DNA from: Eggerthellaceae bacterium
GTDB lineage: Bacteria; Actinomycetota; Coriobacteriia; Coriobacteriales; Eggerthellaceae
Reading direction: 5' to 3'
Length of the DNA stretch: 57,579 nucleotides
Assembly (NCBI GenBank): GCA_017511465.1
Contig: JAFWJU010000004.1
Location: forward strand, 1-57,579
Shown: positions 1 through 57,579 of the stretch, in pieces
How positions within the stretch are numbered: position 1 is the first letter of the stretch
How the letters are laid out: the number at the start of each line of letters is the position of its first letter
Notes under the pieces: model-generated
Database searches by the model: none
What the model was told of the DNA's origin: nothing
Seen by the model: the letters and a program-made list of their open reading frames with translations, nothing else
Program-made: the position numbers and the translations under genes

Positions 1-70
1 CATCGTAAGAAACCACCCCTTCATTTGCAAGGCATTTGCCGCATAAACCCATTACACGGCACAATATGTA

Positions 71-265
71 CTACAAATGCAACATTTCGCGCTCTGAATG
101 GTTCAGCAAATTGCTATCGAACAGGATACGCTCAAATACTGCTGGGCGCATAGCGACGAGGCATTCGTCTTCGCCATCGAACACGACGAGCGGTTCGTCT
201 GCAGCGTGCGCAACCGCGACGAGCTCTTCCATACCTGACAAAGCGCGCAATTCGACAAATCCCAT
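71..265 (-). CDS. small Phd/YefM-like protein (possible orphan antitoxin)
   Basis: A 64-residue protein. The start at 265 is chosen because an AAGGAAGG ribosome site lies just upstream; a longer reading from 367 has no such site. The pattern ELRAL..(A)DEPLVVFDGEDECLVAM..(E)R(I)L resembles the N-terminal DNA-binding half of Phd/YefM antitoxins, which repress their own operon and neutralise a toxin. It lacks a long C-terminal toxin-binding tail, and no toxin gene is visible; one could lie beyond the left edge. The family link is an inference from pattern only. It could equally be an unrelated small protein. Confidence 0.5.
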   Translation of the reverse strand: MGFVELRALSGMEELVAVAHAADEPLVVFDGEDECLVAMRPAVFERILFDSNLLNHSEREMLHL

Positions 266-406
266 GAGGCCCTTCCTTTCATATGAGGTTGATTCCGTTC
301 TGGTGCGATTGTACCACGAAAAGCGTACATTTGTTTGCTTTTCTATTGGGCACAAAGTCCTTTGCATGGGACACTTAAACGCGTCTTTTCGGTTATGAAA
401 GAAGCC

Positions 407-982
407 CTACAGGAAAACCGGGCCACCGCCGATCATGATGACGATGCAGGCGGCTGCGATGGGCGGGCCGAAAGGCAACGTGCGCTTGAGCAGCCCTCGC
501 CCGCCATCGGACCCGCCATCCGAACGCTCTACAAGGAGCCCGACGACGACGCCGAAAACACAAGACAGCAAGACGACCGCCAACCCCTGTTGCCAGCCGA
601 AGTAAAGACCCGCGACGAAGAACAGCTTGAGGTCGCCGCCACCCATGGATTCGCGCCCGAACATCCTATCGGCAACGAGCACTATCACAACAAGCGCCAC
701 CCCGATGGCGCATGCGCTGAACACGTAATACCCGATTGCCCGAAGATCCAGCCAGCCGAAGGCCAGCGCTGCCGCCAGATACACGATGCGCACGGCAAGC
801 GCCGCCAGTATGCAACCGTTTGGGATACGCCTCTCGCGCAAATCGACAAGCGACGCGTACAGCAGGATGCCCGCGAAGGCGATCAGCTCGACGGTCTCGA
901 GCGTAAGCCCGTGAACTACCGTCACTGCAATGGAAACCACAGCGCCGATGATCAATGTTATGGGGTGATTCACCTGCAACAT
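407..982 (-). CDS. prepilin peptidase-like protein (A24 family, short form)
   Basis: A 191-residue, mostly hydrophobic protein with about six membrane segments. It carries the two aspartate signatures of type IV prepilin peptidases: SLVDLRERRIPN (Asp47) and MGGGDLKLF (Asp117, the GxGD motif). The family cuts the leader peptide from type IV pilin or pseudopilin precursors on the cytoplasmic face of the membrane. The N-terminal zinc/methyltransferase domain of full-length PilD is absent, as in archaeal-type and TadV-like short forms. It lies 22 bp after map on the same strand and may share its transcript. No pilin or tad gene is visible here. No clear ribosome site precedes the ATG. Confidence 0.82.
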   Translation of the reverse strand: MLQVNHPITLIIGAVVSIAVTVVHGLTLETVELIAFAGILLYASLVDLRERRIPNGCILAALAVRIVYLAAALAFGWLDLRAIGYYVFSACAIGVALVVIVLVADRMFGRESMGGGDLKLFFVAGLYFGWQQGLAVVLLSCVFGVVVGLLVERSDGGSDGGRGLLKRTLPFGPPIAAACIVIMIGGGPVFL

Positions 983-1004
983 GAGCGGCGTTATGGTCGA
1001 GGTC

Positions 1005-1892
1005 CTACCAGCTTATGAGCTCGTATCCCGTTTCGGTTACGACAAGCTGCACTTCCCACTGGGCGGTAAGCTTGCCGTCTGCCGTGCGAACCGTCCACCC
1101 ATTGGGATCGGACATGTCGATTTCAACCGCGCCCATGTTGACCATGGGCTCGATGGTGAAGCACATGCCTGGCACGAGCACGGGGCCGGTGCCCGCTTCC
1201 TCGTTGAAACCGACCCAGGGATCCTCGTGGAATTCAAGCCCGATTCCATGGCCGCCAAACTCGCGCACAACGGTATAGCCGGCATCTGTGGCGACCTTGT
1301 TCACGGCTGCGCTCACGTCGCCCAGAAAACCCCAGGGCTTCACGGCCGCAAGGCCAGCCTGAACCGATTCGCGCGTGACATCGACGAGACGACGCGCTTC
1401 GGGATCGACATCGCCGATGCAGAACATGCGCGAACTGTCCGAGAAGTAGCCGTTGCGTATGGTGGACATGTCGACGTTGACGATATCGCCGCTCTTCAAA
1501 ACCTCATCGGGACTGGGAATGCCGTGGCACACGACCTCGTTGATCGACGTGCACACGCTTTTCGGGAAGCCCTCATAGTTCAAATCGGCGGGAATGGCAT
1601 CGTGTTTGATGCAGTAGTCATACACCCACTGGTCGATTTCCTCAGTCGTTGTGCCCACGCCGATATGCGCTTCGACGAAATCGAGCGCGCCGACGTTCAC
1701 CTCGGCGCTGTACTTGATGCCCTCGATGTCGGCGGCGCTCTTCAGAAGCGTGCGCGGCAGCACCTGGAAACCGCGCGCAGCCATGTCCTCCATGCGCTCG
1801 TCATTTGCTAAATGGCATTTCTTGTACTTCTTGCCGCTACCGCACCAGCACTCGTCGTTGCGCCCCGGCGTTGCCATTCCATCGAAAGACAT
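1005..1892 (-). CDS. map: type I methionine aminopeptidase with N-terminal SEC-C zinc motif
   Basis: Removes the initiator methionine from new proteins. This 295-residue protein starts with a SEC-C motif, CWCGSGKKYKKCH (residues 15-27), which binds zinc and may bring the enzyme to the ribosome. The M24 'pita-bread' domain follows with its five metal ligands: Asp in NVDMS, Asp in SDSSRMF, His in GGHGIG, Glu in FTIEPM and Glu in QWEVQ. A GGAG ribosome site precedes the ATG. A perfect 16-bp palindrome lies about 20 bp upstream of the ATG. The gene appears to head a small unit with the prepilin peptidase-like gene. Confidence 0.95.
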   Translation of the reverse strand: MSFDGMATPGRNDECWCGSGKKYKKCHLANDERMEDMAARGFQVLPRTLLKSAADIEGIKYSAEVNVGALDFVEAHIGVGTTTEEIDQWVYDYCIKHDAIPADLNYEGFPKSVCTSINEVVCHGIPSPDEVLKSGDIVNVDMSTIRNGYFSDSSRMFCIGDVDPEARRLVDVTRESVQAGLAAVKPWGFLGDVSAAVNKVATDAGYTVVREFGGHGIGLEFHEDPWVGFNEEAGTGPVLVPGMCFTIEPMVNMGAVEIDMSDPNGWTVRTADGKLTAQWEVQLVVTETGYELISW

Positions 1893-1911
1893 AACGAACT
1901 CCTTTTATATT

Positions 1912-1927
1912 GTTTACTTAAGTAAAC
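1912..1927. promoter_or_regulatory. 16-bp perfect palindrome upstream of map
   Basis: GTTTACTTAAGTAAAC is a perfect inverted repeat between the pheT terminator and the map ribosome site, about 20 bp before the map ATG. Position and symmetry suggest an operator for a dimeric regulator. The regulator is not identifiable from sequence. Confidence 0.5.
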
Positions 1928-1943
1928 ATCATACTACGTCTTG

Positions 1944-1983
1944 CATAAAAGCAGGAGATGGGCAAGAAACCTCGCCCATCTCC
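1944..1983 (-). terminator. intrinsic terminator after pheT
   Basis: Read on the minus strand, GGAGATGGGC and GCCCATCTCC form a 10-bp stem followed by TGCTTTTAT, 19 bp beyond the pheT stop codon. Confidence 0.75.
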
Positions 1984-2001
1984 GTTGCTTGCCCTTAACG
2001 C

Positions 2002-4461
2002 TTACGCCCTCACCTCGGCGCCGATGGCCCCGGCGATCTTCTTCTTCAGCTTCTGAACCGCTTTTTCGACTTCCTCGCCGATAAGCGTGCGGTCGGGAGC
2101 GCGGAACGTCAGCGCATAGGCCATCGATTTCTTGCCCACGCCAACGCGGGCATCGTCGCGGTACACGTCGAACAGGCGCACGTCGGTGAGCAGCTTGCCG
2201 CCGGCCGACGTGATGTACTGGACCATGCGCTCGTTGGTCACGTCTTCGTTCACGACAAACGCGACGTCGATACTGACGGGCGGGAACTCGGGAACGTCGA
2301 CGTAATCGCGTGCGGGACGGGCTGCCTTGTACAGGGCGTCGAGGTCGAGCTCGAAAGCCACGACAGGCGCTTCGGCTTCGTAAGCGGCGACGGCGAGCGG
2401 ATGAATCTCGCCCACCCAACCGAGCACCGAACCGCCGGCGAGCACTTGGGCGGCACGGCCGGGTTGCAAGAACGGGGCCTCATCGGCGTCGAGCGCCTTG
2501 AAACGCAGCTTGGCGATGGCCAACTCGCGGGCAAGGCTCTCGATTGCACCCTTGCCGTCGAAGAAGTCGAACGGCACGCTGGGGGCGTTCCACGTCGCAT
2601 CGCGCATGCAGCCAGCGAGCATGCCGGCGAGCTTTTGCTTTTCCTTCGGCTTTTTCTGGCCTTCATGAGCGGCATACACGACACCGGTCTCGTACAGCTG
2701 CACGTTCTTGACGCCATGCGCCTGGTTGTAGGCAACCGAGCGCAAAAGGCCGGGGATGATGGATTGGCGCATGATCGACTGCTCGGCGTTCATGGGGTTG
2801 ATCAGCTCGACGGGATCGCCCAAGCCCTCGGACGGCATGCGGAGCTTTTGCAGCTCATCGGGATCGGCGAACGAGTACGTGGTCGTCTCGTTCAGGCCCG
2901 CAGCCGTCATGGCGCGGTTGATCACGCGCAGCTTCAGCTGGTCTTCGGTCAGGGCGCCCACGCGGTCGGGGCTCGCAGGCAGCGTGGGAGGAACCAGGTC
3001 CATGCCCCACAGGCGCAGGACTTCCTCATACAGGTCGATTTCGCGCTCGAGGTCGGGACGGCATGTAGGAGCCGTCACCTTCAGCGTGTCGGAGCCGTCG
3101 TCCTCGACATCGCAATCAAGTCGCTCGAGGATGTCGATGATGTCGGCACGCGGAACTTCCACGCCCATCATCTGCGTGAATCGCGGAATGCGGAACTGCA
3201 GCTGGCGGGGTTCGGTGCGCTTGCCGTACACGTCGACGATGCCCGGGCACACCACGCCACCGGCAACTTCGGCCAACAGGGCCGCAGCGGCAGCGGAATA
3301 ATCGGCGATGGGATTGTCGTCGACGCCGCGTTCGTAGCGCATCGACGATTCGCTGATAAGGCCCAGGTTGCGGCTCGTGCGGCTCGTGCGGCCGTGCTCG
3401 AACGTGGCAGCCTCGAGGAGAACCGTGGTGCTGTCCTCTTCGATTTCGGTTTCGAGGCCGCCCATGACGCCGGCAAGCGCAACGGCGCGCTCGGGCGTGG
3501 CGATAACGGTCATGTCGCTCGTAAGCGTGCGGTCCTCGCCGTCGAGGGTCGTGAACTTCTCGCCGTCTTCGGCGGCACGCACGATGATGTGGGCTTTGCC
3601 GTCGGCACTGACCAGCTTGTCAAAGTCGAATGCATGCAGCGGTTGGCCGTACAGGAACAAAATGTAGTTGGTGACGTCAACTACGTTGTTGATAGAACGT
3701 GCGCCGGCCGCCGTCACGCGCTCTGCGAGCCATTTGGGGCTCGGGCCGATTTTCACGTTCTTGATGACGCGAGCCGTGTAACGCGCGCAATGCTCGGGAT
3801 TCTGCACCTCGACCGTACACAGATCGGCCGCGTTGGGCTGGCTGGCATCTTCCTCGAGCTCGTACAAGGGCAAGGCAACATCGGCGCGGTACATGGCGCC
3901 CACTTCACGGGCCATGCCCACCATGCTCAGGCAATCGGGGCGGTTCGGCGTGATTTCCAGATCGAGCACCGTGTCGGACATCTTCAGGTAATCCGCGAAC
4001 GGCACGCCGATTGGCGCGTCTTCCGGCAACACGATGATGCCCTCGTGGCTGTCGCTGAGCCCGAGTTCGCGCTCGGAGCAATTCATGCCCATGCTCGTGA
4101 CGCCGCGCAGCTTCGACTTCTTGATGGTGAAGTCGCCCGGCAACGTGGCGCCGACAAGCGCCGTGACGATATGGTCGCCCTGCTCGAAGTTTTGCGCGCC
4201 GCACACGATTTGCAGCGGTTCGGGATTGCCGTTATCGTCGGTATTCCACTCGCCCACATCGACCTTGCACACCCACAGGTGATCGGAATCGGGATGCAGC
4301 TGCTTCTCAACGACTTGCGCCGTGACGATCTTGTCGAATGCCGCGCCCGTTTTCTCGACGCCTTCGACACCCGTGCCCGTCAAGTCGAGCCTGTCGCAGA
4401 ACGCTTTCAGGTCGGCAGGCACGTCAACGTATTCGTTTAACCAGTTGAGAGATACTTTCAT
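2002..4461 (-). CDS. pheT: phenylalanine--tRNA ligase beta subunit
   Basis: An 819-residue large subunit of phenylalanyl-tRNA synthetase, which charges tRNA-Phe as an alpha2-beta2 heterotetramer. Domain order is that of full-length bacterial PheT: an N-terminal B1 region with an EMAP/OB-type tRNA-binding domain (about residues 40-150), the B3/B4 editing domain, B5, a degenerate synthetase core, and a C-terminal ferredoxin-fold anticodon-binding domain (about 725-819). The length is normal. It starts 16 bp after pheS with an AGGGGAGG ribosome site, so the pair is one operon. A terminator follows the gene. Confidence 0.97.
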   Translation of the reverse strand: MKVSLNWLNEYVDVPADLKAFCDRLDLTGTGVEGVEKTGAAFDKIVTAQVVEKQLHPDSDHLWVCKVDVGEWNTDDNGNPEPLQIVCGAQNFEQGDHIVTALVGATLPGDFTIKKSKLRGVTSMGMNCSERELGLSDSHEGIIVLPEDAPIGVPFADYLKMSDTVLDLEITPNRPDCLSMVGMAREVGAMYRADVALPLYELEEDASQPNAADLCTVEVQNPEHCARYTARVIKNVKIGPSPKWLAERVTAAGARSINNVVDVTNYILFLYGQPLHAFDFDKLVSADGKAHIIVRAAEDGEKFTTLDGEDRTLTSDMTVIATPERAVALAGVMGGLETEIEEDSTTVLLEAATFEHGRTSRTSRNLGLISESSMRYERGVDDNPIADYSAAAAALLAEVAGGVVCPGIVDVYGKRTEPRQLQFRIPRFTQMMGVEVPRADIIDILERLDCDVEDDGSDTLKVTAPTCRPDLEREIDLYEEVLRLWGMDLVPPTLPASPDRVGALTEDQLKLRVINRAMTAAGLNETTTYSFADPDELQKLRMPSEGLGDPVELINPMNAEQSIMRQSIIPGLLRSVAYNQAHGVKNVQLYETGVVYAAHEGQKKPKEKQKLAGMLAGCMRDATWNAPSVPFDFFDGKGAIESLARELAIAKLRFKALDADEAPFLQPGRAAQVLAGGSVLGWVGEIHPLAVAAYEAEAPVVAFELDLDALYKAARPARDYVDVPEFPPVSIDVAFVVNEDVTNERMVQYITSAGGKLLTDVRLFDVYRDDARVGVGKKSMAYALTFRAPDRTLIGEEVEKAVQKLKKKIAGAIGAEVRA

Positions 4462-4477
4462 TGTCTTCTTCCCTCCC

Positions 4478-5539
4478 CTAGAACTGGCGCAAGAAGCGCA
4501 TGTCGCCTTGCAGGAGCAGGCGCAGGTCGGGGACGTTGTACTTCAGGCAAGCCACGCGCTCGACGCCCACGCCGAACGCGAAGCCGGAATACACTTCGGG
4601 ATCGATGCCCGACATTTCGAGAACGTTGGGGTCGACCATGCCGCAACCCAAGATCTCGAGCCAGCCCGTGCCCTTGCACATGCGGCAGCCTTCGCCATGG
4701 CACACGCCGCACGACACGTCGACCTCGGCCGACGGTTCGGTGAAGGGGAAGTAATGCGCGCGGAAACGCGTCTTGCGGTCGGGGCCGAACACCGCCTTGC
4801 AGAAGTAATCGAGCGTGCCCTTCAGGTCGCCGAACGTGATGCCCTTGTCGACGACGAGGCCCTCGATTTGCGTGAACTGCGGCAAATGGCTGGGGTCTGC
4901 CACGTCGCGGCGGAACACCTTGCCGGGTGCCACGATGTAGATGGGCAGCTCCTGGTCTTCCATGCAGTGCACCTGCACGCCGCTGGTCTGCGTGCGCAGC
5001 AGCACGTCGGACTCGCCGCGCACCGCCGCCTCGTCGCCCGAGCGGTCGACGACGTAGAACGTGTCCTGCATCGAGCGGCTGGGGTGGTCGGCGGGAGCGT
5101 TCAGCGCCGTGAAGTTGTAGTAGTCGGTCTCGACTTCGGGGCCGGTGGCAACCGTGTAACCCAAGCCCAAGAACACATCGCAGATTTCCTCGCACGTGCG
5201 GTTGATCAGGTGACGCGTGCCCAGCTGTTGAGCGCGGCCCGGCAGCGTGACGTCGACTGCCGATGCGTTGATGCTGGCTTCGAGCTCGGCCGCCGCCAGC
5301 ATGGCCTTGCGGGCCTCGAGCGCTTCTTCCACAACCTTGCGGGCTTCGTTTACCGCCTTGCCCACTGCGGCACGCTGCTCTTTTTGCACCTGGCCCATGT
5401 TGCGCAGGTAGCCAGTCAGCGTTCCCGACTTGCCCACGACGCCCACGCGCACAGCGTCAAGCGCCGACGTGTCGGACGCCGCCTCGATAGCGGCCAATGT
5501 CTGCTCTTGCAGTGCCGCCAATTCGTCAATTATTGCCAT
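4478..5539 (-). CDS. pheS: phenylalanine--tRNA ligase alpha subunit
   Basis: A 353-residue catalytic subunit of phenylalanyl-tRNA synthetase. An N-terminal coiled coil (about residues 1-85) is followed by the class II aminoacyl-tRNA synthetase core. Visible class II motifs include the FRAHYFPFTEPS block (motif 2) and FGVGVERVACL (motif 3). The start at 5539 is favoured by an AAAGG site 7 nt upstream; an ATG 27 bp earlier has no clear site. First gene of the pheST operon, divergent from the methyltransferase-like gene at 5690. No T-box or other leader is obvious in the roughly 150 bp between them. Confidence 0.96.
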   Translation of the reverse strand: MAIIDELAALQEQTLAAIEAASDTSALDAVRVGVVGKSGTLTGYLRNMGQVQKEQRAAVGKAVNEARKVVEEALEARKAMLAAAELEASINASAVDVTLPGRAQQLGTRHLINRTCEEICDVFLGLGYTVATGPEVETDYYNFTALNAPADHPSRSMQDTFYVVDRSGDEAAVRGESDVLLRTQTSGVQVHCMEDQELPIYIVAPGKVFRRDVADPSHLPQFTQIEGLVVDKGITFGDLKGTLDYFCKAVFGPDRKTRFRAHYFPFTEPSAEVDVSCGVCHGEGCRMCKGTGWLEILGCGMVDPNVLEMSGIDPEVYSGFAFGVGVERVACLKYNVPDLRLLLQGDMRFLRQF

Positions 5540-5689
5540 GTTTAGCCTTTCGACGTGCAAATTCACACAAACGAGTAGTATAGCGCTTTATCAGGCCGCG
5601 CGTCTGACGGGATGATTAGCATCGCGAAACGGCAATCGCTTGAATATCCGTTGTGTTTTCGCGCCTGTTTTGCGAGTATGCGAAGGTAT

Positions 5690-6100
5690 ATGGGCGAGTT
5701 TTCAGACAAAGTATTCGACATCGTGCGTCAAATTCCGTCAGGAAAAGTGGCGACATACGGGCTTGTGGCCCAATTGATGGGCCGTCCGCAATCGGGGCGT
5801 TACGTCGGTTTCGCGTTGCGCAACAACCCCGCACCCGGGCAAGACAAGGACGACATTCCCTGTCACAGGGTCGTTTTCAAAGACGGGAGCCTGTGCAAGG
5901 GGTTCGCCTTTGGCGGTCCCGATGCCCAGCGGCGCTTGCTGGAAGCAGAAGGGGTGACGTTCGCGGACGACAGCCACGTCGACCTTGAGGCCTGTTTGTG
6001 GAAAGGAGAGTGCTCATTTTCCACAGAATCGGGTCTCAACGTACCCGATGAGCCTTCCATACCCATCGATTGGGCTGCTGAACTGGGCGAAGACAATTAG
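5690..6100 (+). CDS. methylated-DNA--cysteine methyltransferase-like protein (MGMT C-terminal domain only)
   Basis: A 136-residue protein holding only the DNA-binding and alkyl-acceptor domain of O6-alkylguanine-DNA alkyltransferases. IPSGKVATYGLVAQLMG is the helix-turn-helix. DDIPCHRVV contains the PCHR active-site cysteine that takes the alkyl group. Alkyltransferase-like proteins often have Trp in place of this Cys; here Cys is kept, so real repair activity is possible. The N-terminal domain of Ada/Ogt is missing, and an acidic tail of about 35 residues follows the core. The start at 5690 follows a GAAGG site; an in-frame ATG at 5678 is the alternative. nfo is 66 bp downstream. Confidence 0.87.
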   Translation: MGEFSDKVFDIVRQIPSGKVATYGLVAQLMGRPQSGRYVGFALRNNPAPGQDKDDIPCHRVVFKDGSLCKGFAFGGPDAQRRLLEAEGVTFADDSHVDLEACLWKGECSFSTESGLNVPDEPSIPIDWAAELGEDN

Positions 6101-6166
6101 CTGAGATTCAGAAAGCCCGTTGGCGTTTTTCAAAACGGCCATCGAGTAGAAAGCGGAAAGCAACAC

Positions 6167-7006
6167 ATGACGTTCACAATCGGGTGCCACCTTTCAATTG
6201 CCAAGGGCTTTGCAGCTGCTGCGCGTGACGCGATCTCGATAGGCGCCAACACATTCCAGTTCTTCACGCGCAACCCGCGGGGCGGTAAGGCAAAGCAGCT
6301 CGATCCCGTTGACTTGGCTGATTTCGCAGACGTCCGAACGCAGGCGGGAATGACGCGCATCTTAGCCCATGCGCCCTACACGCTGAACCCGGCTTCGGTT
6401 AAACCCGAAACATGCGAGTTCGCGCTTCAGACGCTTGCCGACGACCTGCAGCGCATGGAGCAGATCATGCCCGGTCAGCTGTACAACATGCATCCGGGCG
6501 CGCATGTGGGGCAAGGACCGGAAGCGGCCATCGATAAGATTGCCGCCGCGCTGAACGCCGTGCTACAACCGCAGCAAACGACAACGTTGCTGCTCGAGAC
6601 GATGGCGGGCAAGGGAAGCGAAGTCGGGAGGACCTTCGAGGAGATAGTCGCCATCATCGATCGCGTCGAACTCGCCGACCATGTCGGCGTATGCCTGGAC
6701 ACGTGTCATGTCTGGGATGGCGGCTACGACATCGTGGGCAACCTGGAAGGCACGTTAGAGGAATTCGACCGCGTCATCGGCCTTGACCGCCTGCGGGCGA
6801 TTCACCTGAACGACTCGAAGAACCCTTGCGGAGCGCATAAAGACCGGCATGAGGCATTGGACGAAGGCTTCATCGGATTCGACGCGCTCGCTGCCATCGT
6901 GAATCATCCCGCGCTTCGGGACCTTCCCTTTTACCTCGAAACGCCGCATGACGACTTGTCGGGCTACGCAGACGAAATCGCCCGCTTGAAAGCGTCGCGA
7001 AGCTGA
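6167..7006 (+). CDS. nfo: deoxyribonuclease IV (apurinic/apyrimidinic endonuclease)
   Basis: A 279-residue endonuclease IV of the AP-endonuclease-2 TIM-barrel family. It cuts DNA 5' of abasic sites in base-excision repair. The tri-zinc ligand blocks are all visible in order: LAHAPYTLN, NMHPGAHVG, LLETMAG, CLDTCHVWDGGYD, IHLNDSK, KDRHEALDEG and YLETP. Length matches the family. A GGAAAG site lies just before the ATG. It follows the alkyltransferase-like gene on the same strand, giving a two-gene DNA-repair pair, and converges with ecfT. Confidence 0.95.
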   Translation: MTFTIGCHLSIAKGFAAAARDAISIGANTFQFFTRNPRGGKAKQLDPVDLADFADVRTQAGMTRILAHAPYTLNPASVKPETCEFALQTLADDLQRMEQIMPGQLYNMHPGAHVGQGPEAAIDKIAAALNAVLQPQQTTTLLLETMAGKGSEVGRTFEEIVAIIDRVELADHVGVCLDTCHVWDGGYDIVGNLEGTLEEFDRVIGLDRLRAIHLNDSKNPCGAHKDRHEALDEGFIGFDALAAIVNHPALRDLPFYLETPHDDLSGYADEIARLKASRS

Positions 7007-7056
7007 GTCGGCACAAGCCTTTCTCCGTCAGCTGGCCCGCTGAAGCGAAACGCCGC

Positions 7057-7827
7057 TTACAGGAACACCGTGATGCAGATGGCGGCAGCCAACAACAGCA
7101 CTGCCAGGACCATTGCGGCCACATCGAAAGCGGCAAAGGGATACTGCTTGTAACCCGAGTCGCGCGTGCGCAGGTTGAAACCACGGACCTCGGCGGCGAT
7201 GGCGGCGCTGTTCGTCTTGCGCACCGAGCTGACGAGCAGCGGCACGCACAGCGGCACCATCAGGCGAATCTTGTTGACAATGCCGCCAACGTCGAACTCG
7301 ACGCCACGGGCGGTCTGCGCTTCCATGATGCCTTTCATGTCGTTCATGAACACGGGGATGAAATGCACAGTCGACGAGAACGTGAACGCGTACTTGTACG
7401 GCACGTGCAGCACCTTGACGACGGAATTCGACAGGTCGGACATCTTGGTGACGTAGAACGTCAGGAACAGCGGGATGGCTGCGGCTTCGAGTCGCACGAT
7501 GGTCGTGACGGCAGCAAGAATCGAACCGGTGCCGATGTAGCCCCACGGCAGGTCGATCAGACGATCGCCTGTCGGCGTAGTGAAGATGAGCAGGATGGCC
7601 AGGATCAACGAGAACACGAACACGGCCTTCATGAGGCCAAACGTTTGCTTCATCATGCCGCAGCTGGCGGCCAATGCTAGGGCGAACACGAGCATTGCGC
7701 ACAGGAACACGAGGTTGCCCGTGCAGAAGCACGTGATGGCGAACAGCACAGCGAACAACAGCTTTGCCACGGGGTTCATGCGGTGAAGCAGCGATGTGCC
7801 GGGCACATACTCGAGGAAGCCGTTCAT
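7057..7827 (-). CDS. ecfT: ECF transporter T component (EcfT/CbiQ family)
   Basis: A 256-residue membrane scaffold subunit of an energy-coupling-factor importer. It joins the substrate-binding S protein to the two ATPases. About five to six hydrophobic segments are visible, and the two coupling-helix motifs are present as EAQTARGVEF and AAEVRGFNLR. It overlaps the upstream ATPase by 4 bp (ATGA), so the two are translationally coupled. It is the last gene of the trpP-ecfA-ecfA-ecfT series and converges with nfo. Confidence 0.9.
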   Translation of the reverse strand: MNGFLEYVPGTSLLHRMNPVAKLLFAVLFAITCFCTGNLVFLCAMLVFALALAASCGMMKQTFGLMKAVFVFSLILAILLIFTTPTGDRLIDLPWGYIGTGSILAAVTTIVRLEAAAIPLFLTFYVTKMSDLSNSVVKVLHVPYKYAFTFSSTVHFIPVFMNDMKGIMEAQTARGVEFDVGGIVNKIRLMVPLCVPLLVSSVRKTNSAAIAAEVRGFNLRTRDSGYKQYPFAAFDVAAMVLAVLLLAAAICITVFL

Positions 7828-8768
7828 CGGGCACCTCCTTCGAACATCGCGGGCGTGGTCGCAGGCGCGACGATGCCGGCGGCGTCTTCGGCACCGGGAG
7901 CAGTCGGGGCGTACGTGGGTCGCGCGGTCACGTGGTCGCCTTTGCCCACAGCCGAAGCCACGGCAGCCTCCATCTCGTTGAGCGTGTTAGCGCTGCCGAT
8001 GAGCGTGTCGGCAAGCCCTGGCTGCATGATCGAAAGGCCCAGCGATATGTCGACGATTTGCGGTGGAACGAGATTGGCGGCTTCGAGCGTGCGGCGATTG
8101 CGCAAAACCTCGAACGTGGGACCCTGGTCGACCACCAAGCCGTCGTGCATGACGATGACGCGTTCGGCGAAGTCGGCGACAACCTCCATGTCGTGGCACA
8201 CCATGACGACGGTGGTTCCCTGTTCGTGCAAGCGGCGGATAAGCCCCAGCACTTTGACGCATTCGCGGAAATCGAGGCCTGTCGTGGGCTCGTCGAGCAC
8301 GATCACGGGCGTTTCGAGCACCACGATCGACGCAAGCGCCAACAGTTGGCGCGTACCACGGTTCAGCAGGAACGGGTCGTCGTCGGGGTTGAAACCGAAC
8401 TCGGCGACGATTTCATCAACACGGCGCTCGGCATGGTCCATATCCATTTTCAGAGCGCGGAAGCCGAATAGCAATTCGTCGCGCACGGTGTTGCAGCAGA
8501 TTTGGCTATCGGGATTTTGGAACAGGAAGCCGACACGACGCGCCAGCTCGCTCGTCTTCAATTGCGTTGTGGGAATGCCATCGATGAGCACTTCGCCCGC
8601 ATCGGGCTTCAACAGGCCGTTGACCAGGCGCATCGTGGTTGACTTGCCAGCACCGTTCGTGCCGACGAACGCCACGAACTCGCCGTCGTTAACGGTGAAG
8701 TCGACGCCGCGCAAGATGGGAATGGTCGCGTCGTACGAGGCGTGAACATCGCGAAACTCGATCGTCAT
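7824..8768 (-). CDS. ECF transporter ATPase, second copy, with degenerate signature motif
   Basis: A 314-residue ABC ATPase that would pair with the upstream ATPase to energise the transporter. Walker A is GTNGAGKST, the Q-loop is LFQNPDSQ, Walker B is PVIVLDEPTTGLD, and the switch histidine is in VMVCHDME. The ABC signature reads LNRGTRQ instead of LSGGQ/LSRGQ, so one of the two composite ATP sites may be weak. The C-terminus runs about 60 residues past the usual end and is rich in Ala and Pro. It overlaps both neighbours by 4 bp (ATGA). Confidence 0.9.
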   Translation of the reverse strand: MTIEFRDVHASYDATIPILRGVDFTVNDGEFVAFVGTNGAGKSTTMRLVNGLLKPDAGEVLIDGIPTTQLKTSELARRVGFLFQNPDSQICCNTVRDELLFGFRALKMDMDHAERRVDEIVAEFGFNPDDDPFLLNRGTRQLLALASIVVLETPVIVLDEPTTGLDFRECVKVLGLIRRLHEQGTTVVMVCHDMEVVADFAERVIVMHDGLVVDQGPTFEVLRNRRTLEAANLVPPQIVDISLGLSIMQPGLADTLIGSANTLNEMEAAVASAVGKGDHVTARPTYAPTAPGAEDAAGIVAPATTPAMFEGGAR

Positions 8769-9658
8769 GCGATCACCTCGTCTTCAGTCAGCGAGGCCAT
8801 CTGGTTATCGGCAGCGCTGTGCCCCAAAACCTCTATGAGGGCATCGCACGCGTCTTCGACGTTGCGGCATACCGGGCCGTTGTAAATGCCATCGAAGGCC
8901 AAACGGTTCATGAGCGTCGTGGATCGCGGGCAGTTGACTCCGATTTCCAGCAACTCCTCGGAATGGGCCAGCACGTTGGCCGGCGTATCGGCAAACCGGA
9001 TGCGCCCGTTATCGACGATGACGAGCATGTCGGCAAACTGCGACAGCAACGCGATCTTCTGCTCGACGACCACGACGGTGGTGCCATGATCGCGCGCATA
9101 GCGAGCCAGCAATTGGAACACTTGCAAAGAGCTTGCAGGATCGAGTTCGGCCGTGGGCTCGTCGAGCACGAGCACCTTCGGCTTCAAGGCCAAAATCGAC
9201 GCGATGGCCAGCTTTTGTTTCTGGCCGCCTGACAGGCTGGCGATGACGCGGTCGCGCAGGTCGGCGATGCCCATGTCGGCAAGCGCCTCGTCGACGCGTG
9301 CGCTGATCTCGCGGTGCGACACGCCGAAATTCTCCAAGCCATACAGCATCTCGTCTTCGACGATCGACGTGACGATTTGGGAGTCGATGTCCTGGCACAC
9401 GCTGCCGACGATTTGCGAGAGGTCGGTGAGGCCGGTCTCGCACGTGTCGAGTCCGTCCACCATGACCGAGCCGTAGAAGTCGCCCGGGTAGCAGTGTGGA
9501 ATGATGCCGTTCATGGCGTATGTGAGCGTCGACTTGCCGCTGCCTGCCGCTCCCGTAATGCCCACGAATGAACCGGCTGGAATGGTGAGGTTGATGTCCT
9601 GCACCACCGGCTCGGCGCTTTCGCGATACGTGAAGGTGAAGTTCTTAATCTCAATCAT
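8765..9658 (-). CDS. ECF transporter ATPase, first copy (canonical)
   Basis: A 297-residue ABC ATPase with all canonical motifs: Walker A GAAGSGKST, Q-loop VCQDIDSQI, signature LSGGQKQKLAIAS and Walker B VLVLDEPTAELD. The start at 9658 follows GGAAAGAG; a longer reading upstream would run through the hairpin element at 9706-9810 and is rejected. It powers substrate uptake together with the second ATPase and EcfT. About 220 bp containing a structured repeat separate it from trpP, so the ATPases may be expressed at a different level from the S component. Confidence 0.92.
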   Translation of the reverse strand: MIEIKNFTFTYRESAEPVVQDINLTIPAGSFVGITGAAGSGKSTLTYAMNGIIPHCYPGDFYGSVMVDGLDTCETGLTDLSQIVGSVCQDIDSQIVTSIVEDEMLYGLENFGVSHREISARVDEALADMGIADLRDRVIASLSGGQKQKLAIASILALKPKVLVLDEPTAELDPASSLQVFQLLARYARDHGTTVVVVEQKIALLSQFADMLVIVDNGRIRFADTPANVLAHSEELLEIGVNCPRSTTLMNRLAFDGIYNGPVCRNVEDACDALIEVLGHSAADNQMASLTEDEVIA

Positions 9659-9705
9659 GCTGAAACTCTTTCCAAATACGCTCGCCCTCTTCAGCTGTTC
9701 TCGCT

Positions 9706-9810
9706 TCGGGGTGCCCGAGCCCCGCCGAACGCTCGAGGCAAAAATCGCTCGAGCCAAGGTCTCTCAACGATTTTTGCTTAACCTCGCGTTTCGGCAGGGC
9801 TCGGCATCCC
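9706..9810 (-). repeat. hairpin element, family B, copy 1
   Basis: On the minus strand the arms (about 40 nt, imperfect) pair around a 9-bp stem CAAAAATCG/CGATTTTTG (9768-9776 and 9739-9747). A 20-nt loop with core GAGAGACCTTGGCTC (9751-9765) closes it. One arm has an extra TTAAG after GAGG (9777-9781). The same loop and bulge occur at 40661-40769 with different stem sequences. It lies between trpP and the first ECF ATPase gene. Confidence 0.7.
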
Positions 9811-9828
9811 GTCAAACGAAGCTGCTGC

Positions 9829-9845
9829 TTTCACTTAACCTCGCT
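9829..9845 (-). repeat. partial family B sequence next to copy 1
   Basis: The minus strand reads AGCGAGGTTAAGTGAAA, identical over 17 nt to the left arm of the family B element at 40661-40769. Its own partner arm and loop are not recognisable, so it looks like a fragment between trpP and the full element. Confidence 0.55.
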
Positions 9846-9879
9846 CTCGGCGAAGCAGAGCCCTAAAACATGGACCCTG

Positions 9880-10452
9880 CTACTTCTTCAACACCTTGCG
9901 CAGAAGCGGGGTGAGGATCTGCACCAAGATGCAGTTGAACATCGCGGTTCCGAACACCATGACGGCGTAGGTCACGAAGATGACGGGAAGCGCCAAGCCG
10001 TTCATCGTGCCGACGATGATGGCGAACGTGTAACCCGAGACTACTGTGGAAAGGAAGGTCGTGACGAGCGGGTTGATGTCAACCTTGCCGCCGATCTTCA
10101 GCGGGACGTGGATGAGCAAACCGCATGCCAGCGCACCGAGCACCTCGGAGGGGATGTTGACAAGCGGCGTGGCGTTCAGCATCGGAATCTGGCACATGAT
10201 GCCCGCGATCAAGCCGATGACGATGGATTGCGACAGCTTCGGGCGCGTCAGGATGATGGCCAGGCAGTACATGGCGATGACGAAGTTGGGCTTCATGCCA
10301 GCGAACGACAGGAAGCTGGCAACCGTCAGCTTCAGGACGGCGCCGGCTGCGAGCAGCACGGCAATCAAGATGAGATCTTGCGTGGTCAAGCCCTTCTTGG
10401 CCTGATCGTCGGTTGCGACGTTGCGCTTTGCGGTAGCAGTGGACTCGGACAT
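9880..10452 (-). CDS. trpP: ECF transporter S component, tryptophan-specific TrpP family
   Basis: A 190-residue membrane protein with about five to six hydrophobic segments after a short charged N-terminus. The block GMKPNFVIAMYCLAIIL, followed by a conserved glycine-rich stretch (IGLIAGIMCQIPML), matches the Bacillus TrpP/YhaG family of tryptophan transport proteins. Here it would be the substrate-binding subunit served by the ecfA-ecfA-ecfT genes downstream. The start at 10452 follows AAAGGAA. The gene sits directly behind a T-box leader whose specifier codon reads UGG (Trp), independent support for tryptophan as substrate. Longer upstream readings run through the T-box terminator and are rejected. 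Confidence 0.85.
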   Translation of the reverse strand: MSESTATAKRNVATDDQAKKGLTTQDLILIAVLLAAGAVLKLTVASFLSFAGMKPNFVIAMYCLAIILTRPKLSQSIVIGLIAGIMCQIPMLNATPLVNIPSEVLGALACGLLIHVPLKIGGKVDINPLVTTFLSTVVSGYTFAIIVGTMNGLALPVIFVTYAVMVFGTAMFNCILVQILTPLLRKVLKK

Positions 10453-10540
10453 TTCGGTTCCTTTCTGTTGTGGCCGGCTGCTCCTTTTCAGCCGGCCGGC
10501 TGGTTGTTCTCGAATGACCCGAAGTCGTCTTGCGCAAATC

Positions 10541-10588
10541 AAAAGGCCTGTCCTTTGCAACCCCTTGCGGAGTTTCAAAGGACAGGCC
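10541..10588 (-). terminator. T-box-controlled terminator before trpP
   Basis: On the minus strand GGCCTGTCCTTTG pairs with CAAAGGACAGGCC and is followed by TTTTGATTT. It starts just 3' of the T-box antiterminator sequence, as expected for transcription attenuation. Confidence 0.88.
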
Positions 10589-10836
10589 ATTCAACCTGCG
10601 GTGCCACCTTTGCTTGGCCCCAAATGGGACCCACTCGTGAACATGCCATCACATGTTCTGCCTCTAACGCGGGCTCACGGTCCAGATACTCGGCCTGCCA
10701 AGCGGCTGGCCTTTCCCCTTTCCCTCGGCGATCCATTTACCATCTGGCTTCCTACGGTACTCTCAGCAACGACCGCTCTCTGTGAGTGCCCGGATGGCTT
10801 GACTTTCGCCTCAACGGTTTCGAGCTATTCGATTGT
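10541..10836 (-). ncRNA. T-box leader, tryptophan (UGG) specifier
   Basis: The minus strand carries the T-box core AAGGTGGCACCGCAGG (10610-10595), the antiterminator half that binds an uncharged tRNA acceptor end. Upstream, Stem I can be drawn: GGCGA (10810-10806) pairs with TCGCC (10731-10727) and CCATC (10797-10793) with GATGG (10744-10740). The conserved AGAGAG and GTTGCTGAGAG elements lie between. The specifier loop on the 3' side reads AAA-UGG-A, placing UGG (Trp) at 10735-10733, followed by the usual A. Uncharged tRNA-Trp would therefore favour antitermination and expression of trpP. The structure was drawn by hand. Confidence 0.9.
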
Positions 10837-10841
10837 TGGGC

Positions 10842-10871
10842 ACTTTAGCGCACTATAGAGAATCGTGTCAA
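10842..10871 (-). promoter_or_regulatory. promoter of the trpP T-box leader
   Basis: Minus strand: a consensus -35 TTGACA (10871-10866), an 18-bp spacer and a -10 TAAAGT (10847-10842). This places the transcript start near 10835, just upstream of Stem I of the T-box. Confidence 0.72.
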
Positions 10872-10929
10872 GAAGAAATGTTGAGAAATTTTCCAAGAGT
10901 TGCGGGAAAAGGTCGCAGCATCTGCCCCA

Positions 10930-12561
10930 TTACCCGTTTCCCAGCAGCTCACGAGCGTGCGCCAAGGAGGTTTCGGTGATGCCGCCGGCAAGCATGCGGG
11001 CTATCTCGCGCTCGCGGTCGGCACCGCGAACCAAGGCGAGAGAGGTTTCGGCCCCATCGCGGTGCACGACGTAATGCGTGTCGGCCCGTGCGGCCATCTG
11101 GGCCAGATGCGTCACCACGAGCACCTGGTGCGTGCGGGAAAGATCGGCGATGACATCGGCAAGCGCCACGGCTGTCGCACCGCCCACGCCGGCGTCGACC
11201 TCGTCGAACACGAGGGTATCCACGTCGTCGTGGGCGCCAAGGACCACTTTGCACGCCAACATGACGCGGCTGACTTCGCCACCCGATGCGATGCGCGCGA
11301 GCGGACGCGGCTGCATGCCGGCTGCAGGACGATAGTAGAACTCGAACGACGAGGGTCCGGTTTCGGTCCATGCATCACGATCGAGCCGATGCCGCGAGCA
11401 AACGAGCTGGGCACCGCCCATTTCCAAGCGGGACATGACCGCCGTCACATCGGCCGCGAAACGGGGCGCTGCCGCATCGCGCGCCGCATCCAGCGCATCA
11501 GCCGCCTTGGCAAGATCCTCTTCGGCCTTGTCGCATGTTTGCTGCGCCTCGCGGAGCTTAGCCGCCGAATCGTCTACAAGCGAAACGAGCTCAGCCGCCT
11601 CGGCACGACGCTCGAACACGTCTTGCATGCGCGGGCCGTATGCACGCAACAAGCCCTGCATGTGCGAGAACCGCTCTTGCTGCTGGGCAAGGGTTTCGGG
11701 ATCGAACTCGATATCGTCACGATAGGCGCGGGCACTCGTCGACACGTCTTCCAACGCATAACCGGCATCTCGCAGGGATTGCGCCATTTCAGACAAAGCG
11801 GCGTCGATGCGGCCGACGGCTTCGAGCGCCGATGCCGCGGCGTTCAACGCGTCCAATGCGCCGCCATCGCCCGATAGCGCCTCATGCGCCGTCGACGCAG
11901 CCGTGGCAAGAGACTCGGCATGCTCGGCGATTTCCAAATCGTGTTGCAGCTGCTCGTATTCGCCCTCTTCGGGATTCACTTCGTCGATGCGCTTCAACGT
12001 GAAGCGGGCGTCATCCAGCTTCGCGGACGACAGCTCGCCGGCTTCGCGCACTCGGGCCAGGGCGTCTGCCGCCTGCCGCGCAGCGTCAAACGCTTCCCGA
12101 TACGCTTCCAGCGCGGGGCTGACAGCTTCCCCTGCCCATGCGTCGAACATGCCCACATGGGTTGCCGGGCGCATGAGCTGCTGGTGTTCGAATTGACCGC
12201 ACAAATCGATTGTCGGCCCCACGATGTCGGCCAGCTCTCCGACGCTTGCCATGGCGCCGTTGATGTTCGCGCGCGAACGCCCATCGGCGCTCACGCGACG
12301 CGTAACCACCACTTCGTCATCCTGTAGTGAAGACGGCTGTGTTTCCGGATTTGCGACGAACCGTCCCGAGACGGTCAGGGCCTCTTCGCCGTCGCGCACC
12401 ATACCGGCATTCGCCCGCGCTCCCATAAGCAGTTTAAGGGCTTCGACGAGGGCGGTTTTGCCCGCACCGGTCTCACCTGTCAGCACGGTGAGGCCCCGCG
12501 AGGGCGAAAGCGAAGCCTCGCGGATGAGCGCCAAATTCTGCACCTGAATCTCGTCAATCAT
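10930..12561 (-). CDS. recN: DNA repair protein RecN
   Basis: A 543-residue SMC-like ATPase that acts early in double-strand-break repair. The N-terminal head has Walker A GETGAGKT. A long coiled-coil middle rich in Ala, Glu and Arg follows, and the C-terminal head holds Walker B VFDEVDAGVGG. Length is normal. The start at 12561 gives the standard MIDEIQVQNLALI opening. No Shine-Dalgarno sequence precedes it; instead TATAAT ends 6 nt before the ATG, so a leaderless mRNA is predicted. It is divergent from dtd with only 31 bp between the two starts. Confidence 0.95.
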   Translation of the reverse strand: MIDEIQVQNLALIREASLSPSRGLTVLTGETGAGKTALVEALKLLMGARANAGMVRDGEEALTVSGRFVANPETQPSSLQDDEVVVTRRVSADGRSRANINGAMASVGELADIVGPTIDLCGQFEHQQLMRPATHVGMFDAWAGEAVSPALEAYREAFDAARQAADALARVREAGELSSAKLDDARFTLKRIDEVNPEEGEYEQLQHDLEIAEHAESLATAASTAHEALSGDGGALDALNAAASALEAVGRIDAALSEMAQSLRDAGYALEDVSTSARAYRDDIEFDPETLAQQQERFSHMQGLLRAYGPRMQDVFERRAEAAELVSLVDDSAAKLREAQQTCDKAEEDLAKAADALDAARDAAAPRFAADVTAVMSRLEMGGAQLVCSRHRLDRDAWTETGPSSFEFYYRPAAGMQPRPLARIASGGEVSRVMLACKVVLGAHDDVDTLVFDEVDAGVGGATAVALADVIADLSRTHQVLVVTHLAQMAARADTHYVVHRDGAETSLALVRGADREREIARMLAGGITETSLAHARELLGNG

Positions 12562-12567
12562 GAGAAA

Positions 12568-12573
12568 ATTATA
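12568..12573 (-). promoter_or_regulatory. -10 box for a predicted leaderless recN mRNA
   Basis: TATAAT on the minus strand, then TTTCTC, then the recN ATG. The expected transcription start coincides with the start codon. No good -35 is seen. Confidence 0.55.
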
Positions 12574-12592
12574 CCCTGAAGAAAGGGGCGAT

Positions 12593-13054
12593 ATGCGGGC
12601 GGTCATCCAACGCGTTACACAGGCGAGCGTATCAGTCGAAGGCGAAGTCATCGGGTCGTGCAAACGGGGATACCTCGTGCTGCTCGGCGTGGGCCAAGGC
12701 GATACCGAAGCCGAGATCGAGCGGCTGTGGAACAAGATTTACAAGCTGCGCATTTTCCCCGATGGCGAGCACCACACCGGCGCTGCGCTGGTCGACATCG
12801 ACGGCGAAGTGCTCGTGGTGTCGCAGTTCACGTTGTACGCGGATTGTCGCAAGGGCAACCGCCCTTCGTTCACGGCAGCCGGCGACCCCGACGAATCAAA
12901 ACGGCTCTTCGAACTGTTCGTCGAACGTGCGCGCAAGGACGTTCCCCATGTGGCGTGCGGAGAATTCGGCGCCGACATGCAAGTGAGCCTTTTGAATGAC
13001 GGGCCTTTCACCATCTACCTCGACACCGACGAAATGGCGAAACCGCGCCGTTAG
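12593..13054 (+). CDS. dtd: D-aminoacyl-tRNA deacylase
   Basis: A 153-residue enzyme that hydrolyses D-amino acids mischarged on tRNA, and also Gly-tRNA-Ala. Both DTD signatures are present: SQFTLYADCRKGNRPSF and the C-terminal GADMQVSLLNDGPFT. The protein opens MRAVIQRVTQASVSV, typical of the family, behind a GAAAGGGG ribosome site; an ATG 33 nt upstream is not used by this logic. Its 3' end overlaps the convergent hypothetical gene by 4 bp. Confidence 0.95.
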   Translation: MRAVIQRVTQASVSVEGEVIGSCKRGYLVLLGVGQGDTEAEIERLWNKIYKLRIFPDGEHHTGAALVDIDGEVLVVSQFTLYADCRKGNRPSFTAAGDPDESKRLFELFVERARKDVPHVACGEFGADMQVSLLNDGPFTIYLDTDEMAKPRR

Positions 13055-13701
13055 AGGTTATTGAAGAAGTCTTCCCAAAACTCGCGCGTACCCATGCCCG
13101 ATTGCACGAGCATGTCGATAAGCTGTTTACGCTCAGCTGGCCCCATGCGGCGCACCTCGTCTTTCATGCGCTGTTGCAGCTCGGCTGAATCAAGGTCGGG
13201 AAGGCCCCCTTGCGACATGAACGCCGCAAGATCGCCCATGCTTGTCGGCATGACGGGCATAGATGTGCGCCCCGAACCAGTGGAGTTGCCAACTGCCGCC
13301 CGCTCGGCAGGACGCGGGAAATCGAGCCGATACAGCTCCTCGAGCATCGCATCGAACCCTGCGGGCGCATCGCTTCCGCCCTTTGACGAGATCGAGAACA
13401 CGCCCTCCTTGAACACCGTGTTCACCGTCCAACGGCGGCTGCCGGGTGCTTTGGCGTCGCCATACGACTCGTCCCAGCCGAACACCCCGATTTCCTGCAA
13501 CGCGTCTTTCAGACGCTGCGCCACATCGACAGGCACCTCGCGCGTGAACTGCGATGTCGGGTTCGAAGCCGACCCCTTCTCGACATGCAGCTCGTACATG
13601 CCACCTTCGACAGCCTTCAGGCGAAACGCCGTGCGCGGGCGCTTGTCGGCAATGAGCGTGAAGTTGAAGCTATGAAACGGCAACGGTTTGTCTTCAGGCA
13701 T
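13051..13701 (-). CDS. hypothetical protein, 216 residues
   Basis: Not recognised. A soluble protein with no signal peptide or membrane segment. The N-terminal two-thirds (about residues 5-125) alternates short beta-like stretches and contains the phrases FKEGVFSISSKGGS and MLEELYRLDFPRP. A low-complexity Ser/Thr/Met linker follows. The C-terminal 60 residues look helical and contain DEVRRMGPAERKQLIDMLVQ. The start at 13701 follows GAGGT; an overlapping GTG 6 nt earlier is possible. It converges with dtd. A large palindromic element lies between its start and uvrB. Confidence 0.8.
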   Translation of the reverse strand: MPEDKPLPFHSFNFTLIADKRPRTAFRLKAVEGGMYELHVEKGSASNPTSQFTREVPVDVAQRLKDALQEIGVFGWDESYGDAKAPGSRRWTVNTVFKEGVFSISSKGGSDAPAGFDAMLEELYRLDFPRPAERAAVGNSTGSGRTSMPVMPTSMGDLAAFMSQGGLPDLDSAELQQRMKDEVRRMGPAERKQLIDMLVQSGMGTREFWEDFFNNL

Positions 13702-13761
13702 GAACACCTCATCTCTATTGTTGTGCCCAAGTCTATCATTGCGCTGACTCCGTCGCTCCCT

Positions 13762-13926
13762 GCAGTGGTGGGAGGGCGCCGCACGACCCTCTGAGGTTGC
13801 GAAGAGCGGAGGCGAAGCGGGAGCGAGGACTGTCTGAGCCCGCGAAGCGGGCGAGTTCCGCAGCTGCTTCGCCGGAGCAATGAGCGGTTAACCTCGGCGG
13901 GTCGTGCGGCGCCCTCCCACCACTGC
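13762..13926. repeat. large nested palindrome upstream of uvrB (element C)
   Basis: Outer arms of 28 bp (13762-13789 and 13899-13926) are perfect inverse complements beginning GCAGTGGTGGGAGG. Inside, further complementary pairs are nested in order: GAGGTT/AACCTC, GGCGAAGC/GCTTCGCC and an apical CCCGC-GAA-GCGGG. The minus strand includes GAGGTTAA, the box also seen in family B elements. The element fills most of the gap between two divergent genes, and its right arm covers the region where a uvrB -35 would be. Confidence 0.75.
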
Positions 13927-13937
13927 TAGCAGACAGG

Positions 13938-13943
13938 TATACT
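13938..13943 (+). promoter_or_regulatory. -10 box of uvrB
   Basis: TATACT stands 6 nt before the ATG at 13950 and 39 nt before the SD-preceded ATG at 13983. Depending on the true start, the mRNA is leaderless or has a leader of about 33 nt. Confidence 0.5.
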
Positions 13944-13982
13944 TTCCCCATGGCACATCTCAGCAACATAGAAGGCGTGGCG

Positions 13983-16100
13983 ATGGAAGGCAAGTTGCCT
14001 GAAGTGCGGCTTGCCAACACCCCGCTTCGCGTCGTTTCACCCTACGAGCCGGCAGGCGACCAGCCGCAAGCCATCGAGAAGCTAGCCGAAGGCGTGCGAA
14101 AAGGGCTCCGCTACCAAACGCTTCTGGGCGTAACCGGCAGCGGCAAGACCTTCACCATGGCCAAGACCATCGAGGCCGTGCAGAAACCGACGCTCGTCAT
14201 GGCGCCGAACAAGACGCTTGCCGCACAGCTGGCTGCCGAGCTGAAGGAGTTCTTCCCCGACAATGCGGTCGTGTACTTCGTCAGCTACTACGATTACTAC
14301 CAACCCGAAGCGTATGTGCCGGCATCCGACACGTTCATCGAAAAAGACGCCAGCATCAACGAGGAAGTCGAAAAGCTGCGTCATGCCGCTACGTCGGCGC
14401 TGCTTTCGCGGCGCGACGTCATCGTGGTGGCCAGCGTTTCGTGCATTTACGGCATCGGCAGCCCCATGGATTACGCGGGCATGGCCGTGTTTCTCGACAA
14501 GCAGGTTCCGGCAGATCGCGATGACATCATCTACGGCCTTATCGACATCCAATACGACCGTAACGACTACGAGCTGACACGCGGCACGTTCCGCGTGCGC
14601 GGTGATGCACTCGACGTGTTCCCGCCATATGCAGACAATCCCGTGCGCGTGCAGTTCTGGGGCGACGAAATCGAGGAAATCGCCGAGATTGACAACGTGA
14701 CCGGCGAAGTGCTCAACTCGTACGAGGCACTGCCCATCTGGCCCGCCTCTCACTACGTCACAGCACGGCCGAAAATGGAAAACGCCCTGCGCACCATCCG
14801 CGAGGAACTCGAAGGAAGGCTGCAGCTATTCAAACAGGAAGGAAAGCTGCTCGAGGCCGAACGGCTGGAAATGCGCACGAATTACGACCTTGAAATGCTT
14901 GAGACGATGGGCTTTTGCAGCGGCATCGAGAATTACAGCCGCCATCTGGATGGCCGCGAACCCGGCGAGCCGCCTTACACGCTCATCGATTACTTCCCCA
15001 ACGATTTCCTGTGCATCATCGACGAATCGCATGTGACGGTGCCGCAAATCCGCGGCATGCACGAAGGTGACCGCAGCCGCAAGATAACGCTGGCAGAACA
15101 CGGATTCCGACTGCCAAGCTGCCTGGACAACCGCCCGTTGCGCTTCGACGAATTCGAAAGCCGCGTGCCCCAGTTCATCTACGTTTCTGCCACGCCGGGC
15201 GATTACGAGATCAACGTCGAGCAAGCGCGCGTCGAGCAAATCATCCGCCCAACCGGCTTGCTCGATCCCGAAATCATCGTACGGCCCATCGTGTCGCAGA
15301 TCGACGACGTCATCGACGAGGTGCAAATCCGCGCCGAACGCAAGGAGCGCACGCTCATAACCACGTTGACGAAGAAGATGGCCGAAGACCTGACCGACCA
15401 CTTGCTCGACCAAGGCGTCAAGGCGCGCTACATGCATTCCGATATCGGCACGCTTGAGCGCGTCGAGATCTTGCGCGATTTGCGCCTGGGAAAATTCGAC
15501 GTGCTTGTGGGCATCAACCTGCTGCGCGAGGGCCTTGACCTGCCCGAGGTATCGCTTGTAGCCATCCTCGACGCCGACAAGGAAGGGTTCCTGCGCAACC
15601 ACCGCTCGCTCATCCAAACGATCGGCCGCGCTGCGCGCAACGTCAGCGGCCAAGTCATCATGTACGCCGACAAGCTGACTGACTCGATGCGCGCGGCCAT
15701 CGACGAAACGCGGCGCCGGCGCGAGCTGCAAATGCAGTTCAACGAAGAGCACGGCATCGAACCGCAAACCATCCGCAAAGCCGTTAACGACGTGCTGGGA
15801 TTCGTGACCGAAGATGCAAACGGCCTAACGGCCGAGGAAATCAACAAAGAGCTCGCCGCACTCTCGCGCGAGGAGGTGCTGCGCATTATCTCGAGTATGG
15901 AAGACGAGATGGCGCTCGCCTCGCGCAACATGGATTTCGAGCAAGCAGCCCACTTGCGCGACCAGGTGGTCAAGCTGCGCGCGTCCGTGGAAGGCGCCGA
16001 TGAAGAAGACGTTCTTGCCACGATGAAGAAACAGGCTCGCAAGGGAAGCGCATATGGCAACCGCAAGCATTCTGCCTACGGCAGCAGCCGCCGATCGTGA
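13983..16100 (+). CDS. uvrB: excinuclease ABC subunit B
   Basis: A 705-residue damage-verifying helicase of nucleotide excision repair. It has Walker A GVTGSGKT, the beta-hairpin region [14 protein letters not shown], helicase motifs including IDESH and QTIGRAARN, and a C-terminal UvrC-binding UVR domain ([11 protein letters not shown]). The start at 13983 is preceded by AGAAGG and gives the family's usual short lead-in to [14 protein letters not shown]. An in-frame ATG at 13950 lies 6 nt after a TATACT box and could be used if the mRNA is leaderless. The tandem-HTH gene begins 9 bp after the stop codon. Confidence 0.96.
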
Positions 16101-16109
16101 GGGATCGCC

Positions 16110-17525
16110 ATGACGTTCGCATCGGCACTCGACTCATATTGCAAGATAACAGGACGCACAAACCGCCAGATTTCGGATTACTGCGACGTATCGCCTTCCA
16201 CTTTGACCCGCTACCGCCATGGCGAACGTGTGCCAGAACCTGGCAGCCCCATAGTGCGCAAGTTGGCAGAGGCCCTCGCAGAGCTTTCAGCTGAGGAGAA
16301 CCCCCTTTATGCGCTGGATGCCGACGAGGTGAACACCGTTTTCGAAAACGAACTTGCCAGCCCCCAGATGGCCGGCATGGATTTTCACATGCGGCTTGAC
16401 ATGCTGATGCACCTCATCGGAATCCGCAACGCCGACTTCGCCGAGGTGACAGGCGTTGACCCATCGTACATCTCCCGTATCCGGCGTGGGCAGCGCATGC
16501 CGGCCAACATGCGCGGGTTCGCAAGCATTTGCTCCCATTTGGCTGCAAACATGTGCATTGCGCGCAATCTGGTCGATGACGTAGGCGAGCTCGTGGGCAT
16601 GCCGGAAATCAGCCGGCAGTTTCCACCTGAAGAAGAAGACAGTGAATCGGAAATAGCCGAAGTCATCGAGGTGTGGCTTACGGGCAGCGAGATTTACACC
16701 ACCGACATTGTCGAGATGAACAAGCTGTTCAAATGGCTCGACAAAACCGACTTCAGCGAGTGGATCGCCCTCGGCGACAGCGTAACCGAAGCAGTGCCCG
16801 AAGCCCAGCTTCCCGTTGCGCGATTCTATCACGGCCTTGGCGGCATGCGCTCCGCTGAAAGGGAATTCGCCAGCACGGCTATCAAGGCTCATGCGAAAAA
16901 CGCTTTCATTAGCAGTGACATGCCGTTGCTGAGCCTCGCCGGTAGCCGCGAGGTTTTGGATAGCTTTATGGACAGCGGCCTCGAGCTCATTCGCAACGGT
17001 TGCCATATCAACATTCTTTACAGCTTGGAACGCCCGCTCGAAGACACCATCAAATCGCTTCGCCTGTGGATTCCCCTTTACATAACGGGCCGTGTGACGC
17101 CCGGCTTCCTAAAAGGCGTGAACAACCGGCTGTTTTACCATGTCAACCGCATCTGCGACGTATGCGTCCTTTCAGCAGAATCCGTAATGGGGCACGAAGC
17201 GGACGGCCGATGCTATTTCAGCACGCGTCCCGAGGACATTGCGTATTACCAGAAGAAAATGGATTTCATTCTGGAAAAGTCATCGACCCTGATCGAAATC
17301 TACCGCGAACACGACCCGGCCCAAAAGAAGTCATTCCACGAAGCGGAAGCCGCGCGCAAGGCAAAGGGCAATGGCAAGCGCATAGGCGCTAACCGCTATA
17401 AGAACCTAACAGTGACCTCGTATCCGGGTGATTGCGTCGTCCTGTCTGTTCCATGCGGAAGCGAACCCGTGCATCTTGTTTCACGGCACCCGAAAATCAA
17501 CTACATCGTCGCGCGAATGAACTAG
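16110..17525 (+). CDS. tandem helix-turn-helix protein of unknown function
   Basis: A 471-residue protein. Two XRE-like helix-turn-helix units are visible: residues about 9-55 (ISDYCDVSPSTLTRYRHGER) and 95-150 (FAEVTGVDPSYISRIRRGQR). An acidic linker (EEEDSESE) follows, then a mixed alpha/beta region of about 290 residues that I do not recognise. That region contains INILYSLERPLEDTIKSLRLW and CDVCVLSAESVMGHEADG. It could be a ligand- or partner-sensing domain. It starts 9 bp after uvrB with a GAGGG site, so it is probably co-transcribed with it and may respond to or tune the damage response. That link rests on position only. Confidence 0.85.
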   Translation: MTFASALDSYCKITGRTNRQISDYCDVSPSTLTRYRHGERVPEPGSPIVRKLAEALAELSAEENPLYALDADEVNTVFENELASPQMAGMDFHMRLDMLMHLIGIRNADFAEVTGVDPSYISRIRRGQRMPANMRGFASICSHLAANMCIARNLVDDVGELVGMPEISRQFPPEEEDSESEIAEVIEVWLTGSEIYTTDIVEMNKLFKWLDKTDFSEWIALGDSVTEAVPEAQLPVARFYHGLGGMRSAEREFASTAIKAHAKNAFISSDMPLLSLAGSREVLDSFMDSGLELIRNGCHINILYSLERPLEDTIKSLRLWIPLYITGRVTPGFLKGVNNRLFYHVNRICDVCVLSAESVMGHEADGRCYFSTRPEDIAYYQKKMDFILEKSSTLIEIYREHDPAQKKSFHEAEAARKAKGNGKRIGANRYKNLTVTSYPGDCVVLSVPCGSEPVHLVSRHPKINYIVARMN

Positions 17526-17578
17526 CAGGTTTCGATGGGCGATGGCGGCAGGCTCCGCGACCCATTCCGGCGAAGGCG

Positions 17579-18175
17579 CTAAGCCTCGTTGTACTCGTTC
17601 CACCAGTTGACGACTTCGTTGTACAGCTCCTCTTTCGTGCTGTCGTTGTTGAAGACCACATCGGCGCGCTCGATGCGCTCGGCATCGGTGATTTGCTGGG
17701 CGATGCGGCGACGCACGTCCTGTTCGTCGAAGCCTGATGCCACAGCGCGCTGGATACGCACGTCGAGTGGCGCGAGGATGGCGATGATGACGTCGGCCTG
17801 ATCGGCAATCGACATCGAACGGCTCTTGAAAACGGAGTACTCCACGACGACAGCCTCGCAACCAGCAGCCTCGAGCTCTTCGAGCTTCGTGGTGAAGGCG
17901 TCTTCGATGCGCGGCATGGTGATGCGGTTGAGCTTGCGCGTGTCAGCGGGCGTCTTAAACGCCTTGCGGGCGAGCACGGGACGGTTCACGTTGCCCTGAT
18001 CGTCGAGCACGTCAGGACCGAACGCCTCGACCAAATCGTCTTTCACGACCTGCCATTCATGAATCTCGTGGCCGATCTTGTCGAGGTCGATGTACTCGAG
18101 CCCCTGGTCGACAAGCGCCTTCCGCGCAGTGGATTTGCCAGCTCCCATACCGCCGATGAGGAAGATCTTTTCCAT
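17579..18175 (-). CDS. coaE: dephospho-CoA kinase
   Basis: A 198-residue P-loop kinase for the last step of coenzyme A synthesis, phosphorylating the 3'-OH of dephospho-CoA. Walker A is GGMGAGKST near the N-terminus. The lid and substrate motifs are consistent with CoaE: YIDLDKIGHE, an LNRITMPRI block, and a late DQADVIIAILAPLDVRIQRAV stretch. The ribosome site is AAGGGAG. It follows rpsA on the same strand, but a strong terminator lies between them. Confidence 0.92.
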   Translation of the reverse strand: MEKIFLIGGMGAGKSTARKALVDQGLEYIDLDKIGHEIHEWQVVKDDLVEAFGPDVLDDQGNVNRPVLARKAFKTPADTRKLNRITMPRIEDAFTTKLEELEAAGCEAVVVEYSVFKSRSMSIADQADVIIAILAPLDVRIQRAVASGFDEQDVRRRIAQQITDAERIERADVVFNNDSTKEELYNEVVNWWNEYNEA

Positions 18176-18280
18176 GTGTGCTCCCTTGTTGGTTCAAACG
18201 CACCGCTCGGCTTTTGCCGGGCGAACGAAGGCTCGCCGTCGCTAAGTAAAGACGCCGTTTCGCATTCGCCATCATACATG

Positions 18281-18309
18281 AAAAAGCGGCTCGGGAACCG
18301 AGCCGCTTT
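18281..18309 (-). terminator. intrinsic terminator after rpsA
   Basis: Minus strand: AAAGCGGCTCGG, a TTCC loop, then CGAGCCGCTTTTT. It lies 30 bp after the rpsA stop and before coaE. Confidence 0.85.
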
Positions 18310-18338
18310 CCTCAAGCGTGGTTTTTATCGGAGAGCGC

Positions 18339-19619
18339 TTATTCGGCGGCTTCCTCGGCAGCTTCGGCAGCCTCCTCAGCGACTTCCTCGACGGCCTCGG
18401 CGGCTTCTTCAGCAGCCTCTTCGGCAACTTCCTCGGCAGCCTCGTCTTCACCGCGGCGCGGCTTGCGAGCCGGACGCTCCTCGGCGACGATGGTCTCGTC
18501 AACCTCGATGTCGATGCCGAGCTCGGCAGCGGCGGCCTTCATGGAAAGGCTGATGCGACGACGCTCGGGGTTGATTTCCATGACCTTCACCTTGACGGTG
18601 TCGCCAACCTTGACGACCTGCGCGGGCGTCTCGATGTGGCGCGGAGCCATCTCGGAGATGTGCACCAGGCCCTCGGTGGCCTCGCCCAGCTGCACGAAGG
18701 CGCCGAACGGAACGATCTTGGTAACGGTGCCGTCGACGATGGTGCCGACCGGATAAGCCTCGACCAGCTTGATCCACGGATCGGGCTGGGTCTGCTTCAG
18801 GCCGAGCGAGATGCGCTCGCGGCTCAGGTCGACGTCGAGAACCTCGACCTCGACTTCCTGGCCGACCTTGACGACCTCGGAAGGATGGTTGACATGGTTC
18901 CAAGACAGCTCGGAGATGTGCACCAGGCCGTCGATGCCGCCCAAGTCGACGAAAGCGCCGAAGTCGACGATGCTCGAAACGGTGCCCTTCAGGCGCATGC
19001 CCTTGGACAGCTTGGCCAGGATCTCGGCGCGCTCGTTCTTGCGGCCTTCCTCAAGCAGCACGCGGCGCGAAAGCACGACGTTGTTGCGGTTGCGGTCCAT
19101 CTCGATGATGCGGGCCTCGAGCTCGGTGTTGAGGTACATGTCGAGGTCCTTGACGCGGCGAAGGTCGACGAGCGATGCCGGCAGGAAGCCGCGCAGCCCG
19201 ATGTCGATGATGAGGCCGCCCTTGACGACTTCGATGACCTCGCCGGTGACGGGCTCGCCAGCCTTGAACTTCTCTTCGACGGCGATCCAGGAGCGCTCGT
19301 ACTCGGCGCGCTTCTTCGACAGGATCAGACGGCCGTCCTTGTCCTCCTTCTGAAGGACCAGGGCCTCGATCTCGTCGCCAACCTGCACGAGGTCGGCCGG
19401 ATCGGCGTCCTTGCGGATGGACAGCTCGCGGGCGGGGATGACGCCTTCGGACTTGAACCCGATGTCGACGAGGACCTCGTCGCGCTCGATCTTGACGATC
19501 GTGCCGTTCACCAGGTCGCCCTCATCGAACTCGGTGAGGGTGCCATCGATCATCTGCTCCATCTGCTCATCGGAGATGTCGCTGAAGTCAATGACGTCAG
19601 GATTCTTGATTTCGGTCAT
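18339..19619 (-). CDS. rpsA: 30S ribosomal protein S1
   Basis: A 426-residue protein with four S1/OB RNA-binding repeats (roughly residues 30-100, 115-185, 200-272 and 287-360), as in actinobacterial and Gram-positive S1. It helps mRNA bind the ribosome. The last 40 residues are a low-complexity tail made almost only of Ala, Glu and Val, much more extreme than in E. coli S1. The ribosome site is AAAGGGG. A leader of up to about 150 nt upstream holds a CTTGCAAG..CTTGCAG hairpin. It is followed by a strong terminator. Confidence 0.95.
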   Translation of the reverse strand: MTEIKNPDVIDFSDISDEQMEQMIDGTLTEFDEGDLVNGTIVKIERDEVLVDIGFKSEGVIPARELSIRKDADPADLVQVGDEIEALVLQKEDKDGRLILSKKRAEYERSWIAVEEKFKAGEPVTGEVIEVVKGGLIIDIGLRGFLPASLVDLRRVKDLDMYLNTELEARIIEMDRNRNNVVLSRRVLLEEGRKNERAEILAKLSKGMRLKGTVSSIVDFGAFVDLGGIDGLVHISELSWNHVNHPSEVVKVGQEVEVEVLDVDLSRERISLGLKQTQPDPWIKLVEAYPVGTIVDGTVTKIVPFGAFVQLGEATEGLVHISEMAPRHIETPAQVVKVGDTVKVKVMEINPERRRISLSMKAAAAELGIDIEVDETIVAEERPARKPRRGEDEAAEEVAEEAAEEAAEAVEEVAEEAAEAAEEAAE

Positions 19620-19868
19620 AACGGACCCCTTTCTTGTCGGGGACCCGTCAACATGAATGGAAGCAGTTCACCATGTTCGCTTCGCTGAAGCTCGCGTCTG
19701 GGCCGCGTTACAAACATGTCTCGGGGGCCAATATTTACTTACCTGCAAGCAAACTTGCAAGTTCGTGAAGTATAGCACCACACATTGGGCTGCGTTGGGA
19801 AACAATTACGCCTGCGCTGTTTCTGCATAGTTGGTTTATCATGGGCGAATCCGAGAAAAGAGGTTGTC
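19620..19868. other. intergenic region between rpsA and the GNAT gene
   Basis: A 249-bp divergent gap. Near 19750-19785 the minus strand shows TATACT (a candidate rpsA -10), then CTTGCAAG and CTTGCAG, which can form a small hairpin in the rpsA leader. No ORF or repeat is seen. Confidence 0.4.
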
Positions 19869-20399
19869 ATGGCGTTATCGTTCGTTCCAGTGAAATCAAA
19901 AGAAGACCAGAAGCTGCTTGCAGACATCGCGGGCAAGATTTGGCGCGGGTATTGGCCGACGATTATCGGCGAAGCCCAGACCGAATACATGATCGAGCAA
20001 TTCCAAAGCTACAAGGCCATTCGCAAGTACATGAAGAAGCATGACTACGAGTACTGGTTCCTCGTTGCAACCGAAACCGATGACAACGCCGAACCTGTGA
20101 GGAGCATCGTCGGCTTCACGGGCGGACGAAGCGAAGCGGGCACGAACCGTTTCTTCATTTCGAAGATTTACCTGCATCCCAAGGCCCGCGGCCATGGATA
20201 TGCCCGCAGCGTCGTGGAATTTTACAAAGACCTTTGCTTCGCACGCGGGCACACCGCCATGTACCTGACCGTCAACAAGCACAACGACCTGGGCATCCGT
20301 GCGTACAAGGGCACTGGTTTCGAGACGATCGACTCCGTCGAAACCGATATCGGCCATGGCTTCATCATGGACGACTACGTCATGCAGCTTGACTTGTAA
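19869..20399 (+). CDS. GNAT family N-acetyltransferase
   Basis: A 176-residue acetyltransferase of the GNAT fold. The acetyl-CoA-binding segment is visible as ISKIYLHPKARGHGYARSVVEF (the R/Q-x-x-G-x-G/A loop is ARGHGYA, about residue 115). It is followed by the NKHNDLGIRAYKGTGFE element typical of motif B. The substrate cannot be told; the YWP..GEAQTEYMI opening resembles enzymes annotated as diamine or small-molecule acetyltransferases. An AGAGG ribosome site marks the start at 19869. The gene stands alone, convergent with the PH-domain gene. Confidence 0.9.
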   Translation: MALSFVPVKSKEDQKLLADIAGKIWRGYWPTIIGEAQTEYMIEQFQSYKAIRKYMKKHDYEYWFLVATETDDNAEPVRSIVGFTGGRSEAGTNRFFISKIYLHPKARGHGYARSVVEFYKDLCFARGHTAMYLTVNKHNDLGIRAYKGTGFETIDSVETDIGHGFIMDDYVMQLDL

Positions 20400-20433
20400 C
20401 GAAACAGGGGCCTCCCGAACGCCACCCTACTCA

Positions 20434-22344
20434 TCAAACCTGTCTGCGGGGCTTGATCCAATCGAGATAATCGGCGCATGCGTTAGCGGGAACGTCGATG
20501 AGGCTTGCCGTTGTGGCACGTGTGCCGGCAGCTGTTACCGCCTGCAGGGTCGCGAGCGACAGCCTGCGCTGGAAGGGGTTGCTACGCGTGGCGCCCGCCT
20601 GAATCTTCTGGCGGGGAACAACGCTCTGACTGGTCGACAAGCCGTCGTTGAGCACGAGCAGGTAGCGCCTATTCCATGCATAACCCGAGTGGCGCGCCCA
20701 CAGCACCGCGCCAACGCCCCGTGCAACCGTGATCGCCACGCATAACACGATGACGACGATGAGCGATCCCACCATGAACTTGTCGTATTGGGCGTAGGAA
20801 GCCGTGCTGGCAAAACGGATTTCTCCCGCATTCGCGAACCCGCCGATAATCGCCCAGCATATGGCGATGAAAACGGTAACCCACAGTGCCCAGTTGTACC
20901 ATATGCAGCGACGCAGCAACGCCCGACGCATAGCGGGTTGGGGTAGCGGCGTGCAATCGACGCGACGAGGCCGATCGGCGAACTCGGGCACGAGGCCATC
21001 GAGAATCTCATCCACGCGATCGAGCTTCACGAAGGGGTGAACGACCAAGCCCTTCGTGTTCATCTTCGAGTCATTGTTTCCCTTATTCTGCTCGCCCGCA
21101 GCATCGATGCGACCGAGGGATATCTCGCAATAGCCGATGATGCGGCGGACGAACGACTGCCGGATTTCGATAGACTGCACGCGTTCGATGTCAATGCCGC
21201 TGAAATTACGTGCGAGCAAGCCACGTTCGACCTCGATGCGCGAGCCGCGACGGCGTGCCCGGAAATTGCCGAACGAGAACAGCACGACCAACAAGCCGAA
21301 GACCCATATCAGCAGCGTCGAGCCCAAGACGATCGGCAACGTGAACATGGCGATTGTCGTGGCGACTTCGTCTTGTGCGAGCAGAACGAATGCGAACGTG
21401 ACAATGAGCGTCACGCACACGATGAGCGCGGACACAAGAGGCGAGTCGTGTGAGACTGTCGTCAATAGCAGCTCGTGATTCGTTAGGCCAAATTCGTAAG
21501 ACACGGGTTCTTCGCCGACAATGGCGGTGCCGGCATACAGGCCGCGCCAATCTCCAAGAGGTGCGGCAGCCGTGTCGAGCGCGTTTGCTTTCACCTGAGC
21601 GGGTTGAGGTGCACCGCAGTCACCGCAGAAATTGGAGGTATTGGCCTTCCCGCATTGCGGACATGTCCACATTGTGGGTACTGCGGCAACTTGACCAGGT
21701 GGCACAGGAGCCTGACCGCGTTCGTCACGTACGTGGTCCTTGTGCGCCTGCATGCCCTCGGCCGTTGCCAAATCGGCTCGCGGGTCGTATACGAGAGCTG
21801 ACTCCGCGCCTGCTGCCACGGCGGCCTTGCGCATGAACAGCTCCACGCGCAGGCGCTCGGCGGTTTCGAGTTGCAGATAGGGCACGCGCACGGCCTTGTT
21901 AGACGAGCCGCCAGCCGAATCGATCGTCACCGTACACACGCCGAAGATGCGCTGGATAATCGATTCGCGATGGTTCACCGACTGCACGCGCGCATACGGC
22001 ACGTGTACGCGGCGCTTCGTGATGATGCCGGAATAGAAGCTGAATTCGCGCTCGTCGAACACGTACGACATGTTTTTCCATGCCAACGCGTACAACCCGA
22101 CGAACGCGCCGATAATGACGACCAAAACCAGCACGACGAGACCGATGACCATTAACGGGTTAGCGTGTACGTCGCCTTTCTGGAAAGCGTAGTACAGCTC
22201 AATCCAACCTTGCATGCCGTTGACAAGCGTGAGGAACACGACGGCTACAGCCGCCACGATGGGCGCCACGTAAACGTAGCTCTTGTGCACTTTGTAATGC
22301 CGCCCCGTTTCGAACGTGGAAACAAAGGGGTTCGTCTCGTTCAT
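20434..22344 (-). CDS. bacterial PH-domain membrane protein (YdbT-like) with internal zinc ribbon
   Basis: A 636-residue membrane protein of the YdbT type, with three bacterial PH (bPH2) domains each next to hydrophobic segments: about residues 90-175, 375-450 and 575-630. Membrane segments lie near 25-45, 65-90, 300-365 and 485-560. Between the first and second units sits a small zinc ribbon, CPQCGKANTSNFCGDCG (Cys228, 231, 240, 243), which is not usual for YdbT. Function in this family is poorly known; Bacillus YdbS/YdbT have been linked to resistance to some membrane-active compounds. It follows the smaller PH gene by 3 bp, so the pair is one operon. Confidence 0.87.
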   Translation of the reverse strand: MNETNPFVSTFETGRHYKVHKSYVYVAPIVAAVAVVFLTLVNGMQGWIELYYAFQKGDVHANPLMVIGLVVLVLVVIIGAFVGLYALAWKNMSYVFDEREFSFYSGIITKRRVHVPYARVQSVNHRESIIQRIFGVCTVTIDSAGGSSNKAVRVPYLQLETAERLRVELFMRKAAVAAGAESALVYDPRADLATAEGMQAHKDHVRDERGQAPVPPGQVAAVPTMWTCPQCGKANTSNFCGDCGAPQPAQVKANALDTAAAPLGDWRGLYAGTAIVGEEPVSYEFGLTNHELLLTTVSHDSPLVSALIVCVTLIVTFAFVLLAQDEVATTIAMFTLPIVLGSTLLIWVFGLLVVLFSFGNFRARRRGSRIEVERGLLARNFSGIDIERVQSIEIRQSFVRRIIGYCEISLGRIDAAGEQNKGNNDSKMNTKGLVVHPFVKLDRVDEILDGLVPEFADRPRRVDCTPLPQPAMRRALLRRCIWYNWALWVTVFIAICWAIIGGFANAGEIRFASTASYAQYDKFMVGSLIVVIVLCVAITVARGVGAVLWARHSGYAWNRRYLLVLNDGLSTSQSVVPRQKIQAGATRSNPFQRRLSLATLQAVTAAGTRATTASLIDVPANACADYLDWIKPRRQV

Positions 22345-22347
22345 GGG

Positions 22348-22830
22348 TTACACGTCCTCGCGGGCCAGGCGGGCAAGCTCGGCGGCGCGGTCGCGCAGCT
22401 GTTCGGCGGCATCGGCCTGCAAGCCGGGAATCACATGCTCTTTTGCCGCCGTCGCGACGGTGACGCTTGCTAAGCCGAACGCGCGCAGGATGGGGCCCTG
22501 ACGCGTGTCGGTGTTCTGCACGCGGATGAACGGGATGGTGTAGCGCTTGCGCCAGATGATGCCCTTTGCGATGTCCAGATAGTCTTCGGACACCTCGTAG
22601 CGCCACCGCACATAGCGGATCGGCGGCAACATGGCAAGCCACACGATGTAGACCGCCACCATGCAAATGCAGAGTGCCACAAGCGGCCACATCCCCACGC
22701 TGGGAATGAACGTCAACGGCACGACGCAGCATGCCGCGACCAGTCCGATGACGGTAATCCAGATGGCATCGTTGATTCGCCATACCGATTTCACTCGAGG
22801 ATCGAGTTGATTTGCAGGCATTTCTTTCAT
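22348..22830 (-). CDS. bacterial PH-domain membrane protein (YdbS-like)
   Basis: A 160-residue protein with two adjacent membrane segments (about residues 22-70) followed by one bPH2 domain (about 75-150) containing YTIPFIRVQNTDTRQGPILR. This architecture matches YdbS, which is normally paired with YdbT, as here. The start at 22830 follows AAGGGGAG; an upstream in-frame ATG would run into a hairpin and is rejected. The C-terminal 25 residues are a charged helix. Confidence 0.88.
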   Translation of the reverse strand: MKEMPANQLDPRVKSVWRINDAIWITVIGLVAACCVVPLTFIPSVGMWPLVALCICMVAVYIVWLAMLPPIRYVRWRYEVSEDYLDIAKGIIWRKRYTIPFIRVQNTDTRQGPILRAFGLASVTVATAAKEHVIPGLQADAAEQLRDRAAELARLAREDV

Positions 22831-22853
22831 AGCTCCCCTTGTTCCCAAGATAA

Positions 22854-22892
22854 GCCTCGCTGCCAACGAAGGTTACCCGTTGGCAGCGAGGC
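22854..22892 (-). terminator. hairpin between the acyl-CoA synthetase fusion gene and the PH operon
   Basis: GCCTCGCTGCCAACG and CGTTGGCAGCGAGGC form a perfect 15-bp stem with a 9-nt loop. On the minus strand it is followed by TTATCTTGGG, a weak U-run. It ends about 23 nt before the YdbS-like ATG, so it may act as an attenuator of that operon or as a terminator for the gene upstream. Confidence 0.6.
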
Positions 22893-22928
22893 TGTAAAGA
22901 AGGCAGGTTGAACTGCGTGCGCACGCTG

Positions 22929-23021
22929 GGCTGGTGAGGGTGTCGGCCGCTTGCGCAGGCATCATCCTTACGTTTTCTAAAACGTTTGCCGAGCAGCCGT
23001 AGGACGACACCCTCACCAGCC
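22929..23021. repeat. hairpin element, family A, copy 1
   Basis: Perfect 17-bp outer arms GGCTGGTGAGGGTGTCG (22929-22945) and their complement (23005-23021). Inside are the conserved boxes GCCGCTTGCGCAGGCA (22946-22961) and TTTGCCGAGCAGCCGTAGG (22985-23003). The apex is a separate ACGTTTT-CT-AAAACGT hairpin. The same boxes occur at 28475-28541 with unrelated arms. It lies 15 nt past the stop of the acyl-CoA synthetase fusion gene. Confidence 0.75.
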
Positions 23022-23036
23022 AGCCAGAAAACGCGT

Positions 23037-25541
23037 TTACGAACCGAGACGGTCAGCCTCTTCCACCTCGAAGCCCAACGAGATCGCCGCTTCCTGGCGC
23101 ATCTTGTACTTCAGCACCTTGCCAGCGGCGTTCATGGGGAACGAGTCGACGAAACGGATGTAGCGCGGCACCTTGTGACGGGCGATGCGCTGCTGTGCGA
23201 ACTCGCGCATCTCGTCCTCGGTGGCTTCCTCCCCCTTCATCAGGATGATACAAGCCATGGCCTCTTCGCCGTACTTCTTGTCGGGCACGCCGATAACCTG
23301 GCAATCGCTCACCTTCGGGTGGGTGATCATGAAGTCTTCGATCTCCTTGGGATAGATGTTCTCGCCACCGCGGATGATCATGTCCTTGATGCGTCCCGTT
23401 ACGCGGAAATTGCCGTTTTCGTCGCGCATGACCAAGTCGCCCGAATGCAGCCATCCATCCTCATCGACGGTCTTGCGCGTGGCATCGGGCATCTTGTAGT
23501 AGCCCTTCATGATGTTGTAGCCGCGACTGCAGAACTCGCCAGCCACTCCGTCGGGCATCTCCTCACCCGTGCCGGGATTGATGATCTTGCACTGCACGTG
23601 CGGGTACTCGTAGCCAACCGTCTCGACGCGCCAGTCAAGCGGGTCGGTCCATTCGGTCATGACAGAACCGGGCGCGCTTTCGGTTTGCCCGTACACGCTG
23701 ACGATGCCGCCCATGTTCATCTCGCCGGGCTCGGCAGCTTTCCTCATCAGGTCGGGCGGGCAACCGGCACCGGCCATGATGCCCGTGCGCATGTGGCTGA
23801 AATCGGTCTTGCGGTAATCGGGATGGTTGAACATGGCGATGAACATGGTGGGCACGCCGTTGAAGCAGGTGATCTTCTCATTGTCGATGCACGACAGCGA
23901 TGTCTTGGCGTTGAAGTACGGCATGGGGCACATCGTGGTTCCGTGCGTCATCGACGAGGTCATCGAAAGCGTCATGCCAAAGCAGTGGAACATGGGCACC
24001 TGAATCATCATGCGGTCGGCCGTTGAAAGCCCCATGCGGTCGCCGATGCACTTGCCGTCGTTCACCACGTTGCGATGCGTCAGCATGACGCCCTTGGGGA
24101 AGCCCGTGGTGCCGGACGTGTACTGCATGTTGCATACGTCGTCGGGCCGCACGGCGTCGGCCATGCGCTGCACTTTTTCCAGCGGCACCGATTCGGCCCG
24201 CTCGAAGGCCTCCTCGAACGTCAGGCACCCCGGCATGCGGAAGCCCACCGTGATGACGTTGCGCAGGAAGGGTAGCTTCTTGCAGTGGAGCGACTTGCCC
24301 GGCTCGGTGCTGGCGATTTCGGGACACAGCTCGTTGATGATGGCCACGTAGTCGGAATCGAGCGCATGGTCGATCATGACCAGCGTATGCGTGTCGCTTT
24401 GACGCAGCAGGTATTCCGCCTCGTGAATCTTGTATGCCGTGTTCACCGTGACCAGCACGGCGCCGATCTTGGTCGTGGCCCAGAACGTGATGTACCACGC
24501 CGGCACGTTCGTTGCCCAGATGGCCACCTTGCTGCCGGCCTTCACGCCCATCGACACGAGCGCGCGGGCAAAGGTGTCCACGTCGTCGCGGAATTCCTCA
24601 TACGTGCGCGTGTAGTCCAGCGTGGTGTACTTGAAAGCCAGCTGGTCGGGAATGTCGGCAACCATGCGGTCGAGCACCTGCGGGAACGTGCAATCGATGA
24701 GGTCGTACTTCTTCCAGATGTACTCGCCCGTGCCGTCGTGGTTCAGGTACAGCGGCTTGCGGCGGCCGCGCGTGTCCTCGAAGCGGTCCATGTAGTTCAC
24801 GAAATGCGGCAAGATGATGTCCATCTCGTCGAGGTCGCTCATCCATTCGGGCTTCCATTCCAACGAGACGAAGCCGTCATAGTCGATGGAGGCAAGCGCC
24901 CGCACGAAATCGTCTATGGGCAGCGTGCCCTCGCCCACCAGGTTATACGTGCCATCGTCGTCGGAGTCGCGCATGTGCACGTGCTTCACGTAAGCGCCCA
25001 GGTTCTTGATCGTGGTGCTGGGGCTCTCGCCATGATCGCGATATGGATGATGAACGTCCCAAAGCGCCGCCAGGTAGTTGGTGGCATAGCCGTCCATCAA
25101 TTCGGTCAAACGGGCGGTATCGCCATACAGGCCGCTCGTCTCGATCAGCAGAACCACGCCGCGTTCCTTGGCGTACGGCAAAAGCTCGTCGAGCGTCTCG
25201 CGCACGATGTCTTCGGTGCCGTGCTGGCCCTTCACGCACACGTGCTCGACGCCCATCTCGGCAGCCATGTCCACGAGGCGCTTCACATCGCTTGCCGCAT
25301 CGCCCGGCAACGAGATGTCGATCGACGTGTCAAGCACCGGAAGCTGCAGGTTCAAACCGCGCAGACTGCGAATCGTAGCGCGCAGGTTGTACCTGTCGAA
25401 CGGGCCGCCTTTGGCGGAAAGATTCTCGTTAGCCAGCACGTCATAGGCTTCGATGCCCTCGAAGCCCATCTCGGAAGCCGTCTTGACCAGCTCGTCCCAG
25501 GGGACATCGCCCCATCCTCTTGTAGAAAACGAAAGCCTCAT
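23037..25541 (-). CDS. TIM-barrel isomerase-like domain fused to acyl-CoA synthetase
   Basis: An 834-residue fusion. Residues 1-255 are a sugar-phosphate isomerase/AP-endonuclease-2 TIM barrel with candidate metal ligands Glu134 (LLIETSG), Asp162 (ALWDVHH), His187/189 (KHVHMRD) and Glu228 (SLEWK). Residues about 285-834 are a complete ANL-family adenylating enzyme: P-loop YTSGTTGFPKG (474-484), VYGQTES, WLHSGD, GRIKDMIIRGGENIYPKEIE and the C-terminal GKVLKYKMR lysine region. The second half should activate a carboxylic acid to an acyl-CoA. The barrel may make or modify that acid. It lies 60 bp behind the LeuA-like gene, and the two probably form one unit. The substrate is unknown. Confidence 0.9.
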   Translation of the reverse strand: MRLSFSTRGWGDVPWDELVKTASEMGFEGIEAYDVLANENLSAKGGPFDRYNLRATIRSLRGLNLQLPVLDTSIDISLPGDAASDVKRLVDMAAEMGVEHVCVKGQHGTEDIVRETLDELLPYAKERGVVLLIETSGLYGDTARLTELMDGYATNYLAALWDVHHPYRDHGESPSTTIKNLGAYVKHVHMRDSDDDGTYNLVGEGTLPIDDFVRALASIDYDGFVSLEWKPEWMSDLDEMDIILPHFVNYMDRFEDTRGRRKPLYLNHDGTGEYIWKKYDLIDCTFPQVLDRMVADIPDQLAFKYTTLDYTRTYEEFRDDVDTFARALVSMGVKAGSKVAIWATNVPAWYITFWATTKIGAVLVTVNTAYKIHEAEYLLRQSDTHTLVMIDHALDSDYVAIINELCPEIASTEPGKSLHCKKLPFLRNVITVGFRMPGCLTFEEAFERAESVPLEKVQRMADAVRPDDVCNMQYTSGTTGFPKGVMLTHRNVVNDGKCIGDRMGLSTADRMMIQVPMFHCFGMTLSMTSSMTHGTTMCPMPYFNAKTSLSCIDNEKITCFNGVPTMFIAMFNHPDYRKTDFSHMRTGIMAGAGCPPDLMRKAAEPGEMNMGGIVSVYGQTESAPGSVMTEWTDPLDWRVETVGYEYPHVQCKIINPGTGEEMPDGVAGEFCSRGYNIMKGYYKMPDATRKTVDEDGWLHSGDLVMRDENGNFRVTGRIKDMIIRGGENIYPKEIEDFMITHPKVSDCQVIGVPDKKYGEEAMACIILMKGEEATEDEMREFAQQRIARHKVPRYIRFVDSFPMNAAGKVLKYKMRQEAAISLGFEVEEADRLGS

Positions 25542-25600
25542 GGCGAATGCTCCTTATCTGATACGGTCGATGGCGGTTCCCGTCGACCGCGCCTTTCTCG

Positions 25601-27016
25601 TTAGTTCTGCTCCTCGTAGACAATCTTGTTCAGCGCATTCACATATGCGCGGATGCTCGACCCGATGATGTCTGTCGAGATGCCGCGTCCGGAATACACC
25701 TTGCCTTCCCAAATGAGCTTCACCACGGTCTCGCCCATGGCTTCCTGGCCCTGCGTGACCGAGCTGATTTGGAAATCGTCCAACTCGTAGTGTTGTCCCA
25801 CGATTTCCTCTATTGCCAGGAACGCCGCGTCGATGGGGCCGTCACCCATGCAGACCTTCTGCAGCGTTTCCTCGCCCTTGCGGATGCGGATGTTCGCCGT
25901 GGCTTTGATCAGGTTGCCCGAGTTAATGACATAGCTCTCGAGCACATACGTTGCGGGCACCTGAAGCGCTGCGGAAGCCACGATGGCGTCCAGTTCGCGG
26001 CTGCCCACGCTTTCCTTCTTGGAGGCAACGCGCTGGAACGCCTCATACACCGCCGCTTGGTCTTCGGGCGAAAGGTCGTAGCCCAACTTGGCCACGCACT
26101 GCATGACTGCCTCGGCGTTGTCGTTTTCAGTGAGCACGATCGACTCGTCGGCTTCGCGCACGCCCGTTTCGAACGGGGAGTACGGCGAGCGGCCCGATTC
26201 GCAAATCCACGATACTTGGCTGATGGACCGCTTCAGCTCGGTGGTGCGCACGGAGGTCGTTGCCTGACACGCATCCGCCTTGTCAGCCAAGATCTTGCTC
26301 AGCCTGCCGACGGACACCACGTCCATGGGATACGTCGAGGCCTTCACCTCGCCCACGCCCTCGATGATGCCGGCGATGGCGCACGCATCGGCCATGTACA
26401 GCTCGTCGGAACACGAAACGCCCAGCGTCACGTCGGCGAGTTCGGGGATATCGGCGAAAAGCGAGCGGATGAACCCGGCGAATTCCTCGGGCAGCATGGC
26501 GCCAGCCGCATCGCACACGGTGATGGTGGTGGCACCGGCCTTGATGGCCCGCGCGATAACCTCGCGCAGGTAGGCGGCATCGGCGCGCGATGAGTCGTCG
26601 GCGATGAATTCCACGTCGTCTGCGCGCTTGCGGCACTCTTCAATCGTGGCCGCGATATCCTCGAGCATGGCGTCGGCCTTCTTGCGGTGCACGTATTCCA
26701 TGCGCGCCGGGCTGACGGCCGCCTTCACGATCAGGCGTGGATGCGCGGCTTCCTTCAGCGCGTTCCACACCAGGTCGATGTTCTCGACGTCCATCTGCAC
26801 GGGCACTGCGAGCGTGCTGTTGCGCACGAGCGATGCCAGCGACTTGATGCGAAGGCTGTCGGCCTTGGGGTTCGACACGCCCTCGACCTCGATGCCGGAC
26901 ACGCCCAGGTGGTCCAGGAGCTTGGCGATTTCCAGCTTTTCCTTGAACGACAGCGACAGGTCCTTCATGCTTGCCGCCCTGCGCATGGTCACGTCGCTGA
27001 CACGTACTTCTCTCAT
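25601..27016 (-). CDS. LeuA-family protein with lost catalytic residues (probable pseudo-enzyme)
   Basis: A 471-residue protein with the full layout of 2-isopropylmalate synthase: a DRE-TIM barrel (about 1-300), a linker, and a C-terminal LeuA dimer/allosteric domain (about 350-471, LQVPATYVLESYVINSGN to IGSSIRAYVNALNKIV). The active-site signature reads DVTMRRAASMKD where active enzymes have DTTLRDGEQ. The metal-binding HCHND reads VSCSD. The GERAGN and HESGIHQDG motifs are missing. Condensation activity is therefore unlikely. It may be a regulatory or scaffold subunit, or may have a new reaction. The start at 27016 gives MREVRVSDVTM; the SD is AAAGGAAG, about 11 nt away. Confidence 0.85.
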   Translation of the reverse strand: MREVRVSDVTMRRAASMKDLSLSFKEKLEIAKLLDHLGVSGIEVEGVSNPKADSLRIKSLASLVRNSTLAVPVQMDVENIDLVWNALKEAAHPRLIVKAAVSPARMEYVHRKKADAMLEDIAATIEECRKRADDVEFIADDSSRADAAYLREVIARAIKAGATTITVCDAAGAMLPEEFAGFIRSLFADIPELADVTLGVSCSDELYMADACAIAGIIEGVGEVKASTYPMDVVSVGRLSKILADKADACQATTSVRTTELKRSISQVSWICESGRSPYSPFETGVREADESIVLTENDNAEAVMQCVAKLGYDLSPEDQAAVYEAFQRVASKKESVGSRELDAIVASAALQVPATYVLESYVINSGNLIKATANIRIRKGEETLQKVCMGDGPIDAAFLAIEEIVGQHYELDDFQISSVTQGQEAMGETVVKLIWEGKVYSGRGISTDIIGSSIRAYVNALNKIVYEEQN

Positions 27017-27364
27017 GATGATGCTCGCTTCCTTTACTGGTTTACGTAAGTTGCCATTATGGCATGTTTCGGCGTCCCGCGATTTCAAACAGCCGCCAAC
27101 CACGCGGTGACACTAACGGCGAAGGGGATTTATAAGGCGCGGACCCGCACGAACATAAGGCGCAGGCGCGCCTAGATAAGCAGCAGGCTCAGAAGGAGGC
27201 TATGTCCGCTCGCGTAAATCATACTGGGGGGAAGTATAGTCATAGTTCGCGAGACGTGGCAAGACCTTTTTCGATAGTCGGCTAACGCCATCGCGAATGA
27301 CGCACGCCGCCGCTTCTGCTGTATAGTAGAACGACTTCGAAACATGCCCAGAAACGAGGTGCCC
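27017..27364. other. intergenic region between the LeuA-like gene and metA
   Basis: A 348-bp divergent gap. It holds one short ORF with a strong ribosome site (27202-27285) and a TATAGT box (27322-27327) that may be the metA -10. I looked for SAM-type riboswitch cores and a T-box core and saw neither. Confidence 0.4.
27202..27285 (+). CDS. possible 27-residue small protein or leader peptide upstream of metA
   Basis: An ATG preceded by AGAAGGAGG at ideal spacing opens a 27-codon frame with peptide [20 protein letters not shown], continuing RPFSIVG, then TAA, 80 bp before metA. There is no methionine run or obvious attenuator codon cluster. The only support is the ribosome site and the position; it may be non-functional. 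Confidence 0.25.
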
Positions 27365-28438
27365 ATGCCCATTCGCATACCAGACGCGTTGCCCGCGACA
27401 GACCTGCTGGCGCAGGAGAACATCTTCGTCATGACCGAATACCGCGCCATGCACCAGGACATCCGTCCTTTGCGCGTGGTGCTGCTGAACCTCATGCCCA
27501 CCAAAATCGCCACCGAAACGCAAATCCTGCGCAAGCTGTCGAACACGCCCCTGCAAATCGAGATAACGCTTTTGCGCATGGCGAGCCACGACGCGAAGAA
27601 CGTGTCTGAACAGCACTTGGATACGTTCTACCGCACGTTCGACGAAATCGCCCACGAGCATTTCGACGGCATGATCATCACGGGCGCGCCCGTGGAACTG
27701 CTTGATTTCGAGGACGTCGATTATTGGCCCGAGCTGTGTCAAATCATGGATTGGTCGAGCACGCACGTGCACTCGACGCTGCATATCTGTTGGGGCGCGC
27801 AGGCGGGCATTTATTATCACTACGGCGTTCAGAAACACGAGCTGCCCAAGAAGATGTCAGGCGTGTTCGAGCATCGGCAAATCGCCGCAAAGCTGACGTC
27901 GCCTCTGCTACGCGGGTTCGACGACCTGTTCTGGGCGCCTCATTCGCGCTATACCGAGGTGCGTGCCGAGGACATCGACGCCCATCCCGAACTCGAGCTT
28001 CTGGCCGTGTCGGACGAAGCGGGCGTCTACGCCGCAAAGAGCGTCGACAGCCACCGGTTCTTCGTGTTCGGTCATCCCGAATACGATCGTGCCACGCTGA
28101 ACGGCGAATACGAGCGCGACTTGGGCCGCGGGTTGGATATCGAGATGCCCGCGCATTACTACCCCAACGACGACCCAACCCAGGCACCGCGCAGCAACTG
28201 GCGCGCACATGCGCAGCTGCTGTACACCAACTGGCTGAACTATTACGTGTACCAGACAACGCCGTACGACATCCGCCTGGCTGGTAAAGAGGACTTCGAA
28301 GAGGCTGACACGTCGGCCGCCAAGCCAACTGGTCCTACCGAGTCGAAATACGCCGAGCGCGAAGACGATGACGGGTACGACCGCTGGTCCGATCGCCAGG
28401 AATCGGCGCCCATGTTCGAGCCTGATCCTTGGAAGTAG
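27365..28438 (+). CDS. metA: homoserine O-acyltransferase, predicted acetyl-CoA type
   Basis: A 357-residue MetA-family enzyme that acylates homoserine at the start of methionine synthesis. The catalytic Cys142 is in [10 protein letters not shown], and the His/Glu pair is in FFVFGHPEY (His237, Glu239). Residue 111 is Glu ([11 protein letters not shown]). Published work on this family shows Glu111 favours acetyl-CoA and Gly111 succinyl-CoA, so this is predicted to be a homoserine O-acetyltransferase. The start at 27365 follows GAGGT. The C-terminus has about 45 extra, acidic residues compared with E. coli MetA. The gene converges with dxs, with a palindromic element between. Confidence 0.95.
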
Positions 28439-28439
28439 C

Positions 28440-28573
28440 TTTTAAAAGCTACGACGGCTCGGCCAAGGGCATACGCCGCTTGCGCAGGCAAAAGGCCTAA
28501 AGCTTATACACATTTGCTTTCTTTCGCCGAGCAGCTGTAGGCGTAGCCCTTGACCGAGCCGTTGCAGCTTTTA
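28440..28573. repeat. hairpin element, family A, copy 2 (between metA and dxs)
   Basis: Long imperfect arms run from the metA stop into the dxs stop: TTAAAAGCT..ACGGCTCGG..CAAGGGC on the left and the complement on the right. Inside are the family A boxes GCCGCTTGCGCAGGCA (28475-28490, identical to copy 1) and TTCGCCGAGCAGCTGTAGG (28523-28541, 17 of 19 identical). A small AAAGC/GCTTT stem forms the apex. It can serve as a two-way terminator for the convergent genes. Confidence 0.75.
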
Positions 28574-30442
28574 AGCAATCGCCTTGCGGATGGCGGCGGC
28601 GATACCTGATGCATCGAGGCCTAGGTCGGCAAGGAGCTGGTCGGGCTTGCCGTGGGGTACCACGGCGTCGTCGATGGCGAGCACGATGGTGGGCACTTGG
28701 CAACCGTCCTTCGACAGCACCTCGAGCACGCCTTCGCCCGCACCGCCTGACATGATGCCGTTTTCCACTGTGACGACAAGACGCGTCTGCGCAGCCGCCT
28801 TGATGGCTTCCTCGTCGAGCGGCTTGGCCCAGCGCATATCCACCACACGAACGTCAATGCCCTCGTCCGCCAGCGTATCTGCCGCCTCGAGGGCGCATGC
28901 GACGCGGTCGCCGAATGCCAACACGGCAACGTCGGCGCCTTCGCGCACCGTACGGGACTTTCCAATTGGCAGCACTTCGGGCTTTTCGGGAACGGGCACG
29001 CCCACACCGGCGCCACGCGGATAGCGCACGGCTACCGAACCGCCCTGCTTCAGGGCTGTATGAAGTGCGTTCACCAGTTCGGCTTCGTCCGAAGGCGTCA
29101 TGACGCTCATGCCGGGAATCAAGGTCAGGTACGCGATATCGTAGGCACCGTGATGCGTCGGGCCATCCTCGCCTACCACGCCGCCACGGTCGACGGCGTA
29201 TACGATGTCGCAACCCGTTAACGCGCCATCGACGATCATCTGGTCGAACGCGCGCTGCAGGAATGTGGAATACACGGCCACAACCGGCTTTAGCCCGCCA
29301 ATCGCCAAACCGGCAGCCATGCCGACAGCGTTCCCCTCGGCGATGCCGACGTCAATGAAACGATCGGGGAATTCTTCAGCGAAGGAATTCAATCCCGTGC
29401 CCGAGCGCATGCCCGCCGTGATGGCGACAATGTTCTCGTCTTCACGCGCCTCGCGCACGAGCGCGGCGCCAAACGCGTCAGTGTAACTGAGCTTGTTGCA
29501 CGGCTTGCCGTTCGATTTGCCCGTGGCGATGTCATAGGACCCAATGCCGTGGAATCGTTCGGGATCGGCTTCGGCGTGCACGTAGCCCGCGCCCTTCTTC
29601 GTGACCACATGCACGAGCACGGGGCCATCGGCGTCAAGCGCTGTGCGCAGGATGTCGCGCAATGCGCTTATGTCGTGACCGTTGATGGGAGGCGTGCACA
29701 AGATGCCGAGCTGCTCGAACATCATGGTGTCGGGCACGAAGAACTGCTTGATGGAGTCTTTGGCGTTGCGGCCGAAGTTGACGAACGCGCGACCGATGGC
29801 GCCGCTTTCCTCCATGCGAGCCTGAGACGTGTCGCGTGCCGTGCGGTATTCCGCCGACGACCTTATCGCGCCAAGGTGCCTCATGAGAGCCCCCACATTG
29901 CGCGAAATGGACATCTCGTTGTCGTTCAAGATGATGACCAGCGGCAACTGCAGCTGGCCGATGGTGTTCAAGGCCTCGAAAGCCATGCCGCCTGCAAGGG
30001 CGGCATCGCCAATGAGGGCTACGATCTTCTCGTCGGTGCCGCGCAGCTCGCGTGCTTTGGCCAAACCGAGCGCAATCGAAAGCGAGTCAGACGCATGGCC
30101 CGATGCATGTACGTCATGAGGGCTTTCAGCGGGGCGGGGAAAGCCCGACACGCCGTCTTGTTGCCGCAGGTTCTCGAACGCCTCGCGACGCCCGGTGATT
30201 ATCTTGTGCGCGTATGCTTGATGCCCCACATCGAACACGAATTTATCGCGGGGCGAATCGATAAGCGAGTGAACAGCCAAAATGATCTCGACAGCGCCAA
30301 GCGACGAAGCCACATGCCCGCCCGTGCAAGACGTGGTCTTGATTATCTCGCCGCGGATCTCGCCAGCGAGAATGCCGAGCTCTTCTTCGCTCAACTGCTT
30401 CAAGTCAGCTGGCGATGCTATGGCGTCTAGGATGCGATTCAT
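28571..30442 (-). CDS. dxs: 1-deoxy-D-xylulose-5-phosphate synthase
   Basis: A 623-residue thiamine-diphosphate enzyme that joins pyruvate and glyceraldehyde 3-phosphate, the entry to MEP isoprenoid synthesis. Visible are the His of DVGHQAYAHK, the ThDP/Mg motif GDAALAGGMAFEALN (usually GDGAL..), the catalytic Glu in DVGIAEGNAVGMA, and the C-terminal transketolase domain. Length is normal. Its ATG is 3 nt after the xseB stop with no strong ribosome site, so translation is probably coupled to xseB. Last gene of the accC-to-dxs series. Confidence 0.96.
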   Translation of the reverse strand: MNRILDAIASPADLKQLSEEELGILAGEIRGEIIKTTSCTGGHVASSLGAVEIILAVHSLIDSPRDKFVFDVGHQAYAHKIITGRREAFENLRQQDGVSGFPRPAESPHDVHASGHASDSLSIALGLAKARELRGTDEKIVALIGDAALAGGMAFEALNTIGQLQLPLVIILNDNEMSISRNVGALMRHLGAIRSSAEYRTARDTSQARMEESGAIGRAFVNFGRNAKDSIKQFFVPDTMMFEQLGILCTPPINGHDISALRDILRTALDADGPVLVHVVTKKGAGYVHAEADPERFHGIGSYDIATGKSNGKPCNKLSYTDAFGAALVREAREDENIVAITAGMRSGTGLNSFAEEFPDRFIDVGIAEGNAVGMAAGLAIGGLKPVVAVYSTFLQRAFDQMIVDGALTGCDIVYAVDRGGVVGEDGPTHHGAYDIAYLTLIPGMSVMTPSDEAELVNALHTALKQGGSVAVRYPRGAGVGVPVPEKPEVLPIGKSRTVREGADVAVLAFGDRVACALEAADTLADEGIDVRVVDMRWAKPLDEEAIKAAAQTRLVVTVENGIMSGGAGEGVLEVLSKDGCQVPTIVLAIDDAVVPHGKPDQLLADLGLDASGIAAAIRKAIA

Positions 30443-30445
30443 GAT

Positions 30446-30724
30446 TTATGCCTGATCGGATTCCGAAACGGCTGCAGCATCGGCGCCAGACGCGTCCTCT
30501 GGTTCGGGGGCGGGTTCCTCTTCCGCGACAATGCCGACCTCCAGCAAGCTGCTGGCTTTCAACCCCAGCTTCACCGCTTCCTCGTACAAGTCTAGGGCGT
30601 CGTCGAGCGACATGTCGTCGTCATCGACTTCGCGCGCAATCTCCTCGAGGCGCTTGCGCACAGCCTCGAACTCGTTGGATTCGATTACCTCGGGCTTGGA
30701 AACCGCAGATTCGCTATTCGTCAT
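30446..30724 (-). CDS. xseB: exodeoxyribonuclease VII small subunit
   Basis: A 92-residue protein. FEAVRKRLEEIAREVDDDDMSLDDALDLYEEAVKL is the helical-hairpin pattern of XseB, which binds XseA to make the single-strand nuclease ExoVII. The last 25 residues are an extra Ala/Glu/Pro-rich tail. It starts inside the end of nusB (11-bp overlap) and sits 3 nt before dxs. The large subunit gene xseA, usually next to it, is not in this window. Confidence 0.88.
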   Translation of the reverse strand: MTNSESAVSKPEVIESNEFEAVRKRLEEIAREVDDDDMSLDDALDLYEEAVKLGLKASSLLEVGIVAEEEPAPEPEDASGADAAAVSESDQA

Positions 30725-31154
30725 CGGAAGCCGTTCCTTCCATGGTGCGCGCAATGCGTCCCAGCACGCCGTTGACAAAGCGGGACGACTCGTCTTCGCC
30801 GCCGTAAATCTTCGCCAACTCGACAGCCTCGTTAATGGCGACCGAAACCGGCACGTCATCGACGTAGACCATCTCGTACACGGCCAGGCGCAACAGGGCG
30901 CGATCGACAACCGGCATGCGGTCGACCGACCAATTCTCAGATGTGGCGGCCAAACGCTCGTCGATATCGTCACGATGTTCCTTCACACCGCGCACAAGCG
31001 ATTCGGCATACTCGCCTAATTCGATGTCTTCGGGATAATCTCCCTCGTCAATGAGCGTCGCCACGTCGGCGTCCATGATGTCGCTGGAATATAACAGCGA
31101 CAACGCATCTTCACGCGCTCGACGGCGCTCATGCTTCTTCAGCTTTGAAGCCAT
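30714..31154 (-). CDS. nusB: transcription antitermination factor NusB
   Basis: A 146-residue all-helical RNA-binding protein that works with NusE in rRNA antitermination. It shows the RRRAREDALSLLYS opening and the C-terminal signature VAINEAVELAKIYGGEDESSRFVNGVLGRI. The start at 31154 follows AGGAA. It lies between the Asp23 gene and xseB, the same order as in Bacillus (yqhY-nusB-..-xseB). Confidence 0.94.
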   Translation of the reverse strand: MASKLKKHERRRAREDALSLLYSSDIMDADVATLIDEGDYPEDIELGEYAESLVRGVKEHRDDIDERLAATSENWSVDRMPVVDRALLRLAVYEMVYVDDVPVSVAINEAVELAKIYGGEDESSRFVNGVLGRIARTMEGTASDDE

Positions 31155-31161
31155 GTTATTC

Positions 31162-31512
31162 CTAGTTGTCGAACTGGATACCATCGATGTAGATGTCAAC
31201 TGCACCGACCTTGGCGCCGATCTGCGTTTCAACGGCGTCTGCAACGGCTTGGCGTACTTTGGCAGCCAAGTCTGACAGCACGAAACCGCTCTTCACGTAC
31301 AGGCGGATGGAGATGATGAGCTCGTCGTCCTCGCCTGTCTCGATTTCGATGCCCTGCGTCGACGGCTTGCCGCCGCCGAAGATGGACATGATGCCACTCG
31401 TCGTCGGGTCGCCCACGCTGGCAACGCCGTCGATGTCGCGCGCAGCCATCGAGATGATGGTCTCGACCACGCCTGGCGCAATGGCCATACCGTCGATGTT
31501 CAGATCTGTCAT
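31162..31512 (-). CDS. Asp23/Gls24 family protein
   Basis: A 116-residue protein of the alkaline-shock (Asp23/YqhY) family. It carries IAPGVVETIISMAARDIDGVASVG near the N-terminus and the DLAAKVRQAVADAVETQIGAKVGAVDIYIDGI end typical of the family. In Bacillus the homologue YqhY is encoded right after accBC and influences acetyl-CoA carboxylase activity; this gene is likewise directly after accC (65 bp). A GGAG ribosome site is present. Cytoplasmic, no membrane segment. Confidence 0.93.
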   Translation of the reverse strand: MTDLNIDGMAIAPGVVETIISMAARDIDGVASVGDPTTSGIMSIFGGGKPSTQGIEIETGEDDELIISIRLYVKSGFVLSDLAAKVRQAVADAVETQIGAKVGAVDIYIDGIQFDN

Positions 31513-31577
31513 TGTCTTCTCCGTCCTGTCTCTTGCAAGTTTGGCAAGTTTCGGATGCTTATCACATTATCCTTCTA

Positions 31578-32930
31578 TTACAGCAAATCTCCCATTTGGG
31601 TTTCAATGAAATCTGTTGTCGCCTCGCCGGCGCAGAACACCTCGTTTTCGAGGACGCGCCTGTGGAACGGAATAGTGGTCTGAATACCCTCGATGACGAA
31701 CTCCTCGAGCGCGCGACGACCGCGGGCAAGCGCTTCGGCGCGATCCTGCCCCGATACGATGAGCTTCGCCACGAGCGAATCATAATACGGGGAAATGCGC
31801 GAACCCGTTCGCACATACGTCTCGACACGCACACCGGGACCCGAGGGCGCATCGAAACGCGTGATGACGCCGGGGCACGGGCGGAAGCCGTTATCGGGAT
31901 CCTCCGCATTGATGCGGAATTCTATGGCATGCCCGAACGGGGTGAACGGCGCCCGGTTGGCGCAGCTCATGGGTTCGCCTGCCGCGATGCGGATCTGCTC
32001 TTTGATGATGTCGGTGCCGGTGATTTGCTCGCTGACCGGATGTTCCACCTGCACGCGGGTGTTCATTTCCATGAAGTAGAACTTGCCGTCGGGCGCAAGC
32101 AGGAACTCGACCGTGCCGGCGCTGCGGTAATCGACCGCACGCACAGCCTTGACGGCAGCTACGCTCATGGCGCGGCGCAGGTCGTCCGATAGCGCCGGGG
32201 AAGGCGCTTCCTCGATGAGCTTTTGATGGCGCCGCTGAACCGAGCAGTCGCGCTCGCACAGCGCCACGCGATTGCCGAAGTCGTCGCCGAGCACCTGCAC
32301 CTCGACGTGGCGGGGACGCAGCACGAGCTTTTCAAGGTACACGCCGTCGTTGGCGAATGCGGCACCGGCTTCGGTGCGGGCGGCCTTGTATTGGGCCTCG
32401 AGGTCTTCGGGGTCGTGCACTTCGCGCATGCCCTTGCCTCCGCCACCTGCCGTTGCCTTGATCAAAACGGGATAACCCACGCGGTCGGCGAATTGGCGCG
32501 CTTCCTCGACTGTGTCGATGATGCCGTCAGAACCGGGCACGGTGGGAACACCGCACGCCCTCATGGTGTCGCGCGCCGTGGATTTGTCGCCCATGCGCTC
32601 GATGCAATCGGCCGACGGGCCGATGAACACCAGGTCGTTGTCGACGCATGCGCGGGCGAAGTCGGCGTTTTCGGCCAAGAAACCGTAACCGGGATGAATG
32701 GCCTGGGCGCCAGTCGTCTTGGCGGCTGCGATGATGTTGGAAATGACGAGATACGACTTCGTCGCCTGAGCCGGGCCGATGCACACGGCCTCGTCGGCAT
32801 AGTGCACGGGATACGTGTCAGCGTCTTCCGTGGAATACACGGCGACCGTCTTCACACCCAGCTCGCGAGCCGCGCGCATGACGCGCAGCGCGACCTCGCC
32901 ACGATTGGCTATGAGAATCTTGTCGAACAT
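31578..32930 (-). CDS. accC: biotin carboxylase (acetyl-CoA carboxylase subunit C type)
   Basis: A 450-residue ATP-grasp enzyme that carboxylates biotin on its carrier protein. It has the N-terminal FDKILIANRGEVALRV, the glycine-rich lid KATAGGGGKGMREV, and the catalytic EMNTRVQVEHPVSE. Length fits AccC/PycA. Its start overlaps the stop of the upstream carboxyltransferase::BCCP gene (TAATG), so the two are translated together and very likely work together. Whether it serves acetyl-CoA carboxylase, a pyruvate-type carboxylase or both cannot be settled from sequence. Confidence 0.95.
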   Translation of the reverse strand: MFDKILIANRGEVALRVMRAARELGVKTVAVYSTEDADTYPVHYADEAVCIGPAQATKSYLVISNIIAAAKTTGAQAIHPGYGFLAENADFARACVDNDLVFIGPSADCIERMGDKSTARDTMRACGVPTVPGSDGIIDTVEEARQFADRVGYPVLIKATAGGGGKGMREVHDPEDLEAQYKAARTEAGAAFANDGVYLEKLVLRPRHVEVQVLGDDFGNRVALCERDCSVQRRHQKLIEEAPSPALSDDLRRAMSVAAVKAVRAVDYRSAGTVEFLLAPDGKFYFMEMNTRVQVEHPVSEQITGTDIIKEQIRIAAGEPMSCANRAPFTPFGHAIEFRINAEDPDNGFRPCPGVITRFDAPSGPGVRVETYVRTGSRISPYYDSLVAKLIVSGQDRAEALARGRRALEEFVIEGIQTTIPFHRRVLENEVFCAGEATTDFIETQMGDLL

Positions 32931-34822
32931 TATGCGGTCTCCGGGGCGGGCTGAGCCGGACCATGGGGCTCGACGTAGAACAGCACGGTACCGTATTCGA
33001 CGGGCGTGGCGTCTTCGAGGCAAACCTCGCGCACGGTGCCCATTTCCTCGGCGGCGATTTCGTTCATCAGCTTCATCGCCTCGACGATGCACAGGGTCTG
33101 GCCTGCTGCCACTTCATCGCCAACCGCAACGAACGGCGGCTCGCCGGGAGCGGGAGACGCGTAATACGTGCCGACCATCGGCGCCTTGACGGGCACCCAG
33201 GTAGCCGGGCGGTTGTTTTCGGGCTCGGCAGGAGCAGGCGCGGGTGCTGCGGCTTCAGACGTCGCCACGGGCACAGCCGGCGCGGCTGCCTGCGCTGTAG
33301 GAGCAGCGGCAGACATGGCGGAAGGCATGCGCACGCTGACGCGGATGCCCTCTTCCTCGACGACGATCTCGCCCACGCCGCTTTCCTGGGCGATGCGGGT
33401 TAACTCGCGAATCTGATTGATGTCCACGTAATCGTCCTCCTTGGTATTGCTCGATTCCTCGGCTAAGAGGAAATCGACCTTTTCCGATGAGCGATGCTTG
33501 CTTAGATACGTGCGCGCCTCGTTCGGGAACATGGCGTACATCAGCACGTCCTCTTCGGATTGCGCCAAATCGCCGATTTCGGCGGCGACTTCGTCATATG
33601 TCGTGGTGACCAGCGAACCGGGCGCCACATCGGGCGGCAGGACCTCGCCGTCGCCCACGACCTTCTGCATGATGCCCTGGTCGATGGGACCGGGGGCTTT
33701 GCCGTAATAGCCGCACAGGTAATCCTTCATCTCGCGCGAGACGAGACCCCAGCGACGGCCCGTGAGCACGTTCATGACGGCTTGCGTGCCGACGATTTGC
33801 GACATGGGCGTGACGAGCGGCGGGTAACCAACCTCGGCACGCACCTTGGGAATCTCGCGCATGACTTCGGGCAGGCGGTCTTCGGCGTTCTGCACGGCCA
33901 ACTGCGCCACGAGGTTCGACATCATACCGCCCGGAACCTGATGCGAATACACCTGCATGTGCATGAGCGAGGAAACGCCGCGTTTGTAGTGCCCGCGCTT
34001 GCGCACCGTTTCCCAGTATTCCGAAATCTCGAACAGCAAATCGAGGTCGAGGCCCGTGTCGTACGAGCTTTCACGCAGGGCTGCGACGATCATCTCGACT
34101 GCAGGATGCGAATTGCCGAATGCCAACGGCGCGTGAGCCGTGTCGGCGATAGCCGCGCCCGCTTCGGCGCCCTTCAGGATGTTGGCCGGGGCCATGCCGC
34201 CAACGTAGTGGCAATGCAGGTGCACCGGCACGCCAATTTCGGCATTGAACGCCTTGACGATGCGCTCGGCGCGGTACGGCGTGAGCAGGCCTGCCATATC
34301 CTTGATGGCGATGGTGTCGGCGCCGAGCTCTTTCAGCTGCTGGCCGTATTCCAAATAGCTATCAAGCGTGTGGACGGGCGATATGGTGTACGAAATGGCC
34401 GGCTCGAAATGCGCATTGCACTCGCGGATGGCCTCGGCGTTGTCGATGACGTTGCGGATGTCGTTGAGCGCGTCGAAAACGCGGAACACGTCGACGCCGT
34501 TGCGCTTGGCCGCATGGATGAAGCGATGCACGATTTCTTGCGAGTAATGCTTGTAGCCAATGAGGTTCTGGCCGCGGGAAAGCATGGCAAGCGGCGTGTT
34601 GGGCGCTTGCGCCTTGATGGAACGCAGGCGTTCCCACGGGTTTTCATCGAGGAAGCGCAGGCACGTGTCGAACGTTGCACCACCCCACGCTTCGATGGCC
34701 CAATACCCCACCTGGTCCATGGCGGGCAGGATAGGCAGCATGTCGCCGATGGACATGCGCGTGGCCCAGAGGCTTTGCTGGCCGTCGCGTATCGTCGTGT
34801 CCATGATATGCAGCTTCGACAT
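32930..34822 (-). CDS. pyruvate/oxaloacetate-type carboxyltransferase fused to AccB-like biotin carrier
   Basis: A 630-residue fusion. Residues 1-455 are the carboxyltransferase domain of the OadA/PycB/5S family: DTTIRDGQQS, the modified lysine in IAIKDMAGLL, and metal ligands in VHLHCHYVGG. Residues about 476-630 are a whole AccB-like biotin carrier: the N-terminal VDINQIRELTRIAQESGVGE helix pair, an Ala/Pro linker, and a biotinyl domain with the AccB thumb (SPAPGEPPF) and biotin site EAMKLMN (Lys584). It occupies the accB slot before accC. It may be a two-subunit pyruvate carboxylase, an oxaloacetate decarboxylase-like module, or a carrier shared with acetyl-CoA carboxylase. SD GGGAGG. Confidence 0.9.
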   Translation of the reverse strand: MSKLHIMDTTIRDGQQSLWATRMSIGDMLPILPAMDQVGYWAIEAWGGATFDTCLRFLDENPWERLRSIKAQAPNTPLAMLSRGQNLIGYKHYSQEIVHRFIHAAKRNGVDVFRVFDALNDIRNVIDNAEAIRECNAHFEPAISYTISPVHTLDSYLEYGQQLKELGADTIAIKDMAGLLTPYRAERIVKAFNAEIGVPVHLHCHYVGGMAPANILKGAEAGAAIADTAHAPLAFGNSHPAVEMIVAALRESSYDTGLDLDLLFEISEYWETVRKRGHYKRGVSSLMHMQVYSHQVPGGMMSNLVAQLAVQNAEDRLPEVMREIPKVRAEVGYPPLVTPMSQIVGTQAVMNVLTGRRWGLVSREMKDYLCGYYGKAPGPIDQGIMQKVVGDGEVLPPDVAPGSLVTTTYDEVAAEIGDLAQSEEDVLMYAMFPNEARTYLSKHRSSEKVDFLLAEESSNTKEDDYVDINQIRELTRIAQESGVGEIVVEEEGIRVSVRMPSAMSAAAPTAQAAAPAVPVATSEAAAPAPAPAEPENNRPATWVPVKAPMVGTYYASPAPGEPPFVAVGDEVAAGQTLCIVEAMKLMNEIAAEEMGTVREVCLEDATPVEYGTVLFYVEPHGPAQPAPETA

Positions 34823-34871
34823 GCGCACCTCCCTTCGTGGTTGTGAATGTTCGAAGCCCACATTATAGAAG

Positions 34872-34905
34872 AAGGGCCGCTATCCTGCGATAACGGCCCC
34901 CAAAA
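34872..34905 (-). terminator. probable terminator after the aroQ::pepP gene
   Basis: Minus strand: GGGCCGTTATC and GATAGCGGCCC pair with one mismatch around GCAG, followed by TTCTTC. A TATAAT box directly after it (34867-34862) may be the -10 of the carboxyltransferase::BCCP gene. Confidence 0.6.
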
Positions 34906-34940
34906 GCTACCAACAAGCCACACGAACGGCAGCTGTTCGT

Positions 34941-36668
34941 TTACAACACCACCGTATCGTGGCCGAGGCGCGAGAACACCTCGTACCCGCCTGCGGTGAT
35001 GACACCACAATCCTCCAAGCGCATGCCGAACTCGCCGGGCAGGTAGATGCCCGGTTCGACCGTGACGACGTTGCCCTCTTGAAGCGGCTTCTCGTTGCGC
35101 GTGTTCAGGGTGGGAAGCTCATGGCAGACAAGCCCCACGCCATGGCCCAGGCCATGGCCCATCTTGCCGCCGAAACCGCCGTCAGCCAGCACTTGCTCGG
35201 CCAAATTGTGCGCTTCGACGCCCGTCACGCCAGGGCGCAGCATCTGCTCGACCGTCTCGTTCGCCAGGCGCAAGACCTCCCAAGCACGCGCCATCGTGCC
35301 CTGCGGCTCGCCGAGGAACACCATGCGCGTCATGTCTGAACAATAGCCGAACGCCCGCGCCCCGAAATCCATGACGACGCACTGACCCGCTTCGAGCTTC
35401 TTGTTGCTTGGAACGGCATGCGGGTCAGCGCCGTTTTCACCGCACGCGACGATGCTGCCGAACGCCAAGCCGTCGGCCCCGTGCCGCAGCATGAAGCTCT
35501 CGAGTTCCAATTGCACTTCGCGCTCGGTCATGCCCGGCCGCATGAAGTCGATGATATGCAGGAACGCCGCATCGGTTATCGCCTGAGCGGCACGCAGGCG
35601 AAGGATTTCCGCCGCATCTTTAACGGCGCGCAGCGACAGCACGACATCGGACGTCGGCACCAGGCTGTCCGCTTCGAACAGCGCCGTGGCTTTCGCGTAT
35701 TCCGCGTACGCAATCGTGTCCTCGATGCCGAGCTTCCCTTCGTAAACCTCGTCGTCATCGTAGTCGGGCATAAGCATCTTATGGGCGAATTGCAAATGGC
35801 TCACGCGGTCGTCGTCAACGGCGACGGGACTGTTCATGTCGGCGGCAGCCGCGCGCATGGCGTTGGAATAGCGCGAATCGGTGTGCAAGACGCTGCAATC
35901 CGCGGTGACCAGCAGCGCATGGGCGCGTTCCTCGTCAAACACGCCATCGAACCCGGTCAGCCATTGGATGTTCGGCGTGTCGCGCACGAGCAGCGCATCA
36001 AGGCCCTGCTGTTCGCATGCCTCCCTCACGGCTTGCAGGCGCCTCAGCGAAATCGCGCTCATGTCCACATTGGCAAGTTCTGCGGCGAACTCGCCCGTCA
36101 AATCAAAAGGGGAAGCGTCACCCGCCGAGGAATCGTCGGGCAGCACCGTTTCACAGCCTGCAATGCGCACATTCTCTCCGGGAGCGAAACGGCCTTCATA
36201 ACCCTCTCCCAATCGCGGCGGATTCCCAGCGTCGAGCGCTTCCATGAGCACATCGACCGCGCGGCAGTAGCCCCTCACGCCCAAGCCCTTCACCTGGGCA
36301 ATGCACACCGGCGCAATTACCGAGATGCTCCTGAACGGTTCACGTGCGTCGACATCGGAAATGTGCACCTCCACGACAGGCACGTCGATGCAGGCTATGG
36401 CGTCGCGCAGCGCGTATGAGTAGTGCGTGTGGGCGCCGGGGTTGTACACGATGCCGTCGTATTTCCCCATGGCGCTGTGAATCTTGCTTATGAGCTTCCC
36501 CTCGTTGTTCGATTGGTAACACGAAAGCGATCCGCCCAGCTGCTCGACATGCGCGCGAACGGTCTGCTCGATCGTCGCAAGGGTTTCGTGCCCGTACACC
36601 TCGGGTTCGCGCACGCCCAACATGTCCAAGTTCGGGCCGTTCAAAAGCAAGAATTTGCGAGATGCCAT
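34941..36668 (-). CDS. fusion of type II 3-dehydroquinate dehydratase and Xaa-Pro aminopeptidase
   Basis: A 575-residue protein with two enzymes. Residues 1-150 are AroQ, the third shikimate step: NGPNLDMLGVREPEVYG with the catalytic loop Tyr, YQSNNEGKLI, YNPGAHTHYSYALRDAI and VEVHISDVDARE. Residues about 200-575 are a creatinase N-domain plus M24 peptidase with metal ligands in VMDFGARAFGYCSDMTR, GHGLGHGVGL and VEPGIYLPGEFGMRLED. In Bacillus the two are neighbours (yqhS-yqhT) next to efp, so this is a fusion of adjacent genes. The usual His of the QSNHEG motif is Asn here. The start at 36668 has a GGAG site. Confidence 0.92.
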   Translation of the reverse strand: MASRKFLLLNGPNLDMLGVREPEVYGHETLATIEQTVRAHVEQLGGSLSCYQSNNEGKLISKIHSAMGKYDGIVYNPGAHTHYSYALRDAIACIDVPVVEVHISDVDAREPFRSISVIAPVCIAQVKGLGVRGYCRAVDVLMEALDAGNPPRLGEGYEGRFAPGENVRIAGCETVLPDDSSAGDASPFDLTGEFAAELANVDMSAISLRRLQAVREACEQQGLDALLVRDTPNIQWLTGFDGVFDEERAHALLVTADCSVLHTDSRYSNAMRAAAADMNSPVAVDDDRVSHLQFAHKMLMPDYDDDEVYEGKLGIEDTIAYAEYAKATALFEADSLVPTSDVVLSLRAVKDAAEILRLRAAQAITDAAFLHIIDFMRPGMTEREVQLELESFMLRHGADGLAFGSIVACGENGADPHAVPSNKKLEAGQCVVMDFGARAFGYCSDMTRMVFLGEPQGTMARAWEVLRLANETVEQMLRPGVTGVEAHNLAEQVLADGGFGGKMGHGLGHGVGLVCHELPTLNTRNEKPLQEGNVVTVEPGIYLPGEFGMRLEDCGVITAGGYEVFSRLGHDTVVL

Positions 36669-36730
36669 GTTTTCTCCGTTCCATCGCCGCCCAGACGGCG
36701 CCATGTTTGCCCCATTGTAACAAGCATCCT

Positions 36731-36738
36731 GTTATAAT
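36731..36738 (+). promoter_or_regulatory. extended -10 promoter of efp
   Basis: The sequence TGTTATAAT contains an extended -10 (TG-n-TATAAT) about 42 bp before the efp start. No good -35 is visible at normal spacing, as is common for extended -10 promoters. Confidence 0.6.
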
Positions 36739-36780
36739 CGTTCGGGTTTACTATCAGCAGATAAGAAGCGGGGGCATCCA

Positions 36781-37341
36781 ATGGCAATTTCCACTGCAGA
36801 TTTCAAGAACGGCATGTGCATCGAATTTAACGGCAAGCTGTGGACCATCGTCGAGTTCCAGCACGTGAAGCCCGGCAAGGGCGGCGCGTTTGTCCGCACG
36901 AAGCTGCGCGACGTCCGCACAGGCCGCATCGTCGACAACACGTTCAACGCCGGCACGAAGTTCGATTCCGTCCGCATGGAAACCCGCAAGATGCAGTTCC
37001 TGTACAACGACGGCACCGATTTCCATTTCATGGACACCAACACCTACGAGCAAGAAGCCCTCGGCGAGGAAATCGTGGGCGACGTGGCCAAGTGGCTGAA
37101 GGAAAACGACGAGGTGTCACTGCAGTACGCAGGCACCGAGCTCATCGGCATCGAGCCGGCCATGTTCGTCGAGCTTGAGGTCGCCGAGACCGAGCCCGGC
37201 TTCAAGGGCGACACGGTGCAGGGTTCCACCAAGCCCGCCACGCTCGAGACCGGCGCCGTGGTGAATGTTCCCATGTACGTCGAAGTCGGCGACGTGCTGC
37301 AGATCGACACGCGTGACGGCCGCTTCGTCAAGCGCATGTAA
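36781..37341 (+). CDS. efp: translation elongation factor P
   Basis: A 186-residue three-domain protein that relieves ribosome stalling at polyproline. The KOW-like N-domain carries the tip loop KPGKGGAFVRTK, with lysine at the usual modification position (VKPGKGGAF). OB domains follow, and the C-terminus ends FVKRM. Length is exact for the family. It is divergent from the aroQ::pepP gene, whereas in Bacillus the homologues are all on one strand. A terminator follows at 37364. Confidence 0.96.
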   Translation: MAISTADFKNGMCIEFNGKLWTIVEFQHVKPGKGGAFVRTKLRDVRTGRIVDNTFNAGTKFDSVRMETRKMQFLYNDGTDFHFMDTNTYEQEALGEEIVGDVAKWLKENDEVSLQYAGTELIGIEPAMFVELEVAETEPGFKGDTVQGSTKPATLETGAVVNVPMYVEVGDVLQIDTRDGRFVKRM

Positions 37342-37363
37342 GCAAGCATTGCAATTGCAAGCG

Positions 37364-37392
37364 AAGGGCCCTTCGGGGCCCTTTCCTTTTTC
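37364..37392 (+). terminator. intrinsic terminator after efp
   Basis: AAGGGCC and GGCCCTT pair around a CTTCGG loop, followed by TCCTTTTTC. Confidence 0.75.
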
Positions 37393-37399
37393 TCGAAGG

Positions 37400-37656
37400 G
37401 CGTGCACTTGGTAGGGTTTTCAACCACCACCCTTCACGAGGGCCCGTATTCCATGTGCTCAAACGTTCACTAAATAGAGTTTTCTGCCAATTGGAATATT
37501 TCGTGGCAGAGATTCCTGAAAAATGCACGCTATCCCGCCTCACTGAGCGTGCATTTGATGGGGTTTTAAGCCATATCTCCCTTGGTAAGCGTGCACTTGA
37601 AAGAGCTTTCAGCCACGAAATATTCGAATTGGCAGAAAAGCCCGTGAAGTGCCCAC
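37400..37656. repeat. phased array of six 27-nt imperfect repeats between efp and aroB
   Basis: Units at 37400-37426 (+), 37463-37489 (+), 37504-37530 (-), 37547-37573 (+), 37589-37615 (+) and 37630-37656 (-). Each begins with a GCGTGCACTT-like box and ends with a TTTTC..CCA-like box. The last five start 41, 43, 42 and 41 bp apart, about four helical turns, with 14-16 nt gaps. Two convergent pairs have complementary spacers, giving a 28-bp inverted repeat with one mismatch (37480-37507 and 37612-37639). No ORF of note lies here. Confidence 0.8.
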
Positions 37657-37678
37657 CCGAACCGCATCGAGCGAATCG

Positions 37679-38779
37679 CTAGCGGCTCAGCGCCTTTACG
37701 ATGACCTCGTCTGCAACGGGAACGATTTCCCAAGTCGCGATATCGCGGGCCAGCACGAAGCGAACTTCCCCGCCTCGGGCTTTCTTGTCGCGCTTCATGG
37801 CGGCCAGCAGGTCTTCGGGCGCCGCTTCGAAGGCGAGCGGGGGCAAGCCCAGCATGTCGAGCAAATCGCCTTGCGCATCCGCGAATTCGCCGATTGCATC
37901 AGCGCCGCCGAGCATGTCGGCGGCAAGGCGCACGGCGAAGCGCATGCCCTCGGCCACGGCAGCGCCATGGCTGAACGTGCCGTATCCCGCACACGCCTCG
38001 ATAGCGTGTCCAAGCGTATGGCCATAGTTCAGACATTCGCGCACACCCGCGCTTTCGGTTTTGTCTTGGGCGACAACGCCTGCCTTGAACACGACGCAGC
38101 GCTGAATTGCCTCCATCGCCACTGTCGCATCGCGCGCCGCCATGGCTTCGGCGTTATCGAGCAGCCAGAAGAAGAAATCGTCGGAATCGATGACGGCCGA
38201 CTTCGCAACCTCGGCGCAACCGCAACGCCATTCGCGTTCGGGCAGCGTGGCCAACGTGTCGGTGTCGGCGCAGACGAACGAGGGCTGGTAGAACGTGCCG
38301 ACCAGGTTTTTCCCCTCGGGCAAGTTGACGGCTGTCTTGCCGCCAACCGATGAGTCGACCATGGCCAGCAACGTCGTGGGAACCTGCACCACGGGCACGC
38401 CGCGCATGTACGTCGATGCGACGAATCCCGCCAGATCGCCAACGACGCCGCCGCCGAGCGCAACCACGAGGCAATCGCGGCCGAATGACAACTGCGCCAT
38501 GGCGCTCCAGATTTCAGCAGCAACCTCAACGGCTTTCGTGTCCTCGCCAGCTGGCACCGTGATGTCGGCGGACTTGAATCCCGCGTTTGCAAGGGACGCC
38601 TTCACGTGCGCCAAATACAGTGGGCCGACATTCGAGTCAGTTATGACCAGCACATCGCGCGACGCGGAGAAACGGTCGATTTCGCGCAGATTCTGACCCA
38701 GCTTGGCGATGACGCCGCTGCCTATGCGCACCGCGTAGTCTTGCTCTCCCGGCAATTGAACGATAACTTTCGTTGCCAT
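37679..38779 (-). CDS. aroB: 3-dehydroquinate synthase
   Basis: A 366-residue NAD- and metal-dependent enzyme of the second shikimate step (DAHP to 3-dehydroquinate). NAD-binding ALGGGVVGDLAGFVASTYMRG, VPTTLLAMVDSSVGGKTAVN and the metal/histidine region NYGHTLGHAIE are all present. The start at 38779 follows AAAGGAA. Last of the aroC-aroK-aroB series on this strand; 49 bp separates it from aroK. Confidence 0.95.
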   Translation of the reverse strand: MATKVIVQLPGEQDYAVRIGSGVIAKLGQNLREIDRFSASRDVLVITDSNVGPLYLAHVKASLANAGFKSADITVPAGEDTKAVEVAAEIWSAMAQLSFGRDCLVVALGGGVVGDLAGFVASTYMRGVPVVQVPTTLLAMVDSSVGGKTAVNLPEGKNLVGTFYQPSFVCADTDTLATLPEREWRCGCAEVAKSAVIDSDDFFFWLLDNAEAMAARDATVAMEAIQRCVVFKAGVVAQDKTESAGVRECLNYGHTLGHAIEACAGYGTFSHGAAVAEGMRFAVRLAADMLGGADAIGEFADAQGDLLDMLGLPPLAFEAAPEDLLAAMKRDKKARGGEVRFVLARDIATWEIVPVADEVIVKALSR

Positions 38780-38828
38780 GCGTTTCCTTTCGCGCAATGT
38801 GGCAGGCACCTGGCGCCTGTCGCAAGCG

Positions 38829-39434
38829 TCATGCGTCTTTCACCTTCACCAGCACTTCACGCTTCTTCAGCAGGGAAAACACCTCTCGGGCAACAGCGCC
38901 TGACCCGCGGCCTGCCGTGTCGATCGTCAAATCGGCAACTTCCTCGTATAACGGCAAGCGTTCGTCGATGACGCGCTGCGCATGGTCGAGGTCGCCGAAC
39001 AGGGGCCGTGACGACAAGTCGGATATGCGCGAAGCCGCCTCGGCTGCCGTCACCTTCAAGTACACCACGTATCCGTGTTCGCGCAGGATCTCGCGATTTG
39101 CCTGTGCCAACACCACACCGCCGCCGCATGATACGAGCTGCGGTTCGCCGCAGGCAAGCTCGCGGAGCACGTCGGTCTCGATGGCGCGGAACCCCTCTTC
39201 CCCGGATTTCGCGAAAATCTGCTTCACCTTCATGTCGCATCGACGCTCGATGAAGGTGTCCATGTCGATTGCAGCCACGCCGGCATTGCGTGCAAGCTTG
39301 CGCGCAACCGATGTCTTGCCCGCACCCATGAACCCGACGAAGAACACGGGGCGCACCAGCTGATACAAAGCGCGCCGTGGCCCGTCTTCGGCAGCCGGTT
39401 TGCGAAAATCGAAGACCTGCTGTTCGTCGGTCAT
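38829..39434 (-). CDS. aroK: shikimate kinase
   Basis: A 201-residue P-loop kinase that phosphorylates shikimate at O3. Walker A is GFMGAGKTS (residues 34-42). AIDMDTFIERR, SGEEGFRAIETDVL and LVSCGGGVVL are the substrate-binding motifs; the usual Arg of the lid lies in SSRPLFGD. About 28 extra residues precede the core. Its start overlaps the aroC stop by 4 bp (ATGA), so the two are coupled. A longer reading upstream lies in the aroC shadow frame and is rejected. Confidence 0.93.
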   Translation of the reverse strand: MTDEQQVFDFRKPAAEDGPRRALYQLVRPVFFVGFMGAGKTSVARKLARNAGVAAIDMDTFIERRCDMKVKQIFAKSGEEGFRAIETDVLRELACGEPQLVSCGGGVVLAQANREILREHGYVVYLKVTAAEAASRISDLSSRPLFGDLDHAQRVIDERLPLYEEVADLTIDTAGRGSGAVAREVFSLLKKREVLVKVKDA

Positions 39435-40603
39435 CGCGATACGGTCCTCAAACGGTCGCGATACGCTGCTATGTTGGCGCGAATGTCGGCCATGTTGTCG
39501 TGACCGAACTTTTCGAGGTAGGCGTTGGCCAAGGCAAACGCGACTTCGCCTTCTGCCACGACGGCACAAGCGGGCACGGCGCACACGTCGCTGCGCTCCT
39601 TGGATGCCAAGGCAGGTTCGAGCGTGTCGATGTCGACAGTCGAAAGCGGATTCATGAGCGTGGGAATGGGCTTCATCGCGCACGTTACGATAAGGGGCAT
39701 GCCCGTGGTCATGCCGCCTTCGAGACCGCCCGCATTATTGCCGGCACGCGTGAACCCGAGTGAGGGATCGAGCACGATCTCGTCATGCACCCGAGAACCC
39801 GGCAATTGCGCAGCCTGAAATCCCAACCCGAACTCGACGCCCTTTATCGCGGGAATCGAGAACAGCGCCGCCGCGATGCGGCCCGTCATGCGCTCATCGG
39901 CAGATGCATAACCGCCGAGACCGGGAACAAGTCCACGCGCGACAACCCTGAACGTGCCGCCCAGGCTCTCGCCCGCCTCCCGCGCCCTGTCGATTTCGGT
40001 GCGCATGGCGTCGGCAGCCGCCTCGTTGGGACAGCGCACGTCTGAAAGCTCTATCTCGAGCGGCTTGTAATCGGGCGCGTCGAGCATGGGGTTGCGCTCG
40101 ATCATTTTCGCCAAGCCTATGGACGTGACGTACGAGAACACGTCGACGCCCAAATCGGCAAGCAGCTCGCGCGCAATGCCGGCGGCGGCAACACGCGCAG
40201 CCGTTTCGCGGGCGCTCGCACGTTCAAGCACGTCGCGGCAATCGTCTGAATTGATCTTCAGCACGCCCACCAAGTCGGCGTGCCCGGGACGGGGCGTCGT
40301 TTCGCGTTCCATGTCGAACGGGGCGTCGCCGAAAGGCGCCATGCGGTCGGTCCAGTTGGCCCAATCGCGGTTTTCGACCACCAGCGTTATGGGCGAGCCG
40401 ATTGTGCGCCCGAACCGCACGCCCGACAATATGCGCACCCGGTCGCACTCGATGTCCTGGCGGCCTCCGCGGCCATATCCCGATTGCCGACGTTTAAGGT
40501 CGGCGTTGATGCTCTCCTCGGAAATGCGAAGCCCCGCTGGCACGCCGTCGACAATCGCCGTCAGCTGCGGTCCGTGGCTTTCGCCCGCCGTCATGTATCG
40601 CAT
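39431..40603 (-). CDS. aroC: chorismate synthase
   Basis: A 390-residue FMN-dependent lyase that converts EPSP to chorismate, the last shikimate-pathway step. It has the opening TAGESHGPQLTAIVDGVPAG, RQSGYGRGGRQDIE, the ARETAARVAAAGIAREL block and the late GGMTTGMPLIV segment. Length is normal for actinobacterial AroC. First gene of aroC-aroK-aroB. The family B hairpin at 40661-40769 lies upstream, between it and the divergent ruvX gene. Confidence 0.96.
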   Translation of the reverse strand: MRYMTAGESHGPQLTAIVDGVPAGLRISEESINADLKRRQSGYGRGGRQDIECDRVRILSGVRFGRTIGSPITLVVENRDWANWTDRMAPFGDAPFDMERETTPRPGHADLVGVLKINSDDCRDVLERASARETAARVAAAGIARELLADLGVDVFSYVTSIGLAKMIERNPMLDAPDYKPLEIELSDVRCPNEAAADAMRTEIDRAREAGESLGGTFRVVARGLVPGLGGYASADERMTGRIAAALFSIPAIKGVEFGLGFQAAQLPGSRVHDEIVLDPSLGFTRAGNNAGGLEGGMTTGMPLIVTCAMKPIPTLMNPLSTVDIDTLEPALASKERSDVCAVPACAVVAEGEVAFALANAYLEKFGHDNMADIRANIAAYRDRLRTVSR

Positions 40604-40660
40604 GGCCCCGCCTTCCCCTGTTGTACGTTAAATTGGATTGTATATCAGTGTCGCGTTGAG

Positions 40661-40769
40661 CAACGGTCAGATGGGGGGAGGGCGAAGCGAGGTTAAGTGA
40701 AATTTGTCGAGAGACCTTGGCTCAAGCAGATTTCACCTCGAGCGAAGCGCTCCCTCCATCTGACTGTTG
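40661..40769 (+). repeat. hairpin element, family B, copy 2
   Basis: Outer arms of 23 nt starting CAACGGTCAGATGG (40661-40683) pair with the right end (to 40769), with 3 mismatches. Inside: GCGAGG with an extra TTAAG (40693-40697), the stem TGAAATTTG/CAGATTTCA (40698-40706 and 40727-40735), and a 20-nt loop with core GAGAGACCTTGGCTC (40709-40723). The loop and bulge match copy 1 at 9706-9810, while the stems differ yet still pair. Confidence 0.75.
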
Positions 40770-40780
40770 TCTCTTAACGT

Positions 40781-40786
40781 TATACT
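40781..40786 (+). promoter_or_regulatory. -10 box for a predicted leaderless ruvX mRNA
   Basis: TATACT, then CACAGC, then the ruvX ATG. No Shine-Dalgarno sequence is present. Confidence 0.55.
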
Positions 40787-40792
40787 CACAGC

Positions 40793-41221
40793 ATGAGAAT
40801 CATGGCGCTCGACATAGGCGAGAAACGCGTGGGCATCGCCGTCAGCGACCCCGACGAACGCGTGGCATCGCCAATTTGCGTTCTTCCCGCTGATGAGGTG
40901 CGCAACAACGCCAAATCGTTCAGGCGCACGATTGAAGACTGGGAGCCCGAACTACTCGTCTGCGGCCTTCCCATGACGCTTGCAGGCGAAGAGGGCCCAC
41001 AGGCGCAACGCATCCGCGCATTTGTCGAAGATGTGTCGAAATTATGCGGTATTCCGTACGAATTCGCAGATGAGCGGCTCAGTTCTGCTGAGGCCAAACG
41101 GAGTTTGCGTGAAAAGGGCCTCTCGGAGAAAGCCATGCGCGGCAAAGTCGATATGATAGCTGCAAGCCTGTTCTTGCAAGCTTGGCTCGATGCCCGCAGT
41201 GCATCGACTATCAAGAGTTAG
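40793..41221 (+). CDS. ruvX: Holliday junction resolvase-like protein RuvX (YqgF)
   Basis: A 142-residue RNase-H-fold nuclease. It has the first catalytic Asp in MALDIGEKRVGIAVSD, the Glu region in the middle beta strand (LVCGLPMTLAGEEGPQAQ), and DERLSSAEA. The family acts on 16S rRNA 5'-end maturation and possibly on recombination junctions. No Shine-Dalgarno sequence precedes the ATG, and a TATACT box ends 6 nt upstream. It begins a run ruvX-mltG-aroE with tight spacing (9 bp, then TAATG overlap). Confidence 0.93.
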   Translation: MRIMALDIGEKRVGIAVSDPDERVASPICVLPADEVRNNAKSFRRTIEDWEPELLVCGLPMTLAGEEGPQAQRIRAFVEDVSKLCGIPYEFADERLSSAEAKRSLREKGLSEKAMRGKVDMIAASLFLQAWLDARSASTIKS

Positions 41222-41230
41222 GAAATCCTC

Positions 41231-42358
41231 ATGCCCCGTCGTAGGAATATTACGTATTCGGCGCACCCCACCCATGCTGCCCGTGCGGCGCATGCCAAGG
41301 GTGATAAGGCGTTTCGCACATACGACACTTCGGCCATCCGCCCGAAGCGCAATCCCATCCTGCCCATCATCGCCATCATCGTGCTGATTGCCGCCATCGC
41401 TGCAATCGTCTTCGGCGCGACCAACTTCATCCGCGGATGCTCGGGATCTAACCTTGCACCTGAAGGCACCGAAGTGCAGATTGTCATCGAGGAAGGCGAA
41501 GGCGCCAAATCCGTTGCGAAATCGCTTGCCGATGCAGGCCTCATATCCAACCCAAACGAGTTCACTGACCGCATCAGCACGCTCGGCGCCGAAAACAACC
41601 TGTATCCGGGCACGTATACGCTCGTCGCCGGGCAGTCGGTCGACGAAATCATCCAAGTGCTGCAAACGCCTCCGACGGTTAACGGAGTCACGATTCCCGA
41701 AGGCTCGACCATCCAACAAACCGCCGAGTTCGTGTCGGCGTACACGAACGGACGCATCTCTGCCGATTCGTTCGTCGCCGCTGCCAGCAATGCATCGGCC
41801 TACGCGTCTGAATATCCGTTCCTCGCCGAGGTGGGCGAAAACTCGCTCGAAGGCTTCCTGTTCCCCAAGACGTACCCCATCGCAGAGGAAGACACGGCTG
41901 ACACGGTCATCCGCGCGATGCTCAGCCAGTATGCTTCCGAGACCACCAGCCTCGACTGGTCCTACGCCGAATCGAAGGGGCTTTCGCGCTACGACGCGGT
42001 CAAGCTGGCCTCTATCGTCGAAAAGGAATCGGACGCCAATTATCGTTCCACCGTCGCTTCGGTGTTCTACAACCGCCTTGCCGATAACATGCGCCTGCAA
42101 TCCGATGCCACGGTCGCTTATGTCGTCGGCCATGATCCCACCGCCGACGACGTCGCAACCGAAAACGAGTACAACACGTACTTCATCGACGGACTGCCGC
42201 CCACGCCCATCAACTCGCCGAGCCTCGCTTGCCTGAAAGCCGTGTGCGAACCCGAGGAAACCAACTACTACTTCTTCTACTTCGAAGACGATGGCAATGG
42301 TGGCCTGAAATATTCGTTCAGCGAAACGTACGAAGAGCACCAGTCGACGTACGAGTAA
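41231..42358 (+). CDS. mltG: endolytic murein transglycosylase MltG
   Basis: A 375-residue membrane-anchored YceG-like enzyme that cuts nascent peptidoglycan strands. A charged N-terminus of about 42 residues is followed by one membrane helix (about 43-65). A LysM-like region comes next (VQIVIEEGEGAKSVAKSLADAGLI), then the catalytic domain with LASIVEKESDANYRSTVASVFYNRL holding the catalytic Glu and the NTYFIDGLPPTPI motif. The order ruvX-mltG-aroE is common in actinobacteria. SD AGGAAA. The stop overlaps the aroE start. Confidence 0.94.
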   Translation: MPRRRNITYSAHPTHAARAAHAKGDKAFRTYDTSAIRPKRNPILPIIAIIVLIAAIAAIVFGATNFIRGCSGSNLAPEGTEVQIVIEEGEGAKSVAKSLADAGLISNPNEFTDRISTLGAENNLYPGTYTLVAGQSVDEIIQVLQTPPTVNGVTIPEGSTIQQTAEFVSAYTNGRISADSFVAAASNASAYASEYPFLAEVGENSLEGFLFPKTYPIAEEDTADTVIRAMLSQYASETTSLDWSYAESKGLSRYDAVKLASIVEKESDANYRSTVASVFYNRLADNMRLQSDATVAYVVGHDPTADDVATENEYNTYFIDGLPPTPINSPSLACLKAVCEPEETNYYFFYFEDDGNGGLKYSFSETYEEHQSTYE

Positions 42359-43224
42359 TGGCTTCCCGAAACCTATACCTGCTTGGCCATCCGGTGGCTC
42401 ATTCGAAGTCGCCGGACATGCATAATGCCGCCTACCGCGCACTGGGCTTGGATTGGGAATACGGGTTAGCTGACCGCGCATCCGATACCGAAGCGCGCGC
42501 TTTCTTGGAAGATCGCGCCTGGCATGCGCTTAATGTCACCATGCCCTTCAAGCCGCTTGCGCACGCATGTGCCACCGACCGCAGCACGGCTGCCAATTTG
42601 GCGCAAGGCGCAAATGTTTTGGCCAATTGGAATGGCCGTGTTTTCGCCGACAACACCGACGGCAAAGGGTGCGTTGCTTACCTGCAACGGTGCGGCACGC
42701 AATTCAGCGATGCTCGCGTGGTTGTCTGCGGAACCGGGCCGACTTCGCTCGCCATCATGCATGCCTGCGCGGAAGCAGGCGCGTCGTGCGTAACGCTGCT
42801 TGGACGAAATGCCGCCAAAGCGCAAGGCATGATCGGCGCGTATAGCGAACGCGCTGGCGCCAACTTGCCCGACACGGTCTTTTCTGCCGGGTCGTATGAC
42901 GAAAACGCAGACGACATTGCCGATGCGGCGATTATCGTCGACGCGACGCCACTGGGCATGAATCCCGGCGACCCTGCGCCGTTCGATACGAAGCTGCTGA
43001 CTGCCGGGCAAACCGTGCTCGATGTCGTATACGGCCATGGCGAGTCAACGCTGCTGCACATGGCGCGCGCAGCGGGCTGCCGCGCCTATGACGGTGCTGG
43101 CATGCTCGTGGCGCAAGCGGTCGAAACCGTAAAGGACATTGCCGACATCACGGGCGAGTTCTCGATACCCGGCAGTATCGATCTGTTCGAAGTCATGGCG
43201 CAAGCGGCCGGCTTTAGCCTATAG
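42358..43224 (+). CDS. aroE: shikimate dehydrogenase
   Basis: A 288-residue NADP-dependent enzyme that reduces 3-dehydroshikimate to shikimate. HPVAHSKSPDMHN binds substrate. NVTMPFK carries the catalytic Lys and is followed by DNTDGKG. The Rossmann region is VVVCGTGPTSLAI (a variation of the usual GAGG), and the end GAGMLVAQAVE is conserved. The ATG overlaps the mltG stop (TAATG). With aroQ, aroB, aroK and aroC nearby, five shikimate steps are encoded within about 8 kb; aroA and the first enzyme are not in the window. Confidence 0.93.
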   Translation: MASRNLYLLGHPVAHSKSPDMHNAAYRALGLDWEYGLADRASDTEARAFLEDRAWHALNVTMPFKPLAHACATDRSTAANLAQGANVLANWNGRVFADNTDGKGCVAYLQRCGTQFSDARVVVCGTGPTSLAIMHACAEAGASCVTLLGRNAAKAQGMIGAYSERAGANLPDTVFSAGSYDENADDIADAAIIVDATPLGMNPGDPAPFDTKLLTAGQTVLDVVYGHGESTLLHMARAAGCRAYDGAGMLVAQAVETVKDIADITGEFSIPGSIDLFEVMAQAAGFSL

Positions 43225-43236
43225 CCAAATCCCCCG

Positions 43237-43458
43237 TCACGAAACCTGCCCGGGAGCGGCAATGCCCAGGCGTTCGCGCTGGGCATTGAGCATTTCTTGG
43301 GTATCGGGCCTTTTCCCGCATAGCACGAGCTTTTCACCATTGCATGGAACGATGCGGATGACATTGCATCCGAGCGTGCACTTGTTGCAGAGCATCAGAC
43401 TAAGGTCGAAGCCTTCCAGGTCTTCTGGAAGAAACGCGAATCGTGACGCGTCGGCCAT
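43237..43458 (-). CDS. small cysteine-rich protein coupled to guaB
   Basis: A 73-residue protein, not recognised. LMLCNKCTLGCNVIRIVPC and a later VLCGKRPD give five cysteines, which suggests a zinc knuckle or an iron-sulfur site. The start is 1 nt after the guaB stop (TAG-C-ATG), so it is almost certainly translated from the guaB mRNA. No membrane segment. It could be a small regulator or a partner of guaB, but there is no sequence proof. Confidence 0.7.
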   Translation of the reverse strand: MADASRFAFLPEDLEGFDLSLMLCNKCTLGCNVIRIVPCNGEKLVLCGKRPDTQEMLNAQRERLGIAAPGQVS

Positions 43459-43459
43459 G

Positions 43460-44986
43460 CTAACGCGAAATGGTGTTGCTGACGTGAGACGTCTGGTCCT
43501 TCAGCAGAACGTCGTGGGCACCGCCCTCGACGATGCTCGTGGACGAAACAACCGTCAGCTTCGCGTTTTCCTGCAAATCGGGAATCGTCAGGCAGCCGCA
43601 GTTGCACATCGTCGACCTGATCTTTGCCAACGTGACCGCGACGTTGTCTTTCAGCGGACCGGCATAGGGCACGTAGCTGTCGACGCCCTCTTCGAACGTC
43701 ATGCCCTTCTTGTCGCCACCCAGGTCGTAGCGTTGCCAGTTGCGCGCGCGGCTAGAACCCTCGCCCCAGTATTCCTTCATATACGCGCCGTTGATGTTGA
43801 CGCGGTTGTTCGGCGCCTCGTCGAAGCGGGCGAAGTAACGGCCCAGCATGACGAAATCGGAGCCCATGGCCAGCGCCAGCGTGATGTGATGGTCGTACAC
43901 GATACCGCCATCGGAGCACAGCGGAATGTACACGCCCGTCTCCTCGAAGTAGGCGTTGCGCGCTTTGGCGACTTCGATGGTGGCCGTAGCCTGGCCGCGG
44001 CCGATGCCCTTCTGCTCGCGTGTGATGCAGATGGAACCGCCGCCGATACCGATCTTGATGAAGTCGGCGCCCGCATCGGCCAGGAAGCGGAAGCCCTCTT
44101 CGTCGACGACGTTGCCGGCGCCCACCTTGACGGCATCGCCGTAGCGCTCGCGAATCCACGCGATGGTCTTTGCCTGCCATACGGAATAGCCCTCGGAAGA
44201 GTCGATGCACAGCACGTCGGCACCTGCTTCGACCAGCGCAGGCACGCGCTCGGCGAAGTCGCGGCTGTTGATGCCCGCGCCCACCATGTAGCGCTTGTGG
44301 CCGTCGAGCATCTCGTCGGGGTTGGACTTGTGGGAATCGTAGTCCTTGCGGAACACGAGGTATTTCAGGCAATCGTTCTCGTCGACGATGGGCAGCGAAT
44401 TAAGCTTGTGATCCCAGATGATGTCGTTGGCAACCTTGAGCGACGTGTCGGCCGACGCGACGATCATCCTTTCGCGCGGGGTCATGATATCGGCAACCTT
44501 GGTGTCCATCGGCATGCGGGACAGACGGTAATCGCGCTCGGTCACGACGCCCAGCAGCTTGCCGTGCGGATCGGCGCCAACCGTGACGGGCATGGTGGAA
44601 TGGCCGAACTTGTCCTTCAGGGCGACGACATCGACAAGCGTCATGTCAGGCGAAAGGTTGGCATCGGAGGTGACGAAGCCGGCCTTGTAGTCCTTGACGC
44701 GCGCCACCATGGCCGCCTGGTCTTCGATGGACTGCGAGCCGTAGATGAACGACATGCCGCCTTCAGTCGCCAAGGCGATGGCCATCTTGTCATCGGACAC
44801 CGCCTGCATGATGGCCGAAACCATGGGAATGTGCAGGGTGATAGCCGGCTCTTCCTCGCCGCGGCGGTATTTGACGAGCGGAGTGTGTAGGTCGACGTTA
44901 GCGGGAATGGTGTCTTCCGACGTATAACCCGGGACCAGCAGGTACTCGTTGAATGTGCGCGACGGCTCCTCGAAATAAAATGCCAT
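43460..44986 (-). CDS. guaB: IMP dehydrogenase
   Basis: A 508-residue enzyme that oxidises IMP to XMP in GTP synthesis. A TIM barrel is interrupted by two CBS repeats (about residues 105-220). The active-site loop is [10 protein letters not shown] with the catalytic Cys. [19 protein letters not shown] and MLGRYFAR line the IMP site. The flap carries [10 protein letters not shown] in place of the usual short flap. Length is normal. It starts behind an AGGGGAGT-like site and is followed directly by the small Cys-rich gene. Confidence 0.94.
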
Positions 44987-45095
44987 GACTACTCCCCTTC
45001 ACCTCGGCGGGCATTTGTGACATTATACGCGCCCCGTTGCGTATTGGGGCTGATAAATCGGGGTGTTAACGCACTTATCAGGCAATCATGAACAA

Positions 45096-45127
45096 GGAAC
45101 CGAAAAGGGGCAGTCCCTTTTCGGTTA
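45096..45127 (-). terminator. hairpin at the 3' end of the SNF symporter gene
   Basis: AACCGAAAAGGG and CCCTTTTCGGTT pair around a 5-nt loop. The 5' arm starts within the stop codon of the symporter gene. The following U-run is weak (TTGTTC). Confidence 0.6.
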
Positions 45128-46516
45128 TGCGCCTATCCAGACGGAGACGACGGGAACCCAGCCCATGATGAGGACGATGGTGATGAGCACGGGAACGCCA
45201 TAGGTCATCCAAAGGCGTGTCCAGGCGGGGAATTTCGCACCGGCGCCCGTATCGGCTTCCTTCAGGAAGTTGTTCCAGCCCCAACCCTTCTTCGAAACGC
45301 AGAACAGGCAGAACACAAGCGAGCCAATCGGCAACAAGATATTCGAGACGAGGAAGTCTTCGATCGACTGGATGTCGCCAATGCCGGGAATCGTCAAATC
45401 GCTGAGCATGTTGAACCCGAACACGCAGGGCATCGACAGCACGAACAGGCACACGCCGTTTATCGCCACGGAGCGCTTGCGCGATATGCCCCACTCGTCC
45501 ATGGCGAAGCTCATGATGTTCTCGAACACGGCGATGATGGTGGAAAGCGCCGCAAACGAAAGGAACAGGAAGAACAGCGTGCACCACAGCTGGCCGAGCG
45601 GCATTTGCTCGAACACGCTGGGCAGCGTGATGAACACGAGGCTGGGACCAGAACCCGGCTCGACACCGAACGCGAAGCAGGCGGGAAGGATGACCAGGCC
45701 CGCCACGAGCGCGACAAGCGTGTCAAGGCCCGCAACGCGCATGCCCTCGCTCGTCAGCGAGTAGTCGCGCGACGTGTAGCTGCCGAAGATGGCCATCGAC
45801 CCGATGCCGATGGAAAGCGTGAAGAACGCATGGCCCATGGCGGCATACACCGCCTCGAACACGCCGCCCGCTCCGCCGGCAGCCAGTTTCCCGAAATCGG
45901 GCATGAGGTAGAACTCCAGCCCCTCGGAAGCGCCCGGCAGCGTAACCGAGCGGATGCACAACACCACGAGCACGACGAGCAACGCCAGCATCACGACTTT
46001 CGTCACACGCTCGACGCCTTTTTGCAAGCCCATGCCGGTGATGATCACGCCGATAACGACGACGATCGCAGTCCAAAACACGAGCTCGCCCGGATTGGCC
46101 AGCATATCGCCGAACACATTCGCCACGTTTTCGCTCGATTGCCCCACAAATGTGCCCGTCGCGCTTTTGAACACGTAGGCGAACATCCAGCCAGTCACGA
46201 CCGTGTAGAACATCATGAGCAGGTAATTGCCCGCCAAGCCGAGCCATTTGAACACATGCCATTTGCTTCCCGCAGGTTCGAGCTCGTCGAACGCGCGGGC
46301 GATGGAACGCTGGCTGGCACGGCCGACCGAGAATTCCATGACCATGATCGGCGCCGCCAAAACGGCGAGGAACACCAAGTACATGACGACAAAAGCACCG
46401 CCACCGTACTTGCCGGTAATGAACGGGAAACGCCAGACGTTCCCCAGGCCGATGGCACACCCGGCGCTGATGAGCAAAAAGCCTAGACGGCTTGCAAATT
46501 TCTCGCGTTGCGGCAT
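45125..46516 (-). CDS. sodium-dependent amino-acid/neurotransmitter symporter (SNF family)
   Basis: A 463-residue LeuT-fold transporter with about 11-12 membrane helices. The broken TM1 signature GCAIGLGNVWRFPFITGKYGG and the TM6 region (FFTLSIGIGSMAIFGSYTSRD) mark sodium and substrate sites. It probably imports an amino acid together with Na+; which one is not readable. The start at 46516 follows GGAGGGGG. A strong intrinsic terminator of the upstream aminopeptidase gene ends only 2 nt before this ribosome site, so expression may depend on read-through. Length is slightly below LeuT. Confidence 0.93.
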   Translation of the reverse strand: MPQREKFASRLGFLLISAGCAIGLGNVWRFPFITGKYGGGAFVVMYLVFLAVLAAPIMVMEFSVGRASQRSIARAFDELEPAGSKWHVFKWLGLAGNYLLMMFYTVVTGWMFAYVFKSATGTFVGQSSENVANVFGDMLANPGELVFWTAIVVVIGVIITGMGLQKGVERVTKVVMLALLVVLVVLCIRSVTLPGASEGLEFYLMPDFGKLAAGGAGGVFEAVYAAMGHAFFTLSIGIGSMAIFGSYTSRDYSLTSEGMRVAGLDTLVALVAGLVILPACFAFGVEPGSGPSLVFITLPSVFEQMPLGQLWCTLFFLFLSFAALSTIIAVFENIMSFAMDEWGISRKRSVAINGVCLFVLSMPCVFGFNMLSDLTIPGIGDIQSIEDFLVSNILLPIGSLVFCLFCVSKKGWGWNNFLKEADTGAGAKFPAWTRLWMTYGVPVLITIVLIMGWVPVVSVWIGA

Positions 46517-46530
46517 GTATCCCCCTCCGT

Positions 46531-46574
46531 AAAAAACCGATGCCCGATGCATTCTACCCGCATCGGGCATTCGG
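46531..46574 (-). terminator. strong terminator between the M18 aminopeptidase gene and the symporter gene
   Basis: Minus strand: CCGAATGCCCGATGC and GCATCGGGCATCGG pair (one bulge) around GGGTAGAAT, followed by TTTTTT. It abuts the symporter's ribosome site. Confidence 0.85.
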
Positions 46575-46622
46575 GGCTAGTGGCAGTTTGGTTGGCGAAT
46601 TATGGCGACCCCAGGCGAAGCT

Positions 46623-48077
46623 TTACGGAACACGGGGGCTTTTGCCGGCGTCGCGCAGGAACGCGACGTATCCCTTGTACGCTTCGTACAGGTCGGCCTT
46701 GCTCGTGACCTCCCACGGCGCATGCATCGAAAGAACCGGCACGCCGCTGTCGATGACATCCATCTCGTATTTTGCGGGCAGGTACGCGATGGTCCCGCCA
46801 CCGCCCGCATCGACCTTGCCGAGCTCGGCTGTCTGGAAGGCGACACCCGCGTCGTCCATGATGCGACGAATGCGCGCCACGTATTCTGCCGACGCGTCGT
46901 TGCTCCCCGACTTGCCACGCGCACCCGTGTACTTGTTGAACACGAGGCCATGACCCATGTACGCCGCGTTCTTCGGCTCGAATACGCTCGCATACGCGGG
47001 GTCGAAACCAGCAGACACGTCGCTGGAAAGCATGCTGCAGGCTGCAAGCGCGCGGCGCAAGTTGATGTCGCCGCCCTGGCCCGCAAGGTCCAGCAACACG
47101 GCGACGACGTTTTCGAAGAACTGGCTGGCCATGCCGGTAGCGCCCACGCTGCCGATTTCCTCTTTGTCGACGAGAACGGTCATAGCGGTGCGAGCGGGCA
47201 CGTCGTCAAGCGCCAATTGCGCAAGCAGCGACGGATAGGCGCATGCCGAGTCGTCCTGGCCATAGCCTAGGATCATCGAGCGGTCGAATCCGAGCTCGCG
47301 CGCACGGCCAGCGGGAACGACCTCGATTTCGGCAGAGATGAAGTCGTCTTCCGCGATGCCGTACTTGTCGGCGAGCAACTGCAACGCGAAGGCCTTGACC
47401 GGCTCTTTCGCTGCCATCTTCTCGAGATCGGATTTGTCGGCATCCTCGCGGTCGTCGTCTTCGGGCACCACAAGTGGACGGCTGCCCACGAGCACATCGA
47501 GGTCTTCGCCGGCAACGACTTCGCCGCCCTTCTTCTGCATCTGGTCCTTTGCCAAATGGATGAGCAAATCCGAAACGCAGAACACCGGATCGCCGTTGTC
47601 TTCGCCCACGTTGACGCATACGGTCTCGCCGTCTTTCTTGACGATGACGCCGTGAAGCGCCAGCGGCAACGTGACCCACTGGTAGTGCTTGATGCCGCCG
47701 TAATAGTGCGTGTCCAGGTGAACCAGCCCGTTGCGCTCGAACAGCGGGTTCTGCTTCATGTCGAGGCGGGGCGAATCGATGTGCGCGCCCAGGATGTTGA
47801 AGCCGCTCGTCAGGGGCTCGGTTCCAAGATGCGCGAAGATGACGGCCTTGCCATGCGTCTGCGCGTACACCTTGTCGCCGGGCTTGAGCTCGCGCCCTTC
47901 GTCATAAGCGGCGAGCAAGTCGACGTAGCCTGCCTGTTCGGCCATGGCAATCGCCGCGGCGGCGAATTCGCGCTCGGTCTTGTTAGCCGATATGAAGTCG
48001 ATGTAGTCGGCGGCGATGCGCTCGAGCTCTTCAAGCGCCGCGTCGTCGTAGTTGTTCCAAGCCGACTTCGTTTCCAT
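46623..48077 (-). CDS. M18 family aminopeptidase
   Basis: A 484-residue zinc aminopeptidase of the Ape1/Lap4 type, which trims N-terminal, often acidic, residues from peptides. Metal and catalytic motifs are in order: GAHIDSPRLDMKQ, VDKEEIGSVGATGM and the C-terminal SMHAPWEVTSKADL. GEDNGDPVFCVSDLL is typical of M18. Length matches family members of 450-500 residues. SD GAGGAAAGG. The neighbouring symporter for an amino acid suggests a peptide/amino-acid use module, but only by position. Confidence 0.92.
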   Translation of the reverse strand: METKSAWNNYDDAALEELERIAADYIDFISANKTEREFAAAAIAMAEQAGYVDLLAAYDEGRELKPGDKVYAQTHGKAVIFAHLGTEPLTSGFNILGAHIDSPRLDMKQNPLFERNGLVHLDTHYYGGIKHYQWVTLPLALHGVIVKKDGETVCVNVGEDNGDPVFCVSDLLIHLAKDQMQKKGGEVVAGEDLDVLVGSRPLVVPEDDDREDADKSDLEKMAAKEPVKAFALQLLADKYGIAEDDFISAEIEVVPAGRARELGFDRSMILGYGQDDSACAYPSLLAQLALDDVPARTAMTVLVDKEEIGSVGATGMASQFFENVVAVLLDLAGQGGDINLRRALAACSMLSSDVSAGFDPAYASVFEPKNAAYMGHGLVFNKYTGARGKSGSNDASAEYVARIRRIMDDAGVAFQTAELGKVDAGGGGTIAYLPAKYEMDVIDSGVPVLSMHAPWEVTSKADLYEAYKGYVAFLRDAGKSPRVP

Positions 48078-48098
48078 ACAGTCATCCTTTCCTCAAGG

Positions 48099-48623
48099 TT
48101 ATTTCCCGACTCTCATGAGAACGCGCCCGTTAAGCGCCTGAATCCAAATCGCTTCGACTTGACGGTTCTCGATTTTGATTTTGGCAATGGTGCGACTGTT
48201 GCCGCCACGTGGGTAACTTGCCGATCCAGGGCACAAAATGTACTGGGCAGGACGCGCTTCTTTGCCGTATTCCAGTTTCGGGATGTGCGTGTGCCCGTGA
48301 ATGCACACATCGGGAATAGGGTCACCCGGAGCCAGCGCGCCGGTCCCGAACTTCGATATGCGAACATCGCGCGGGTAGTGAGCCACCAGGAACTTCACGC
48401 CGTCAATCTCGGGACGCGCGAAGCGGCCGACCGAATCGCCGTAATCGCTGAAATCGTTGTTGCCGAGCACAGCCGTCACCGGCGCGAGTGTTTTCAGCTC
48501 GCGCAACGTGGCGGGGTTGCAGATGTCCCCGGCATGGATGATGTGGTCGCAATCGGCCAGCGCCTCGTAAGCCTTTTGGTCAAGGCGGCCATGCGTATCG
48601 GATATGACTCCTACCAATGTCAT
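48099..48623 (-). CDS. metallophosphoesterase, YfcE/MJ0936 family
   Basis: A 174-residue two-metal phosphoesterase. The five calcineurin-like motifs are visible: GVISDTHG, IHAGDICNP, VLGNNDFSDYG, LVAHYP and CIHGHTHIPK. Relatives are phosphodiesterases of unsettled natural substrate. The start at 48623 gives MTLVGVISDTHG. No Shine-Dalgarno sequence is present; TATAAT ends 6 nt before the ATG, so the mRNA is predicted to be leaderless. It precedes the M18 gene on the same strand with 21 bp between, so the two may be co-transcribed. Confidence 0.92.
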   Translation of the reverse strand: MTLVGVISDTHGRLDQKAYEALADCDHIIHAGDICNPATLRELKTLAPVTAVLGNNDFSDYGDSVGRFARPEIDGVKFLVAHYPRDVRISKFGTGALAPGDPIPDVCIHGHTHIPKLEYGKEARPAQYILCPGSASYPRGGNSRTIAKIKIENRQVEAIWIQALNGRVLMRVGK

Positions 48624-48629
48624 AGGGGC

Positions 48630-48635
48630 ATTATA
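48630..48635 (-). promoter_or_regulatory. -10 box for a predicted leaderless phosphoesterase mRNA
   Basis: TATAAT on the minus strand, then GCCCCT, then the ATG at 48623. No Shine-Dalgarno sequence. Confidence 0.55.
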
Positions 48636-48681
48636 GATGAGCCGTGCGGCGTTATAACGGAACCCATCTTGCGTAACCCTC

Positions 48682-48787
48682 TTGTCATGATGCTTCATCA
48701 ATTTATCTTAGTCTTTAGGACTAAAGTTTTCAAAAAAGTAACGCTTAGGTTTTATGCATTGAATATGCTTACACAGGGGCGTATAAC
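48682..48787 (+). promoter_or_regulatory. hsp20 promoter region with palindromic operator candidate
   Basis: Two promoter-like pairs: TTGTCA-16 bp-TATCTT (48682-48709), and a better one, TTGAAT-17 bp-TATAAC (48759-48787). The first -10 runs into an inverted repeat CTTAGTC-TTTAG-GACTAAAG (48707-48726). It is not the CIRCE or HAIR heat-shock operator. It could be the site of another repressor. Confidence 0.5.
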
Positions 48788-48865
48788 AAGAACCGTCAAA
48801 AGGATACGTGTTACAGGGGCGCCGAAAACCTGAACGGTGCCCACAGCGAAAGGAAGATGAGAGCT

Positions 48866-49306
48866 ATGACCATGATCGTACCCCGCAGGCATCGCACTTT
48901 GTTCGACCCCTTCATGAGCGACCCGTTCGACGGATTCTTCAGCAACATGTCCGCCCCGCAGGCTACGCCCAACCTGATGCGCACCGACATCAAGGAAACC
49001 GAGACCGGCTTCGATATCGTCATCGACCTGCCCGGCTTCAACAAGGAAAACGTTGCAGCCGAGCTGAAGGAAGGCGTGCTGAAGGTTTCGGCCAAGACCT
49101 CGACCGAAACCGAAGAGGCTGAAGGCACGTACCTGCGCCGCGAGCGTTTCACCGGCCAGTGCAGCCGCCAGTTCTATGTCGGCGACGACATCGAGGAAGC
49201 CGACGTCAAGGCCAAGTTCGACAACGGCACTCTTCAGATCTTCGTTCCGAAGAAGGTCGAGCAGCCCAAGCTCGAAGAGCCGCGCACCATCAACATCGAA
49301 GGTTAG
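48866..49306 (+). CDS. Hsp20/alpha-crystallin family small heat-shock protein
   Basis: A 146-residue holdase chaperone. The alpha-crystallin domain runs from about residue 35 (MRTDIKETETGFDIVIDLPGF) to about 125. It includes the conserved GVLKVSAKT and the FDNGTLQIFVPKK segment, which corresponds to the usual A-x-x-x-n-GvL motif. The short N-arm MTMIVPRRHRTLFDPFMSDP precedes it. The start at 48866 sits 9 nt after AGGAAG; an ATG at 48857 is the other option. A hairpin terminator follows. Single gene with a long regulatory region upstream. Confidence 0.9.
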   Translation: MTMIVPRRHRTLFDPFMSDPFDGFFSNMSAPQATPNLMRTDIKETETGFDIVIDLPGFNKENVAAELKEGVLKVSAKTSTETEEAEGTYLRRERFTGQCSRQFYVGDDIEEADVKAKFDNGTLQIFVPKKVEQPKLEEPRTINIEG

Positions 49307-49378
49307 TTGACCCGGCGCGCTGCCAGCTTACCCCCTCCGGCTGGCAGCGCGCATCCCCCACTCCTTTCTCTCCACTCC

Positions 49379-49421
49379 AAGCACCCCAGGTTCACCCTCT
49401 ACCTGGGGTGCCTTGTATAAT
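49379..49421 (+). terminator. hsp20 terminator overlapping the NUDIX gene -10 region
   Basis: GCACCCCAGGT and ACCTGGGGTGC form an 11-bp stem with a 9-nt loop, followed by CTTGTATAAT. The TATAAT (49416-49421) is probably the -10 of the next gene, so terminator and promoter are packed together. Confidence 0.6.
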
Positions 49422-49450
49422 GGGGCGAAATCACGCACAAGGAGGCACGA

Positions 49451-50044
49451 ATGGAAACGCCCAAGCTGGTAAACGTAGAACAGGTATGCGACGGTTGGGT
49501 GAAGAAGTACCTGCTGACTTACGAGCTTCCCAACGGGAAAACGTATTCGTACGAAGCCGCGTCGCGCAAAGGCCCTGACGCATTCAAGGCTCTGCTCGAA
49601 GCTAACGGCAAGGGCTTGCAGCGCTCAAGCGCAGATGCAGTGTGCATCGTGGCGCGCACGCCTCGAGACACGCTTGTCATGGAACGCGAGTTCCGTTATC
49701 CGCTGAACAGCTGGTGCGTGGCGCTTCCCGCAGGGCTCGTGGATCCTGGCGAGGACATCGCCACTTGCGCTGCCCGCGAGCTTCGGGAAGAAACGGGATA
49801 TGCCGTCATACCCGATGCGCCCGTGCGGCCATTGCCCCAGCCCGGCTATTCTTCGACTGGCCTGACCGACGAGACCGTACACGTGATATTCGTCGAAGCC
49901 GAGATAGCCGGCCCTCCTCAGCGTGAGGGCAACGAGCTCATCGAGGTGTTCGAGCTCCCTATCGCCGATATCCGCAACTTCCTTGACGCCAATACGCTTC
50001 CCATTGGCACGCGTGCGCAATTGATCTTGGAGTTGTTCGCATAA
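49451..50044 (+). CDS. NUDIX hydrolase, ADP-ribose pyrophosphatase-like
   Basis: A 197-residue hydrolase. The full NUDIX box is present: GLVDPGEDIATCAARELREE then TGY (about residues 97-119). An N-terminal beta-rich region of about 60 residues, the LPAGLVDPGE lead and the QPGYSSTGLTDE region after the box match ADP-ribose pyrophosphatase-like members. It would cleave nucleoside diphosphates linked to another group, such as ADP-ribose. The ribosome site AAGGAGG is strong. A two-way terminator separates it from the convergent cysteine hydrolase. Confidence 0.9.
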   Translation: METPKLVNVEQVCDGWVKKYLLTYELPNGKTYSYEAASRKGPDAFKALLEANGKGLQRSSADAVCIVARTPRDTLVMEREFRYPLNSWCVALPAGLVDPGEDIATCAARELREETGYAVIPDAPVRPLPQPGYSSTGLTDETVHVIFVEAEIAGPPQREGNELIEVFELPIADIRNFLDANTLPIGTRAQLILELFA

Positions 50045-50072
50045 AGCAAGAAGGCGCGGCGCCTTCTTGCTT
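50044..50072. terminator. bidirectional terminator between the NUDIX and cysteine hydrolase genes
   Basis: AAGCAAGAAGGCGC and GCGCCTTCTTGCTT form a perfect 14-bp stem around a single G. It overlaps the NUDIX stop codon and serves both convergent genes. Confidence 0.85.
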
Positions 50073-50074
50073 GC

Positions 50075-50632
50075 TTAGCGGTTGATGACCTCTATCTGAA
50101 GGCCCTCCATGATGTCGAGGGCCTTTTCGTTCGTGGCCGGATCGGGCGCTGCCGTGCAGGACGCGTCGACGATGATGGGCACATTGGGGCAGGCGGTGCG
50201 AGCGATGACTGCGTTCGACAACACGCACATGTTCGAAACCAGCCCCACGAGCTCGATGCTCGCGAACGGCTGGGTTCCCAAACCGTCGGCAATGCTTTGA
50301 CGCCTCACGAGACGCTCGAATAGTGCGACCGAGCCGAACGTCGGCTTGTAAAACGCTGTGTCGACTTCTTCTTGCTTGGTCGCGACTTGCCCGTACAGGC
50401 CATGGCCTGCCGTGCCTTCGATGCAATGCGGGATGGGCAGCTTTTGCCCTTCCTGCGTTTCGAGGTAGTTCTTGTGATGGGTGTCGAAGGTGAACGCGAT
50501 GTCGTCGCCCGCCTCGCGGTACTCGTCGATCTTGCGTGCGATGCGCTCGTCGAGCAATTCCGCACCTTCGAAACCCAGCGCGCCATCGACGAAATCGTTT
50601 TGATAGTCAACGACGATAAGCAAACGTTTCAT
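50075..50632 (-). CDS. isochorismatase-family cysteine hydrolase (nicotinamidase-like)
   Basis: A 185-residue amidase-fold protein. The catalytic triad is placed as Asp9 (VVDYQNDF), Lys96 (FYKPTFGS) and Cys136 (LVSNMCVLSNA). FDTHHKNY (Asp50, His52) could bind the metal seen in nicotinamidases. It probably hydrolyses an amide such as nicotinamide, but the family is broad. The ribosome site GGAGGGGG is strong. A hairpin between yerC and this gene may end most upstream transcripts. Confidence 0.87.
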   Translation of the reverse strand: MKRLLIVVDYQNDFVDGALGFEGAELLDERIARKIDEYREAGDDIAFTFDTHHKNYLETQEGQKLPIPHCIEGTAGHGLYGQVATKQEEVDTAFYKPTFGSVALFERLVRRQSIADGLGTQPFASIELVGLVSNMCVLSNAVIARTACPNVPIIVDASCTAAPDPATNEKALDIMEGLQIEVINR

Positions 50633-50650
50633 GCCGTTCCCCCTCCTGAA

Positions 50651-50679
50651 ACGGAAACCACAACCGAAAGCGGTCGTGG
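50651..50679 (-). terminator. terminator after yerC
   Basis: Minus strand: CCACGACCG and CGGTTGTGG pair (one G-T) around CTTT, followed by TTTCCGTTT, ahead of the cysteine hydrolase gene. Confidence 0.65.
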
Positions 50680-50721
50680 CTTATTGCGACTCGACAGTAT
50701 AAACGAGTGTGGGGATATATG

Positions 50722-51006
50722 CTATTCGGCGAGGGAGTCTAACGCGGCGCGGTAACCGCCGGCACCATAGCTGAGGCATTTCGACACGCGCGCGATGGTC
50801 GTTGCCGAAGCGCCAGTCGCTTGCTCGATTTGAGCGTACGAGCGCCCTTCGTCGAGCATGCGCGCCACAGCCAAACGCTGGGAGCTCTCGCGGATTTCGC
50901 GGATGGTGAACAGGTCTTCCAAAAGCGCGAACAGGGTGTCTTTGTCGTCAATCTCGGAAAGGACGTCCAGCAGCGCCTCGACTTCCGGTGTGCGCAGGTC
51001 CGCCAT
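50722..51006 (-). CDS. YerC/YecD family TrpR-like DNA-binding protein
   Basis: A 94-residue all-helical protein of the TrpR-like superfamily. LFTIREIRESSQRLAVARML and GRSYAQIEQATGASATTIARVSKCL give the helix-turn-helix, and the end LSYGAGGYRAAL is typical of YerC/YecD. Members are probable transcription regulators of unknown ligand. It begins 2 nt after the cimA stop with a GAGGT site, so it is in the cimA operon. A terminator follows. Confidence 0.9.
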   Translation of the reverse strand: MADLRTPEVEALLDVLSEIDDKDTLFALLEDLFTIREIRESSQRLAVARMLDEGRSYAQIEQATGASATTIARVSKCLSYGAGGYRAALDSLAE

Positions 51007-51008
51007 GG

Positions 51009-52661
51009 TTAAACCTCACCATCCATTCCATGTTCTGGCTTGGCAGTTAAGGCGGCATCCAAGGTGACAGCCGTCGCAATTGCCTCGTCGCGGATCAAAC
51101 CGTACTCGTAGGATTCCACAAGCGCGTTCCACGACGCTTCGATGATGTTTTCGGAAACGCCGATCGTGCCCCATGTGCCATGCTCGTCGCGCGTGGTGAT
51201 GATTACGCGCGTGATGGCGTCGGTGCCCGTGCTCTCGTCGAGCAAGCGCACCTTGAAGTCGATCAGGTGCATGTTGTTCACCTGCGGATACGCAGATGAC
51301 AGTGCCATCTTCAGGGCTTTCGACAACGCGCCGACCGGGCCGACACCTTCGCCGGTGGCCACGAAGCGCTTGTCGCCGACATGCACCTTGATGGTGGCTT
51401 CGGACTGGGCGTCTTTCGCAAGCGCGCCCGTATCCTCGCGGTCATCCACGATTACGCGGAAGCTCTCGAGCGTGAAATGGGGACGAGCGCTTTCCAAATG
51501 GCGTTCGATGAGCAGCGCCAGCGACCCGTCGGAGACTTCGTATGAATACCCCTGCGCCTCGCGGGCCTTCACCTCGTCGAGAATAGCCTGCAGGCTTTCG
51601 GGCTTGTCGTCCAAGTCGTATCCGAGCGCCTTGGCTTTCGCTGCCAACGACGCCTTGCCGGCAAGCTCGCTAACCAGCATGTATGCGCTGTTGCCGACAA
51701 CTTCGGGATCGACATGGTTGTAAGCCTCGGGGAACCGCGCGATGGCACTGGCATGCAAGCCGCCCTTGTGGGTGAACGCGCATGACCCGACATACGGGGA
51801 ATGCGCCCACACCGAGAAGTTGCAGATTTCAGCAACGTAGGAAGCAACGCTCGTCAGCTGTCGGAGTTTCTCGGAACCGACGCACGTGTAGCCCATCTTC
51901 AGTTCGAGGTCGGCGATGATCGTCAGCAGGTCGGCATTTCCCACGCGTTCGCCATAGCCGTTAATCGTGCCCTGCACCTGCGTGGCACCTGCACGCACGG
52001 CTGCCAGCGTGTTGGCAACGGCGCAACCGCTGTCGTTGTGGCAATGGATGCCCACCTGCACGCGCCCCAAGGCCTTGATGGCTTCGGCCGTGATGCTTTC
52101 GACCTCGAACGGTAGCGCTCCGCCGTTGGTCTCGCACAGGTCAACGGCGTCGGCACCCGCTTCGGCGGCCGCCCGTATGCAGGCGATTGCGTAGTCGGGA
52201 TTGGCCTTGTAGCCATCGAAAAAATGCTCGGCATCGAACACGACTTCCAGCCCTTGCGCCTTCAAGAACGCAATAGAGTCTGCAATCATGCGCAGGTTCT
52301 CGTCGAGGGTCGTCTGCAGGGCGCGAAGCACCTGCGCATCCCAGGTCTTTCCCGCGATAGTCACAATCGGCGCACCGCTTTCGATGAGACCTGCAAGACC
52401 TGCATCGTCGGCCGCGGCCACGTCCTTGCGGCACGTGGAACCGAAGGCGGCGACACGTGCATGCTTTAAGGGATGCTGGCGCAACTCGGCGAAGAACGAA
52501 GCATCTTTGGGATTTGACGAGGGGAAACCGCCCTCGATGATGTCGATGCCGAATTCGTCGAGACGGTAGGCGATGCGCAACTTGTCCTCGAGGGACAGCG
52601 TCACACCCTGCGCCTGCTCGCCGTCGCGTAGCGTCGTGTCATATGTCGTGACTCGTGTCAT
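51009..52661 (-). CDS. cimA: (R)-citramalate synthase
   Basis: A 550-residue DRE-TIM enzyme that condenses acetyl-CoA with pyruvate to give citramalate, the threonine-independent route to isoleucine. The active site is intact: YDTTLRDGEQAQGVTLS, metal-binding GIHCHNDSGCAVAN and TINGYGERVGNADL. A C-terminal LeuA-type regulatory domain (about 425-540) follows. The long form with GGFPSSNPKD points to CimA rather than isopropylmalate synthase. No SD is seen; TACAAT stands 7 nt before the ATG, suggesting a leaderless mRNA. It is an intact relative to compare with the degenerate LeuA-like protein at 25601. Confidence 0.92.
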   Translation of the reverse strand: MTRVTTYDTTLRDGEQAQGVTLSLEDKLRIAYRLDEFGIDIIEGGFPSSNPKDASFFAELRQHPLKHARVAAFGSTCRKDVAAADDAGLAGLIESGAPIVTIAGKTWDAQVLRALQTTLDENLRMIADSIAFLKAQGLEVVFDAEHFFDGYKANPDYAIACIRAAAEAGADAVDLCETNGGALPFEVESITAEAIKALGRVQVGIHCHNDSGCAVANTLAAVRAGATQVQGTINGYGERVGNADLLTIIADLELKMGYTCVGSEKLRQLTSVASYVAEICNFSVWAHSPYVGSCAFTHKGGLHASAIARFPEAYNHVDPEVVGNSAYMLVSELAGKASLAAKAKALGYDLDDKPESLQAILDEVKAREAQGYSYEVSDGSLALLIERHLESARPHFTLESFRVIVDDREDTGALAKDAQSEATIKVHVGDKRFVATGEGVGPVGALSKALKMALSSAYPQVNNMHLIDFKVRLLDESTGTDAITRVIITTRDEHGTWGTIGVSENIIEASWNALVESYEYGLIRDEAIATAVTLDAALTAKPEHGMDGEV

Positions 52662-52668
52662 AGGCGCT

Positions 52669-52674
52669 ATTGTA
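52669..52674 (-). promoter_or_regulatory. -10 box for a predicted leaderless cimA mRNA
   Basis: TACAAT on the minus strand, then AGCGCCT, then the cimA ATG. The only GGAG lies upstream of the -10 and is too far from the ATG. Confidence 0.5.
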
Positions 52675-52737
52675 CTCCACCGTGCGCTAGTGGGAACAAA
52701 AATTTGGCTGCAAGAACAGGGCTTTCCCTTAGCGGGC

Positions 52738-52775
52738 TTTAAACGAAACTGGCCGGGTGGTAAGCACCCAGCCAG
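52738..52775 (-). terminator. intrinsic terminator after glnN
   Basis: Minus strand: CTGGCTGGGTG and CACCCGGCCAG pair (one mismatch) around CTTAC, followed by TTTCGTTTAAA. Confidence 0.75.
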
Positions 52776-52798
52776 CCTTGTGCGATTTCGCGTTCGCC

Positions 52799-54898
52799 TT
52801 ACGCGTAGAACAGGATGGCGTTATAGCTTGGAACGGGCCAATGGCTGGCGCCTACGACGATTTCGAGCGCATCGATTTCGGCGCGGAGCGAATCCATCAG
52901 CGGAACAACCTTGCCCGCATTCTCGTTGGCGCATTCCTGCTGGTCGGGTATGGCGCGAACGCGGTGATGCGTCTGGTCAAGCTCGATGAGCAGATTGTCG
53001 ATGTCCTTGATGCCCTCGTTCAGCTTGTTCAGGATGGTTTCCTGCGGCGTCAGGTCGGCATCGGGCATGACGGCTTTCACCTTTGCCATGTTGGCCGCCA
53101 CCTCGGCAGCGTAGTCGGCAATAGCCGGCAGGTACTGCTGGCGCACCATACGCTTGCACGTGCGGGCCTCGATGTTGATCAGCTTGTTGTACTTCTCGAG
53201 TTTCACCTCGTAACGGCTGCGGACCTCGGGTTCGTTGAGAATGCCGAATTCCTCGAACAGGTCGATGCTCTTTTGGCTGATGAGCGCAGGCATGGCATCG
53301 GCCGTCGTGCGATGGTTCGCAAGGCCGCGACGCTCGGCTTCGGCTTCCCATTCCGCCGAGTAGCCGTTGCCGTCGAAGATGATGCGCGAGTGGTCCTTCA
53401 GCAGCTGCTTGATGTGCGCAAGCGCCGCCTTCTCGAACGCCTCGCCCGACAGGCCCTCCATGGCATCCGCAAAGTCCTTCAGGCTCTTCGAAACAGCCGC
53501 GTTCAGAATGGTGTTGGCCTCGGACAGATTCTGCGAGCTACCCGGCATGCGGAACTCGAACTTGTTGCCCGTGAAGGCGAACGGCGACGTGCGGTTGCGG
53601 TCGGTGTTGTCCTTCAGGAAAGCGGGCAACACCGAAACGCCGAGGTCCATAGCCACCTTGTCGGCGCTTTCGTATTCGGATTCGTGGTCGTTCACCAGCG
53701 CGTCGACAATCGCCGAAAGCTCGCTGCCCAGGAATATGGAAACGATGGCCGGCGGCGCCTCATTCGCGCCCAGGCGATGGTCGTTGCCGGCAGACGCCAC
53801 GGACATGCGCAGCAGCTCCTGATACTCGTCGACGGCTTCGATAACGCACGTGAGGAACACCAGGAAGCGCAGGTTTTCCATCGGGTTCTCGCCCGGCTCC
53901 AGCAAGTTCTTGCCGTTTGCAGCCAACGACCAGTTGTCGTGCTTGCCCGAGCCGTTGATGTGCTCGAACGGCTTTTCATGCTGCAGGCACACCAGGCCAT
54001 GGCGGCTCGCGATGAGCTTCATTTTCTCCATGGTCAGCAAGTTGTGGTCGATAGCGCGGTTGGCGTTCTCGAAGATGGGCGCAAGCTCGTGCTGCGCGGG
54101 CGCGACCTCGTTGTGCTTGGTCTTGGCCGGCACGCCGAGCTTCCACAGCTCCTCGTCGAGCTCTTTCATGAAGGCGCTGACCGTGGGACGGATGGCGCCG
54201 AAGTAATGGTCGTCGAGCTCCTGGCCCTTGCACGGCGCATAGCCGAACAGCGTGCGGGTCGTCAGCATCAGGTCGAGGCGCTTCTTGTACTGCTCCTCGG
54301 AAATGAGGAAGTATTCCTGCTCTAAGCCGATGGTGACGTCGATACGACGATGCGGCTCGCCGAACAGCGCCAGCACGCGGTTGGCCTGCTCTTCGATGAC
54401 GGCCATGCTGCGAAGGAGCGGCGTCTTCTCGTCGAGCGCCTCGCCGGTGTAGCTGCAAAACGCCGTAGGGATGCACAGCACGTCGTCCTTGATGAACGCG
54501 TAGCTTGTCGGGTCCCATGCCGTGTAACCGCGCGCTTCGAACGTGGCGCGCAAGCCGCCGTTCGGGAAGCTGGATGCGTCGGGCTCGCCCTGGATCAGCT
54601 CTTTGCCGCTGAAGCGCATGAGCGCGCGACCGTCCTTCGTGGGATCGAGGAAGCTGTCGTGCTTTTCGGATGTCAGGCCCGTAAGCGGCTGGAACCAGTG
54701 CGTGAAGTGAGTGGCGCCGTGCTCGATGGCCCATTCCTTCATGGAATGCGCGACGACGTTGGCGACCTCGAGATTGAGGGGATCGCCCTTTTCGATGGTG
54801 CGCATGAGCGCCTTGTACGTGACGGACGGCAGGCGCTCGGCCATAACGTGTTCGTTGAACACGAGGCTGCCGTAAATGTCGGATACGTTTGCTGGCAT
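52799..54898 (-). CDS. glnN: type III glutamine synthetase
   Basis: A 699-residue class III glutamine synthetase, about 1.5 times the size of GlnA and typical of anaerobes. It makes glutamine from glutamate, ammonia and ATP. The class III opening SDIYGSLVFNEHVMAERLP, the glutamate/metal block EVAPAQHELAPIFENANRAI, and NGSGKHDNWSLA are all seen, plus a long C-terminal helical region. The start at 54898 follows GGAG; a longer reading has no such site. It is divergent from the Rossmann/RyR gene. A terminator follows. Confidence 0.95.
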   Translation of the reverse strand: MPANVSDIYGSLVFNEHVMAERLPSVTYKALMRTIEKGDPLNLEVANVVAHSMKEWAIEHGATHFTHWFQPLTGLTSEKHDSFLDPTKDGRALMRFSGKELIQGEPDASSFPNGGLRATFEARGYTAWDPTSYAFIKDDVLCIPTAFCSYTGEALDEKTPLLRSMAVIEEQANRVLALFGEPHRRIDVTIGLEQEYFLISEEQYKKRLDLMLTTRTLFGYAPCKGQELDDHYFGAIRPTVSAFMKELDEELWKLGVPAKTKHNEVAPAQHELAPIFENANRAIDHNLLTMEKMKLIASRHGLVCLQHEKPFEHINGSGKHDNWSLAANGKNLLEPGENPMENLRFLVFLTCVIEAVDEYQELLRMSVASAGNDHRLGANEAPPAIVSIFLGSELSAIVDALVNDHESEYESADKVAMDLGVSVLPAFLKDNTDRNRTSPFAFTGNKFEFRMPGSSQNLSEANTILNAAVSKSLKDFADAMEGLSGEAFEKAALAHIKQLLKDHSRIIFDGNGYSAEWEAEAERRGLANHRTTADAMPALISQKSIDLFEEFGILNEPEVRSRYEVKLEKYNKLINIEARTCKRMVRQQYLPAIADYAAEVAANMAKVKAVMPDADLTPQETILNKLNEGIKDIDNLLIELDQTHHRVRAIPDQQECANENAGKVVPLMDSLRAEIDALEIVVGASHWPVPSYNAILFYA

Positions 54899-55145
54899 GG
54901 TCGCTCCTTCGTGCTGCGTGCGTTCGTCTATTCTAACGGGAAATTGTTTTAAAAGTATGCGCAATCGGCTCATGAACAGCGGGCGCTGTGGTCCTGGCGG
55001 TCAATTGGCAGCGAAAGCGGTTTTATCGGGTCGGCTCATATGCTGCCCCGACTGCAAAGCGGGCTGTATCCGAGCGCTTGGGCGGGATTTCGATCAGTTT
55101 CAGCGTATCATTGCACTTGACCAGAAAACGCGAAAGGAAAAAGCC
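54899..55145. other. divergent intergenic region between glnN and the RyR-domain gene
   Basis: 247 bp. TATCAT near 55108 is a possible -10 for the plus-strand gene. I see no strong palindrome, T-box core or ORF with a ribosome site. Confidence 0.35.
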
Positions 55146-57329
55146 ATGTCGCCCCAATCGCAAATCGTCGTTATCACAGGCTGGATCCTGTCCATTCTGA
55201 CCCTCATCGCAACGGTCATTGCCGTCGTTATCATCCATAAACGCCGTAGAGAAGGAGACTCGAACGTCTCGACTTGGCTTGGCTACACGGTGGGCATATA
55301 CGTAACGGCGTTCTTCATGCTGCTCAGCCAAGAGATCGTGGGGCTAGCCGGATCCACGGGATCGCCGATTATCTTGGACACGGTGCTTAGCTGCATGCAA
55401 ATGCTCAGCACGGGGCGCGACATCTCTCTCGATGCCGAAGCGTTGGCTTGGATGGGCCCCGCTCTGCCGCCTTACGTCATCTACAACGCAGCCCTTTTCG
55501 TCGCGGCACCCGTTGGCACCTTGGGCACCATCCTTTCCCTCGCCAACAACCTGTTTGGGATACCCGTAGTCCGCAAAATGGCCGAATCGCGCGATACGTA
55601 CGTCATTTCCGACCTCAACGAGCAATCGCTTGAACTTGGAAAGAGCATCATCGAAAAGGGGAACAGCCTTGGCATGAAGAAGCTCGTGGTATATGCCAAC
55701 GTCGACCCCTCGAAGTCGTCCCTTGGCTCAGATGCCCGGCTTATCGGAGCTCGATGCCTTCCCCATGCCATTGACTACATCGCGCCGAGGATTTGGGCTA
55801 ACAAGACATGTGAGCGAGCGTTTGTCTTTGCCAGCGACGACGAAGTCAAAAACCTCGGCGACGGCCTCGAGCTTGCCGGCAAGGTTTGCGTGTGGAGCGA
55901 CGAGGGCCTTAAAGCGCCTCACGTGCTGATTTTCTCGAGCTCTCCGGTTGCCGGACCGTCAGTTGACGCAGCCGCGGCAAAGCTGAACGATGCCTCGCAA
56001 GGTAAACTGCGGGTTCGCATCAGGCGTGTGGACTGGATCAGAAGCACCATCGACACGATGCTCGATTCCTATCCCCTCTTTGCCACCGGCCTTGATGAAA
56101 GCTGCATGACGAATGAAGGCGCAAGTCCGAAGCTCAGATTCGATTACGATTTGGATTCGCGGCGCATTCTCATCGTCGGCAAGAGCGAGTTCCCAAGGGA
56201 ATTCCTGAAGGGCGCCCTTTGGGCGGGGCAGCTTGGCGACAAGATTAAGACGCATATCGATGTCGTCGCTTTGGGCGTCGATGGATTCGAGTCGCGCTTC
56301 AAGTTCGAATGCCCTGAGTTCTTCGCAAAAGACGGCAGACCCTACCAGGACCATTACAGCCTGCGGTTCCATTCCATCAACCCCGAAAGCGCCGACTTCG
56401 CAGCGTTTCTCCGCGGAGCCGACGAGGGCAACGTGCGGAGCGGATACGACGAATTCGGCGAATTCACGCACGTGTTCATCGCTTTGGAAAACGACCTTGT
56501 CTGCGCCAAGGTTGCTCGTCGCACGCGCGAACTGCTCGAACAACGACGGCTGATGAACGGCCCGTTTAACCCTGCGTTCATCGGCGCCATCATCAACAAC
56601 GCCGAACTCGCCGATACCGTTCGCAACATGAAGGCCCGCGAACGCTCTTACGCTATCGTCCCCCTTGGCGACGACGCGTTCGTCTACAGCTACGACAACA
56701 TCTTCAATCCGATGCTTTACCGCCAAGCGCAGAACGTGAACCGGATTTACAACGAATACGCAATAGGGGGAAAGAGCGGTGCCGAATTCAAAGCCGCTGT
56801 CGAACGGGCCGACCTGAGCCTCGCGAATTCCGAATACAATTTCCGATCTTCGCTCGCTTCGGCATTGCACCGCAAGTACGCTCTGTTCCTCGTATGCAGG
56901 GAACTGAACTGGAAAGAAGGAGAAAACGCCGAGTTTTGGACGCACCCGCTCGAAGAGGTTGATAAGGGCGCCCTTGACCTGTTCGAAAACTACATCAACT
57001 CGGGTCAGGCTGGCTGGCTTTCGAAGCTCGAGCACGATCGATGGAGCGCGTACGTAAGCGCCGAAGGCCACGAATACATGCCGCTCGATGCGTTGCCCGC
57101 GATATACCAAATGGAAAACCGGCATAACTACGAGCTCGCGCACCTGCATCCGTGTCTCATCGATTTCGAAGACCTTCCTAATCTTGACGAGGCGGTTCGA
57201 CCGTACACCGAAGAAGAAACGGCCTTCCAAAAGCTTGACGACAACGTCGTGTTCGGCATCCCCCTTATCATTGCCTCGGAAGAAGACTTCGAGAAGCAAT
57301 GGGAAGAGCACTTCAAAAAAGAGCTCTAG
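55146..57329 (+). CDS. membrane-anchored Rossmann-fold protein with C-terminal RyR domain
   Basis: A 727-residue protein of unknown function. Three membrane helices lie near residues 7-29, 44-68 and 107-137. A TrkA-N-like Rossmann unit follows (VVRKMAESRDTYVISDLNEQ, about 145-165). A second one begins RILIVGKSEFPREFLKGALW (about 340-360). The C-terminal region (about 620-690) has the RyR pattern: LEHDRWSAYVSAEGHEYMP and then AHLHPCLIDFEDLP. RyR domains in bacteria are often joined to nucleotide-binding Rossmann units and are thought to sense a ligand. The start follows AAAGGAA. It may be a membrane sensor, perhaps of NAD-type ligands or ions; this is inference. Single gene, ended by a shared terminator. 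Confidence 0.8.
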   Translation: MSPQSQIVVITGWILSILTLIATVIAVVIIHKRRREGDSNVSTWLGYTVGIYVTAFFMLLSQEIVGLAGSTGSPIILDTVLSCMQMLSTGRDISLDAEALAWMGPALPPYVIYNAALFVAAPVGTLGTILSLANNLFGIPVVRKMAESRDTYVISDLNEQSLELGKSIIEKGNSLGMKKLVVYANVDPSKSSLGSDARLIGARCLPHAIDYIAPRIWANKTCERAFVFASDDEVKNLGDGLELAGKVCVWSDEGLKAPHVLIFSSSPVAGPSVDAAAAKLNDASQGKLRVRIRRVDWIRSTIDTMLDSYPLFATGLDESCMTNEGASPKLRFDYDLDSRRILIVGKSEFPREFLKGALWAGQLGDKIKTHIDVVALGVDGFESRFKFECPEFFAKDGRPYQDHYSLRFHSINPESADFAAFLRGADEGNVRSGYDEFGEFTHVFIALENDLVCAKVARRTRELLEQRRLMNGPFNPAFIGAIINNAELADTVRNMKARERSYAIVPLGDDAFVYSYDNIFNPMLYRQAQNVNRIYNEYAIGGKSGAEFKAAVERADLSLANSEYNFRSSLASALHRKYALFLVCRELNWKEGENAEFWTHPLEEVDKGALDLFENYINSGQAGWLSKLEHDRWSAYVSAEGHEYMPLDALPAIYQMENRHNYELAHLHPCLIDFEDLPNLDEAVRPYTEEETAFQKLDDNVVFGIPLIIASEEDFEKQWEEHFKKEL

Positions 57330-57368
57330 ACAGGCGCTGAAGCGCAACGGCTCCATGAGCACATAAGG

Positions 57369-57396
57369 AAAGCCCGCTCGAATGAGCGGGCTTTCT
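57369..57396. terminator. bidirectional terminator between the RyR-domain gene and rpsI
   Basis: AAAGCCCGCTC and GAGCGGGCTTT form a perfect 11-bp stem around GAAT, followed by CTTG on the plus strand and CCTTA on the minus strand. Confidence 0.8.
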
Positions 57397-57420
57397 TGTA
57401 ATGCATATGCAGGTCGCAGA

Positions 57421-57579
57421 TTAGCGCTTGCTGAACTGCGGACGCTTGCGGGCCTTCTTCAGGCCGTACTTCTTGCGCTCGACCATACGCGGGTCGCGCG
57501 TGAGGAAGCCTGCCTTCTTCAGCTCGGGGCGATAATCGCCAGCCTCGAGAAGGGCGCGGGAAATGCCGTGGCGCAGGGC
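57421..57579 (-). CDS. rpsI: 30S ribosomal protein S9, C-terminal part (cut by the window edge)
   Basis: The last 52 codons are visible on the minus strand: [20 protein letters not shown], then [12 protein letters not shown], and the basic tail [12 protein letters not shown] with a TAA stop. This is the conserved end of S9, whose C-terminal Lys/Arg tail reaches the ribosomal P-site tRNA. The 5' part, and probably rplM, lie beyond the right edge. Confidence 0.97.

Follow-up and report, generated by a model that had tools for sequence, protein, structure and literature searches.

Dispersed intergenic hairpins of Eggerthellaceae with a conserved core and arms of free sequence

Two intergenic sites in a 57,579 nt stretch of DNA from an Eggerthellaceae bacterium (GCA_017511465.1, contig JAFWJU010000004.1, positions 1 to 57,579, forward strand; the whole stretch is called the window here) carry hairpins which share two short conserved blocks on stems of differing sequence. 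A preliminary description took this combination as the product of selection on a folded RNA or single-stranded DNA (ssDNA) and tied it to the trpP-ecfA transcript. The locus raises the question of whether these hairpins belong to a family, which strand is folded, and what keeps the fold.

Two copies and their architecture

Copy 1 is located 5' of an ABC transporter ATPase gene, copy 2 between the divergent genes for chorismate synthase and a protein annotated as RuvX. Their features are as follows.

Copy 1
9697..9814, minus strand: whole covariance-model match, short form (90.9 bits, E 1.4e-19)
9790..9811, minus strand: left outer arm, 5' on the motif strand, CGGGATGCCGAGCCCTGCCGAA (direct reading and fold)
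9777..9786, minus strand: conserved left box CGAGG plus TTAAG bulge (putative G.A-type pairs, from sequence)
9768..9776, minus strand: inner stem, left strand, CAAAAATCG (reading and fold)
9748..9767, minus strand: conserved apical segment, TTGAGAGACCTTGGCTCGAG (direct reading)
9739..9747, minus strand: inner stem, right strand, CGATTTTTG (reading and fold)
9707..9729, minus strand: right outer arm, TTCGGCGGGGCTCGGGCACCCCG (reading and fold)
9834..9846, minus strand: adjoining partial copy, left half only, with a second left box GAGCGAGGTTAAG (seen in sequence)

Copy 2
40658..40780, plus strand: whole covariance-model match, short form (109.4 bits, E 5.5e-24)
40661..40683, plus strand: left outer arm, CAACGGTCAGATGGGGGGAGGGC (reading and fold)
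40688..40697, plus strand: conserved left box CGAGG plus TTAAG bulge (direct reading)
40698..40706, plus strand: inner stem, left strand, TGAAATTTG (reading and fold)
40707..40726, plus strand: conserved apical segment, TCGAGAGACCTTGGCTCAAG (direct reading)
40727..40735, plus strand: inner stem, right strand, CAGATTTCA (reading and fold)
40747..40769, plus strand: right outer arm, GCGCTCCCTCCATCTGACTGTTG (reading and fold)

Direct reading bears out what had been described for this pair. The apical loops are identical in 18 of 20 nt, and the TTAAG bulge directly follows GAGG on the 3' side in both copies. The inner stems differ yet pair, with one T.G in copy 2. The outer arms bear no likeness to each other and pair within each copy over about 22-23 bp. 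The notion of a 20-nt loop holds for its conservation, not for its being a free loop: GAG/CTC pairs and one C-G pair extend into it, and in a long form of the element an entire additional hairpin occupies its place. A pseudoknot of the apical loop with the left box (GACCTTGG with CCGAGGTC) is unsupported given the long form and the variants in genomes G160 and G031.

The genome from which the window stems is a 1.89 Mb draft of 129 contigs. It holds ten exact copies of the 15-nt apical core GAGAGACCTTGGCTC and two with one mismatch. Chance can be excluded as their origin, because 0.004 exact matches are expected in 1.89 Mb and the reversed control pattern, with two mismatches allowed, gave at most one match. 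All 12 copies are long hairpins of one architecture with mutually unrelated outer arms, which pair well in 11 of them; the copy on contig C95 is decayed. From the outside inward a closing helix, its letters different in each copy, leads to GNA/GNA, then to GC-GAGG/CCTC-GA-GC and to TTAAG, followed by an inner stem of variable letters and the apical segment. Short and long forms are both present, in two cases side by side and head-to-head. A covariance-model search, proposed at the outset, returned further copies in this genome and in relatives, nearly all with stems that pair in different letters; neither of the outcomes that would speak against a folded family, a lack of further copies or copies with unpaired stems, was seen. 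The motif strand forms one long hairpin with a closing helix of free letters, an invariant G.A-rich internal loop region and an inner stem. In the short form, to which both window copies belong, a short loop caps the inner stem; in the long form an additional hairpin does.

Other hairpins were seen in the window and in relatives. At 13762-13926, near a gene start, perfect arms of 28 bp enclose a branched 109-nt core with GGTTAACCTCGG, possibly a different element family. A nearly perfect 29-bp inverted repeat (TTTTCTGCCAATT.GAATATTTCGTGGC) with a 104-nt core at 37480-37640 is unrelated in sequence to the element. Long hairpins at 22853-22893 (16 bp, 9-nt loop) and 22929-23021 (17 bp, 59-nt loop) adjoin each other. 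In a relative, two perfect palindromes, AATGAGTCGCAGG...CCTGCGACTCATT, lie 5' of ruvX (L038); the palindrome AACGAGYCACTTTGAC in G010 near L190 resembles them and is perhaps part of another covarying hairpin family.

Distribution and covariation of the family

The hairpins belong to a family of intergenic repeats that had not been listed before, and the observation is larger than first stated. A pattern search located the element in the window's own genus (g1) and in two others (g5, g66). Of 137 Eggerthellaceae genomes, 25 from nine genera gave matches to a covariance model (R1) built from 35 copies, with up to at least 26 copies per genome. Among 296 genomes sampled across the class all 11 clear carriers are Eggerthellaceae, with two borderline matches elsewhere; within the class the family is essentially confined to Eggerthellaceae. 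Of 396 genomes in a phylum-wide sample, the window's own was the only one with a conserved 17-mer of the long form, in an exact-match test that is blind to short forms. Phage, plasmid and viral searches gave no element; viral contigs which matched short patterns fail the covariance model.

In total, 96 copies were gathered from several genera. The element measures about 110-190 nt, its closing helix 17-36 bp. The long form, with its additional hairpin inside the apical segment, makes up the majority of copies in g1 relatives and in genomes G125 and G122. Its core is near-invariant: GAGGTYAAGCCAAAGGAG ... GAGAYCC[hairpin]TTRGCTC ... CGACGACGCGNCGAG. The short apical segment GAGACC-TTGGCTC equals the long-form motif minus the hairpin.

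The claim of selection on a folded single strand, RNA or ssDNA, had been drawn from a fixed loop and bulge on changing, complementary stems; the covariation supports it. In set A1, 89.6% of the pair cells are paired compared with 52% after shuffling and 38-45% after sliding, and all 17 pairs have changed doubly. In the long-form set A4, 94.4% are paired compared with 72% after shuffling and 31-46% after sliding; double changes affect 33 of 40 pairs, the inner stem and the additional hairpin included. As both structures were derived from the same sequences the slide control is biased in their favour, yet the gap is still very large. The copies are not independent either; there are paralogues, partial copies and possibly gene conversion of cores.

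Orthologous copies point the same way. Between G005 and G010 about 8 of 21 arm pairs of one copy have changed, and every change is compensated; the loops are identical and the non-coding flank has strongly diverged. At a second orthologous site the core is kept in four species while the arms are mutually unrelated but pairing. Such covariation shows that the folded shape is preserved, and with it selection on the folding of the motif strand.

Folded strand, mobility and gene context

Three observations identify the motif strand as the strand that folds. First, helix-internal mismatches comprise 58 G.T and 26 A.C (p 0.0006), and 31 and 11 without the genus Slackia (p 0.003), in copies which are not fully independent; G.T and A.C are about equal when all mismatches are counted, and the stricter helix-internal count was used instead. 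Secondly, in RNA fold prediction the motif strand comes out as the more stable of the two strands for 80 of 96 copies. Thirdly, the conserved GA/GA sites, which lie between C-G and G-C, read TT/AA in many G160 copies, exchanges as would be expected for tandem sheared G.A pairs. G.U makes up about 3% of the arm pairs and A.C is not rare. By the general yardstick of RNA helices that evolve freely, such a share of G.U is low. The element would more likely act as RNA than as ssDNA.

The family has probably moved. Copy number ranges from 0 to at least 26 within a single genus, copy number and position vary between species, and at argG-argH the element is present or absent depending on the relative. 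The G122 copies have spread recently and have arms in common; core and arms thus travel together. Conserved boundary triplets flank the arms: in g1, GTA precedes and GGACA follows them, and in g5 and g66 they are followed by GTCC. No enzyme that could mobilise the element was found.

Two genomes display larger arrangements. In G122 (L307, L308, L326-L333) the element resides in a multi-hairpin composite repeated at many loci, with CCGCAGATCC.../...GGATCTGCGG upstream and terminator-like and GTGCCGCC/GGCGGCAC hairpins downstream. In G014 (L310, L311, L312) left halves and right halves are tandemly duplicated and appear nested.

The most serious competitor, to which we give perhaps one chance in five, is that the hairpin is an ssDNA substrate of an HUH/Y1-type enzyme (RAYT, IS200/IS605-like) or of another structure-reading recombinase, as with REP/REPIN. 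The arms would then have to pair, since folded ssDNA is what the enzyme recognises. In agreement with this, the arms are compensated and contain few G.U pairs, the copies are dispersed and frequently form inverted pairs, and the boundary triplets are conserved. Moreover, 70 of 137 Eggerthellaceae genomes carry Y1_Tnp genes, in many of them as a single copy of about 300 aa; the RAYT-like proteins are about 250-310 aa long and mostly number one or two in a genome, e.g., G000:C129:6006-6338. But the four Y1_Tnp loci inspected showed no element within several kb, G007, G009 and G004 have no Y1_Tnp, and none is among the matches listed for G160, a genome with 24 elements; a RAYT partner is thus unsupported. 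In the same complete genome 18 of the 24 motif strands run opposite to the lagging-strand template orientation used by IS608-type ssDNA elements, the origin being placed at the contig ends where dnaN is located and the terminus being assumed opposite. One G160 element (G160:C1:2261594-2261716, L159) lies just 5' of dnaN, near the replication origin.

Somewhat less probable is the absence of any function, with arms held complementary by template switching during replication (quasi-palindrome correction) and cores homogenised by gene conversion. The arms are nearly perfect Watson-Crick with both G.T and A.C rare, the inverted neighbours at L299 have the same arms around different cores, partial copies occur in tandem, and the window holds other, unrelated long perfect hairpins. 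Against this stand the excess of G.T over A.C, which persists without Slackia, and the retention of G.A motifs, apical segments and boundaries in orthologous copies despite diverged non-coding flanks. The usual fate of neutral palindromes, furthermore, is loss.

The gene context was assessed with heuristic ORF calls. The elements are intergenic, and neither context nor orientation is fixed: 30 lie antisense and 9 sense between tandem genes, 17 between convergent and 12 between divergent genes. Of 71 cases, 49 have the 3' end of the motif pointing towards a stop codon. Sense copies at tandem-gene sites are not rare if the window's own genome is taken alone. The assertion that orientation follows the transcript holds for copy 1 in the trpP-ecfA gap, not for the family, with its preponderance of antisense over sense copies and 29 in convergent or divergent settings. 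A role tied to the trpP-ecfA RNA is unlikely in view of the mixed orientations and of copy 2 between divergent genes; a regulator specific for trpP-ecfA is not supported. The ORF 5' of copy 1, called trpP at first reading, has no Pfam match, possibly owing to the chosen start. When the site upstream of ruvX was compared across relatives no second copy was found there. A terminator- or attenuator-like hairpin, GGCCTGTCCTTTG...CAAAGGACAGGCC followed by TTTTGATTT, lies 5' of the trpP ORF (10545-10588, minus strand).

These data bear on the idea of a dedicated cis-regulatory RNA (leader or riboswitch-like) or of a small-RNA gene family, which we consider improbable. It would account for the strong covariation, the invariant core and the terminator-like hairpins a little 3' of several G122 copies. 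Yet context and orientation are not fixed, and copy number is highly variable. Sigma70-like promoters are not enriched 5' of the elements, which therefore show no mark of being dedicated RNA genes. Rfam 15 gave no match in the window at the gathering threshold, and a low-threshold scan of five element-bearing loci gave chance-level matches only, outside the element. The hairpins are not intrinsic terminators: no T-run directly follows on the 3' side, and the right flanks read GGACA, GTCC and similar.

That the core was inserted into pre-existing hairpins such as terminators, or duplicates its target inversely on insertion, so that the arms are host sequence, would fit identical cores with unrelated arms and the bare 11-bp palindrome of G001, a species without core at one site, but is already largely refuted by the typical arm lengths (24 bp in many G008 and G014 copies) with conserved boundaries, the common arms of the G122 copies, an empty argG-argH site devoid of a palindrome, and the compensated substitutions in orthologous arms.

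Known repeats and the best explanation

A literature search found no description of the family. Closest in kind are stem-loop repeats of the REP/BIME/ERIC/bcr1 type (PMC3733652, PMC3116915, PMC2267715), from which the long, sequence-free arms and the conserved core set this element apart. Like REP/REPIN and BIME (GTAG-/CGTC-tagged) it is a dispersed extragenic palindrome that recurs many times in a genome, frequently in inverted pairs and near gene ends, with short conserved motifs at the hairpin foot and a transposase that is not always obvious (PMC3733652, PMC3116915). REPs are 20-40 bp long with stems of 5-13 bp (PMC3733652). Here the closing helix of 17-36 bp is free in sequence, most arms are unrelated rather than forming a small palindrome with a conserved stem, the conserved part is an internal core, and neither linkage to RAYT nor elements flanking the inspected Y1 genes were seen. 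Many g1 copies have GTA before the arm and g5/g66 copies GTCC after it; to the GTAG/CGTC tags this is a resemblance only, as the tag's G or C is paired.

ERIC and bcr1 likewise are intergenic repeats of 100-170 bp which form a long hairpin and are restricted to a genus or family (PMC2267715). With the structured RNAs of Rfam the element shares covariation, tandem G.A motifs and an optional hairpin domain; it differs by the lack of a family match and of a constant gene context or promoter. Set against ERIC and bcr1, most arms here have no shared sequence, covariation is extreme, and the core is unrelated. Integron attC sites also keep structure while sequence changes and carry specificity in unpaired features. 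Unlike attC, whose R and L boxes lie at the base, the element is conserved in its middle and tip; neither gene cassettes nor a cassette array were seen at the loci inspected.

The best explanation, to which we assign a probability of about 0.5, is that these are dispersed structured repeats of mobile origin, selected on the folded single strand, with RNA likelier than ssDNA. Such elements would spread on rare occasions, as small pieces of non-autonomous mobile DNA driven by an enzyme. A given copy would persist because its folded motif strand serves a purpose at its site or is held there in a functional state. Activity would arise when the motif strand is transcribed, probably as RNA rather than ssDNA, and this would explain the scarcity of sense copies between co-transcribed genes.

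A bolder proposal, which we regard as tentative, is that the element represents a structured nucleic-acid module of a new class, present in tens of copies per genome, each of them kept folded by compensatory change whatever the genes around it. Such a module could be a mobile RNA, in the manner of a bacterial SINE-like retro-element, or a site bound by a structure-reading protein. Most bacterial extragenic repeats are known by conserved sequence. The element described here is for the most part conserved as complementarity alone and consequently escapes sequence searches. The family offers a natural setting in which to ask whether bacterial hairpins of this dispersed kind are relics, mobile DNA or RNA with a function, in little-studied gut and rumen bacteria, and the 96 copies across several genera make the choice between RNA and ssDNA directly testable.

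Follow-up and report, generated by a model that had tools for sequence, protein, structure and literature searches.

Phased repeat arrays dispersed through an Eggerthellaceae genome probably form a two-part system with a fast-evolving nuclease-like gene

What has placed six regularly spaced copies of one repeat in the gap between two convergent genes of an Eggerthellaceae gut bacterium, and do these copies stand alone in the genome? The window analysed here, a stretch of 57,579 nt, is part of a draft genome (G000: 129 contigs, 90% complete, 3% contamination). The whole array (37399..37657, 259 bp, assigned to neither strand) has six phased sites with orientations ++-++- and lies between the terminator of efp and the end of aroB. 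The upstream neighbour efp (elongation factor P; 36781..37341, + strand) is strongly conserved in sister genomes; an intrinsic-terminator-like hairpin follows it at about 37363-37391, just ahead of site 1. The convergent neighbour aroB (3-dehydroquinate synthase; 37679..38809, - strand) has its 3′ end ~20 bp from site 6, and its ortholog in G004 is 89% identical. Both genes, recognized from their sequence, are presumably what these names say. In sister species other palindromic repeats are found after the efp terminator (L051, L057 and L054), e.g. GGACGCTGCGCTTC... in G004, GTTGAACGTTATCCC... in G003 and GGCACGCTGCTCCC... in G005; repeats seem to be readily accommodated at this spot.

The six units lie where a preliminary description of this DNA had put them, each one base wider (28 bp), and its count of four direct and two inverted units is correct. 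With a position weight matrix trained on all arrays, the sites score as follows: site 1, GGCGTGCACTTGGTAGGGTTTTCAACCA (37399..37426, +), 34.3 bits; site 2, AACGTTCACTAAATAGAGTTTTCTGCCA (37462..37489, +), 27.1 bits; site 3, AGCGTGCATTTTTCAGGAATCTCTGCCA read on the reverse strand (37504..37531, -), 29.0 bits; site 4, AGCGTGCATTTGATGGGGTTTTAAGCCA (37546..37573, +), 32.2 bits; site 5, AGCGTGCACTTGAAAGAGCTTTCAGCCA (37588..37615, +), 26.4 bits; and site 6, GGTGGGCACTTCACGGGCTTTTCTGCCA read on the reverse strand (37630..37657, -), 27.8 bits. Start-to-start spacings are 63, 42, 42, 42 and 42 bp, in agreement with the ~42-bp phasing described earlier for sites 2-6. The first unit had been taken to lie 1.5 periods out. 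This was an error: site 2 starts 63 bp, or six helical turns (6 × 10.5), past site 1, and site 1 is therefore on the same helix face as the others. The same matrix gives no further match >10 bits in the 57.6-kb window. Since the six units reach 26-34 bits and 20 dinucleotide shuffles reach ≤16.0, chance is excluded.

The array is not a CRISPR, as had been concluded earlier: near-identical direct repeats and unique spacers of about 25-40 nt would be needed, whereas here identity to the first unit is only 68-82%, the units alternate in orientation and spacers are mostly 14 nt. In the window the two convergent pairs have spacers that are nearly complementary to each other (ATTGGAATATTTCG versus CGAAATATTCGAAT), and a 52-nt inverted repeat is found there; the complementarity, reported in the preliminary description, does exist but is peculiar to the window copy, spacers being generally not conserved.

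The array has many companions. In a DNA search of this genome three more arrays with exactly the same layout (++-++-, 63/42/42/42/42) turned up, and the layout of the window array recurs in contigs C12, C75, C6 (406-663) and C76. Genome-wide, 91 matches to the 28-nt unit model resolve into 14 arrays: the window array, four in C6, two in C20 and one each in C122, C76, C49, C52, C81, C75 and C12, that is, ~12 dispersed arrays plus two flanking a gene in C20. Only three of the 91 matches stand alone, and phased clusters far outnumber single copies, as had been anticipated. The longest arrays have up to 13 sites; a '+ - + + -' core is present in most, with outer sites directed inward. Within about 15 kb of C6 (L037, 406-15592) there are four arrays, three of them closely related and carrying extra sites at 53-bp (5-turn) spacing.

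Spacings between neighbouring sites <110 bp apart (n = 86) fall almost entirely into three classes, 41-43 bp (62 cases), 52-53 bp (7) and 63-64 bp (15), corresponding to 4, 5 or 6 turns of the helix, and a period of 10.5-10.6 bp fits best (R = 0.96). In five six-site arrays, unit identity is 70%, whereas spacer identity is 53.2%, against 52.9 ± 1.7% for shuffled spacers. Site sequence and geometry are conserved and the intervening DNA is not, a pattern characteristic of protein binding sites kept in register along the helix. These sequence data (4/5/6-turn spacings, conserved units, random spacers) are best accounted for by the earlier suggestion that many copies of one protein align along one face of the DNA. 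Spacer identity at the shuffled level suggests that the copies are old and maintained by selection, and this is as compatible with a host function as with continuing spread. The arrays neighbour unrelated genes with no consistent gene orientation, and aligned copies share no terminal inverted repeats. An iteron origin or a partition site would sit at one locus beside a rep or par gene; with ~12 arrays dispersed between unrelated genes and a family paired with a nuclease-like gene elsewhere in the genome, the earlier proposals of iterons, a partition site or one cooperative operator find no support.

This gene (C20:8626-9648) is on a different contig from the window array. It is intergenic and free-standing, encodes 341 aa with a Vsr/EDxHD-type nuclease domain and carries long arrays of the window unit on both flanks. 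The C-terminal domain gives weak DUF559/REase_MTES_1575 matches, and such Pfam hits occur in about half of the family. The family profile matches homing endonuclease I-Bth0305I (3r3p) with E = 3.3e-6; a homolog modelled with AlphaFold (mean pLDDT 78) has a C-terminal domain that aligns to 3r3p over 93 residues (Z 10.1) and to E. coli Vsr with Z 7.7. Among 23 family members E209, D253, E264 and D277 are invariant and H271 is nearly so; none of the 23 matches Y1_Tnp in Pfam. The N-terminal half is poorly modelled, the structure being too poor to yield a DNA-binding fold. PADLOC and NCBIfam gave no useful name for the gene. Searches for relatives returned none among viral contigs or phages and, among plasmids, one distant Collinsella replicon. 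Our literature search on DUF559 or Vsr-like proteins with dispersed repeats, whose coverage was partial and took in few subscription journals, found nothing relevant.

The same genome has a second gene of this kind with its own array family. The C45 paralog (L074) is 54% identical to the C20 protein, and its unit, aanCncGCACTTCcggcattTCnGTC, occurs in 11 further dispersed arrays. These have the same five-site '+ - + + -' core, with outer sites at 3 and 6 turns, and cross-matches between C20-family and C45-family units are almost absent. The L074 flank motif initially scored just above controls; it was accepted solely because its unit proved to be dispersed.

The genomes of this genus that served for comparison are of draft quality, and many are MAGs obtained from the rumen or from deer gut. 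The window unit model has no match in 60 relatives, and homologs of the nuclease-like gene were found in 31 of 41 genomes. De novo motif discovery in the flanks of these homologs revealed different phased units: TCGTACATAGACCCCGTATCGCGCCA in G014, CGTACTTAGGGAGATATCCTGCCACG in G003, ATACACATGGACCTAATATCGCTGCA in G007, GGCAAAAACGGCCTCCGTGCTATGG in G008 and CTGTTCCCAACCCCCGAGTTCCTAGC in G005. The flank motifs of these five have log-likelihood ratios (LLR) of 139-238; shuffles give 12-41, and ordinary segments of the window 34-79. Many units share an (A/T)-rich TATC/TTTC and a GCCA-like tail, and some G007 sites overlap as a GCACATGTGC palindrome. Dispersed cognate arrays were present in all three species tested, at ~9 more loci in G003, ~3 in G008 and ~13 in G007. 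The pattern extends to distant members: flank motifs in G002 and G008:C2 are above controls, and a member from another genus (G019) has paired sites at many further loci. No clear flanking array was seen for L065, L075, L077, L078, L070, L071, L073, L079, L082-L084 and L087, where motif discovery gave control-level or non-phased results. For the G011 homolog, the L069 motif proved to be a 35-bp tandem repeat at 2007-2310, unlike the phased units, and was not counted. In some Coriobacteriia the family has expanded to 10-14 copies (10 homologs in G008, 12 in G017 and 14 in G043). Stop codons interrupt the copies in G008:C28 and G005:C152, whose flanking arrays are nonetheless still present.

Comparison between species shows gene and units diverging together. 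The genes of G014, G003 and G007 (L064, L066 and L067) occupy one syntenic locus with flanks ~81-92% identical at the nucleotide level; the genes are ~68% identical, the proteins 61-69%, and units and layout differ between the species. Four dispersed G003 arrays are at chromosomal sites of G007 arrays (both flanks align for one and one flank for the other three). These same-site arrays have alignment scores of 3.5-8.5, against ~3.5 for shuffled sequences, and arrays within each of the two species average 73 and 97; each same-site array keeps its own species' unit and layout. Either the arrays were overwritten by current-version copies or the same sites were hit repeatedly.

Empty sites were found as well. 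Where G000 has the 2.42-kb C20 array-gene-array block, G007 has 23 bp of intergenic DNA instead; the block is missing from G004 too. Three array sites are likewise empty in one or two relatives: that between efp and aroB (G004), the C52 site (G007) and the C76 site (G006 and G009). Conservation of the efp-aroB array in close relatives, on which the preliminary description had set store, did not materialize: G004, the only sister sharing the gene order, does not have it. The idea of a decayed mobile array held up in part. Matching sites without an array in relatives support a mobile origin; decay is contradicted by the conserved sites and geometry. Neither a target-site duplication nor a precise junction was found at the arrays. 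Beside the C76 array, a tRNA-Thr(tgt) segment (L040, 1948-2022) is inverted relative to neighbouring genes in three sister species (L152, L153 and L162), and in G006 and G009 the tRNA-Thr(tgt) gap reads as having no array.

We consider it probable (about 70%) that the window array is a dispersed non-coding copy belonging to a two-part system, a fast-evolving nuclease-like gene with its cognate arrays, that resembles RAYT/REPIN in the way it works. The DNA comparisons establish a gene-plus-arrays system with strict gene-unit pairing: arrays, phasing, conserved units amid random spacers, the pairing itself, one family per paralog, co-divergence, empty sites and arrays that share a site in two species but not their units are all directly visible in them. 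From the same comparisons we infer that the C20 protein would bind the array and cut DNA, and that cutting would drive copying or homogenisation. One part would be the vertically persisting, fast-evolving C20 gene for a protein with a Vsr/EDxHD-type nuclease domain; the other would be the ~12 intergenic arrays, its presumed binding sites. Several protein copies could bind 28-bp sites on one helix face, 4, 5 or 6 turns apart, and assemble in an orderly way. Arrays would then be spread into new intergenic sites by the nuclease domain or by the break that it makes. Older arrays might be overwritten by the current version, so that units and layout would change genome-wide in step with the protein. 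More tentatively, and with rather less than even confidence, we propose that a homing-type nuclease rewrites the genome-wide set of phased arrays with each species' current unit, gene and sites evolving in concert, a system convergent with RAYT/REPIN and mechanistically new. The results suggest a repeat-spreading or repeat-maintaining system of a kind previously undescribed. Weighing against the two-part reading are the family members with no clear flanking array, and same-site arrays could reflect repeated hot-spot insertion instead of overwriting. The preliminary observation is confirmed as real and was, if anything, understated.

The main rival, given how well the sites are conserved and that species have some positions in common, is a host function in chromosome organisation or gene regulation: phased sites would serve a domesticated, perhaps non-cutting, family member, with selection retaining them and dispersal being rare and incidental. 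Conserved units, spacing and orientation amid random spacers speak for such a function, as do the four arrays at common chromosomal sites in G003 and G007 and the two families with the same core layout in one genome. But the nuclease-domain residues stay conserved, the arrays lie between unrelated genes of inconsistent orientation, and both arrays and gene are missing at matching sites in relatives. Parallel families per genome and fast gene evolution better fit a selfish or conflict system, and we regard a host function as unlikely.

We give very little credence to the possibility that the arrays are MITE-like miniature elements spread by an unrelated transposase, the nuclease gene being a passenger between two copies. 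In its favour, non-coding copies are dispersed, sites are empty in relatives, and the genome does contain one Y1 transposase gene. This RAYT-like Y1_Tnp gene (C129:6006-6338, L179; a 300-aa frame) belongs to a separate repeat system, with its own palindrome (TGTCCCCAATTGG/CCAATTGGGGACA type) on both sides and no array sites nearby. These palindromes, together with the lack of array units around the gene and of shared terminal inverted repeats in aligned copies, speak against MITE-like spread, as do the nuclease-family homologs repeatedly flanked by their own unit families. A function in RNA, with the arrays transcribed into long hairpins that act as BIME/REP-like terminators or mRNA stabilisers, is harder still to credit. 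Both strands of the window array fold better than shuffles (z -5.9 and -6.2), but the inverted sites account for this strength; the copies have no spacer sequence in common, and spacing in helical turns would be needless for RNA. No Rfam family reaches threshold; one sub-threshold sRNA match, over the efp terminator, was discarded.

We know of no bacterial system other than RAYT/REPIN in which a single chromosomal gene maintains a population of intergenic repeats dispersed through the genome. A second case, with an unrelated nuclease at its core, would mean that such a lifestyle has more than one origin. Since the site 'code' differs from species to species and from paralog to paralog, the family offers many natural protein-site pairs for the study of DNA recognition, and arrays with different codes at the same site provide a direct test of a genome-wide site set changing together.

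Among known families, DUF559/REase_MTES_1575 is related through the weak C-terminal hits described above, but most of the nuclease-like protein falls outside the models; we know of no repeat association for DUF559/REase_MTES_1575 proteins. BIMEs and other bacterial interspersed repeats also have regularly spaced intergenic units in both orientations; the arrays differ from them by a fixed orientation code (the +-++- core), whole-turn spacing, random spacers and another cognate gene. The EDxHD homing endonuclease I-Bth0305I (Vsr-like), which as a dimer reads an unusually long DNA target (review PMC3943268), is the closest solved fold for the C-terminal domain, and the acidic/His residues are conserved. 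In contrast to it, the C20 gene is free-standing and array-flanked, not placed in an intron or intein or inserted in a target gene; the N-terminal part is different, and there are many dispersed non-coding arrays.

The closest parallel is with REP-associated tyrosine transposases (RAYTs) and their REP and REPIN repeats, for which we relied on PMC2817692 and PMC3116915. Flanking repeats, gene-repeat co-evolution and fast gene evolution at fixed loci have been described there (PMC2817692). In both systems the gene is flanked by cognate repeats that are also dispersed between genes, as with C20; repeats are gene-specific, with several families per genome; and gene and repeats co-diverge, the gene changing more quickly than its neighbours while holding a fixed locus, as at L064/L066/L067. 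Two features that define the RAYT family are absent, however. A Vsr/EDxHD nuclease domain stands here in place of HUH/Y1, and directional non-palindromic 25-28-bp units, in helical register and in either orientation, in place of short palindromes. Copy number is ~12 and not above 100. Finally, the REPs of orthologous RAYTs differ by few point mutations, whereas the units at the syntenic locus described here are almost completely different.
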